Of a DNA stretch of 35,725 nucleotides, positions 1 through 35,725 are shown in pieces. Origin of the DNA: a virus; the IMG/VR virus record IMGVR_UViG_3300032173_001511, positions 1-35,725 of that record. One strand, written 5' to 3'. The position numbers and the translations under genes are program-made. Position 1 is the first letter of the stretch. The number at the start of each line of letters is the position of its first letter. The notes below the pieces were generated by a model, which saw nothing but the letters and a program-made list of their open reading frames with translations, did not search any database and was not told the DNA's origin.

Positions 1-1020
1 CTAGACCAGCGAGAGCTCGGCGACCACCCGATGGTCGGACACCCGGATCGCGGTCAGTCGCGCACCGTCGTTCGAGGCCGCGTAGAGGCACCCGTTCTCG
101 GGGTTGAATGCGAGACTGTCGGCGGTCACTGACAGCGTGACCGATGCCACCACTGTGCCTCGCCTGACGTCGTACGCAACCACCTGCTTGGTCCCGTCCA
201 CGCTCGCATAGAGAAGGCCGTTCGTTGGGCAGCAGTACAACGCCCGCACCCCCGCGCCGACATCCGCCGTGCCGACCAGAGTGCGCGAGCTGATGTCGAA
301 CCCGAACACGTTCGCGTCGGCGGCGACGAAGACGCGATCGAGGCGCCGGTCCACGGCGAGCGCGAGGGGCGTTGCGCCCACCCCCGTCGTCGCCGCGACG
401 GCGCGCGTGGCCGGGTTGACGAAAATGACGAGACCGCCGCCCAAGCCGATCACTTCGCCGGTGCTCGGGGCGAAGGCGAACGGCCCCTTCTTCCACGTCA
501 CGTAGCCCCCGCTGGGACCGACCCGCGCCCACGTCGCCACGTCCACCACCATCGTAGGGGGACCCGCGCCGTCATTATAGCGCTCGCCGTGGAGCACCTC
601 ATTGGTCGATGGCGCGAACTGGAGATAGGTCGCTGCCTCCGTGGTCGCGAATGCCGAGCCCTCGACCTGCGCGTCGATCGCGCCCGTGCGCGGGTTGATG
701 AGATAGATCGGGCACTCGTGGGCGAGCCCCACGACGGCGACCTTCCCGACGGTGGGGACGTAGCACAGGGCCCCGTTGGCGCCGATGCCGAGGGACACCG
801 AGCGCCGCACGAGCTGCTGGCGCTCGTTGAAGAACAGGAGATACTGCCCGCTGCCGTAGGAGAGCGCGGCCACGCCCTTCAGGTACGGCACGTAGGCGAG
901 GCGCTTGCCATCGCCCGGCACGTAGCCCGGGCGCGACGACGTCCGCGCCACGAGGCCCGCGCCCCGCTGGAGCAGCGGCGCGACGGGGCGCGCGGGAAGA
1001 CCGATCAGCCCGTGGTTCAC
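1..1020 (-). CDS. Predicted seven-bladed beta-propeller protein, last gene of the tail operon
   Basis: This 339-residue protein has about seven degenerate repeats of 38 to 49 residues, starting near residues 41, 84, 132, 181, 219, 260 and 302. Each has a hydrophobic strand, a Pro/Asn-Gly turn, a second strand and an 'hhhhD/N...R..V' strand, the pattern of YVTN/NHL-type beta-propellers. There is no signal peptide. The start is GTG at 1018-1020, with a GAGGG Shine-Dalgarno site 7 nt upstream, and the gap to the upstream gene is 3 nt. Its place after J, fibre genes and gpI suggests a virion tip or host-recognition role, but that is inference from position. It could instead be a cargo gene at the phage edge. 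The exact function is not recognised. Confidence 0.8.
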   Translation of the reverse strand: MNHGLIGLPARPVAPLLQRGAGLVARTSSRPGYVPGDGKRLAYVPYLKGVAALSYGSGQYLLFFNERQQLVRRSVSLGIGANGALCYVPTVGKVAVVGLAHECPIYLINPRTGAIDAQVEGSAFATTEAATYLQFAPSTNEVLHGERYNDGAGPPTMVVDVATWARVGPSGGYVTWKKGPFAFAPSTGEVIGLGGGLVIFVNPATRAVAATTGVGATPLALAVDRRLDRVFVAADANVFGFDISSRTLVGTADVGAGVRALYCCPTNGLLYASVDGTKQVVAYDVRRGTVVASVTLSVTADSLAFNPENGCLYAASNDGARLTAIRVSDHRVVAELSLV

Positions 1021-1023
1021 CGA

Positions 1024-1428
1024 TCAGCCCTCGATCGGCGTGCCGTACCCGCCGCCATGCACGAACACGTTGAAGTTCTCGCCGCGCTCCGTCGAGGCGT
1101 GGAGGGCGTAGGTCTCGTCCGGCAGGTTGAAGCCGTCCGGGAACACGAAGTCGATCGGCTCCACCGGCACGGTGGCGCCCACGGCGTTGGCCTCGACGAC
1201 CTTCTCGTCGTAGAGCCGCGCAACGCCCGCGCCCACCTTCACATAGATGCGGATCATCCCCTGCGTCACCGTGCCCTCGGGGGTGACACGGATCCCGCTG
1301 ATGCGCTTCCCGCCTGCCACGCCCGTCGAGATCGCGACGGTCGTCCCGCTTCCGTTGCGGTTCGCGTTGGCCACGCTGATCTGGGTCACGTCGAGCAACG
1401 CGTCCTTCACAAAGTTCGGATGCCGCAT
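1024..1428 (-). CDS. Small uncharacterised tail-operon protein (134 aa)
   Basis: The family is not recognised. The 134-residue protein begins MRHPNFVKDALLD and is rich in short beta-prone Val/Ile/Thr stretches with Gly/Pro turns, as in small virion proteins. There is no membrane segment or signal peptide. A GGAG site lies 5 nt before the ATG at 1426-1428. It lies between a 65-residue fibre-type protein and the beta-propeller gene in one transcription unit, so a minor tail or fibre-associated component is the likeliest role. That assignment is positional only. Confidence 0.7.
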   Translation of the reverse strand: MRHPNFVKDALLDVTQISVANANRNGSGTTVAISTGVAGGKRISGIRVTPEGTVTQGMIRIYVKVGAGVARLYDEKVVEANAVGATVPVEPIDFVFPDGFNLPDETYALHASTERGENFNVFVHGGGYGTPIEG

Positions 1429-1439
1429 GGTGTCTCCGC

Positions 1440-1637
1440 CTAGATGATCGTGCCGAGCATCGCGAGCGTCGCGAGGCTATGCGCTGGTTCTGCGAGATCG
1501 CGCAGGTACTGGGTCCGCGCGGCGAGTTGTGTTGCCTGTTCGTTCATGGTCCCGTCCGGGCCGCCGGTCGCCGGCGTGCTGGTCTGCAGCTCGGTGACGG
1601 TGTCGGGCCATTCGCGGGTTTCGGTGATGGCGGACAT
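1440..1637 (-). CDS. Small tail-fibre-type protein (65 aa)
   Basis: This 65-residue protein contains the segment MNEQATQLAARTQYLRD (residues 31-47). It resembles the 'Q...LA.RT.YL' motif commonly found near the N-terminus of phage tail fibre proteins and in short fibre-associated proteins. A GAGGAG Shine-Dalgarno site lies directly upstream of the ATG at 1635-1637. It follows the gpI-type gene by 7 nt. It may be a trimerising linker or a remnant of a longer fibre; nothing in the sequence decides between these. Confidence 0.65.
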   Translation of the reverse strand: MSAITETREWPDTVTELQTSTPATGGPDGTMNEQATQLAARTQYLRDLAEPAHSLATLAMLGTII

Positions 1638-1644
1638 AGCTCCT

Positions 1645-2604
1645 CTACAGGGCGTGAATGGTCCAGGACACGTCGAACGCGATCGGCCACGCCTTGGCGA
1701 TCGCGCCCGACCGCACCGCGCGGGCGAGCAACGCGCCCGCGCTGTTGAGCAGGCCGAACTCGCGCACCGCGAGTCCCTCCGCGTCGTAGGCGTCCATCGC
1801 CGCGGTGAAGCGCACCTGTGCGGCGACGGGGAAGTCGTGGTCGATGATGAGCTTCCGCACTTCGCCGGTGATCACTGTATCGCCGATCGACGGCGCCGTG
1901 CCGTTGGTGCCGACCGCGAAGTAGACGGCGGCCGCCGCGAGTGCGGCCGCATTCATCGTCGCACCGAGCGTTGTTCGCACGGTGCCACTCGGCACCAGCG
2001 CGATACGCACGGCCCGCAGGGCGCTGCGCCCGTTCTGCCGCGCCGCGATCGCCGCGCGCACCGTCGCGAGGTCGGCTGCGGTGAAGGCGTCGGCCGACGC
2101 GTGCTCGCCGAGCTCTACCGAGAACTGATAGGGGAGCTGCCCGCCGTCCAGACGGTACTCCCCGTTGAGCGTCCACGAGCCGTCGAGCAGAAGCGGCGCG
2201 ACCGCATCGTCCACGACCGCCGCGTCATACCCGAGCGCGACAAGCGCCCGGCGCACACCGCCGGGCGTGCCGGTGGTGCGGTGCAACAGCTGCGCGTCCG
2301 CGAGCAACGCGCGGCGCGCACCGTCGTCGGTCGCCGCCCCCCACCCGCGCGCGCCCAGCAGATCCATCTGCCACGCGAGCGCGACCAACGTGTCGGTCGG
2401 CGCGCTCGCGAGGCGTGCGACGAGCAACGGCCCGAGATCGAGCGAACCGGCCCACTCCGCGAGCCGCATCAGCACGCGCGAGCGCGCGTCATCGATACCG
2501 GTAGGCAGTCGCAACCCGAGTGCGCCGGCCGCGACGGCCGTGTCGAGATCGTCGAGCGTCACGGACCCGATCGGGCCGGCAGCGAAAGGCATCGCGCCGA
2601 GCAC
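1645..2604 (-). CDS. I: Baseplate/tail protein I (P2 gpI family) with C-terminal collar-fibre-like domain
   Basis: Residues ~40-200 match the gpI family. They contain 'LVALAWQMDLLG', then an Arg-rich 'LLADAQLLHRTTGTPGGVRRAL' helix pair (classically HRxKGTPaAV), and a later 'TVRAAIAARQNGRSALR' segment. In P2, gpI is a baseplate wedge component next to J. Residues ~210-319 are an extra domain ('AVYFAVGTNG', 'VREFGLLNSAGALLA') resembling the N-terminal collar domain of tail fibres (DUF3751-like). The protein is thus about 140 residues longer than P2 gpI. It may start at GTG 2602-2604, 2 nt after the upstream stop, or at ATG 2590-2592. It is unusual in lying downstream of the fibre genes rather than next to J. 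Confidence 0.8.
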   Translation of the reverse strand: MLGAMPFAAGPIGSVTLDDLDTAVAAGALGLRLPTGIDDARSRVLMRLAEWAGSLDLGPLLVARLASAPTDTLVALAWQMDLLGARGWGAATDDGARRALLADAQLLHRTTGTPGGVRRALVALGYDAAVVDDAVAPLLLDGSWTLNGEYRLDGGQLPYQFSVELGEHASADAFTAADLATVRAAIAARQNGRSALRAVRIALVPSGTVRTTLGATMNAAALAAAAVYFAVGTNGTAPSIGDTVITGEVRKLIIDHDFPVAAQVRFTAAMDAYDAEGLAVREFGLLNSAGALLARAVRSGAIAKAWPIAFDVSWTIHAL

Positions 2605-2606
2605 GG

Positions 2607-2888
2607 CTACTCTGCTGCGCTCGGTGCGAGGGGCGCGTCGGCGTTTGCCGCGTCCACTTCGACCTGAGGCGTGGGAGGCAGATCGATCTCGACTCCCAGA
2701 TGGTCCGCCACGGCCGCCACCAGATCGGCGTCACTCCACGATGCAGCACCGGCGAGGAGTGCGCTCTGGCTGATCTGAATCGTCCGCTCGACGATCGTCG
2801 TTGCGCCGGCGATCTCAACCGGCGTCGAGATGCCGACGTCCATGAGGTCGCTGTTCGGGCGGACGGTGTACTGCTTGAGCGTGAGCAT
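2607..2888 (-). CDS. Small hypothetical tail-operon protein (93 aa)
   Basis: The family is not recognised. The 93-residue protein has a beta-prone N-terminal half ('YTVRPNSDLMDVGIS') and an acidic, Ala/Pro-rich C-terminus with a short amphipathic helix ('DADLVAAVADHLGV'). Its ATG overlaps the stop of the 34-codon gene upstream in a TAATG arrangement, so it is probably translated by coupling. It sits within the fibre cluster between the Fn3/Gly-rich adhesin and the gpI-like gene. It could be a fibre chaperone or a minor tail protein; the sequence alone does not say. Confidence 0.6.
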   Translation of the reverse strand: MLTLKQYTVRPNSDLMDVGISTPVEIAGATTIVERTIQISQSALLAGAASWSDADLVAAVADHLGVEIDLPPTPQVEVDAANADAPLAPSAAE

Positions 2889-2992
2889 TAGTTCAGGCCG
2901 TTGAGTGTCTTGAGCGATGCGAGGGCCACGCAGTTTCTGGTTTTCACGCTGGCGCGGGCGAGAATGTTCGGTACCAGCTCAATCGTGAACAT
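2888..2992 (-). CDS. Very short ORF (34 aa) between adhesin and 93-aa gene
   Basis: Reading leftward, a GGAG site overlaps the TAG stop of the adhesin gene and is followed about 10 nt later by ATG at 2990-2992. The 34-codon frame starts MFTIELVPNILARAS and ends in TAA overlapping the next gene's ATG (TAATG). It fills exactly the only gap in this part of the operon, with a start signal at one end and coupling at the other, which supports translation. It has no membrane segment. No function is recognised; it might simply be a leader that couples translation of the next gene. Confidence 0.5.
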   Translation of the reverse strand: MFTIELVPNILARASVKTRNCVALASLKTLNGLN

Positions 2993-3004
2993 CGACGTGT
3001 TCTC

Positions 3005-4051
3005 CTATGGATTTTCGATGATGGCCAGGATGCCGCCGAAGACAGACGAATCCTGTCCATAAGGGTAGAGTCGCGAATACCCCCCACTGCCGGTGTCGTC
3101 GCTAGCACCACCGCCGTAGGACGCACCGTTCGCTGTATTAGGCGTTCTGCCTGAGTTTGCAGATAGACCAGCGCTCGTATTGCCGGCGGACGTCGCGTTG
3201 CCGCCTGCTGCCCCGATGCCGCTATTACCGTCTTCACCACGGTAGCATGTAATCGCCGGGGTTGGCGTCGCATCGCCGGAGGTCTGGGTGAACGTCGTGT
3301 CCGCGCCGAGGTCGCCGATGCTGTAGGCGAACTGCGCCCCCTCGCTCGTCGCGATGTCCAACGCCTTCACCGCACCACTCCCACCACCTCGCGCACCGCC
3401 CACCGTGGCGCCTGGAGCAGCACAGATGAACACGCGAATGGCCGTCACGCCAGCCGGCACCGTGTACGTCCCCGAGGCTGGACCCGTCACCCGCAACTGG
3501 CAGTAGGCTGACGAGAGCGTGTCACCAGCCGGGCATTGGTTATATGTCGCGTTATTTCCGTCAGCATAGGTCGAGATCTTGTCGTACCCGGTGCCGCTCC
3601 ATGCGAAACCGCTCACGGTGTCGTCGTTCGTGCCCCGCGCGTGCGAGATCAGGTAGCCGTTGTAGCGGAACGTGGTCGCGGCCGCGAAGGTCGCCCCGCT
3701 GCTCTCGCTGCCACCCTTGTAGTGCTTGACGGTCAGCGTGTAGCTGGTATTGGCGTTGAGTCCCGTGACCGAGTAGGTCGTCGCCCCGGCGCTCGCCGTC
3801 GCCAGCAAGGATCCACCATTGTAGATGCGCGTCTGCGCGGTGGCATCCCCGTTGGTCCACGTCAGGTTGATGCGGCCGTCGGCGGCGTTCGCGACCGTTC
3901 CCACTGGCGTGGCGCTCACGGCCGTCGGTGCTCCGCTCGGGCCATGCGGCACATCCAGACCATCGACCGCCCTCACCGCAGCAATCGCGCCGCCTCTCAG
4001 CGTCTTGATATTGGCGGCCAGCGTGCCGTTCCGCGCCTTGAGACTGGACAT
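3005..4051 (-). CDS. Fn3-containing glycine-rich tail adhesin (348 aa)
   Basis: The start is ATG 4049-4051, 2 nt after the upstream fibre stop. Residues ~38-127 form a fibronectin type III domain ('PTAVSATPV', 'INLTWTNGD', 'YSVTGLNANTSYTLTVKHY'). A middle segment follows. From ~205 onward there is a Gly/Ser/Asn-rich region ('GGARGGGSGAVKALD', 'GGGASDDTGSGG') ending in FGGILAIIENP. This resembles the glycine-rich receptor-binding or fibre-tip regions of many tailed phages. The protein probably sits at the fibre tip and contacts the host surface. An alternative is a fibre-tip attachment protein rather than the adhesin itself. Confidence 0.75.
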   Translation of the reverse strand: MSSLKARNGTLAANIKTLRGGAIAAVRAVDGLDVPHGPSGAPTAVSATPVGTVANAADGRINLTWTNGDATAQTRIYNGGSLLATASAGATTYSVTGLNANTSYTLTVKHYKGGSESSGATFAAATTFRYNGYLISHARGTNDDTVSGFAWSGTGYDKISTYADGNNATYNQCPAGDTLSSAYCQLRVTGPASGTYTVPAGVTAIRVFICAAPGATVGGARGGGSGAVKALDIATSEGAQFAYSIGDLGADTTFTQTSGDATPTPAITCYRGEDGNSGIGAAGGNATSAGNTSAGLSANSGRTPNTANGASYGGGASDDTGSGGYSRLYPYGQDSSVFGGILAIIENP

Positions 4052-4053
4052 TA

Positions 4054-5580
4054 TTACACGACCGTGTGCATGTCCAACGACGGACGGAACTGCACCGTGT
4101 CGGCATTTGGGGAGCACACCCCGAGCACTTGAACCACATCGTCGGTGGCGCCCGGTCGCGTCTGCGTCATCACGCCCGCCGTGGTCGAGAGGTAGAGCAG
4201 GCTGCTCACCGTCCAGTTCCACGCATCGTTGCGTGCCTGCCCGATGAGCAGCCACGTACCACTCGCGTCCGCGCCGATCGAACCGGTAGCCATCAGCACG
4301 ACGGGGAAGGTCCCCGTGCCGTTCGCCTTGCCTTTCCAGACTTTACCATCACTCTTCAGGTAGCCGACTTCGCCGAACGAGAACGCTTCGCCAGCGGTGG
4401 CGGTGCGCTTCAAGCCTGATGCCGAGGTGTCGCTCGCCTGCGTGTTGGCGATGAGCGCGTCAGGAATCGCGGTGAGCGCGGAACCATCAACCGCCGGGAG
4501 CTTCGCTGCGCCATCCAACTGCACCAGCTCCGAGGCCGCGTTGAACGTGTTCCCCTGAACGGTGACGTTCCCAGAGAGACGCGCATCGGGCAGCATGCCG
4601 GACGAGAGCGTCGAGGCATCAGTGGCCGCTGGACCGATGGGGCCGACCATCGAGGTCGGCGCTCCCCACGCGCCTGCCGTTTTCGGACCGTAGATCGTGG
4701 CGGCGCTGACGTTGATGTACCAGTCGCCATCAACACCGAGTGCGCCGGACGGCGCCCCCGCGCCGCTACGCACCGTCTTGCCATCTGCGCCGGCTGCGCC
4801 GACCAACGAAACCGGCGCTCCCCACGCGCCTGCCATTTTCGGGCCGTAGATCGTGCCCGCGCTGACGTTGATGTACCAGTCGCCATCAACGCCGAGTGCC
4901 TCGGACGGCGCACCCGCGCCGCTACGCACCGTCTTGCCATCTGCGCCGGCAGCGCCGACCAACGAAACCGGCGCGCCCCACGCGCCCGCCGCCTTCGGAC
5001 CGTAGATCGTGTTCGCGTCGGTGTTGATGTAGAAGTCGCCGTCGACGCCGAGTTCACCCGCGGGCGCACCCGATCCGCTGCGGACCGTCCTTCCCGCAGC
5101 CCCGGTCGCGCCTGCGGCCGCAACGAGCGACCAGTACGCCGGGTGCGTGTCGGGCTGCTGGTTCGTGCCCGCCTGAATGCAGTAGTAGGACGCGCCGTTG
5201 TAGCTGACCGCATCATTGAGGACGTAGGCGGTGGCATCAGAGTAGTCGCCCCGCCACGCCATCACCCCACCGAGGTCGTCGAGCGAGAGCACGACCATCA
5301 CGCGCTTCGTGCCCGGGCCGAACGCGACGCGTGCGCCGCCGTTCGAGCTGCGAGACACCGTGCCGCGCGTGAGGATCCCTGCGTCATCGACGGTGGCCTC
5401 GCAGACCTCGAAGTCCGCGCTGCCCGGTTGGTCGATGCAGACCCGGCACGTGACACCGATGCCGATGTTCGGCGCGTCCGCGATCGTGACGTACCCGGGC
5501 ACCGCACCCTGCAGCGCGAGCAACCCCGCACCCTCGGTCTCGGTCGTTTGCATCACGCGATCGTCGTAGTGCAGGCGCAT
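4054..5580 (-). CDS. Tail fibre protein with three 52-residue repeats (508 aa)
   Basis: The start ATG at 5578-5580 is preceded by an AAGGAG site at 7 nt; the longer open frame upstream is not used. The N-terminal ~130 residues are a virion-attachment-type region. A 'WRGDYSDATAYVLNDAVSYNGASYYC' carbohydrate-binding-like module then leads into three tandem 52-residue repeats with core 'GADGKTVRSGAGAP', 'LGVDGDWYINV' and 'TIYGPK.AGAWGAP'. These are collagen-like and turn-rich units common in phage fibre shafts. The C-terminal part (GKANGTGTFPVVLM...) is a beta-rich knob-type region. It directly follows J by 11 nt. Confidence 0.82.
   Translation of the reverse strand: MRLHYDDRVMQTTETEGAGLLALQGAVPGYVTIADAPNIGIGVTCRVCIDQPGSADFEVCEATVDDAGILTRGTVSRSSNGGARVAFGPGTKRVMVVLSLDDLGGVMAWRGDYSDATAYVLNDAVSYNGASYYCIQAGTNQQPDTHPAYWSLVAAAGATGAAGRTVRSGSGAPAGELGVDGDFYINTDANTIYGPKAAGAWGAPVSLVGAAGADGKTVRSGAGAPSEALGVDGDWYINVSAGTIYGPKMAGAWGAPVSLVGAAGADGKTVRSGAGAPSGALGVDGDWYINVSAATIYGPKTAGAWGAPTSMVGPIGPAATDASTLSSGMLPDARLSGNVTVQGNTFNAASELVQLDGAAKLPAVDGSALTAIPDALIANTQASDTSASGLKRTATAGEAFSFGEVGYLKSDGKVWKGKANGTGTFPVVLMATGSIGADASGTWLLIGQARNDAWNWTVSSLLYLSTTAGVMTQTRPGATDDVVQVLGVCSPNADTVQFRPSLDMHTVV
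4645..5112 (-). repeat. Three tandem 156-bp in-frame repeats in the tail fibre gene
   Basis: Units at 4957-5112, 4801-4956 and 4645-4800 (in reading order) each encode 52 residues. The phase is set by the recurring GTTGATGTA core at 4711, 4867 and 5023, exactly 156 bp apart. The two left units are closest to each other; the 5112-side unit has diverged more. The repeats lengthen the fibre shaft and offer a substrate for recombinational length change. Confidence 0.92.
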
Positions 5581-5591
5581 CGGGTGACTCC

Positions 5592-6707
5592 TTACGCGTC
5601 CACCGGCGCGCCCTGCACGAGCGTGATGCCCGTGCAGTGCGCCCAATGGTCGGCGGTGACATCGATCGCCGCGAGCGGCGACACGAGGGTGATGCCGTAG
5701 ACACCGGGCAGCATGAGGCGAGCGATGATCTGCTCGAGCACGATGTCGCGCCCGAGCGCACCGCGCCGGTCGGCGGCGAAGGCGTCGGCGGCCGCCGCAA
5801 GCGCGGCCATCACGCTCGCCGCGTCGGCGCTGCGGTAGAGGCGCACGGTCGCGGCGATCGCGTAGTCGGTCGCACTGGCCGCGACGACCGAGACCTGATC
5901 GGTGAGCGGCCGCACGTCCTCATGCGAGAGCGCATCGCTGACAGCAGCCAGCACGTCGCCCGAGGGCGTGCCCGTGTTCGCGAGGAGCGAGACGCGCACT
6001 TGCCCGGGCGCAGGGCTCGTGATCGCGGCGTCGACGACCGCCGCGTGCGCCGAGAGCGCGAGGAACTTATAGGCGTTCACGGAACCGGCGACGCTGAAAC
6101 GCGCCCAGGCGAGCGGGATCCGCACGCGCAACGCATCGTCGGTCTCTTGATCCGCGCCGTCGGTGCTCTCGTCGATGTTCACGATCGAGGGGATACCCGT
6201 GACCGTGTCGAGCACGTCGTTGATCTGGCCGATGGCATAGCCAGACCCGGCGACGCCGGCGACCTGATCGATCGCCTCGACGTCGGCCGTGAGCCCGCCC
6301 GCGGCGATCGTGCAATCTTCGACGGTCTCGAAGATGCGGGCGCGATCGGTCGACCGCACGCGCGTGCCCGCCGGGACGACGGCCGGCGCGCCGGAGACCT
6401 CTTCGAGCGTGGCGCGCAGCGTCACGCGCGCGGCCGTCGCCGCGAGGCGCTCGACGCCGACCAGCGCGCCCAAGTGGTCGAGCATCGGGTAGCGTGCGAA
6501 TGCGACAAGCGACTGCTCGCCGGTCTCCTGGATGGCCTGCCGCAGCAGGCAGCCGTCGTAGGCGATGAGGTCGATCAGCAGCCGCTCGACCTGCGCCGGC
6601 TGCAGCGTGCGACCGCTGTCGGCCTCGTAGCGCGCGATGAGCCGCGCCGTGAGGATCGCGACGTCAAGCTCGACGAACGTGGGCACGGGAAGCGCGGCCG
6701 CGGTCAT
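5592..6707 (-). CDS. J: Baseplate assembly protein J (P2 gpJ / Mu gp47 family)
   Basis: The start is ATG 6705-6707 in an ATGA overlap with the W gene. The 371-residue protein has the J-family layout. An N-terminal helical part includes 'LLIDLIAYDGCLLRQAIQETGEQSLVAFA' and 'LDHLGALVGVERLA'. It is followed by 'VPAGTRVRSTD', 'GIPSIVNIDESTDGADQETDDALRVRI' and a C-terminal part ending near 'GITLV'. In P2 and Mu it forms the baseplate periphery (T4 gp6-like ring) connecting the hub to the fibres. Its length is slightly above that of P2 J. The gene order W-J is conserved with P2, but I does not follow directly. Confidence 0.93.
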   Translation of the reverse strand: MTAAALPVPTFVELDVAILTARLIARYEADSGRTLQPAQVERLLIDLIAYDGCLLRQAIQETGEQSLVAFARYPMLDHLGALVGVERLAATAARVTLRATLEEVSGAPAVVPAGTRVRSTDRARIFETVEDCTIAAGGLTADVEAIDQVAGVAGSGYAIGQINDVLDTVTGIPSIVNIDESTDGADQETDDALRVRIPLAWARFSVAGSVNAYKFLALSAHAAVVDAAITSPAPGQVRVSLLANTGTPSGDVLAAVSDALSHEDVRPLTDQVSVVAASATDYAIAATVRLYRSADAASVMAALAAAADAFAADRRGALGRDIVLEQIIARLMLPGVYGITLVSPLAAIDVTADHWAHCTGITLVQGAPVDA

Positions 6708-7093
6708 GCCGCCCCCGCGAGGCTGACGGTCGTGTTGATCTCGCCGCCGCCCACCAACGGAGCCCACCGCAAGCGAATCTCGACGCGGCCGGGGTAGACC
6801 GCGTCGACGTCGACGGTGCACGAGAGTACCTTCGCGCGCGGCTCGCAGCGTGCGGCCGCATCCAGCATGTCGGCGACGAGCTGCGAGCGGATCGCGTTGA
6901 TCGGGTGATCGAGCCGCAGGTACGCGTCGCACCCAAAGTCCGGGCGATGCGGGACGGAACCCTTCGGCGTCAGGATCGCGATGCGCAGGCACTGCGCGAT
7001 GTCGTCGAGGCCCTCGACGAGCGCGCCGTAGCCACCGACGAGCGGGGACCAGTCGGCGGCGGTGACGTCGTGAATGGACAGGGGCGCGGTCAT
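6704..7093 (-). CDS. W: Baseplate wedge protein W (GPW/gp25 family)
   Basis: The 129-residue protein carries the family signature 'LTPKGSVPHRPDFGCDAYLRLDHPIN', equivalent to 'T.kGe.p..pdfG....lD.P' of T4 gp25 and P2 W. It also has a C-terminal strand 'VEIRLRW'. In contractile tails this protein helps initiate sheath polymerisation at the baseplate. ATG is at 7091-7093 and the stop overlaps J by ATGA. No strong Shine-Dalgarno site is visible. The 67 bp to the PAAR gene appears empty. Confidence 0.9.
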   Translation of the reverse strand: MTAPLSIHDVTAADWSPLVGGYGALVEGLDDIAQCLRIAILTPKGSVPHRPDFGCDAYLRLDHPINAIRSQLVADMLDAAARCEPRAKVLSCTVDVDAVYPGRVEIRLRWAPLVGGGEINTTVSLAGAA

Positions 7094-7160
7094 GGGTGCA
7101 CGCTACCCGCGCGCGCGCAAGACCCGTAGCCTGAACCCGTGCAGGGTGGCGAGTTGCGCA

Positions 7161-7451
7161 TCAGCCGCACCGCACGTTCGGGGAACCCTGCGCAATCGAC
7201 GACCCGCAACTCACCGCATCCCCCACGCGCGCGACCGCGCGCCCATTGCAGAAGACGGTCGCGCTGCCGCCCGAGACCACACCGCCGTGCACGGTCCGGC
7301 CATCCGTGTGCACCGCGAACGCGTCGTCCTGGCGCAGCAGCGCGCGTCCGTTCACGTAGACGTTCGGGCTCGCGCCGATGCTCGGCCGCGACGGGAAGGC
7401 CTCGTGCCCACTGCACAGATCGCCGAGACGCGCGACGGCGGCACTCATCAT
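7161..7451 (-). CDS. PAAR-domain tail spike tip protein (96 aa)
   Basis: The protein is a short two-half PAAR fold: 'AAVARLGDLCSGHEAFPSRP', 'PNVYVNGRALLRQDDAFAVH', then 'SATVFCNGRAVARVGDAVSCG' and 'GSPNVRCG'. His and Cys residues are placed for metal binding at the apex. PAAR proteins sharpen the tip of the V/VgrG spike in contractile injection systems. The gene overlaps V by ATGA (start 7451). Classical P2 fuses the spike apex into V, so a separate PAAR here is a variation seen in other P2-like and Mu-like tails. Confidence 0.9.
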   Translation of the reverse strand: MMSAAVARLGDLCSGHEAFPSRPSIGASPNVYVNGRALLRQDDAFAVHTDGRTVHGGVVSGGSATVFCNGRAVARVGDAVSCGSSIAQGSPNVRCG

Positions 7452-7939
7452 GGATTCCAGTGCACGGGATTGCCGCGCACAGTGAGGGCGCCCGTCGCCT
7501 GGAGGTCCATCGCGCCCCCCGCCACCAGGTGCAGTGCACCCGCCGCCTCGAGGCGCACGTCCCCGGCCGAACTCACGCGGATCTCCGCACTCGCGCCACC
7601 GCTCACCTGAATCTCGAGACGATGCGCCGCGCGGTTGTATTGCACCGTGGTGCCGTCCGAGAACTTCACCATACGGACATCGGCGTCATCGGTGGGCGGT
7701 TGGTCGACGTCGGAGTAGATCGCCCCGAGCACGACACCGCGCACACCCTCCGCGTCGACGAGACAGTAGACCTGCTCCCCGCGTTCGGGGAGCCAGTAGT
7801 ACTGGTCGCCCAGGGTGCGTTGCTGCAGCACGGGCATCCAGAACGACACCAGATTGTCTCGGGCGGGGAAGCGCACGCGCACCTGCGCACGCGCGGAGTC
7901 CACCGTCTCGACGAGTCCGCTCTCAAAGCTGCCCAGCAC
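7448..7939 (-). CDS. V: Baseplate spike protein V (P2 gpV / Mu gp45 family)
   Basis: The 163-residue protein has an N-terminal OB-fold segment ('GLVETVDSARAQVRVRFPARDNLVSFWMPV', 'YWLPERGEQVYCLVD', 'GVVLGAIYS'). A repetitive beta-helix-like C-terminus follows ('LEIQVSGGASAEIRVSSAGDVRLEAAG', 'MDLQATGALTVRG'). This is the layout of membrane-piercing spikes of the gpV/gp5C family. The start is GTG 7937-7939 with an AGAGGTG Shine-Dalgarno site, so the start lies 17 nt inside the D gene. It ends next to the PAAR cap gene, its likely partner. Confidence 0.9.
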   Translation of the reverse strand: MLGSFESGLVETVDSARAQVRVRFPARDNLVSFWMPVLQQRTLGDQYYWLPERGEQVYCLVDAEGVRGVVLGAIYSDVDQPPTDDADVRMVKFSDGTTVQYNRAAHRLEIQVSGGASAEIRVSSAGDVRLEAAGALHLVAGGAMDLQATGALTVRGNPVHWNP

Positions 7940-8969
7940 GCTGCACCTCTATGCTCGTCATGTAGCCCGCGCCCTTGTCGTCGCGGTGCGTGGCTTTGTG
8001 GATGAGATACTTGCCGGTGAGGCGCCCGAACCCGGCGAGATCGATCGCCGAGCCCGCGCAGCAGCGCGGATCGCCCGGCAGTTCGAGCGATCCTTCGATG
8101 CGATGGGCGTTCGCGGCCGCGAGGGCCGCGCGCGCCTGACGATCGGCGTCCGCGTCACTGTCGCAGTGCCCGAACTTCTTGAGCGTGTCACCGCGGCTGA
8201 TGACGCTCGAGCGTACGGTGGCCTTCCGCACCTGGTTGGCGCGCGGATCGTTGTAGCTCACCTCGCACGCGGCGTAGGTGCCCTGCGTCTTCACGGAGAG
8301 CGCGTAGCGCCCGACGTCGGTGCGCGTGATCGTGCGCACCACGCCGGCCGCCTCGAGCGCGGTGCGCTCGTGGAAGACGAGCGACGTGCCCTTCACCGAG
8401 AACACGTAGCCGTAGGTCGCCCCCACGCGCTTGAGGAACTGCAGGTCGCGCTCGGCCGTCTGCGTCACGCGCGCGACGCGCACGCTCGGGTTGATCGTGC
8501 CCACCATGGTAAGGCCGTGCCGCTTGGCCACCGCGCCCGCGATCTCGGCGAGCGTCTGGTCCTCGTACGCCGTGTGGCGCACCGTGCGCAGCGTGGGCGA
8601 GACGAGGGCGGCCAGGGCCTTGAGCGTCACCTGGTCGGGCGGTCCCGTGAACTCGGGCTCGTCGATCTCGAACGTGCCCGCCTCGAGGAGCGCGCGATCG
8701 CGGTACCCGAAACGGAGCGTCAGGCGATCACCCTTCTCGGGGAACCAGCTGTCCATCCACCGCGGGGCGCGACCGACGCCCGCCGGCACGTGCGTCAAGG
8801 TCAGCTCGAGGGAGTCGCTCTCACCCTGCAGCGCGTCGGTGTAGACGATACTGAGCACGTCGGGCGCGATCGCCTGCGTGATGTTGCGCCCCTTGTACGT
8901 GAGCTCCCACGCGGGCGTCGGCACCGCGACGTTGCCAGGTGAGGCGAGGAGCGGATCGTCAGCGGCCAT
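7923..8969 (-). CDS. D: Late control protein D / tail hub (P2 gpD, T4 gp27-like)
   Basis: The 348-residue protein matches the phage late control gene D family. It has an N-terminal 'AWELTYKGRNITQAI', 'DSLELTLTH', then 'FPEKGDRLTLRFGY', 'ERDLQFLKRVGATYGYVFSVKGTSLVFHE', 'YNDPRANQ' and a C-terminal 'YLIHKATHRDDKGAGYMTSIEV'. The family forms the trimeric hub joining tail tube and spike. The name 'late control' is historical (P2 Ogr suppressor) and does not imply regulation here. It is 3 nt downstream of X and overlaps V. Confidence 0.93.
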   Translation of the reverse strand: MAADDPLLASPGNVAVPTPAWELTYKGRNITQAIAPDVLSIVYTDALQGESDSLELTLTHVPAGVGRAPRWMDSWFPEKGDRLTLRFGYRDRALLEAGTFEIDEPEFTGPPDQVTLKALAALVSPTLRTVRHTAYEDQTLAEIAGAVAKRHGLTMVGTINPSVRVARVTQTAERDLQFLKRVGATYGYVFSVKGTSLVFHERTALEAAGVVRTITRTDVGRYALSVKTQGTYAACEVSYNDPRANQVRKATVRSSVISRGDTLKKFGHCDSDADADRQARAALAAANAHRIEGSLELPGDPRCCAGSAIDLAGFGRLTGKYLIHKATHRDDKGAGYMTSIEVQRAGQL

Positions 8970-8972
8970 CGC

Positions 8973-9212
8973 TCACTGCCTCCACGGCGGCAGGTCCGTC
9001 GTGTCGACCGTCGGCGCGGTCACGATCGGAATGCGCACGGTGGACCCGACGGGCAGCATCGGCGTGATGGCCAGCTCGGGATTGGCGCGCACGATGCGCG
9101 CATACGCGGTGGGGTCGCCGTAGTAGCGCATCGCCAGGTGATCCCAGCGCTCGCCCTGCACGGTCACGTGCACGAGCTCGTCCCCGGTCAGCGTGCCGGC
9201 GACGTCCGTCAT
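8973..9212 (-). CDS. X: Tail protein X, LysM-like (79 aa)
   Basis: The small protein has the LysM-type pattern of P2 gpX: 'VTVQGERWDHLAMRYYGDPTAYARIVRANPEL' and then 'LPVGSTVRIP'. Such proteins are found beside U and D in P2-type tails and act in tail assembly, possibly by binding the tube or hub. The ATG at 9210-9212 overlaps the U stop as ATGA, and D follows after 3 nt. Confidence 0.9.
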   Translation of the reverse strand: MTDVAGTLTGDELVHVTVQGERWDHLAMRYYGDPTAYARIVRANPELAITPMLPVGSTVRIPIVTAPTVDTTDLPPWRQ

Positions 9213-9754
9213 CGCGCACTCCGCGTGCTCACCCGCACGGGCACCGCCGCGTGCGGTACGTTGGCACGGGCCCCGCGGACGGAGCGCTTGCGTCGCGTGG
9301 CGGGAGCCGCAGTGTTCGTGCGCACGGCGGGACCGCGGCCCGTGGCGGCCGGCGCGGCCGAGGGATCGTCGGCGTACTCGAGCAGCTCCACCGTAACCGA
9401 GGCAGCGAGCAGCTCGCCGCTGGCCGACGTGCGCTCTTCGGTCACGCTGAGCTTGGTGATGACGAAGCGGCCGAGAACCTCGCCTGTACCCATCACGAGC
9501 GGCATCGCCGCGCGGGCCATCTGCGCCGTACGCAGCTGCTCGATCTGCGCGCGCGGCGTGCGGTCTCCGTAGAACGTGGAGAGCCGGAGCGTCAACGTGT
9601 GCGTCGCGAGCTCGCTGCCCGTCGCCTGCAGGCGCGGCTTGCCCTCGATCACCGGCTGTTGCGCGAACTGCTCGGCATAGACGGACGCCAGTCCCTCGAC
9701 CGTGGGATCGGTCGCGAACCGGATGTCGCCGAGCTGCGCCCAGGGGGGACTCAT
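9209..9754 (-). CDS. U: Tail protein U (P2 gpU family)
   Basis: The 181-residue protein matches gpU: 'LGDIRFA' near the N-terminus, 'ATGSELATHTLTLRLSTFYG', 'LRTAQMARAAMPLVMGTGEVLGRFVITKLSVTEE' and 'VTVELLEYADD'. A basic Ala/Arg-rich tail of about 50 residues follows, beyond the usual family length. gpU is a minor tail protein following the tape measure in P2. The start is ATG 9752-9754, 10 nt after the tape measure stop. Confidence 0.87.
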   Translation of the reverse strand: MSPPWAQLGDIRFATDPTVEGLASVYAEQFAQQPVIEGKPRLQATGSELATHTLTLRLSTFYGDRTPRAQIEQLRTAQMARAAMPLVMGTGEVLGRFVITKLSVTEERTSASGELLAASVTVELLEYADDPSAAPAATGRGPAVRTNTAAPATRRKRSVRGARANVPHAAVPVRVSTRSAR

Positions 9755-9764
9755 CGCGATCGCC

Positions 9765-11777
9765 TCAGAAGCTCGTGCGGTGCGTGCCGCTCAATGTGGC
9801 CAGCAGCTCGCGCTTCATGGCCTCGAGCTGCCGGCGGTGCGCCGCCTCGAGGCTGCTTGTATCGAAGCCCGAGGGCGCGGTGATGGTGAGTGGCGCGTGG
9901 ATCGTGATGTGGATGCCTCCGCCGGTCGCGCCGCCCGCTCCCGTGGCGCCGGCTAGTGCGACGCCCGTCGCGACGCGCCGCATGGCGAGGATCGCGGGGC
10001 CCGGACGCATCGCCTCGGCCAGCGTCTCCACCAGACGTACGCGGTGGAGATCCCGGAGCGGTCCTTCCTTCGCCGGCGAGAAGGGGAGGAACGCGCGGAT
10101 CTTCGTGGCGATCGCCCGCATCGCCTCGACGGGCCTTGAGGCCGTCGCCTTGATGCCTTCCCACAGCATCGTGCCGAGATTCGCCCCGGCGTCGCGAAGC
10201 CGCGCGCCCAGCGCGCGGAACTCCGTGGAGAGCACGCGCCAATGCTTGATCACCATGTAGACGGCTGCGCCCACGGCGAGCAGTGCGAGCACGACCCATG
10301 TCATCGGGTTGGCGAGCAGCGCCGTGGTGAACGCCCACGTGCTCGCGGCGGCCGCGCGCAATCCGGCGGCCGAGAACAGACTGGCCGTGCCGGTCGCGGT
10401 CTGAATCACGGTCAGCTTGCGGAGCCAGTCGCCGAGGTACATCGCGCGCAGCGCGCCGCCCTGCAGCGCACTGCTCATGAACTTGAGGATGGCCGGATAC
10501 TTGCCGAGGCCGGTGAGCGCGAAGCCGATCGTCTGGCCCACGGCGCCCATGGTGACGAGCAGCGCACCGCCGCCAATCAGCCCGGCCGAGATCCAGACCA
10601 GCCACTTGGCGAGGCCAGGATGATCGCCGATCGTGCGCAGCAATGACACCACCGTCTTGAGCACAGGCGTCAAGCCCGGCATCGCGATCTTCGCGACCAG
10701 CACGTGCAGCTTCACGAACTGCGCCATCGCCGTACTCATGATATTGAGGAAGTTCTTATTGACGAGCCCCTTCGCCCCGAAGGCGCTATCGCGGATATCC
10801 TCGTACTTCTGCAGGTCCGCCATCATCGGCTTCAGGAAGTTCAGGACCTGCGCATCCTGAAAGAGCTCCCCGATCTTGAACATGTCGCCGCCGCTCACTT
10901 GCTTGACGAGCTGCACCATGGCGAGGATCGGATCTTCGCCCTTCGCGATCGCCGACTTGAGTTCCGACTGCAGGTCCACGCCGAACTTCTTGAAGTTCAT
11001 CACCGCCTGCGGCATCAAGATGGCCTTCATGAAGTTCGCCAGATTGTTGGCCGCTTCCTCGGGCGAGCCGGCGCCGATCTTCGCGACCTGCAGCGCGGCG
11101 CCAAGCTGCGCCACCGCGCGGATGCCGGTCATGCTGAAGGACTGTGCCCCCGCGGTCAACATGGGGAAGTAGCGCGCCATGTCCTTCATCTCGAACGCAC
11201 CCAGCTGGCCCGCCTGGGCCGCCGCCTCGAGGGCCCCCTGCAGTTCGCCGGGCATCACCTTGAGGTTCTGCATCATCGCAAAGGACGCCTTCGCGAGATC
11301 GTTCACATCGGCGCCCATGGCCGTCGCGGTCCGGCCGATCGCGGGCAACGCCGCCATCGCCGACGTGAAGTCCAGGCCGCTCGACGTCAGCGTGGCGAGC
11401 CCCGCAATGAGATCGCCCTGCGTCTGGTTGGTTAGGACCGCCAGATCGAGGAGTTGCGAATGCGCCCTGCGGAGCTGCTCATTGGTGAGGTCCGCCACGT
11501 TGCCGATGCTGCGTAGCTGGTACTGCGCATCGACCGCCTGTCCGGGGAGCTGCGTGAGGCCGATGGCGGCGCCGAGCCCGAGACCCGCCGCGCCGGCGAT
11601 GAGTCCGGCATTGCGGGCGCTGCGCCCCACATCGTCCATCTGCTGCCCCAGCTTCTTCAGCCCCGCCGTGTTCTTCGCGGCACGGTCCAGCGCCTCGACG
11701 CCGCGTGTCATGGCGCGGATCGGGGCACTGAACTGGTCGACGGCCTTCACCAACAGGCCGAACTCGAGGAGCTTCAT
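9765..11777 (-). CDS. Tail tape measure protein (670 aa)
   Basis: The protein starts MKLLEFGLLVKAVDQFSAPIRAM, the typical tape-measure opening. A minor-tail conserved domain follows (~residues 80-340) with 'AQYQLRSIGNVADLTNEQL' and 'NNLANFMKAILMPQAV'. Long hydrophobic segments lie at ~385-430 ('WLVWISAGLIGGGALLVTMGAVGQTIGFAL') and ~485-510 ('WVVLALLAVGAAVYMVI'). Near the C-terminus 'FLPFSPAKEGPLRDL' is a motif widely seen in tape measures. The length sets tail length; 670 residues implies a fairly short tail. It is the longest tail gene and lies between the chaperone and U. Confidence 0.95.
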   Translation of the reverse strand: MKLLEFGLLVKAVDQFSAPIRAMTRGVEALDRAAKNTAGLKKLGQQMDDVGRSARNAGLIAGAAGLGLGAAIGLTQLPGQAVDAQYQLRSIGNVADLTNEQLRRAHSQLLDLAVLTNQTQGDLIAGLATLTSSGLDFTSAMAALPAIGRTATAMGADVNDLAKASFAMMQNLKVMPGELQGALEAAAQAGQLGAFEMKDMARYFPMLTAGAQSFSMTGIRAVAQLGAALQVAKIGAGSPEEAANNLANFMKAILMPQAVMNFKKFGVDLQSELKSAIAKGEDPILAMVQLVKQVSGGDMFKIGELFQDAQVLNFLKPMMADLQKYEDIRDSAFGAKGLVNKNFLNIMSTAMAQFVKLHVLVAKIAMPGLTPVLKTVVSLLRTIGDHPGLAKWLVWISAGLIGGGALLVTMGAVGQTIGFALTGLGKYPAILKFMSSALQGGALRAMYLGDWLRKLTVIQTATGTASLFSAAGLRAAAASTWAFTTALLANPMTWVVLALLAVGAAVYMVIKHWRVLSTEFRALGARLRDAGANLGTMLWEGIKATASRPVEAMRAIATKIRAFLPFSPAKEGPLRDLHRVRLVETLAEAMRPGPAILAMRRVATGVALAGATGAGGATGGGIHITIHAPLTITAPSGFDTSSLEAAHRRQLEAMKRELLATLSGTHRTSF

Positions 11778-11820
11778 AGCGGCAGTCGCGCGGGGCGAAG
11801 GGTGACGCGGGACCCGACGG

Positions 11821-11946
11821 CTAGTCGCTGCCCTCGGGTGAGGCGAAGGTGTCGGCGGCCTGGTGAATCAACCAGGAGAGATCTTCAATCGACCGCTCCT
11901 CGAGCTCCGACAGCGAGGAGCTCGTGAGGCGGGCGAGTTGCATCAT
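11821..11946 (-). CDS. Downstream frame of tail chaperone (GpE'-like), reached by -1 frameshift
   Basis: This 41-codon frame begins ATGATG at 11946, overlapping the stop of the upstream chaperone gene (ATGA), and ends TAG at 11821-11823. It encodes 'LSELEERSIEDLSWLIHQAADTF', an acidic amphipathic helix typical of the E'/T part of tail chaperones just ahead of the tape measure. It is in the -1 frame of 11943-12272 and stays open back to the GGGTTTT heptamer at 11973-11979. It is therefore probably mainly made as a fusion: about 100 upstream residues plus 50 residues, 150 in total. Independent initiation at the ATG is also possible. Confidence 0.75.
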   Translation of the reverse strand: MMQLARLTSSSLSELEERSIEDLSWLIHQAADTFASPEGSD

Positions 11947-12272
11947 ATCGGTGTAGCTGGGACACCCATCCGAAAACCCCCGGTCACCGCGCTGACCAGC
12001 GCCATGACGTCCTCGAGATCGCGTTCCATCAGCTCCTCGTAGATGACCGGCGCGCCATCGATGGCACAGAGCTGCGCGACGAGCGCGAACGGAATGCCAT
12101 CCGTGGACGTGCCCGCGATCTGCATCGCGCGCATGAGGTCCTTGCCCTTGCCCTTCCGGATGACGGCACGCGCGCCACTGGGCAGCGTCAGCACGCTGCC
12201 CTCGCTGGCGACGGCAGCGGGGACAGGGGCGGCAGCCGCGCTTGCGGCCACCGCATCAGTCTTGGTGCCCAT
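11943..12272 (-). CDS. Tail assembly chaperone (Mu gp41 / P2 E-like), 109 aa
   Basis: The 109-residue protein has a low-complexity Ala-rich N-terminus. The core is 'LPSGARAVIRKGKGKDLMRAMQIAG' and 'FALVAQLCAIDGAPVIYEELMERDLEDVMALVSAV', the pattern of gp41/gpE-type tail assembly chaperones located between the tube and tape measure genes. Such proteins coat the tape measure before tube polymerisation and are not in the virion. Near the 3' end the codons GGG GGT TTT form a slippery site leading into the next small frame, the arrangement known from lambda G-GT and P2 E-E'. Confidence 0.85.
   Translation of the reverse strand: MGTKTDAVAASAAAAPVPAAVASEGSVLTLPSGARAVIRKGKGKDLMRAMQIAGTSTDGIPFALVAQLCAIDGAPVIYEELMERDLEDVMALVSAVTGGFRMGVPATPI
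11973..11979 (-). other. Predicted -1 programmed ribosomal frameshift site (G GGT TTT)
   Basis: On the minus strand the heptamer GGGTTTT lies in zero frame as G_GGT_TTT, an exact X_XXY_YYZ pattern, ten codons before the TGA of the chaperone gene (counting that TGA). A -1 slip enters the frame that runs open through ATGATG to TAG at 11821. Position, direction and gene context match tail chaperone frameshifts of other contractile and siphophage tails. Confidence 0.8.
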
Positions 12273-12275
12273 CGG

Positions 12276-12803
12276 TTAGCCTCCCATGATCTGCCGCGTC
12301 TCGGCGAGCAGATCCACGCCGTTGACCCGGTAGATGTTGTTGATGACGTCGACCTCGACGACCTCGACGCCGTCGATCACCTGTTTCATGTACGTGACCG
12401 AGAGCATCGACTCGGTGTCGACGCTCTCGTGTTGCTTGAAGCCGCCGCCCGTGGTGCCCTTGAAGCGACCTTGAATGGTCATCACAGCCGCCGACAGACC
12501 AGAGCGACCGGCGCCGACGTACGACTCGACGGCCGCGCGCACCTCGAGGTCCACGGCATCGAAGTGATTGTGCGCGATCCTCATGACGTCGACGTCGTAC
12601 GCGTTCGCCCACTTGATCTTCATCTCCATCTTGTCGAGCCCGGCCGGGAACTCGGTGCGGCCGTGGAGGCCGAGGCCCTTGTGCTCCTGCTGCGTCGACT
12701 TGAGCTCAGGCAAGGTCACCTCCTCCGCCTTGCCCATCCAACTGCCGCCGCGGACATAGATGTTGGCGTTGGTGACACGCCGCACGCTGATCTTGCTGGC
12801 CAT
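12276..12803 (-). CDS. Major tail tube protein (P2 FII family)
   Basis: The 175-residue protein has 'RRVTNANIYVRGGSWMGKAEEVTLPELKS', 'GLHGRTEFPAGLDKMEMKIKW', 'GRFKGTTGGGFKQHESVDTESMLSVTYMKQVIDG' and a C-terminal 'VDVINNIYRVNGVDLLAE', the hallmarks of the P2 FII tail tube family. It forms the inner tube inside the sheath. The start is ATG 12801-12803 with GGGAG upstream, and the gene follows the sheath gene directly. Confidence 0.93.
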   Translation of the reverse strand: MASKISVRRVTNANIYVRGGSWMGKAEEVTLPELKSTQQEHKGLGLHGRTEFPAGLDKMEMKIKWANAYDVDVMRIAHNHFDAVDLEVRAAVESYVGAGRSGLSAAVMTIQGRFKGTTGGGFKQHESVDTESMLSVTYMKQVIDGVEVVEVDVINNIYRVNGVDLLAETRQIMGG

Positions 12804-12806
12804 GGG

Positions 12807-14249
12807 TTACGCTCCCTGCGCGACGTTCAGGCCGCGCAGCAGGGTGGTGTCGATCGTGGTCTCGAACGTGATGCGTTCCGCCGGAGGCGGCGGCATGAAC
12901 CCGAGGTCGAAACAGAGGTGCCCGAGCGCGAGCTCACTGTCCGCGTTCTTCGCGGGATCGTACGTGCACCGCCCGTCGATGAGCGCGCCGCGTCCGACCA
13001 GCGTACGGATGTAGGCATTCACGCTGTTCGTGATCGCGTCGATCAGCGCAGGCGTAATCGGCCGGTCGATAAAGTTGAGCAGCTCCATCTCGAGCGAATC
13101 GCTGATCAGGTCCGCGACGCGCCGCACGGGGAAGAACGTGTTGGGCGTCGCGGCGGCGGGGAACGCCGCACTGCGGTTGCCCCACGCCCTGATGCCACCG
13201 CCGAAGCGCGCGGCCAGCGTGGTGATGCCCTGCTCGTTGAGCGCGTTGATCTCGCTCGTCGTGCCCCCGTCGCTCGTCAGCGGCCGTTCGAGGCCGACGA
13301 GGCCGCGCAACTCCTGGTTGGACGGCGAGACCCAGAAGCCTTCCGTCTCATCGGTCGCGGCGATGAGACCGGCGAGCCACTGACTGAGGGGCTCGGTCGC
13401 GATGCCGCCCGCGCCGTCGGACGTCTTGACGTGCGGGTAGCAGAGCACCACGCGATCGCTCGCCGTGGCCAACGCCTGGCCCACGGTGCCTCGGTACGCG
13501 ATCGCGTTGGCCACCGTGGTGCCGGCGGCCGCGTCAATGAGCGCGATCGCCCGCAACGTCGTCGCGAGCGTGGTGAGCGCGGTGGCCACCGTGGCGACAC
13601 TCGCGTATCCGGGCGCGATGAGGATCTTCGGCGCGAAGCCGAGGAGCGCGGATGCGTCGAGCCATGCCTGGGCGCCGCTTCGCACGCCCGCCTCCACCGT
13701 GCCGATCACCTCGGCCCCCGTCACCGCGGTCGGATCGGGCCGATCGTAGTTGATCTTGATCGTCGCGCCGGCGTCGATGTCGCCCGCCGCGAGGCGCGTC
13801 ACCGTGCCCTTGACGCTGTTGAGCGTGTAGTCCACGTCGACGTCGTAGGTCGTCGCGCCGGTGCTGTCCTTCACCACCACGCTCTGCACGCCGACGTCCG
13901 GCAGCTGGACGATGTCCGACGCCGGTAGCACGAACTCCGCGGCCACGACGGCCGCCTTGTGCGTCGCCAGGTCGAGCACGTTCACGACGATGATCGTGGC
14001 CGCGCCCTGCGCCTGCGCCGCGCGAATGGCAGCCGGGATCGTGTACCCCGCCGCGCTCGCCGGGCCGAAGTACTTCTCGGCGTCGCGGTCACTGCGAATC
14101 ACGACCGGCGTGTTGAGCGTGCGATCGGCTTCGGCGACGGCCCACATCGGCGCGGTGCCGACGAGGCCGATGACGGCGCTGCGCACGGTGCGGATCGGCC
14201 GGGACCCGCTGGTCTTCTCGATGATTTCCGGCCCGTGAAGGAACGTCAT
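12807..14249 (-). CDS. L: Tail sheath protein (P2 FI / Mu L family), 480 aa
   Basis: The N-terminus 'FLHGPEIIEKTSGSRPIRTVRSAVIGLVGTAP' is the canonical sheath opening. Internal 'YTIPAAIRAAQAQGAATIIVVNVLD' and C-terminal 'WGNRSA', 'FFPVRRVADLISDSLEMELLNFIDRPITPALIDAI' and 'RCTYDPAKNADSELALGHLCFDLGFMPPPPAERITFE' match the contractile sheath family. The protein contracts around the tube during injection. The start is ATG 14247-14249 with AGGAGAG about 9 nt upstream. It establishes that the phage is a myovirus. Confidence 0.96.
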   Translation of the reverse strand: MTFLHGPEIIEKTSGSRPIRTVRSAVIGLVGTAPMWAVAEADRTLNTPVVIRSDRDAEKYFGPASAAGYTIPAAIRAAQAQGAATIIVVNVLDLATHKAAVVAAEFVLPASDIVQLPDVGVQSVVVKDSTGATTYDVDVDYTLNSVKGTVTRLAAGDIDAGATIKINYDRPDPTAVTGAEVIGTVEAGVRSGAQAWLDASALLGFAPKILIAPGYASVATVATALTTLATTLRAIALIDAAAGTTVANAIAYRGTVGQALATASDRVVLCYPHVKTSDGAGGIATEPLSQWLAGLIAATDETEGFWVSPSNQELRGLVGLERPLTSDGGTTSEINALNEQGITTLAARFGGGIRAWGNRSAAFPAAATPNTFFPVRRVADLISDSLEMELLNFIDRPITPALIDAITNSVNAYIRTLVGRGALIDGRCTYDPAKNADSELALGHLCFDLGFMPPPPAERITFETTIDTTLLRGLNVAQGA

Positions 14250-14254
14250 GAGGC

Positions 14255-14512
14255 TCAGCTCTCCTGGCGCGAACGACGCGCAGAGCGCGCACGCGGCGCG
14301 GGGGTGGTGGCCGTCGCCGGAGCGTCCGGCAACGGGGACGGCGCAGCCTCAGCGACGACCGTGAACCGGCCGAGCGCGAGGTTGTCGATGACGAACGGAT
14401 CGTCGGCGGCAAGCACGTGCGTGCTCCCGGGGTGCAACAGCAGCTCCTCGCCCGTGGCGAGCACGACAGCGGTCATGGGTCCAGCGTAGGTCAGCGACAG
14501 GCTCATCGTCAC
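14255..14512 (-). CDS. Small protein in the Mu gp38 position (85 aa)
   Basis: The start is GTG 14510-14512 in a GTGA overlap with the gp37 stop, with a GGAG site 5 nt upstream; ATG at 14504-14506 is the alternative. The core 'MTAVVLATGEELLLHPGSTHVLAADDPFVIDNLALGRFTVV' (residues 13-53) looks beta-rich, followed by a Pro/Ala and Arg-rich tail. Mu encodes the small gp38 between gp37 and the sheath, so the position matches. I do not see clear sequence similarity to DUF2635, so the family is left open. Confidence 0.65.
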   Translation of the reverse strand: MTMSLSLTYAGPMTAVVLATGEELLLHPGSTHVLAADDPFVIDNLALGRFTVVAEAAPSPLPDAPATATTPAPRARSARRSRQES

Positions 14513-15024
14513 GGGATCTCCAGCGTGTCGGGCGGACGGTCGAGGGTGATGCGCGCGAGCAGCGGACCGACATCTTCATCGGCGACCGCGAGCGCGAGCG
14601 TCGTGGTGCGCACGCGCAGCGCATAGGTCCAGACGCCTTCCCCTTGCCCGAGGAATCGCTCGTCGACCGGTGTCAGCCGCGTGAACGCCGGGATCTCGTA
14701 GCCGATGAGGCTCAGGCGTGCGGCCTCGAGGTACTGGTAGACGCCGGCCTGGCCTTTGCGGCCGAGCCCGCGCACCTGCGCGACGACGTCGAACAACAAC
14801 GCGCGGTCGGTGGCGGCCGAGGACACGTCCGCCCTGGCCGTGTGCGCCGCACCGGCGAAGCGCACGAGCAGCGCCCCCACCTGGTGCGTGAGCCGGTATT
14901 TGTCCGGATCGTCGGGGAATGCGTCCACGGCGATGCCCGGCACCGTCGCCGCCAAGCGCGCGACGATCGCGTCCTCGACGGCCATGATGGTCGTCGGTTC
15001 GGGCGGATCGAATACCGGGCTCAC
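14509..15024 (-). CDS. Mu gp37-like protein (DUF1834), 171 aa
   Basis: The pattern 'VEDAIVARLAATVPGIAVDAFPDD', 'GALLVRFAGAAHTA', 'LLFDVVAQVRGLGRKGQAGVYQYLEAARLSLIGYEI' and 'PVDERFLGQGEGVWTYALRVRTT' matches the Mu gp37 family. Members are probably tail terminator or connector-type proteins at the head-tail junction. The start is GTG 15022-15024 in a GTGA overlap with G; an internal ATG at 14983-14985 lacks a ribosome site. Confidence 0.82.
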   Translation of the reverse strand: MSPVFDPPEPTTIMAVEDAIVARLAATVPGIAVDAFPDDPDKYRLTHQVGALLVRFAGAAHTARADVSSAATDRALLFDVVAQVRGLGRKGQAGVYQYLEAARLSLIGYEIPAFTRLTPVDERFLGQGEGVWTYALRVRTTTLALAVADEDVGPLLARITLDRPPDTLEIP

Positions 15025-15548
15025 GCGGCCGCCCCGGCGAGGTACGCCGAGAGGAGGTTGCCGATCGCGCGCTCATCGGCAGCGGTGACGCCGAGGAACG
15101 GACGCGCCGGGATGCCCAGGGTGCCTTTGTTGGACGTGTCGGCGTCGGCGCCACCGAACTGGTGCACCGCACCGTAGATCTTGTTGGTGCCGATCATGGC
15201 CGCCGTGTCGTCGGCCGCCGTCGTGAGCGAGCTGTAGAGCTGCCGGCGTTCCTGCAGGATCTTCATGGCGCCCATCTTCTCGGCCGCGCGCTTGCGTAGG
15301 CCGCCCGCCTTCTTGTGGGCCTTGCCCGCCCCGCCCAAGCGCGCGAGCACGGTCGCCGGCTGAAGTGACACCCACGGCGTGCCGTCGGGGCCACGCTCGG
15401 CCGCGAAGCGGTCCTGCGTGGTGGACAGCAGCTCCGCGGCGATCGATCGGAACACCGGCGCGAGGCGCGCGCCACGCAGCGCGAGCTGCGCCAGCAGCCG
15501 ACGCACGGCTCGGTCCTGCAGCGTGACGGACACCGACGCGGCTGTCAT
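15021..15548 (-). CDS. G: Virion morphogenesis / tail completion protein (Mu G, P2 S family)
   Basis: Features of the family are present: 'TTQDRFAAERGPDGTPWVSLQPATVLA', a basic middle, 'MKILQERRQLYSSLT', 'IGTNKIYGAVHQFGG' and 'GIPARPFLGVTAADERAIGNLLSAYLAG'. Proteins of this family complete the head-proximal end of the tail. In Mu, G lies between F and I; here it sits between DUF1320 and gp37, so the gene order is rearranged relative to Mu. ATG is at 15546-15548. Confidence 0.88.
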   Translation of the reverse strand: MTAASVSVTLQDRAVRRLLAQLALRGARLAPVFRSIAAELLSTTQDRFAAERGPDGTPWVSLQPATVLARLGGAGKAHKKAGGLRKRAAEKMGAMKILQERRQLYSSLTTAADDTAAMIGTNKIYGAVHQFGGADADTSNKGTLGIPARPFLGVTAADERAIGNLLSAYLAGAAA

Positions 15549-15549
15549 C

Positions 15550-15984
15550 TCAGAAGCCCCTCAGGCGATCGCGTGAGAACTGACGGTCGCCGGCGCGATC
15601 GGTAGCGAGCAGCGCGTCATTCGCGGCGCGCGCCGGCTGCGCCCCAGCCGACAGGCCGAGGTTGATTTCGCCCTTGGCGACGCTGCGCAAAAATCGCACG
15701 GCGTCTTCGTAGCGCTTGCGCGCGTCCTCCACGTCCTGTAATGGACGCAGCGCCTGCAGGCGGTACATCGCGATGCTGCAGGCCAGCACCTTCAACGATT
15801 CCGGCACCGCGACGAGCGGGAGCGGGTAGCGCCCTTCCAAATAGCTATCGATCTCGGCCGACGCATCGCCCAGGGCACGCGCGAGCACGGCCTCGTCGAG
15901 CGCGACGCCATTCGGATCGGTGATCTGGATGAGGTCCCGCACGGGATACCGATCTTGCATGTCCTGGGCAATGGCGTAGAGCAT
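15550..15984 (-). CDS. Mu gp36-like protein (DUF1320), 144 aa
   Basis: The protein begins MLYAIAQDMQDRYPVRDLIQITDP and contains 'LARALGDASAEIDSYLEGRYPLPL', 'SLKVLACSIAMYRL' and 'RYEDAVRFLRSVAKGEINLGL'. This is the classic helical DUF1320 pattern of head-completion or adaptor proteins (gp6/HK97-like connector family). It probably binds under the portal. ATG is at 15982-15984, one nucleotide from the preceding stop in the operon. Confidence 0.9.
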   Translation of the reverse strand: MLYAIAQDMQDRYPVRDLIQITDPNGVALDEAVLARALGDASAEIDSYLEGRYPLPLVAVPESLKVLACSIAMYRLQALRPLQDVEDARKRYEDAVRFLRSVAKGEINLGLSAGAQPARAANDALLATDRAGDRQFSRDRLRGF

Positions 15985-16395
15985 TTAGCGGCGACCCCCA
16001 CGCGATGGTGCCGGCTTCGGCGTCGCCGGCGGCGTGTGGCCCGCCGTGGAATCGCCAGGGGTGGACGCCGGCGAGGCGCTGGCGGTGGAGTCGGCCGTCT
16101 TGTCGGCGGCACCTTCCACGGCGGGCTGGCCCTCGCCCCCGGAGTTCCCGGACGTGTTGGCGTCGTTCGTCTGTTCGGCCTTCGGTTCCGGCGGCGGCTC
16201 AACCACCAGCGACGCAGCAGTGGCTTCGGCCACGTCCGCGTCCTCGACGATGAGCTCGCGCTCCTGACGCATCGCCTCGAGCTGATCGTCGGTGAAGAAG
16301 TCCGCGGCATACAGCGTCGGCTCCGTCGGGTGGGCAATGCCCCCCCGACGAAATCCCGCCGACCGCGCGGTGATGCGGACCGCGCCCGTCTGCAT
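15985..16395 (-). CDS. FluMu-N domain protein (Mu gp35-like), 136 aa
   Basis: The start is ATG 16393-16395, overlapping the T stop as TGATG; the longer open frame extending back into T is not the gene. Residues ~6-50, 'VRITARSAGFRRGGIAHP', 'YAADFFTDDQLEAMRQERELIVED', match the Mu-like FluMu N-terminal domain. From ~55 to the end it is Pro/Ala/Ser/Thr-rich and disordered, ending in a basic 'RGGRR'. It lies between the major head gene and DUF1320, as in Mu gp35. The precise virion role is not known. Confidence 0.83.
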   Translation of the reverse strand: MQTGAVRITARSAGFRRGGIAHPTEPTLYAADFFTDDQLEAMRQERELIVEDADVAEATAASLVVEPPPEPKAEQTNDANTSGNSGGEGQPAVEGAADKTADSTASASPASTPGDSTAGHTPPATPKPAPSRGGRR

Positions 16396-17288
16396 CAGGC
16401 GAGCCACGGCACGACGTGCACTTCGGCCGTCTTGTAGAACGGATTGTTGGCGCCGCTCCCGAGATACTCCGCGGCGACCAGCTTCTTCGCCGCCCCCTCG
16501 AGCGCGGGCGGCACGCACAACAGGTTCGGCGTGATGCCGAGCACTTCGCCGTTGTCCGCCTTCATGCTGCCGAGCGCCGCACGCGCGGCCGCGTAGTGCG
16601 CCTCGTCGAGCGCCTGCTTGGAGCCCCACGCCAACTGCCAGAGGCCGAAGCCGACGTTCAGGCGCGCATCCACGCCGTAGCGGAACTGCTTGCGCGTGAA
16701 GACCGCCTCGTCGTCCGGCTTGTCCATCGAGACGAAAGTGTACTCCTTGCGCATCTGCAGGATCAGCGGTTTGATCGGCTTCGTGGTGTCACAGAGGAAC
16801 CACGGCGTGCCGGCCCCGCCGTCGGTGTTGGCCACCGACTGTACCGCGCCGGCCGCGTCGAGCACAGGATGATCGGTGTCGAAGAAGTACTGGCCGTCGT
16901 AGCACTTGCTGGCGAAGCCGTCCTTGAGCAGCTGGAACACCAGCCGGTCGGGGTGCGTCGCCGCCTGGTGCGCGAGCATCTCGATCACCGGCTTGTACAC
17001 GCCAACCTGATCGTCTTCGATGTTCTCGCGGTCGACGCCGATCGTGTTCTCGAACGTCTTGTTCTTGAGCGTGAAGTCGCTCGAGCCAAGGTTCTGTACC
17101 ACGCGGTCGCCGAGCCACTCCCGAAAACGGGGCAGCAGCTTCAGCCAGGCGTATGTCTCCTGACTGGTGGAGCTGGGCACCTTCATTGCGACCTTGTCCC
17201 ACTGCGGCGCGACGCCGACGTAGATCGCGTTGAAGATGCTCTTGAAGCCGGTCGTCAGGGCACTGAGGGTGCCGCGATTGAGGATCAT
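16395..17288 (-). CDS. T: Major head subunit T (Mu gp34 family), 297 aa
   Basis: The protein starts MILNRGTLSALTTGFKSIFNAIY and contains 'YAWLKLLPRFREWLGDRVVQNL', 'FTLKNKTFENTIGVDRENIEDDQVGVYKPVIEMLA', 'CYDGQYFFDTDHPV' and 'LLCVPPALEGAAKKLVAAEYL', all hallmarks of the Mu major head protein with an HK97-type fold. Its length is close to the ~305 residues of Mu T. ATG is at 17286-17288, 14 nt downstream of the decoration-like gene. Confidence 0.96.
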   Translation of the reverse strand: MILNRGTLSALTTGFKSIFNAIYVGVAPQWDKVAMKVPSSTSQETYAWLKLLPRFREWLGDRVVQNLGSSDFTLKNKTFENTIGVDRENIEDDQVGVYKPVIEMLAHQAATHPDRLVFQLLKDGFASKCYDGQYFFDTDHPVLDAAGAVQSVANTDGGAGTPWFLCDTTKPIKPLILQMRKEYTFVSMDKPDDEAVFTRKQFRYGVDARLNVGFGLWQLAWGSKQALDEAHYAAARAALGSMKADNGEVLGITPNLLCVPPALEGAAKKLVAAEYLGSGANNPFYKTAEVHVVPWLA

Positions 17289-17302
17289 GATGGACTCGGC
17301 GG

Positions 17303-17701
17303 TTAGATGGTGACCCAGACGCCGAGGGCGTCGACGTCGAACACGGTGCCCGCCGCGCTGCGCGTGCCCACGCCGTCCGTCTTTGCCACCGTCTGGTCGT
17401 CGACGAGGTAGCAGGTCGTGCCCACCTCGGCGATCGTGATGCTGCCGTCGCTCGCGAAGCGGAACGTGCCGCGCTCCACTTCGATGGTGACGTCGCCGTC
17501 GGCGCCGGCCGAGTTGTCGACCGTCGTTTTGGCGCGACCGAGGGTCACCTTGGCCAGCGCCGTGGTGCCGGGTTCGGCGTACCCGGTCGCGTTCTTCACG
17601 ACGATGGAGCCCGCGAAGATCTTCTCCGCGGCCGCCACGGGGACGACGCGCGAGCGCGCGTCCCGTTCGGGCGTGTTGACGTCGTTTGTGGCGGCGGCCA
17701 T
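17303..17701 (-). CDS. Capsid decoration/stabilisation-like protein (132 aa)
   Basis: The start is ATG 17699-17701 with GGAGGG 7 nt upstream. The sequence 'ARSRVVPVAAAEKIFAGSIVVKNATGYAEPG' with 'VTLGRAKTTVDNSAGADGDVTIEVERGTFRFASD' and 'VGTTCYLVDDQTVAKTDG' resembles small beta-barrel cement or decoration proteins that lie just upstream of major head genes in Mu-like and other phages. It probably binds and stabilises the expanded capsid. The exact Pfam family cannot be fixed by eye. Confidence 0.78.
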   Translation of the reverse strand: MAAATNDVNTPERDARSRVVPVAAAEKIFAGSIVVKNATGYAEPGTTALAKVTLGRAKTTVDNSAGADGDVTIEVERGTFRFASDGSITIAEVGTTCYLVDDQTVAKTDGVGTRSAAGTVFDVDALGVWVTI

Positions 17702-17702
17702 G

Positions 17703-18218
17703 TCAACGCCCTCCGTGGCGTGCCGCCTGGGCGGGCGGGCGAAGCGCGAACGTCGGCGGGGAAACGGGGCCATACCGGGCAACGGCGCTCGAAACTCGAA
17801 ATCGCAAGGCTGCCCCCTCGATCCACTGATGCATTGGCATGACGGTGCTGCTGGCAGGGCAGGGCGTGTGCGGCGGCGTCCAGGACGGCGACACCGGTTC
17901 GGCGATCGCGGCGCGATACCAGACGTGAACATCGGGTGCGGCCACGCCGAAGGCCGGCGCGAAGGTCGCCACCCCGTCGATGCGATCGACCGACGAGACG
18001 TCCAGCGTGGCCATGACCGAATCGTCAGCGGAGAACACCGCGACCGTCGGCGCCAACGTGAACGCCAGCGGCGCGACGTGCGGCGCGGACGACGGCGTGG
18101 ACCGCGGGGCCGCTCGGTTCGGCGCGGGCAGCGGTGCCGCCGTGGCCAGCGTGGGCGAGCTGAGGCAACTCACCAGGACAGCCGTGATGAGCGACAGGCG
18201 AGAGAAATGCGAACGCAT
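17703..18218 (-). CDS. Putative exported lipoprotein-like protein inside head operon (171 aa)
   Basis: This is the only credible frame between the protease and decoration genes. ATG 18216-18218 has AGGAG 9 nt upstream, and the gene starts 4 nt after the protease stop. The N-terminus 'MRSHFSRLSLITAVLVSC' is a basic start plus hydrophobic core ending in LVSC, a possible lipobox with Cys18. The mature part is Pro/Ala/Ser-rich, then contains beta-prone segments ('FTLAPTVAVFSADDSVMATLDVSSVDRIDGVATFAP'). No family is recognised. An exported protein here is odd for a virion operon: it could be a moron altering the host surface, or an outer-membrane lysis partner. Confidence 0.55.
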   Translation of the reverse strand: MRSHFSRLSLITAVLVSCLSSPTLATAAPLPAPNRAAPRSTPSSAPHVAPLAFTLAPTVAVFSADDSVMATLDVSSVDRIDGVATFAPAFGVAAPDVHVWYRAAIAEPVSPSWTPPHTPCPASSTVMPMHQWIEGAALRFRVSSAVARYGPVSPPTFALRPPAQAARHGGR

Positions 18219-18221
18219 GGG

Positions 18222-18806
18222 TCAGAGCTCCTGCTTGGCGGTGGTGGCGAACTGCTCGGCGGAAATGCCGAGCTGACTGCAGACGGCCTTGGCCGACTCG
18301 TCGAGCGTGGGCGTGCCGCCCGCGGGGGCACCGGCCGTCGGTGCGCCCGCGCCAGCGGCGGACTGCGGCGCGACGAGCACCGGGGCTTTCGCGATGTAGG
18401 TGGCGAAGCCCTGCGGGTCGCGCGCGTGATACGCGAGCGCCCAGTCCTTCTGGGCCGGCGTGACCTTGCCGGCGCTCATGGCGGCCGCGATGGCGGCCTC
18501 CCCGGCAGCGGTCTTGCCCGACGCCTGCGCGGCGGCGAGCGCGGTGACCGTCTCCTGATGCACGGCCATCGGCACGAACTTCGACGGATCGGGCGCGCCC
18601 TGGGCGGTGTGCGCCGCCTGCAGCGGCGCGAGCGCCGCCGTGAACTGCTCGGCCGTGGCGGTGACGGCCACGCCGAGCGCGGTGGCCATCGCCTGGAGCG
18701 TGGTTTCGGCCGTCTGCAGCGCGCTGCAGCGAGCGACGACGGCGTCGTCAGTGGCGGCGGCGTCGAGCTTGAAGTGCTCGCGCAGCCGTTCGAGGAGGGA
18801 CTTCAC
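18222..18806 (-). CDS. Nested scaffold protein (Mu Z-like) from internal GTG start
   Basis: Within the protease gene an AGGAG sequence (18816-18820) lies 9 nt before an in-frame GTG at 18804-18806, codon 177. The resulting 194-residue C-terminal product starts VKSLLERLREHFKLD and is Ala/Gln-rich and helical, as expected for a scaffold. In Mu, the scaffold Z is the separately initiated C-terminal part of the I protease gene. Both the position and the start signal agree with that arrangement. Confidence 0.7.
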   Translation of the reverse strand: MKSLLERLREHFKLDAAATDDAVVARCSALQTAETTLQAMATALGVAVTATAEQFTAALAPLQAAHTAQGAPDPSKFVPMAVHQETVTALAAAQASGKTAAGEAAIAAAMSAGKVTPAQKDWALAYHARDPQGFATYIAKAPVLVAPQSAAGAGAPTAGAPAGGTPTLDESAKAVCSQLGISAEQFATTAKQEL

Positions 18807-19334
18807 GGGTGCGGACTCCTGGGAAAAGGGGAACTGCGTCGACCGGCTGTTCAACGCCTTGAGGTCGAGATTGGGGTTGTTGGTGAGCGCCACCCGGGCG
18901 AGGTAGAGCACCGTGCCATCGGGCGCGTGGTAGAAGACGGGGCTGAGGTAGCGGTACTCGCGTTCGCGCACGGCCTGGGCGCCCTTCTGCGTCCACTCGA
19001 CCCGCCCGTAGATCCCGTCGGGGCGCACCTCGAGCTGCGTGATCCAGCCGGCCGCGCGGGCGTCGTGGAACTGCAGCTCCATCTCGTGGCCGTAGTCGAT
19101 CGGCAGATCCCGCGCGCCGGCGACTGCCTGGCTGAAGGCGACCAGCGCATCCGGGTCGGGGATCTGGTAGGGGCCGCGCCCATCCCGGCCGGCGAAGGTG
19201 CCGAGCGGCAGCAACTGCACGTCGGCCGGCGGCTCACCCGAGGCGAGGACGACGGCGTGTGACGAGGCCCGCGCCCCGGTCAGGTCGGGGCGGTGAATGG
19301 CGGCGGGCGAATGGGGTCCAGTCATGGGGCGCAT
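18222..19334 (-). CDS. I: Head maturation protease/scaffold I (Mu I family), 370 aa
   Basis: The N-terminal half matches the Mu I protease: 'VQLLPLGTFAGRDGRGPYQIPDP', 'RDLPIDYGHEMEL', 'ARAAGWITQLEVRPDGIYGRVEWTQKGAQAVREREYRYLSPVF' and 'ARVALTNNPNLDLKALNS'. His83 in DYGH is a candidate catalytic residue. The C-terminal ~190 residues are a scaffold domain. The family cleaves scaffold and head proteins during capsid maturation. The start is ATG 19332-19334 with GGAGG 7 nt upstream, about 30 nt downstream of the dyad promoter element. (The symbol I here means Mu gene I, distinct from P2 tail protein I.). Confidence 0.92.
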   Translation of the reverse strand: MRPMTGPHSPAAIHRPDLTGARASSHAVVLASGEPPADVQLLPLGTFAGRDGRGPYQIPDPDALVAFSQAVAGARDLPIDYGHEMELQFHDARAAGWITQLEVRPDGIYGRVEWTQKGAQAVREREYRYLSPVFYHAPDGTVLYLARVALTNNPNLDLKALNSRSTQFPFSQESAPVKSLLERLREHFKLDAAATDDAVVARCSALQTAETTLQAMATALGVAVTATAEQFTAALAPLQAAHTAQGAPDPSKFVPMAVHQETVTALAAAQASGKTAAGEAAIAAAMSAGKVTPAQKDWALAYHARDPQGFATYIAKAPVLVAPQSAAGAGAPTAGAPAGGTPTLDESAKAVCSQLGISAEQFATTAKQEL

Positions 19335-19345
19335 GATGCGCCCTC

Positions 19346-19380
19346 CCGCGCGCCTACCATAGACTGAACCACTTCAGGGT
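19346..19380 (-). promoter_or_regulatory. Candidate Mor-activated late promoter element ahead of protease gene
   Basis: On the plus strand 19360-19380 contains the dyad CTGAA-CCAC-TTCAG (19364-19377). It is 20/21 identical to the element at 27711-27731 downstream of mor. Similarity continues on the transcribed side, with a shared CCGCGCGCCT block at 19346-19355. It faces the structural operon, with the ATG only about 30 nt away, implying a very short leader. Mor/C proteins of Mu bind dyad sites of this kind at middle and late promoters. Exact -10 and start positions cannot be fixed. Confidence 0.7.
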
Positions 19381-19432
19381 ACACCCCGGCCTGCCTGCGG
19401 CCGGAAATGCCCACGGCGACCCGGGCGGACCC

Positions 19433-19460
19433 CGTTCAACGGCGTTCAAGGCCCGTTCAA
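19433..19460 (-). repeat. Three helically phased CGTTCAA direct repeats upstream of late promoter
   Basis: CGTTCAA occurs at 19433-19439, 19443-19449 and 19454-19460, spaced 10 and 11 bp, about one helical turn (TTGAACG on the minus strand). They lie ~55-95 bp upstream of the dyad element ahead of the structural operon. I see no equivalent array next to the other dyad copy. An activator or repressor array is possible. Confidence 0.55.
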
Positions 19461-19682
19461 AAACGACGACCCCCCCCGCCGGGGTAGTGCGGTGGCCCCC
19501 ACGGGTCGATCGGGCCGCAGACGGGCGCTGGCGCGATCCCCCCGGACCCGCTAGCGTACAGCTTGGCGCTGCGATCGCCCGGACAACCGGGAAATCGCCG
19601 GTCCGGTTGGGTGAGCCCGCCCTGGCAGCGTGGACACTCCTACGGGGAAGGTGGCGTACCCCACGGGCGATCGTAGCAGCGT

Positions 19683-20993
19683 TCACAGCGTCCCCTCCAC
19701 CACGCGGTATTGCGACGGCGTGGCCAGCACGTTCCGCGGCACCCAGCCCGCCGTGCGCACCGCATTCGAGACCAGCACGCCGCGCTGCCCCGCGATCAGC
19801 GCCTTCTCGCGGTAGTTCACGCGCACGACGAACTTCCCGCGCCGCGCCTCCTGGGCGCCGCCATCGAACACGTAGAGCAGCGCGCCGTCCCGCACGTCCT
19901 CGAGCACGGCCGCGGGCGCGGCGAGGATCTGCGGCAATCGCTGCAGCTCGGCCAGCGTGATGCCGGCGCCACGCACCGCCTTCCCGTCGGCGAGGATATG
20001 CAGGATCGCGCGATCGGTGACCGTGATCCCGGCCGAGGCCAGCGTGTGCCCCGCCTCCGCCATGACCTCGACGAGATGCGGCGAGACGGCCCCGACGGTC
20101 CACAGGCTGCCGTTCGGCGCGGCGGCGCCGGTGGCCACCTGCTCGCTCCACCGGGCGAATGCGCGCTGTACCAGCGGGGCGTTCACCTCTTTCGCCTGCG
20201 CCCACGTGGCCGCGCCCAGCGCGGGAGGCGCGGCCGTCACCTTGTCGAGCAGCTGCCGCGCGGCGACTTCGGTGCGCTCCTTGCCCGCGTTGAACGCGAA
20301 GCTCGGGTCGACGCCATGCGGCGCGAACCGCGTCTCGCCCGTTTTCGGGTTCTGGTACGGCTTCATCACCACCGGCGGCGCGGCACCCACGCGATCGCCC
20401 GTACGATCGAGCGCGGCCCGGCTCAACTGCTGCGTGCTGCAGAGACAACCCCAGCCGTTCGGCGGGTAGTGCGTGTTCCACCACGGATCGTCCACGGGCA
20501 GCACGAGGCCAGCCCATTGCACATGCTCGGGGCGCCGGTGCTGCGCGACGCTGCCGACGTAGCGCAGGTACGGATGCGTCCCCTTCGTCTGCTCGATCTG
20601 TTCCCACCGCCCGGTCGCATACGCGGTGCGGAGATTCGTTTCGTAGATCGTGCGGAGTCGCCACGGCGAGCCGAGTTGCACCGTGCGCTCGCCGCCCTGC
20701 CCATCGGGCTCCGTCACCGAGCCCCACCAGCCGGCGCGCTGCAGCAACGGCGTGAGCTGCCGCTTGAAGGCCGCGAGCGTCGTGCCGTTGGCGAGCGCCT
20801 CATCGATGGCCGTCTGCACGGCCTCGAGGAGATCGAGCTGCGCCATGCGCGACACCGTGAAGGCGCGCGCGTGTTCCTCCGCGCTCACCTCGGCCGGGTC
20901 ACCCGAGATCCGAATCCCCTTCGACCGGAAGAAGCGGATCGCCTCGTCCGGCGGGAGCGGCTCCCAGACAGGCGCATGCGTCGTTGGCGCCAT
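19683..20993 (-). CDS. F: MuF head morphogenesis protein (gp30) with C-terminal toxin-like domain
   Basis: Residues ~1-250 are the MuF domain: a helical N-terminus, 'WRLRTIYETNLRTAYATGRWEQI', 'PYLRYVGSVAQHRRPEHVQWAGLVLPVDDPWWNTHYPPNGWGCLC'. It is a minor capsid protein near the portal that can be injected with DNA. Residues ~320-436 are a separate domain with 'DRAILHILADGKAVRGAGITLAELQRLPQILAAPAAVLED' and 'GKFVVRVNYREK'. It resembles PBECR-type (phage Barnase-EndoU-ColicinE5/D-RelE-like) nuclease domains fused to MuF proteins; His332 is a candidate active-site residue. ATG 20991-20993 overlaps the portal stop (TGATG). Confidence 0.88.
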   Translation of the reverse strand: MAPTTHAPVWEPLPPDEAIRFFRSKGIRISGDPAEVSAEEHARAFTVSRMAQLDLLEAVQTAIDEALANGTTLAAFKRQLTPLLQRAGWWGSVTEPDGQGGERTVQLGSPWRLRTIYETNLRTAYATGRWEQIEQTKGTHPYLRYVGSVAQHRRPEHVQWAGLVLPVDDPWWNTHYPPNGWGCLCSTQQLSRAALDRTGDRVGAAPPVVMKPYQNPKTGETRFAPHGVDPSFAFNAGKERTEVAARQLLDKVTAAPPALGAATWAQAKEVNAPLVQRAFARWSEQVATGAAAPNGSLWTVGAVSPHLVEVMAEAGHTLASAGITVTDRAILHILADGKAVRGAGITLAELQRLPQILAAPAAVLEDVRDGALLYVFDGGAQEARRGKFVVRVNYREKALIAGQRGVLVSNAVRTAGWVPRNVLATPSQYRVVEGTL

Positions 20994-22567
20994 CAGTCCA
21001 CCACTCCGGACGCATTCCCTGTCGAGGGATCGACGCCGCCGCGCCCCGCGATGCGCGCCGTCGCGAACGCGTGCTCGAGTTTCGTCCGGAACACCGCCAT
21101 ATCCTGCTCGCCGATGAGCGCCGGCAGCGCCCGCTGGAACGCCGCGAGATCCTCCGCGCCATCCATCGCACGATCGAGATCCTCGCGTAGTGGATCGAGG
21201 ACGGGCTGCCAGTCGTCCGCCAGCGTGGTGGCCAGGCCGGTGATGGCATCGCCCGCCTCGACGCCGTCCGCCGTGACGCTGTGGGCGGCACGCCGCGCTT
21301 GCGCGGCCGCCGGAGTCGTCGGCGCCGGGCGCAGAATCTCCGCATCGTCCGCGGGCTCGGTAAAGCCCAAGAGATCGCGGATCTGACTCTGCTCGATCGT
21401 CAGACCGTAGGGCGTGAGCTTCTGCACGGCATCGATCTTCTGCAGCGTCGAGAGTTCGTCCGGCAGTCCGATGCGCAGCCGCGGATACTGCGCGCGCGGG
21501 CCGAAGTTGAGATCGACGTACGGCCGCACCAGGTCGCGGTTGAGCGTCGCGGCCAGGCGCACGGCGTCGGCCTTCCGGATGTCGGCACGCACGTCGTTGT
21601 GCACGTCACCGAGCGCGCGCGACCCGCCATCCTTCGACACGTCGCTCGTGAGCGTCTGCCCGAGCACCGCCTTCGACACCTGGCGATCGATGTAGTCGAG
21701 CAGTGACGCGTGGATATCGCTCTTCGCGCCCTGCGCGCTTTCGATTACCTCGATCATCATGCTGCGCGGGATGATCGCGGCGGCGTCGCTCGCCATGTTC
21801 GAGACGGCCCGCAGCAGCGTGGCCTTCTCCTCGGTCGTCGCGCCGGGCTCGTACTTCCCCAGGCGCCACGGGATGCCGTAGACCTCCGCGAGCGCGAGCC
21901 AACCCTTGAGGCCGAAATTCTTGAAGAGGTACGCCCACGCGATCGCCCGGCCGAGACCGCCGCGCACGGCGAGCCCGCTCTTCGCCTTCGAGATGTGGCG
22001 GATGTACTTGAAGGGCGCGAGCTCGGCGCCATACGCCGAACCATCGCGCAGGCGCAGCGTGCGCCCGTCGGTGCGATCAAACAGGAACCATCGCGGATCC
22101 CGCCACTCGAACCGCGTCGGCCGCCATTCCGTCGCCGACGTCTCCCACATGATCTCCGTGACCGACAAGCCCTTGCCGATCGCATCGAGCACGTCGAAGA
22201 TGTCATCGGAGATGTCGTCTCGCGCGAGCATCGCGCGCACCGCATCGGCGATCTTCACGTCCTCGGCATCGTCCGTCGCCGCCTCGACGAGCAGCGGCAA
22301 CCGGCAGACCGCGTTCTTCCGCGTCTGCAGCACGCTGAGGTAGTGCAGGTCCTTCTCCTCCATCTCCTCGGCCACCTCGAGGTACCGCCGCGCGTCGCCT
22401 TCCTCGGCCTCGGTGAGGATCTGCACGAGACGCGACGGCGTGAGGCCGCGCGTCGGATGGTCGCCAAGGATGGAGCGCACTCCGCTCAGCGTCGGCGTCG
22501 CCTCCTCGGCGGTGAGTCGACTGGTCTCGACCGGGCGGCCAAAGGCGTCGAGCAGTTGGATGGCCAT
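20993..22567 (-). CDS. Portal protein (Mu gp29, DUF935), 524 aa
   Basis: The start is ATG 22565-22567 in a TGATG overlap with the terminase stop; the in-frame TTG further upstream is less likely. Family motifs are present: 'RYLEVAEEMEEKDLHYLSVLQTRKNAVCRLPL', 'GLSVTEIMWETSATEWRPTRFEWRDPRWFLFD', 'ALAEVYGIPWRLGKYEPGATTEEKATLL' and 'SMMIEVIESAQGAKSDIHASLLDYIDRQVSKAVLGQTLTSD'. It forms the dodecameric head vertex through which DNA is packaged. Gene order terminase-portal-MuF is as in Mu. Confidence 0.95.
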   Translation of the reverse strand: MAIQLLDAFGRPVETSRLTAEEATPTLSGVRSILGDHPTRGLTPSRLVQILTEAEEGDARRYLEVAEEMEEKDLHYLSVLQTRKNAVCRLPLLVEAATDDAEDVKIADAVRAMLARDDISDDIFDVLDAIGKGLSVTEIMWETSATEWRPTRFEWRDPRWFLFDRTDGRTLRLRDGSAYGAELAPFKYIRHISKAKSGLAVRGGLGRAIAWAYLFKNFGLKGWLALAEVYGIPWRLGKYEPGATTEEKATLLRAVSNMASDAAAIIPRSMMIEVIESAQGAKSDIHASLLDYIDRQVSKAVLGQTLTSDVSKDGGSRALGDVHNDVRADIRKADAVRLAATLNRDLVRPYVDLNFGPRAQYPRLRIGLPDELSTLQKIDAVQKLTPYGLTIEQSQIRDLLGFTEPADDAEILRPAPTTPAAAQARRAAHSVTADGVEAGDAITGLATTLADDWQPVLDPLREDLDRAMDGAEDLAAFQRALPALIGEQDMAVFRTKLEHAFATARIAGRGGVDPSTGNASGVVD

Positions 22568-24165
22568 CAGCAAGCGCCTCGGCCGAGATGGAGGGAGGGC
22601 GCGAACTCGCGCGGCCGATCATCGTCGACCGGCGCACGCTCGGGGTTGGTGGCAGCTGCCGCGCGCGCCGACTCGTAGCCGTATTCGACGATCGGTGCGG
22701 CCGCGGCCACGCACGCGAGGAAGGCCGCGATCGCGGCGTCGGCGTGGCGCAGGAAGCCGTCGAGCCCGAGGCTGCGCTTCTTGTCGTGCACCTTCGGCAC
22801 CCCGCCCTCGATCGAGATCGCGCGGAGATCGGTGAGGATGTCCTGGTCGCGCGGGATCACGATCTCGGCGTCCTCGAAGTGCCGCTTGAAGCGCGGCATG
22901 TGCTCGCGGTAATACTCGGTGGTGAGCATCACCTGCGTGATCCGCTCGGCCCCGAACTTCTGCATCGTGACTTCGGCCAGATACGAGCCGTTGCCGCGCG
23001 CATCGAAACACGCCGCGAAGAAGCGCGGGAGGCGCTCGAGCACGAACGACACCACCTGCGCCTGCTGCTCGAACGGGATGTTGCGCAACTCCACCACGAA
23101 CGGCGTGCGCTTCACCAGGTTCCGCTCGATGGCGAGCGGCCACAGCACCGTGAGGTCGCCCGTGCGCCCGAAGTCCTCGCCCAGGGCATGCGGCTGGTTC
23201 GGATCGAGCTGCTGCAGCAGCGGGAGCAAGTGCTGGGTGCAGAAGTCGCGCGTCACCGCCTCGCGCAGGTCCTTCGCGAGCAGCGTGAAGTCCGCGGGCT
23301 GCGCCCAGCGCACCACGGGGATGCCGTCCACCATGCGCTGCTCGATAAGCGTCGCGAGCAGATACGCCCCGCCGCCGGCGCGCGGGATACAGAACAGTTC
23401 TTCGTCGGCGCCGGCGCCGTAGTCCTTGATGATCCGCGCCCGAAACGCCGCCTCGCCGTCCGCCGACCACGGCATCTTGCGCTTGGCGCAGATGCGCTGG
23501 TACAGCCCGTCGTTCAGCGCATCGTCGAAGGTGATCCGGTGCAGGCCATAGTCGAGCCGTCCCTTGCGGATTTCCTCGATGAGCTGATTGAACTCGTTGT
23601 CGTCGCCGTCGTGCGTCGAGATGATGCGCACCGAGCCGCCCCAGATGAGCAGCGCGAGCGCGGCCTTCAGCAGTTCCTTCTGCTCGCCGTGGAAGGCGAA
23701 CTCGTCGAGCACCACGCGGCCCTGCCGGCCGCGGATGTTGGTAGGCCGCGAGCTCAGGGCCACGATCTCGTGCGTCGAGGCGAACCGGATGCGGTACGCC
23801 TGGATGTCGCGCTCGTTGCCGTCCTTGTCCCGGTCCTTGAACAGAAACTCGTCGATCTCGCCGGCCACCTGGTTGTACGCCCGCGCCCAATCGGCGCACG
23901 TGCGAATGAACTCCTTCGCGATGTCCTGGTTGTAGCCCACGTACAGCGTGTCGTCGCCCTCGGCCGACGCCGAGAACAGCACGTCGTCCGCCGCCTCCGC
24001 CCAGGTGAGGCCCACGCGGCGCGACTTCTCGGCCACCTTCACGGGCGAGGCATCGGCGACCCAGCGCTGCTGATACGGGAGCAGCACGGGCGCCGACGTC
24101 TCGTGCAGGTGATCGGCGATCGGCGGCGCGGGGACCGTGGCGAGCGCGGCGAGCGCGGCGGTCAC
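22567..24165 (-). CDS. Large terminase subunit (Mu gp28), 532 aa
   Basis: The ATPase part has the adenine/Walker A-type segment 'LLPYQQRWV...EKSRRVGLTWAEA' (Walker A at residues ~46-55) and Walker B 'RVVLDEFAFHG' (~150-160), followed by 'IISTHDGDDNEFNQL'. The nuclease part has 'GEDFGRTGDLTVLWPL' and 'FDARGNGSYLAEVTMQKFG' with acidic metal ligands, then 'SLGLDGFLRHADAAIAAFLA'. It packages DNA by headful cutting into flanking host DNA in Mu-type phages. The start is GTG 24163-24165, GTGA overlap with the small subunit. Confidence 0.95.
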   Translation of the reverse strand: MTAALAALATVPAPPIADHLHETSAPVLLPYQQRWVADASPVKVAEKSRRVGLTWAEAADDVLFSASAEGDDTLYVGYNQDIAKEFIRTCADWARAYNQVAGEIDEFLFKDRDKDGNERDIQAYRIRFASTHEIVALSSRPTNIRGRQGRVVLDEFAFHGEQKELLKAALALLIWGGSVRIISTHDGDDNEFNQLIEEIRKGRLDYGLHRITFDDALNDGLYQRICAKRKMPWSADGEAAFRARIIKDYGAGADEELFCIPRAGGGAYLLATLIEQRMVDGIPVVRWAQPADFTLLAKDLREAVTRDFCTQHLLPLLQQLDPNQPHALGEDFGRTGDLTVLWPLAIERNLVKRTPFVVELRNIPFEQQAQVVSFVLERLPRFFAACFDARGNGSYLAEVTMQKFGAERITQVMLTTEYYREHMPRFKRHFEDAEIVIPRDQDILTDLRAISIEGGVPKVHDKKRSLGLDGFLRHADAAIAAFLACVAAAAPIVEYGYESARAAAATNPERAPVDDDRPREFAPSLHLGRGAC

Positions 24166-24725
24166 GTGACGCTCCCGAGCAGAATCTGTCGCATGGTGGC
24201 CACCGTCTCCGGCGACAGGCCGCGCTTCTTCGCTTCGGTGGTCGCCACCTCGGCCGCCTGTGCGGCGCGCTTCGCGAGCGTCGCGTCATACTCCGCGCGC
24301 AGTTTCGCCTCGACGTCGATCGACGTCTTCTGTGCGCCGGAGAGGTCCTTGAGCGCCTTCGCCAGAAACATGAGCTCGCGCGGCCCGACGCCCTCGGTCA
24401 GGCTGTCCTCGTCGCCGAGCTGCGCCATCGTCTGGAACGCGATCGTCTTGAGCATCTCCTGGAGGAGGCGTCCGACATCGCTCGCGGGGTTCTCGCCGAG
24501 CTTGCTCACCCACGCGCCGGCGACTTCCTGCGCCTCGCGGTAGCGGGCGAGGTTCTGCTCGACACGCTGCTTGTAGGCGCCCACCGTCGAGCGCGCGATC
24601 GGCGGTGCATTCAGATTCGCGAGCGCGGCCATGATCTCGTCAATCGTCGCACCGTCGCGAATCAGCCCATCGACGCGCGTGCGGATCTCCACGGGGAAGC
24701 GACGGATCTTCGGGGTGCGGCCCAT
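24162..24725 (-). CDS. Small terminase subunit (Mu gp27, DUF3486), 187 aa
   Basis: The protein starts MGRTPKIRRFPVEIRTRVDGLIRDGATIDEIMAAL, the gp27 signature with an N-terminal HTH ('ATIDEIMAALANLNAPPIARSTVGAYKQRV'). The rest is helical, including 'EMLKTIAFQTMAQL' and 'LMFLAKALKDLSGAQK'. It recognises phage DNA and recruits gp28. ATG 24723-24725 overlaps the zinc-ribbon gene stop as TGATG; the in-frame GTG at 24732-24734 is less likely. Confidence 0.93.
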   Translation of the reverse strand: MGRTPKIRRFPVEIRTRVDGLIRDGATIDEIMAALANLNAPPIARSTVGAYKQRVEQNLARYREAQEVAGAWVSKLGENPASDVGRLLQEMLKTIAFQTMAQLGDEDSLTEGVGPRELMFLAKALKDLSGAQKTSIDVEAKLRAEYDATLAKRAAQAAEVATTEAKKRGLSPETVATMRQILLGSVT

Positions 24726-24982
24726 CAGGCACACCGCGCGGTGTACGCGACGCGCATCACTTCATCCCGCAGTCGGCGCACGTCGCTCGTCGGATGCTGC
24801 GGCGTGACGAGGCTGGCGTTCATGGCCCGCACGTACGCGCGCTGCGTCGCCTGCGGCACCGTGATCCAGCACTCGATGCACATGAGATCGTCTCGCCGCC
24901 GGTGCCCGCGCAGGCAGACCGAGCAGCGCGCGCGCGGCGTGCGACCCCGATGGCGGGAGGCGACAGCCAGTCGTTGCATCAC
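24725..24982 (-). CDS. Small zinc-ribbon protein (85 aa)
   Basis: The 85-residue basic protein contains a CSVC...CIEC pair (residues ~20-38; CxxC-x11-CxxC), a zinc-ribbon or knuckle. An Arg-rich N-terminus and a helical C-terminus ('DVRRLRDEVMRVAYTA') flank it. The start may be GTG 24980-24982 or ATG 24977-24979. It directly precedes the small terminase and overlaps it, so a DNA-binding or packaging-accessory role is plausible. Mu itself has no obvious equivalent. The family is not recognised. Confidence 0.72.
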   Translation of the reverse strand: MMQRLAVASRHRGRTPRARCSVCLRGHRRRDDLMCIECWITVPQATQRAYVRAMNASLVTPQHPTSDVRRLRDEVMRVAYTARCA

Positions 24983-24986
24983 GCGT

Positions 24987-25289
24987 TCATCGCCCCGGCC
25001 CCGGCTTCTTCACGCCAGGCACGACCGCGCGCCCCGTCGCGACGTCGACACCGCGCACGGCGGCATGGGCGACATAGACCGACGCCACCTCGTCGAGGCG
25101 CAACAAGTCCTGCTCGGCGAGCCAGCTGAGTTCGCTCCGCACCACGTCGCGGCTCACCACGTGCCCGAACTCCTCGAGCGCGCTGTGCAGCAGCGACTCG
25201 TTGGCCGAGTAGCCCGGCGCCTCCGCGAGCAGGCGGAGCAGCACCAGGCGTCGATCCTCCTGCTGCTTGCGGGCGAGGATGCTGCTCAT
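24987..25289 (-). CDS. Mu gp26-like winged-helix protein (100 aa)
   Basis: The pattern 'RRLVLLRLLAEAPGYSANESLLHSALEEFGHVVSRDVVRSELSWLAEQDLLRL' followed by 'YVAHAAVRGVDVATGRAVVPGVKKPGP' is a winged-helix layout. It is very common in Mu-like phages between gp25 (DUF2730) and gp27. Its role is not established; it may bind phage DNA near packaging. ATG 25287-25289 immediately abuts the upstream stop. Confidence 0.83.
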   Translation of the reverse strand: MSSILARKQQEDRRLVLLRLLAEAPGYSANESLLHSALEEFGHVVSRDVVRSELSWLAEQDLLRLDEVASVYVAHAAVRGVDVATGRAVVPGVKKPGPGR

Positions 25290-25619
25290 CTACTTGCGCT
25301 CCTCGAGCAGAGTTTCCAGCACGAGCGAGACGTTGCGGTCGAGGCCATCGAGGCGCCCGTTGAGTGTGCCGAGCTGAGTGGCCACGGCCGAGATCTTCGC
25401 CGTCAGGTCGGCGATGTCCCCATGCCCCGGCGCGCCGTCGGCGCGCTGGCGCAGGAGCGCGCTCTGCGCTTCAACCAGGCCGACACGGCCGCTGATGGCG
25501 TCCAGTTCCGGGCGACTCACGAAGCTCCGTTTCATGACCCACATGAATCCGGTGATGGCGGCCTGCAGCACGAGCAGGCCGAACTGGCCGAGAAGCACGA
25601 GCCGATCGAGCGACGTCAT
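25290..25619 (-). CDS. Mu gp25-like membrane-anchored coiled-coil protein (DUF2730), 109 aa
   Basis: The start is ATG 25617-25619 in an ATGA overlap with the spanin-like gene; the longer open frame reading back through the lysis genes is spurious. Residues ~7-29 ('LVLLGQFGLLVLQAAITGFMWVM') are a transmembrane helix. Residues ~40-108 form a heptad-like helix ('ISGRVGLVEAQSALLRQRA', 'LTAKISAVATQLGTLNGRLDGLDRNVSLVLETLLEE'). This is the DUF2730 layout, found after lysis genes in Mu-like phages. The function is unclear, possibly lysis-related. Confidence 0.85.
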   Translation of the reverse strand: MTSLDRLVLLGQFGLLVLQAAITGFMWVMKRSFVSRPELDAISGRVGLVEAQSALLRQRADGAPGHGDIADLTAKISAVATQLGTLNGRLDGLDRNVSLVLETLLEERK

Positions 25620-26200
25620 GGATGGCGATGATCGAGGAGGAGGGCGCCGAGGGCGCCGAGCACGGCCCCGATGCCACCATCGCGCAGGCGGTCGCGCCGG
25701 GAGGGGAGTTGGGCGGTCAAGTTGCCGATCGCGAGCGAATCGCTGTGCCGCAGGCGGCGGAGAATGACGTTCTCGCGCGCACAGTCGACCCGCACCGTGG
25801 TGCAGGCCGCGTCCGCGGAGTCCGCCGCGTTGAGTGCCTCGCGCACGAGCGCGGGATCGAGCACCGGGAGCGGCGGCGGCGCATCCTGGTTGCCGGTCGC
25901 GACGGCGGCGGCCCGCGCCGCCACGGCCCCGTCGATCGCGTCGAGCGTGGCGCGCACTTGCGTGCGCCGGCCGACATAGCGCGTCTTCCAGCGCGTGAGA
26001 CGCACGGTATCGCGTCGGACTTCGAGCGTCTTCAGCGCGTGCTCCAGCGAATCGCGCGCCACGCTGTCCTGCACGAGCGCGGCCTGCAAGCGGCCCATGG
26101 CGCGCTGCTTCTCGACGAAACGCTGGTACGTCCAGCCGCCCGCGCCGCTCGACACGAGCAGGCCCACGAGCCACAAGACGACGCGGAGGCGCATGCTCAT
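25616..26200 (-). CDS. Spanin-like inner-membrane coiled-coil protein (194 aa)
   Basis: An N-terminal anchor (residues ~5-23, 'LRVVLWLVGLLVSSGAGGW') is followed by a long charged helix ('VEKQRAMGRLQAALVQDSVARDSLEHALKTLEVRRDTVRL') and another helical region, the layout of Rz-type i-spanins. A hydrophobic C-terminal stretch 'GGIGAVLGALGALLLD' is atypical and may be a second membrane segment. It lies two genes after the amidase, consistent with a lysis cassette. No embedded lipoprotein (Rz1) frame with a lipobox was found in it. Confidence 0.62.
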   Translation of the reverse strand: MSMRLRVVLWLVGLLVSSGAGGWTYQRFVEKQRAMGRLQAALVQDSVARDSLEHALKTLEVRRDTVRLTRWKTRYVGRRTQVRATLDAIDGAVAARAAAVATGNQDAPPPLPVLDPALVREALNAADSADAACTTVRVDCARENVILRRLRHSDSLAIGNLTAQLPSRRDRLRDGGIGAVLGALGALLLDHRHP

Positions 26201-26682
26201 GGGGCGTCTCCGTCAGACGGCGTCGGCGTCGGGCTGGCGAGCGCGCTGAAATGGTGCGAGCCATATGTATGGGCGAAGAGCATCGCGTCGCGCACCTTCC
26301 AGTCGCGCGGGCCACGCAACTGGCGCACGATATCGTGGAAATCCGTGAAGACGGTCAGCCACTCGCCCCGCGCCATCGCCTGGCAGTCCTGCACGATAAA
26401 GGCGAAGGCGCGCGCATGTTCATGCGGCGCGAGCAGGTCACCGGCGACGAAGATGACGCGCGCCACGGTGACCACGCCGCCGCCGCCCGCGAGGAAGGCG
26501 AGCAGGCGCGGGAGCGGATGGTCGAACTTCACCGCGTACGCGATCTCCTCGCCTCGCCACACGCGAACCACGTCGACGCGCGATCCCGTGCCGACGAGCA
26601 GGCGGAGCCACACCGTCAACACGAGCGCCAGCCAGGCGAAGCCGGCGGCGACGGCCATGAGCCAGGACACAAGCGGTGACAT
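26197..26682 (-). CDS. Membrane protein of the lysis block (161 aa)
   Basis: The start is ATG 26680-26682 overlapping the amidase stop as TGATG. There are two hydrophobic segments: ~5-31 ('VSWLMAVAAGFAWLALVLTVWLRLLV') and ~61-83 ('LAFLAGGGGVVTVARVIFVAGDLL'). A soluble C-terminal part contains many aromatic and His residues ('FTDFHDIVRQLRGPRDWKVRDAMLFAHTYGSHHF'). The family is not recognised. Position between amidase and spanin-like genes suggests holin, antiholin or lysis-timing function, but a superinfection role is also possible. Confidence 0.68.
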   Translation of the reverse strand: MSPLVSWLMAVAAGFAWLALVLTVWLRLLVGTGSRVDVVRVWRGEEIAYAVKFDHPLPRLLAFLAGGGGVVTVARVIFVAGDLLAPHEHARAFAFIVQDCQAMARGEWLTVFTDFHDIVRQLRGPRDWKVRDAMLFAHTYGSHHFSALASPTPTPSDGDAP

Positions 26683-27272
26683 CAGGCCGCCTCCGAGACA
26701 TTGAGAAGTTGCGTGCGCACGCGCGCACGGATCGCCGGGATGTCGAGCCACGGCGCCTGCAAGTGGCCCGCGGCAATGAACTGACGCCCGGTGGGATCGT
26801 CCTTGCGCCCGAACTGGCCGGCGCGTTTGTGCTCCGGGCCGTAGACCGCGACGTCCTCGTGGCCGATGATCCGCCAGAGTTCATCCGGCGAGAGATCCGT
26901 GCCCGGCAGGCGAAAGACGGCGACGATGCGCTCGACGAGCGTAGTGACGGCCGCCGCGGTCGGCGGGATCGGCGGCCCGCCGGCGAGCGCGAGATTCACG
27001 CTTTCGTGATTCGCGCGATGGAACGTGTACGGCGCGCCGGGCGGGACCGCGGCAAATCCCACGGCCCACGCGGCATAGTCGACGTACGGCACCAGCCGCG
27101 CGACGCGCCCGTCCGGAGCGACGATGTCGTTGTAGCTGACCTCGCTCCTTGGATCGCAGCACCAGTTGACGGCCGAGCCGAACGTGCCGCCGGTCCAGTG
27201 CAGCACGACGAGCCCGACGCGCGCGAGGCGGTGGCTCCGGTTGGGCGACGGTCGATTCAGTTCTACCGTCAT
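26682..27272 (-). CDS. Endolysin: N-acetylmuramoyl-L-alanine amidase (196 aa)
   Basis: This is an Amidase_2-type fold. 'LVVLHWTGG' gives His25 as the first zinc ligand. 'VAPDGRVARLVPYVDYAAWAVG' is the usual central segment. 'IIGHEDVAVYGP' gives His138, and 'GRKDDPTGRQF' gives the third ligand region (Asp158/159). The enzyme cleaves the bond between muramic acid and the stem peptide. There is no signal peptide, so export depends on a holin. The ATG overlaps the holin-like gene by ATGA. Confidence 0.9.
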   Translation of the reverse strand: MTVELNRPSPNRSHRLARVGLVVLHWTGGTFGSAVNWCCDPRSEVSYNDIVAPDGRVARLVPYVDYAAWAVGFAAVPPGAPYTFHRANHESVNLALAGGPPIPPTAAAVTTLVERIVAVFRLPGTDLSPDELWRIIGHEDVAVYGPEHKRAGQFGRKDDPTGRQFIAAGHLQAPWLDIPAIRARVRTQLLNVSEAA

Positions 27273-27676
27273 GCGTCCGCGCGCTCGTCGACGGGGACCT
27301 CGGCCCGCTCATCGTCCGGGTGGCGCCCGGGTTCGCGATCGAGCGGCATCATCGGGAGCCCGCTGCCCACCTGCGACACGCCGGCGGCGGCCGCGCGCAA
27401 CGCGGGGGCGAGCAACTTCGCCCGGGCGATCGGCACGACGATGCACGCCGTGCACAACATCGCGAACGCCGTGAACGACAGGCCAGCCACGACCGCCAGC
27501 CATGCTTTCGTGTTCACCAGGGCGACCGCGAACGACACCGTCGACCCGACCATGCCGATGATCGAGAAGACGAGGAACAGCAGCCAGCCCGGGTTGAAAT
27601 CCCCGTCCCGCTCGAAGAGCAGCGGGTTACGTCGGTCGTGAAAGAGTCGGGAGAGGCGGGAGCGCGCGTTCGGCAT
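27269..27676 (-). CDS. Holin-like protein, first gene after the Mor-type promoter element (135 aa)
   Basis: The start is taken at ATG 27674-27676 (MPNARSRLSRLFHD); TTG at 27683-27685 has a GAG at better spacing and cannot be excluded. Two hydrophobic segments, ~29-55 ('FNPGWLLFLVFSIIGMVGSTVSFAVALV') and ~58-84 ('AWLAVVAGLSFTAFAMLCTACIVVPIA'), separated by a short turn, and a charged C-terminal tail fit a two-helix holin. It directly precedes the amidase with an ATGA overlap. The role is inferred from topology and position. Confidence 0.7.
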   Translation of the reverse strand: MPNARSRLSRLFHDRRNPLLFERDGDFNPGWLLFLVFSIIGMVGSTVSFAVALVNTKAWLAVVAGLSFTAFAMLCTACIVVPIARAKLLAPALRAAAAGVSQVGSGLPMMPLDREPGRHPDDERAEVPVDERADA

Positions 27677-27698
27677 GGCGCGCAAGATCAGTCTCGGG

Positions 27699-27731
27699 CC
27701 GCGCGCCTCGTAGACTGAACCGCTTCAGGGT
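27699..27731 (-). promoter_or_regulatory. Candidate Mor-activated middle promoter element downstream of mor
   Basis: Plus-strand 27711-27731 carries the dyad CTGAA-CCGC-TTCAG (27715-27728) and differs at one position from 19360-19380. The adjoining CCGCGCGCCT block (27699-27708) is also shared, after a 2-bp spacing difference. It lies between the mor stop and the holin-like gene, the same place as Pm in Mu, where Mor acts. The leader to the ATG at 27676 would be about 30 nt or less. Confidence 0.72.
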
Positions 27732-27736
27732 GGTCG

Positions 27737-28177
27737 CTACTCGCTGGAGGCGTCGGCGAACCCGGCGAACAGATCGCCCTGGTGCCGGTCGCGCGGGCGC
27801 AGCGGCCCGAGGTCGAACGTTGGGTTGGCGTCGTAATCCGCCAGCACCTGCCACACGTGCCGCTCGGTCACGCGCAGTCCTTCCGCAATCTTGGCGATCG
27901 TCCATTCATCGACAAGACGCCGCAGCACGATTTCGGCGCGCTTGCCGGCGGCGAGGGGCACGTCGACGTGCGTGCCCCCGAACCGCCGCCCCAGCTGGAG
28001 GGCGGCCACGTCGCCGATGGCGGCTACCAGCCGATGATCCCGCGGCGCGTCGTGCGGGATGTAGAGCCGTCGGCCGCCGAACTCCACCGACATGTGCAGC
28101 GCCCGCTCCACGCCGATGAGTTCGGCGAGACCGGCGAGCGTCGTGCTCGCGAAGGGAGGGCGCGCGGCGGCCGTCAC
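27737..28177 (-). CDS. mor: Mor-family transcription activator (146 aa)
   Basis: The pattern 'LAELIGVERALHMSVEFGGRRLYIPHDAPRDHRLVAAIGDVAALQLGRRFGGTHVDVPL' is the Mor/C dimerisation domain. 'RLVDEWTIAKIAEGLRVTERHVWQVLADY' (residues ~88-115) is its C-terminal HTH. In Mu, Mor turns on the middle promoter by binding a dyad site and recruiting RNA polymerase. The start is GTG 28175-28177. No second paralogue (Mu C) is seen, although late-type genes have the same dyad upstream. It is the last gene of the early block. Confidence 0.95.
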   Translation of the reverse strand: MTAAARPPFASTTLAGLAELIGVERALHMSVEFGGRRLYIPHDAPRDHRLVAAIGDVAALQLGRRFGGTHVDVPLAAGKRAEIVLRRLVDEWTIAKIAEGLRVTERHVWQVLADYDANPTFDLGPLRPRDRHQGDLFAGFADASSE

Positions 28178-28181
28178 GGAA

Positions 28182-28664
28182 TCAGCCGCGTCCCTGCGCG
28201 CGATCGCGCATGGCCTTCAGTCCCTCGATCACCTTGGCCGCCTGGTCGAGCGAGAGCCATGCCAGCGCTTCGACCTTCGCCATGCGGCACACGAAAGCCC
28301 GGAGCGCCGCCGGCGACGGATCACGCACCGCGCCGACCGCATGGCACTCCGCCCACAGGCCGCGAATCACCACGTGCGTCTGCTCGTCGGCCACGGCCGC
28401 GGCGGCGAGCTGCTGCGCGCGCCGGTCGTAGTCGGGCAGGCGATCATTCTTGAAACCCAGCCGCCGCATGCCGTCAAGCACGAAGGCGCGCTCGGCCGCG
28501 GTGAGGTCGCCCGCGCTCGCCTTGCCCGTGAGCTGGTGCAGGAACTCCCGGTAGAGATCGTCATTCAAGCCGAGCTTCTTCTTGCCGAGGTGGATCGCGG
28601 CGAGCTCGCGCCGGCGCTTCGCCTCGCCCTTGGCCGTCTGCGGGTGCGGAAGGTGCGCGGTCAT
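28182..28664 (-). CDS. gemA: GemA-like early regulatory protein (Mu gp16, DUF1018), 160 aa
   Basis: The start is ATG 28662-28664 in an ATGA overlap. The sequence 'RRRELAAIHLGKKKLGLNDDLYREFLHQLTGKASAGDLTAAERAFVLDGMRRLGFK' followed by 'VIRGLWAECHAVGAVRDPSPAALRAFVCRM' and 'LSLDQAAKVIEGLKAMRDRA' matches GemA/gp16. In Mu, GemA modulates host gene expression and supercoiling. It lies directly before mor, as gp16 and gp17 do in Mu. Confidence 0.93.
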   Translation of the reverse strand: MTAHLPHPQTAKGEAKRRRELAAIHLGKKKLGLNDDLYREFLHQLTGKASAGDLTAAERAFVLDGMRRLGFKNDRLPDYDRRAQQLAAAAVADEQTHVVIRGLWAECHAVGAVRDPSPAALRAFVCRMAKVEALAWLSLDQAAKVIEGLKAMRDRAQGRG

Positions 28665-28990
28665 TCGGCCGGCACCCGCTCGAAGACGTTCGCCGACTTG
28701 CCGCGGCGCGTGAGGCGCCGGATGCCCGACGGCCGCACGAGCGTCGCGTGAAAGAGTGCGGTCACCCGCGGTGCGATCGTGCTGATTTCGACGCCGCACT
28801 GCTCCGCGATTTCATCCGCCGTCGCGCCCAGGTACTTCGGGTCCGCGGTGCGCTCGGTGATGATGTCGAGCGCACGCTGTTCCCAGTACGCGGCGCGACG
28901 CGCCGTCTCCGCGCGCGCCTGGCCGCTGGCGTCGGCCGTCTGCCGGCGCTGCAGGAGCAGCTCCTGCTGGACCGCCTTCGGCGCACTCAT
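28661..28990 (-). CDS. Winged-helix-like early protein (109 aa)
   Basis: After a helical N-terminal half ('ETARRAAYWEQRALDIITERT'), the C-terminal half 'GATADEIAEQCGVEISTIAPRVTALFHATLVRPSGIRRLTRRGKSANVFERV' reads as a winged helix: helix 2-turn-helix 3, then a wing with 'TRRGKSANVF'. DNA binding is likely. The family is not recognised. It overlaps both neighbours by ATGA and sits next to another small winged-helix-like gene. Confidence 0.75.
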   Translation of the reverse strand: MSAPKAVQQELLLQRRQTADASGQARAETARRAAYWEQRALDIITERTADPKYLGATADEIAEQCGVEISTIAPRVTALFHATLVRPSGIRRLTRRGKSANVFERVPAE

Positions 28991-29250
28991 ACCGTCAACT
29001 CCTCGCGCGTCGTGCTGCCGGCCACCTCGCGCAGGACGTAGTGCGGCGGGTAACCGACGGGCGTGTGATCGGCCGTCTGGATGTCACCGAGGATGAGGAG
29101 ACGCCGCAGCAACCACTCGACAACCGTCGGCGGCAACGCGAGCGCTTCGGCCAGTTCGCCGATCGTCGCGCCCCGCGCGCCCTTCGCCGCGATCAGCCGC
29201 GCCACGTCGTCCCGCGGTTCCTGCAGTCGCGGCATCAGGAGCGCGCTCAT
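28987..29250 (-). CDS. Small winged-helix-like early protein (87 aa)
   Basis: The start is ATG 29248-29250; the longer open frame to 29643 is an extension into neighbouring genes. The core is 'VARLIAAKGARGATIGELAEALALPPTVVEWLLRRLLILGDIQ', a helix-turn-helix with a following strand, then 'YVLREVAG'. It is probably DNA-binding. It overlaps the 119-residue gene upstream (ATGA) and the winged-helix gene downstream. Function unknown. Confidence 0.75.
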   Translation of the reverse strand: MSALLMPRLQEPRDDVARLIAAKGARGATIGELAEALALPPTVVEWLLRRLLILGDIQTADHTPVGYPPHYVLREVAGSTTREELTV

Positions 29251-29606
29251 TCCGCCAACTCCCGCGCCGCCTGCAGCGCCGCGCCGATCACCTCGACGAG
29301 CTCGCGCCGCCGGTGGCGCAGGGCGGCGGCGAAGGCCTGCAGCGCCTCGCGCGCCGTCGGGCCGGCCGCGGCGGGGAGTCGCGAGACGCGCGCCTCCGCG
29401 ACCTGCTCCATCTCGCGACAGAGTTCGAGCACCGTGGTCCACACGGCCCCGCGGACGATAGTCACCGCCTCGGCGCGTGACACGTACAGTCCGTGCATCG
29501 CGCGCCGGCCGATCGCCCGCTCGGCCTGCTCGAGCACCTGTGCCACCACGAGATCGAGGGCGGGCTGCGTGCAGGCCACCGGCGACGGCGTCAACGTCGC
29601 GCTCAC
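29247..29606 (-). CDS. Helical early protein of unknown function (119 aa)
   Basis: Not recognised. The 119 residues are predominantly helical ('LDLVVAQVLEQAERAIGRR', 'VWTTVLELCREMEQVAEARVS', 'REALQAFAAALRHRRRELVEVIGAALQAARELAE') without membrane segments. The start is GTG 29604-29606, in a GTGA overlap with gam. A small early modulator of host or phage functions is possible. Confidence 0.7.
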   Translation of the reverse strand: MSATLTPSPVACTQPALDLVVAQVLEQAERAIGRRAMHGLYVSRAEAVTIVRGAVWTTVLELCREMEQVAEARVSRLPAAAGPTAREALQAFAAALRHRRRELVEVIGAALQAARELAE

Positions 29607-30127
29607 TGCGCCGCCCCGAACGGGGTAATGACCACCTCTTCACGATCGTCGCGAATCGTCACGCCCGGGATCGTCTCCGCGCGCTTCACGTCCGCCAGCA
29701 GGGCCTCACGATTGATCTCCTCCTTGGTGCGCAGGAAGCGCTTGCCGAGTCGCATGCGCTTGATCGCGGCGATGACCTTGTCGAGCGACCGAATCTCCAC
29801 CTTGGGGGGCTGCAGCCGGAAGGCGACCAGGTGCGCGCCCAGCGTGGCGGTCTTGCTCTCGCCCTTGAGCAGTTGCGGACGCAGCACGGTGCTGGCCTCG
29901 GCCAGCGCGAGCCGCAGCACTTTCGCCTGCAAGTCAAGCCGCTGCAGGGGCGCCGAGTGCTGCGCCTTGATCTCCTCGAGGTCCGTCTCCATGCGGTGCG
30001 TGAGCGCGTCGCGCTCGCGTTCGACTTCGCCGAGCCGTGTGATGTTCGCCTCGAGATCGGCCACCGTGGCAATCGGGGCGGTCGCGGCGTACGTGGTGAC
30101 CGGCTTCTTCAGGGTCGCGAGTTTCAT
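29603..30127 (-). CDS. gam: Host-nuclease inhibitor Gam (174 aa)
   Basis: The protein matches Mu Gam. A helical N-terminal half ('ATVADLEANITRLGEVERERDALTHRMETDLEEIKAQHSAPLQRLDLQAKVL') is followed by 'LKGESKTATLGAHLVAFRLQPPKVEIRS', 'VIAAIKRMRLGKRFLRTKEEINREALLADV' and 'IPGVTIRDDREEVVITPF'. Gam is a bacterial Ku-like protein that binds linear DNA ends and blocks exonucleases such as RecBCD. ATG is at 30125-30127. The order B ... gam ... gemA, mor follows Mu. Confidence 0.95.
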   Translation of the reverse strand: MKLATLKKPVTTYAATAPIATVADLEANITRLGEVERERDALTHRMETDLEEIKAQHSAPLQRLDLQAKVLRLALAEASTVLRPQLLKGESKTATLGAHLVAFRLQPPKVEIRSLDKVIAAIKRMRLGKRFLRTKEEINREALLADVKRAETIPGVTIRDDREEVVITPFGAAQ

Positions 30128-30130
30128 GGG

Positions 30131-30502
30131 TCAGCTCCGGAAATGATCGTTGAATGAGTCCCGCACCTGGTGCAGGAAGCCGCGCACCATGCTCCGGCGA
30201 CGGTGCCGGTGGGTGCGCAGCTTCGGGCGAGCCGTGTGCGGGTGTTGCCCCTCGATGGCCTCGATGACGTCCTCGATGAGCGGGCGCGGCACGACGGCCG
30301 CGCGCAACGACGCCAGCTCCTCTTCGAGCGTCTCGACCAGTCGCAGCAGCGCCGCGAGGTCGGCCGTCGCCTGGGCGTTGAACGTGTCGTCGTCGGCGTA
30401 TGGCGACGCCTCGAGTGCGCGCTGCCGGATGCGGAGGCGCCGCGCGATGTTGGCCAGATGGGCGGGCGTCACGCCGGCCCGTACGAGATGCGGGGCCGTC
30501 AT
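30131..30502 (-). CDS. Early protein of unknown function (123 aa)
   Basis: Not recognised. The N-terminal half is helical and acidic ('LANIARRLRIRQRALEAS', 'ATADLAALLRLVETLEEELASLRAAVVPRPLIEDVIEAIEG'). The C-terminal half is strongly basic with His/Arg ('HTARPKLRTHRHRRRSMVRGFLHQVRDSFNDHF'), which could bind nucleic acid. ATG 30500-30502 overlaps the upstream stop by ATGA, and gam follows after 3 nt. Confidence 0.7.
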   Translation of the reverse strand: MTAPHLVRAGVTPAHLANIARRLRIRQRALEASPYADDDTFNAQATADLAALLRLVETLEEELASLRAAVVPRPLIEDVIEAIEGQHPHTARPKLRTHRHRRRSMVRGFLHQVRDSFNDHFRS

Positions 30503-30870
30503 GCGCGCCGCCGCCCGCGGCGGGGCTGCGTGAAGATCGAGTAGTACACGCCGTGGAAATCGCCGACGTGCGTCGGATCCCAGTCGTCGCAGTCACACTG
30601 CGACTGGAACACCTCGACCTCCTGCGCCCATTTGCGACGCGCGGTGATCGTGTGCGCCGCGGGCTCGCGCCGCGAGAAGCAGAACTGCATCGTGCTCTCG
30701 TGCATGCGGCACGACACCTGCGCGCCGCCGGGTAGCGTATACGCCACCCACTCGCCGAGCGCAGCGTGCGCGCCATAGCGCAGATTCGAGGCGAGCTCTG
30801 CCAGCGGGCCGGTCCACATGGGCCACGGCGCGCGCGCCGTGGCCGTAGCGAGGGAACGGGCGGCGGTCAT
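30499..30870 (-). CDS. Early Cys/His-containing protein of unknown function (123 aa)
   Basis: Not recognised. The middle and C-terminal part has 'WVAYTLPGGAQVSCRMHESTMQFCFSRRE', then 'FQSQCDCDDWDPTHVGDFHGVYYSIF', ending in a basic tail. Four Cys (CR..., CF, CDC) and several His could bind a metal, but spacing does not match a family I know. It overlaps both neighbours by ATGA and belongs to the early operon after B. Confidence 0.7.
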   Translation of the reverse strand: MTAARSLATATARAPWPMWTGPLAELASNLRYGAHAALGEWVAYTLPGGAQVSCRMHESTMQFCFSRREPAAHTITARRKWAQEVEVFQSQCDCDDWDPTHVGDFHGVYYSIFTQPRRGRRRA

Positions 30871-31640
30871 CGACGCTCCGAGCGAAGGCGGCGCAAGCGC
30901 CGCACCCAGTCCACCGACGCGTCAACTCGCAATGCGGTTATGACGCGATGAGCGGTGACGAGTCCATTGAGCGCTCGTTTCCTATCAGCCGGGAGTGCGC
31001 GGTTGCACTCGGGCAGCTCCTCGGAGCTGACTTCTTCCATGGCTTCCTCGAACACCGCCAACGCTTGAGTGAATGCATCGCCAAGGATGGAGTAGAGGCA
31101 GAACGCGCCCTTATGTGCCCCTGTGCGCTCGGGCTTCCTTTGCATGATGCGGCTGCGGTGCTCCTTAGCGGCGGCGATGTGATCGGCCCTGATAACGGAG
31201 GCCATCTCGCGCTGTTGTCCCGCCAGCGCGGCGCGGCCTTGTTCAGTGATCAGGACCTGCTCGTGAGGCCCTTCGGCAGGGCACCTGATGGTGTTGTCTT
31301 TCGGGGCACCGTAGAGCCGCCGCGAATCGACTTCACACGGCTCCAGCCGGGCCCAACCAAATCCGACGGCCGCGGCGACTTCTTCGTGGCTGGGACAGCC
31401 CCAGACCATGCCGACGATCAGGACGCCATCGCCTTCAGCATTAACACCGATCCATCCAGCGCGATGCTCGGAGCCAACGGACATCACGCGGCGAACGAAC
31501 CGGTACGAGTCGTCGGCGAGATGCGAGAGAAGCGACCAGACACCTTTACTCACGCCCACGCGAAAGAAGACGGGCCCATGCGGATAACAGGGGAAGTCGC
31601 TATGGGTAGGTAACGAGGGCCATCCGTGATCCGCCGTCAT
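30867..31640 (-). CDS. Early protein of unknown function downstream of B (257 aa)
   Basis: The start is ATG 31638-31640 overlapping the B stop (ATGA). Not recognised. The N-terminal ~115 residues ('HGPVFFRVGVSKGVWSLLSHLADDSYRFVRRVM', 'RAGWIGVNAEGDGVLIVGMVWG') and 'EGPHEQVLITEQGRAALAGQQ' look like a mixed alpha/beta fold with a possible winged-helix piece. The C-terminal part is helical and basic. The base composition is visibly less GC-rich than the tail genes, like the rest of the transposition block. Mu has small genes of unclear function here. Confidence 0.72.
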   Translation of the reverse strand: MTADHGWPSLPTHSDFPCYPHGPVFFRVGVSKGVWSLLSHLADDSYRFVRRVMSVGSEHRAGWIGVNAEGDGVLIVGMVWGCPSHEEVAAAVGFGWARLEPCEVDSRRLYGAPKDNTIRCPAEGPHEQVLITEQGRAALAGQQREMASVIRADHIAAAKEHRSRIMQRKPERTGAHKGAFCLYSILGDAFTQALAVFEEAMEEVSSEELPECNRALPADRKRALNGLVTAHRVITALRVDASVDWVRRLRRLRSERR

Positions 31641-32599
31641 TCTCCACCCCCGAGGTTCTCCCACGCATCGCGTAGGTAGTCGATGCTGAGCGTCTCATCC
31701 TCGGCCTGCGCCATCATGTCCGCCAGTTGGAGGCACTTCACCACCAGGCGGAACGCGCCCGGACGCGCCGCGATGTCCGCGAGGTACTTGATCGACTCGT
31801 CGTCCACCACACCGAAGGGCGCCGCGATCTGCTTGACGTCCTCTCTTGTCGGCAGCGCGAGCGTGCGACGCACACTCAGTCGGCTCCGCAGCTGCGCGGT
31901 CCGCCCGAGGTTGCGGCCACCGAGTACTCGTGTGATGAGATCCTCGCTGCCGAGCAGAACGAGCCCCACGCCCGCGGCATCATCGTACATCGAGCGAATG
32001 CCATTGAGTGCATCGACGGTGAGGTGCTGCGCTTCATCGAGGATCAAGACACCGCGTGAGTCCTTGATGGCCTCTATGATGGCCAGCGCGGCGGCGGCGG
32101 CTCCGGAACCCCTCGGCTGCAACTCGAGTGTCGAGGCGATCCGGTTCAGTGCCGGCACCAGCGTCGACGTGTACGGCGCCATCGTGACCACCCACACGTT
32201 GTTGCTGTCACGCGCGAACTCGCGCGCGGCAGTCGTCTTGCCCGTCCCCGGAGGACCGACTACCGCAATCATGTCCCCTAGGTGCTTCGCATGACGGAAG
32301 GCGGCGAGTGCGCGCTTCGCGTTCTTCGTCTCGACGAAGTCGGCGGCCACCAGCCGACGACCGCGGGCATCCGCTCGCTCTTGCTCGCCATCGAGCCACT
32401 GGCGGACGCGCCTTTCGACGCCTGCGTTATCGCCCTTGTAGTCGCCCGCCAGCCAGGCGCTCAGGGTGCCGCTGCTGATCCCGATGAACTTCGCCGCACG
32501 CGTCTGCGATACACGGAGTTGCTGCATGAGCTCTCGGCACTGCCGCCGGGCGTCTTCGCCGGGCACTTCCGAACCTTCCAAGGCGTTGCTATGCTTCAC
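31637..32599 (-). CDS. B: MuB-family AAA+ target-capture ATPase (320 aa)
   Basis: The N-terminal HTH, residues ~30-56 ('VSQTRAAKFIGISSGTLSAWLAGDYKG'), resembles the MuB DNA-binding domain. Walker A is 'GPPGTGKT' (115-122), Walker B 'VLILDEAQH' (184-192), sensor 1 'LVLLGSED' (213-220), and an arginine-rich 'LRSRLSVRR' follows. MuB binds target DNA, activates MuA and gives target immunity. The start is GTG 32597-32599 with a strong GGAGG 5 nt upstream. The length matches Mu B (312) closely. Confidence 0.95.
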   Translation of the reverse strand: MKHSNALEGSEVPGEDARRQCRELMQQLRVSQTRAAKFIGISSGTLSAWLAGDYKGDNAGVERRVRQWLDGEQERADARGRRLVAADFVETKNAKRALAAFRHAKHLGDMIAVVGPPGTGKTTAAREFARDSNNVWVVTMAPYTSTLVPALNRIASTLELQPRGSGAAAAALAIIEAIKDSRGVLILDEAQHLTVDALNGIRSMYDDAAGVGLVLLGSEDLITRVLGGRNLGRTAQLRSRLSVRRTLALPTREDVKQIAAPFGVVDDESIKYLADIAARPGAFRLVVKCLQLADMMAQAEDETLSIDYLRDAWENLGGGE

Positions 32600-32641
32600 G
32601 GTGTCCTCCGTAGGTGCGCTGTTCCTCGCAGCGCGGTGAAT

Positions 32642-32671
32642 GCGAACCCCGGCCCCTCGGCCGGGGTTCGC
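32642..32671. other. Strong GC hairpin between transposase and B genes
   Basis: Plus-strand GCGAACCCCGGCC (32642-32654), a 4-nt loop CCTC, and the exact complement (32659-32671) form a 13-bp perfect stem only 6 nt from the transposase stop. A second weaker stem GCGCTG/CAGCGC (32616-32634) sits just ahead of the B ribosome site. Neither is followed by a T-run on the minus strand, so a canonical terminator is unlikely. An attenuator, an RNA-stability element or a U-less terminator are options. Confidence 0.65.
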
Positions 32672-32676
32672 GCATT

Positions 32677-34701
32677 TCAGGAGCCGCTCGCGAGGCGCGG
32701 CCCGTCGAATCCATGGCCGATTTTCTCGAAGACGGCGTCCAGTCGGTCGTTGCGCGCTTCGCGCTCGGCACGCCGCTGTGCCTCGGCGTCCGGATCCAGG
32801 ATCAAGTCGCCGTTGGCGACGCGGCGGCTCGGCTTGAACTGCGGGAGTGGGATGGGCGCCTCACTGGGCCGCGCGGTCTCGCGCCAGCTCACGAGCACAT
32901 CGAGCGGGATCTCAGGGAGCATCGCGGCGATCTGCTTGAACTCGCGATCAAAGGCGGCGAGTTTCTTCTTCGACTCCAGGAATCCCTTCATGTCCTGGAA
33001 GCCGTTGGGGATGATGCACTCCGCAGTGCAGAGCGGGCGTCCATCCATGTCCCGGACCCACACGGGATCGTACAGATTGACCGGGTTGTACTTGACGCTC
33101 ACTAGCTTGCCCGTATAGTAAGCGAGCTTGGTGTGGTAGTAGAAGTTGCCGAACATCCGGACCTGCGCTGTCTGCGAGCAGAGCGTCAGCACCTTCTCGG
33201 GCAGCAGGGACCGACGTTCGCCGTCGACGAGGAACCGGATCTCTCCATTGGCCTTGCGTTCCTCATAGCTCTCGATGAACGTCTCCCAGTAGCTGCGACC
33301 ACGAGCGATCGGATGATCCGGCCGCTTGATGTTGTTGTAGTCGTGGACCCACTCAGTCAGCAGCGAGGCTACCTTCTCGAAGCGCACCGGCCGGCGAGTC
33401 CCCTCGGGCTTGTGCAGTGGATCGAGGCCGAGATATGCCTTGGAGAACTCCGCCTGCTGCACGAACTCCTCGAAATCGCGGAAGCGCCGCTCAATGGGCT
33501 TTGACCGGCCGTTGTATGCTTGTGCGGCGGTGTGCGGGACACCGACCTCGTCGAGCATCCCGATCGGGTCGAATGGCTTCGGTTGATAGCGGAACCCGTG
33601 CGTCCGACGCCCCATGAGCTGCTTGTTGATGAAAGCGCGCCCGTTGTCGGTCTGGATAAGATCGGGGTATCCGAGCCGCGTGAAGACATCGATGTAGCAG
33701 GCGCGAACTAGCTCTGTGTTCTCTACAAAGCCGGGAATCGCCGATAGGAGGGCAGCGCTATAGACGTCCGTCGCCGCGACGATCACGACACGGAACGGCT
33801 GCTTGCCGAAGATGTACTCGGCCGACAGCTCCGTCTTCTTGCCGTCGAACGACACCTCGCCGAATGCGCGAAGTGAGCGCGCGTCGCGATGATGCGACGG
33901 CATCGCGTGCTTGTACGCATCGGGGCCGATCCGGCGCAGCTGCTGCACGGGGCGCGGGACGTGTTCCTGATAGCGGCGCTCGAGAGTGCTCGCTGAGGGA
34001 ATGTCGGCCGGCTCGATGCCCAGCCGTTTCGCGTCCTTCACGGTCGCGCGGTACGCGTAAATAGGTTTCTTCGCCGTCTCGAGATTGCGCTCTGTGACGT
34101 AGAGGCGGAACAGCGCCTCGGGAACCTCTCGACGTACCGTGCGGCCCTTGTGCGCGGCGACAAGGGCTAACTTCCAATGCTCGCGCGGCAGCCCCTGCAC
34201 CGCGGCCCAGTAGCGCCGAATCGTACGCGGAGAACAGGCGTGATGGATCTTCGCTGCGGCCTCGAACGCGGCACGGTCCGTATCGCCCGCGCCGATGCGT
34301 TCCGAAACGACGATCAAGATGTCGCGGCGGCCCTCGGCGGCCTTCCGCATCTTCTCCGTCACTGTTTCCCATCGAAACCAGAGGCGATCAGGTGTGTTGG
34401 GGGGCGATCCGGCCGAAGGCACAACGACCGCAGCTGCCTCAGCAGATAGGCTGAGGGCTGCGATAAGGCGCTGTTGGGCTGGCGGCAGCAAGTGAGGAAG
34501 TAGATCCCTCACCGAAACCGTGCGCGGCGAGCCTTTCCCCGGCTTTACCTGCGTCTCGATTCTAAGGGTGGTGATCCACTCGCTGACGTGGCTCCGGCCT
34601 CTCGGCACACCTGGCAGCGCGAGCGCATCAACCTGCCGTGCGCTGAGTCGCTGGTCAGCGACCCGCTCACTCAGCTGCGCGATGGCGTTTCGAGATTGCA
34701 C
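32677..34701 (-). CDS. A: MuA-family DDE transposase (674 aa)
   Basis: The start is GTG 34699-34701 with AAGGAG 5 nt upstream, 10 nt after the ner stop; the longer open frame upstream is not used. The N-terminal Mu-type DNA-binding domain includes 'LSARQVDALALPGVPRGRSHVSEWI'. The catalytic core has 'FGEVSFDGKKTE' (Asp286), 'LIQTDNGRAF' (Asp352) and 'NGRSKPIERRF' (Glu404). D-66-D-52-E spacing is close to Mu (D269, D336, E392). The C-terminal part includes 'YYHTKLAYYTGKLVSVKYNP' (beta-barrel) and a basic tail for B interaction. It catalyses strand cleavage and transfer in replicative transposition. Confidence 0.96.
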   Translation of the reverse strand: MQSRNAIAQLSERVADQRLSARQVDALALPGVPRGRSHVSEWITTLRIETQVKPGKGSPRTVSVRDLLPHLLPPAQQRLIAALSLSAEAAAVVVPSAGSPPNTPDRLWFRWETVTEKMRKAAEGRRDILIVVSERIGAGDTDRAAFEAAAKIHHACSPRTIRRYWAAVQGLPREHWKLALVAAHKGRTVRREVPEALFRLYVTERNLETAKKPIYAYRATVKDAKRLGIEPADIPSASTLERRYQEHVPRPVQQLRRIGPDAYKHAMPSHHRDARSLRAFGEVSFDGKKTELSAEYIFGKQPFRVVIVAATDVYSAALLSAIPGFVENTELVRACYIDVFTRLGYPDLIQTDNGRAFINKQLMGRRTHGFRYQPKPFDPIGMLDEVGVPHTAAQAYNGRSKPIERRFRDFEEFVQQAEFSKAYLGLDPLHKPEGTRRPVRFEKVASLLTEWVHDYNNIKRPDHPIARGRSYWETFIESYEERKANGEIRFLVDGERRSLLPEKVLTLCSQTAQVRMFGNFYYHTKLAYYTGKLVSVKYNPVNLYDPVWVRDMDGRPLCTAECIIPNGFQDMKGFLESKKKLAAFDREFKQIAAMLPEIPLDVLVSWRETARPSEAPIPLPQFKPSRRVANGDLILDPDAEAQRRAEREARNDRLDAVFEKIGHGFDGPRLASGS

Positions 34702-34711
34702 CCGCGCTCCT

Positions 34712-35023
34712 TCAGGCTGACAGGAGGGTTTGGCACGACCTTGGAGCACGGTTGCGCTTCCGACGGCGCGCCTTACCATTGGGAGTGCGCGGACAGGCGA
34801 TGATGGAGCCATCCGCGCGGTACCGGCTCGGCCAGATCACATGCAATGGCATCTCGATCGTCGCCGCGATGATAACAGCGATCGGGTGATCGGGCGGCCA
34901 GTGCAGCATGTTCTTGGAAAAGGCTGCGGGCCCGGAGTACCCATGCTCAGCAGCGAGAATCGTCCAGTTCTTTCCCGCCCTGTTCACCGCAGCGAGGATG
35001 TCGTGCCGGTTCATGTCAGCCAT
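34712..35023 (-). CDS. ner: Ner-like winged-helix regulator (103 aa)
   Basis: The start is ATG 35021-35023, with GGAG 9 nt upstream; ATGs at 35036-35038 and 35012-35014 lack such a site. 'MNRHDILAAVNRAGKNWTILAAEHGYSGPAAFSKNMLHWPPDHPIAVIIAATIEMPLHVIWPSRY' (about residues 4-68) is the Ner/Nlp family HTH, including the typical 'iWPsRy' ending. A basic C-terminal tail follows, longer than in Mu Ner (75 residues). Ner represses the early and repressor promoters. It is the first gene of the leftward early operon. Confidence 0.92.
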   Translation of the reverse strand: MADMNRHDILAAVNRAGKNWTILAAEHGYSGPAAFSKNMLHWPPDHPIAVIIAATIEMPLHVIWPSRYRADGSIIACPRTPNGKARRRKRNRAPRSCQTLLSA

Positions 35024-35067
35024 ACAGCGTCGCTCCATTCGGGCAGGGAGGTCTGTGATGGCTTCTA

Positions 35068-35094
35068 GTTATACGTTGACGAATACTTTGTCAA
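35068..35094 (-). promoter_or_regulatory. Predicted leftward early promoter (ner-A-B)
   Basis: On the minus strand, TTGACA (35094-35089) and TATAAC (35073-35068), spacer 15 nt, resemble a strong sigma-70 promoter. Transcription would begin near 35060 and enter ner after about 40 nt. The -35 hexamer is the right arm of the TTGAC-N9-GTCAA inverted repeat. The region is clearly AT-richer than the rest of the window. Confidence 0.65.
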
Positions 35095-35104
35095 GACATT
35101 TACA
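35076..35104 (+). promoter_or_regulatory. Predicted rightward repressor promoter
   Basis: TTGACG (35076-35081), a 17-nt spacer and TTTACA (35099-35104) face the repressor gene. The -35 hexamer overlaps the left arm of the inverted repeat TTGAC-GAATACTTT-GTCAA (35076-35094), so both divergent promoters share this element. Start of transcription would be near 35111. Confidence 0.55.
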
Positions 35105-35123
35105 CCTCGTCAGCGAATATTTT
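35080..35123. promoter_or_regulatory. Candidate operators: CGAATA(C/T)TTT direct repeats and inverted repeat
   Basis: CGAATACTTT (35080-35089) and CGAATATTTT (35114-35123) match at 9 of 10 positions, 34 bp apart, about three helical turns. The first lies between the arms of TTGAC...GTCAA. They bracket the promoter overlap between ner and the repressor gene and are likely binding sites for the repressor and/or Ner. A GGAGG ribosome site for the repressor follows, 8 nt before ATG 35153. Confidence 0.55.
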
Positions 35124-35152
35124 CAGTTGATCGGCAAGCGGAGGTACGCCTC

Positions 35153-35725
35153 ATGAGCGACGATATAGGCGATAGAACCCCTCTGATTGGCGATTCAGGG
35201 ACGCAAGCAGGATTCGCCGCCAGGCTCCAGCGGGTCGTGAACTACGTAGGGGGCCAGTCGAATCTGTCGGTGCTCTCTGGTGTGCCTCAGCCGACCATTA
35301 GCCGCATCCTGAACGGTGCCGACCCGAGTAGAAAGACGACTGTTGCAATTGCAAGCGCGACCGATTTCTCCCTGGACTGGCTGCTGCGTGGTCTTGGGGA
35401 GGAGAGGCCCAGTCGGCGGCTGCTGGCACATGTCGCCTCGAGTCCTGAGCGCGAGTATGCAGAGGCTACCTGGTCGGCGATGAAGTTCTGGTATGCTGAA
35501 CGCGTCACGCGACGCTCAACCGACTGGGAGCGCGGTTTCTTAACGTGCATGTCCATTTTTGAGATGCACGCACCCGTGCGCCTCGATCTCGGAGGCGTGT
35601 ACAACCTGAAACTGAAAGAGCTCGGCGAGCCAGTCCCTCAGGATGAAGTCATTAACTCATTAGAAGAGACTGCGAGAAGGGCGAGACCGCGCGACGATCC
35701 AGCATCGAGCCGAAGTGGCAGTTAG
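35153..35725 (+). CDS. Phage repressor-like HTH protein (190 aa)
   Basis: This is the only plus-strand gene. 'AGFAARLQRVVNYVGGQSNLSVLSGVPQPTISRILNGADPSRKTTVAIASATDFSLDWLLRGLGE' (residues ~19-83) is an XRE/lambda-type HTH in the layout of repressors that begin 'a.RL...........s..saiS+.l.g..PS...l..iA.a.....WLl.G'. The C-terminal ~100 residues ('WSAMKFWYAERVTRR', 'FEMHAPVRLDLGGVYNLKLKELGEP') show no S24 peptidase motif, so SOS-type self-cleavage is not indicated. The start is ATG 35153 with GGAGG 8 nt upstream. It diverges from ner, as the Mu c repressor does. Confidence 0.85.
   Translation: MSDDIGDRTPLIGDSGTQAGFAARLQRVVNYVGGQSNLSVLSGVPQPTISRILNGADPSRKTTVAIASATDFSLDWLLRGLGEERPSRRLLAHVASSPEREYAEATWSAMKFWYAERVTRRSTDWERGFLTCMSIFEMHAPVRLDLGGVYNLKLKELGEPVPQDEVINSLEETARRARPRDDPASSRSGS

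Follow-up and report, generated by a model that had tools for sequence, protein, structure and literature searches.

Does the small gene that lies between the tail tube and tape measure genes of this phage yield a single protein of 109 amino acids, or is a longer fusion also made from it through slippage of the ribosome into the -1 frame? Frameshifting in tail chaperone genes is a classic and conserved feature of phages, and shifts of -1, -2 and +1 have been described in different phages (PMC5009743). The locus was analysed within a window that comprises a whole IMG/VR virus record of 35,725 bp. MuA- and MuB-like genes lie close to one end of the window, and the gene of 109 aa is found in the following surroundings.

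12276 to 12803, minus strand: tail tube protein (Phage_tube, FII type), upstream neighbour (Pfam, PHROGs)
9765 to 11777, minus strand: tail tape measure protein, downstream neighbour (Pfam, PHROGs)
12807 to 14249: sheath, contractile-tail module
9209 to 9754: GpU, contractile-tail module
7923 to 8969: GpD, contractile-tail module

Mu-type transposition genes (MuA, MuB) are present alongside P2-type tail genes (FII tube, GpU, GpD) on the minus strand between 7923 and 34812. The order of the genes is tube, E, E' and tape measure; with these neighbours, the 109-aa gene occupies the usual place of the G/GT and E/E' chaperone genes. The arrangement just before the tape measure, which an earlier note on this DNA had recognised, is thus borne out. 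The short form matches phrog_21320, a PHROG of unknown function (2.4e-20), and a chaperone profile built without the window matches the gene at 7.6e-19, the first seed relatives of that profile having come from a search with the window protein. The 109-aa protein itself gave no match to Phage_TAC_7 (PF10109; E, 41 or 14) at an E-value of 0.01, and this family was matched by 9 of the 13 short forms in its alignment (best 6.2e-23). Synteny and relatives support the assignment of the gene as a tail assembly chaperone of the E/gp41 type. The site at its end has the following features.

11943 to 12272, minus strand: zero-frame ORF of the E/gp41-type tail assembly chaperone, short form of 109 aa (assigned by phrog_21320, the family profile and Phage_TAC_7 in relatives)
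11973 to 11979, minus strand: predicted slippery heptamer G_GGT_TTT (register, family position, codon rarity)
11821 to 11973, minus strand: -1 frame extension, 50 aa and a stop, homologous by the extension profile to the E' of relatives
11943 to 11946, minus strand: ATGA, the zero-frame TGA overlapping a -1-frame ATG; possible reinitiation site (sequence)
11950 to 11966, minus strand: weak 5-bp hairpin GGTGT/ACACC, starting 6 nt past the heptamer and no better than shuffled sequence

The short form begins with the ATG at 12272 and ends at the TGA at 11945-11943. Its codons GGT (11978-11976) and TTT (11975-11973) place GGGTTTT (11979-11973) in X_XXY_YYZ register, exactly as the earlier note had described, and this is the sole in-register heptamer of the 109-aa ORF. 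The heptamer lies 36 nt before the zero-frame stop, and from here the -1 frame is open for 50 aa. A -1 slip would join 100 residues to these 50 through the junction GGF-SDG. The open -1 frame up to the TAG at 11821, the fusion of 150 residues and the short form of 109 residues, all proposed beforehand, were confirmed from the ORF translation. The -1 frame in fact opens directly after a stop at 12258-12256, with 313 nt free of stops ahead of the zero-frame stop, and at a GC content of 68.6% this openness by itself is weak evidence.

The homology of the extension was assessed through relatives. Single-protein searches with the 109-aa protein in viral, genome and phage collections found no relatives, and the tape measure protein found none among viral contigs. 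A sheath search gave 7 loci, which were left out of the later analysis, and usable relatives came from tail tube alignments, which led to 80 viral loci and later to 73 bacterial-genome loci and more viral loci. All of these relatives are distant, with a best tail tube identity of about 50%; eight phage records were inspected directly. The frame of E' in each relative was assigned with an iterated profile from which the extension of the window was left out throughout. In two rounds this profile picked the -1 frame of the window (1.7e-4 and 4.4e-4), and the +1 frame gave no match to it (5.3 and 6.6). The extension was the top scorer among all six-frame ORFs of the window, and none of 5000 shuffles of its 50 residues reached its profile score. 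Its score is low (11 to 14 bits), so the strength of the match is relative, not one of absolute score. Phage_P2_GpE (PF06528) was not matched by the window extension at an E-value of 0.1 and was matched by 5 of the 11 extensions in the alignment (best 3.9e-14). On these comparisons, homology between the -1 ORF of the window and the E' extension of the relatives is supported.

Among the relatives, the presence of a heptamer goes with the frame of the extension. Where E' occupies the -1 frame, the overlap contains an in-register heptamer in 55 of 58 distinct relatives (11.4 expected from codon shuffling); where it occupies the +1/-2 frame, this holds for only 2 of 77 (6.2 expected), a difference with a Fisher p of 1.5e-31 when the relatedness of the loci is ignored. 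The heptamers seen are GGGAAAG (16), AAATTTT (16), TTTTTTG (11), TTTTTTA (4) and others. GGGTTTT recurs once, in locus L160, inside GGGTTTTTTC; the heptamer differs among relatives, and hence GGGTTTT itself is not conserved. The window heptamer falls at position 123 of the family model, the modal place of the family, within a cluster at positions 122 to 126 to which 40 of 63 counted loci belong. The alignment check proposed in the earlier note has a divided outcome in these distant relatives: a -1-frame extension comes with a slippery heptamer at the same place, and GGGTTTT as such varies. That note had named the absence of heptamer and open -1 frame from close relatives as evidence against slippage; among the distant relatives compared here, such an absence was not observed.

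Some individual loci deserve mention. Three relatives of the -1 class have no in-register X_XXY_YYZ, namely Xanthomonas phage FoX3 (L016:2193-2620), L071:3512-3906 and L189; the GGC_CGT_TTT_ACC of FoX3 could permit a slip of a single tRNA on TTT. At L204:3749-4129 and L206:3520-3765 the chaperone and extension profiles both score in one frame, and these could be either borderline matches or real in-frame fusions.

A conserved -1 frameshift of the E/E' type at G_GGT_TTT is very probably what this site encodes. We infer a slippage of limited efficiency, in which most ribosomes would complete the 109-aa E-like protein and a minority would slip back by one base on the heptamer to produce the 150-aa E-E' fusion. 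Most simply, the Gly and Phe tRNAs would slip in tandem, from GGT to GGG and from TTT to TTT; the pairing of Phe would be unchanged and that of Gly altered at the wobble base alone. On the model of lambda G/GT and P2 E/E', the short form would attach to the tape measure protein and the long form would bring in tail tube subunits through its C-terminal domain, and the ratio of short to long form would matter for assembly. These are the roles of the two chaperone products as in lambda, and with mammalian ribosomes G_GGU_UUU ranks with the heptamers that shift most readily (PMC5009743). As for stimulatory signals, folding downstream of the heptamer was not exceptional when compared with shuffles (z of -0.96 and 0.07), no Shine-Dalgarno-like stimulator was seen by eye upstream, and Rfam gave no match anywhere in the window. 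An 8-bp hairpin, CGAGCTCC/GGAGCTCG, is located within the -1 extension (11924-11901, minus strand), 48 nt past the heptamer, which is far for a usual stimulator.

The alternative that survives best, though an improbable one, is that the -1 ORF is a separate gene of 41 aa, translated by termination-reinitiation at the ATGA at 11946-11943, with no fusion. The ATGATG of the window in the -1 frame overlaps the zero-frame TGA, and in 9 of 57 distinct loci of the -1 class, counting the window, an ATG follows the heptamer ahead of the conserved block. However, 42 of the 57 offer no start codon (ATG, GTG or TTG) in the -1 frame upstream of that block, and reinitiation can hence not be the mechanism of the family. 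Besides, the alignment with the relatives extends to residues upstream of the ATG (PSYTD vs PSPQQ), no Shine-Dalgarno sequence was seen ahead of the ATG, and a heptamer made of rare codons would be left unexplained. Rather than replacing the frameshift, reinitiation at the ATGA could add a minor third product.

Much less probable again is a chance origin of both the heptamer and the open -1 frame in a high-GC sequence, with an untranslated extension. When the codons of the last 150 nt are shuffled, an in-register heptamer of some kind arises 19% of the time, so the heptamer on its own is only suggestive, and the window does contain many long open off-frames. The sequence GGGTTTT occurs a single time in the whole window when the two strands are counted. 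Thirteen other minus-strand ORFs (4647 codons) contain one in-register X_XXY_YYZ (GGGCCCC), and none in which Y is A or T. Both codons of the site are rare in the window, TTT accounting for 7.9% of Phe codons and GGT for 10.1% of Gly codons. These points weigh more than the openness of the -1 frame. An accident is at odds with these rare codons, with the homology of the extension, with the family position and with the split among the relatives (55/58 vs 2/77); position, codon rarity and extension homology together make the heptamer convincing. Equally remote is a sequencing error or a decayed gene in which E and E' are truly one reading frame, an explanation that a single metagenomic-type virus record without a close relative for comparison may invite, but the surveyed relatives as a rule have E and E' in different frames (L204 and L206 are possible exceptions).

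The chaperone frameshifts of P2 E/E' and lambda G/GT were reportedly described by Xu, Hendrix and Duda in 2004. The P2 heptamer is T_TTT_TTG and the lambda heptamer is G_GGA_AAG, unlike the G_GGT_TTT of the window. Both systems, which have been reviewed (PMC5009743), share with the window the order of tube, chaperone and tape measure and, as predicted for the window, two forms from one start through a -1 slip shortly before the first ORF ends. P2 is linked further through the relatives of the window extension that match the domain of its GpE. The earlier note had considered that this heptamer may be unrecorded in a Mu-like phage of this type. For phages at large the suggestion does not hold, as a proposal of GGGTTTT exists for the tail chaperone of the Burkholderia myophage PhiE067 (PMC7266877). 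In this temperate myovirus the same 5'-GGGTTTT-3' is assigned to the tape-measure chaperone ORF16/16.1, there too as a prediction (PMC7266877). The PhiE067 products are larger than those of the window (shift at G127, 204 aa), and the likeness noted is that of the heptamer. With this proposal and the classic standing of chaperone frameshifting, the window would represent a further example of a known phage mechanism.

Phage Mu shares with the window the transposing type and the position of the gene, and its gp41 matches the family profile, though very remotely (10.8 bits). Mu gp41 shifts by -2 (PMC5009743, PMC2628397), whereas the extension homologue of the window is in the -1 frame (E of 6.6 for the +1 frame), and a Mu-type -2 shift does not fit the window. 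ORF32 of Pasteurella phage AFS-2018a (L015), annotated as a tail assembly protein, has a homologous -1 extension; it carries an in-register GGGAAAG right before the stop, unlike the GGGTTTT of the window, and the frameshift is not annotated in the record. The records of KP12 (L009), PhiKM (L010) and AFS-2018a all have the chaperone ORF annotated, with no joined frameshift product and with E' not assigned to the chaperone.

The relatives with E' in the +1/-2 frame form a sister branch with a different candidate site. Counted over distinct loci and unweighted for kinship among them, 50 of 52 use TTT for the conserved Phe close to where the domain ends, with C as the next base in 47 of 52 and CGA as the preceding codon in 26, and in 52/52 the +1 frame stays open between this Phe codon and the extension; elsewhere in the same genes the ratio of TTT to TTC is 65:64. 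The motif finder missed about 35 listed sister-branch loci (duplicates included), nearly all of which have F followed by R or Q there. The pattern NNN_UUU_C is near-invariant, often as CGA_UUU_CAG or GCC_UUU_CGC (for example, L009:3842-4325, L011:3489-3978 and L082:3520-3768). In bacteria, UUU_Ynn is prone to +1 shifting (PMC5009743), and the shift site of influenza PA-X reads UCC_UUU_CGU (PMC3498833). The near-invariant UUU_C, considered with these two precedents, suggests that the sister branch shifts +1 rather than -2, at a candidate site of the PA-X type. A literature search found no report of UUU_C +1 shifting in phage tail chaperone genes. The GGT TTT CGG of the window contains the heptamer and UUU_C motifs together, and the -1 frame alone leads to E'. 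We lean towards the view that the direction of recoding has switched near the same spot within one family, with -1 heptamers in the branch of the window and +1 NNN_UUU_C in the sister branch.

The frame of E' goes with the kind of shift site, either heptamer or UUU_C, and this tie could help to annotate such genes. Direction switching within one gene family becomes testable with reporters through the family survey. The window itself, from a Mu-like phage of high GC content, gives good support for one more case of a conserved route by which two forms of a tail chaperone would be made, and it supplies annotators with a predicted product of 150 aa that gene callers miss.
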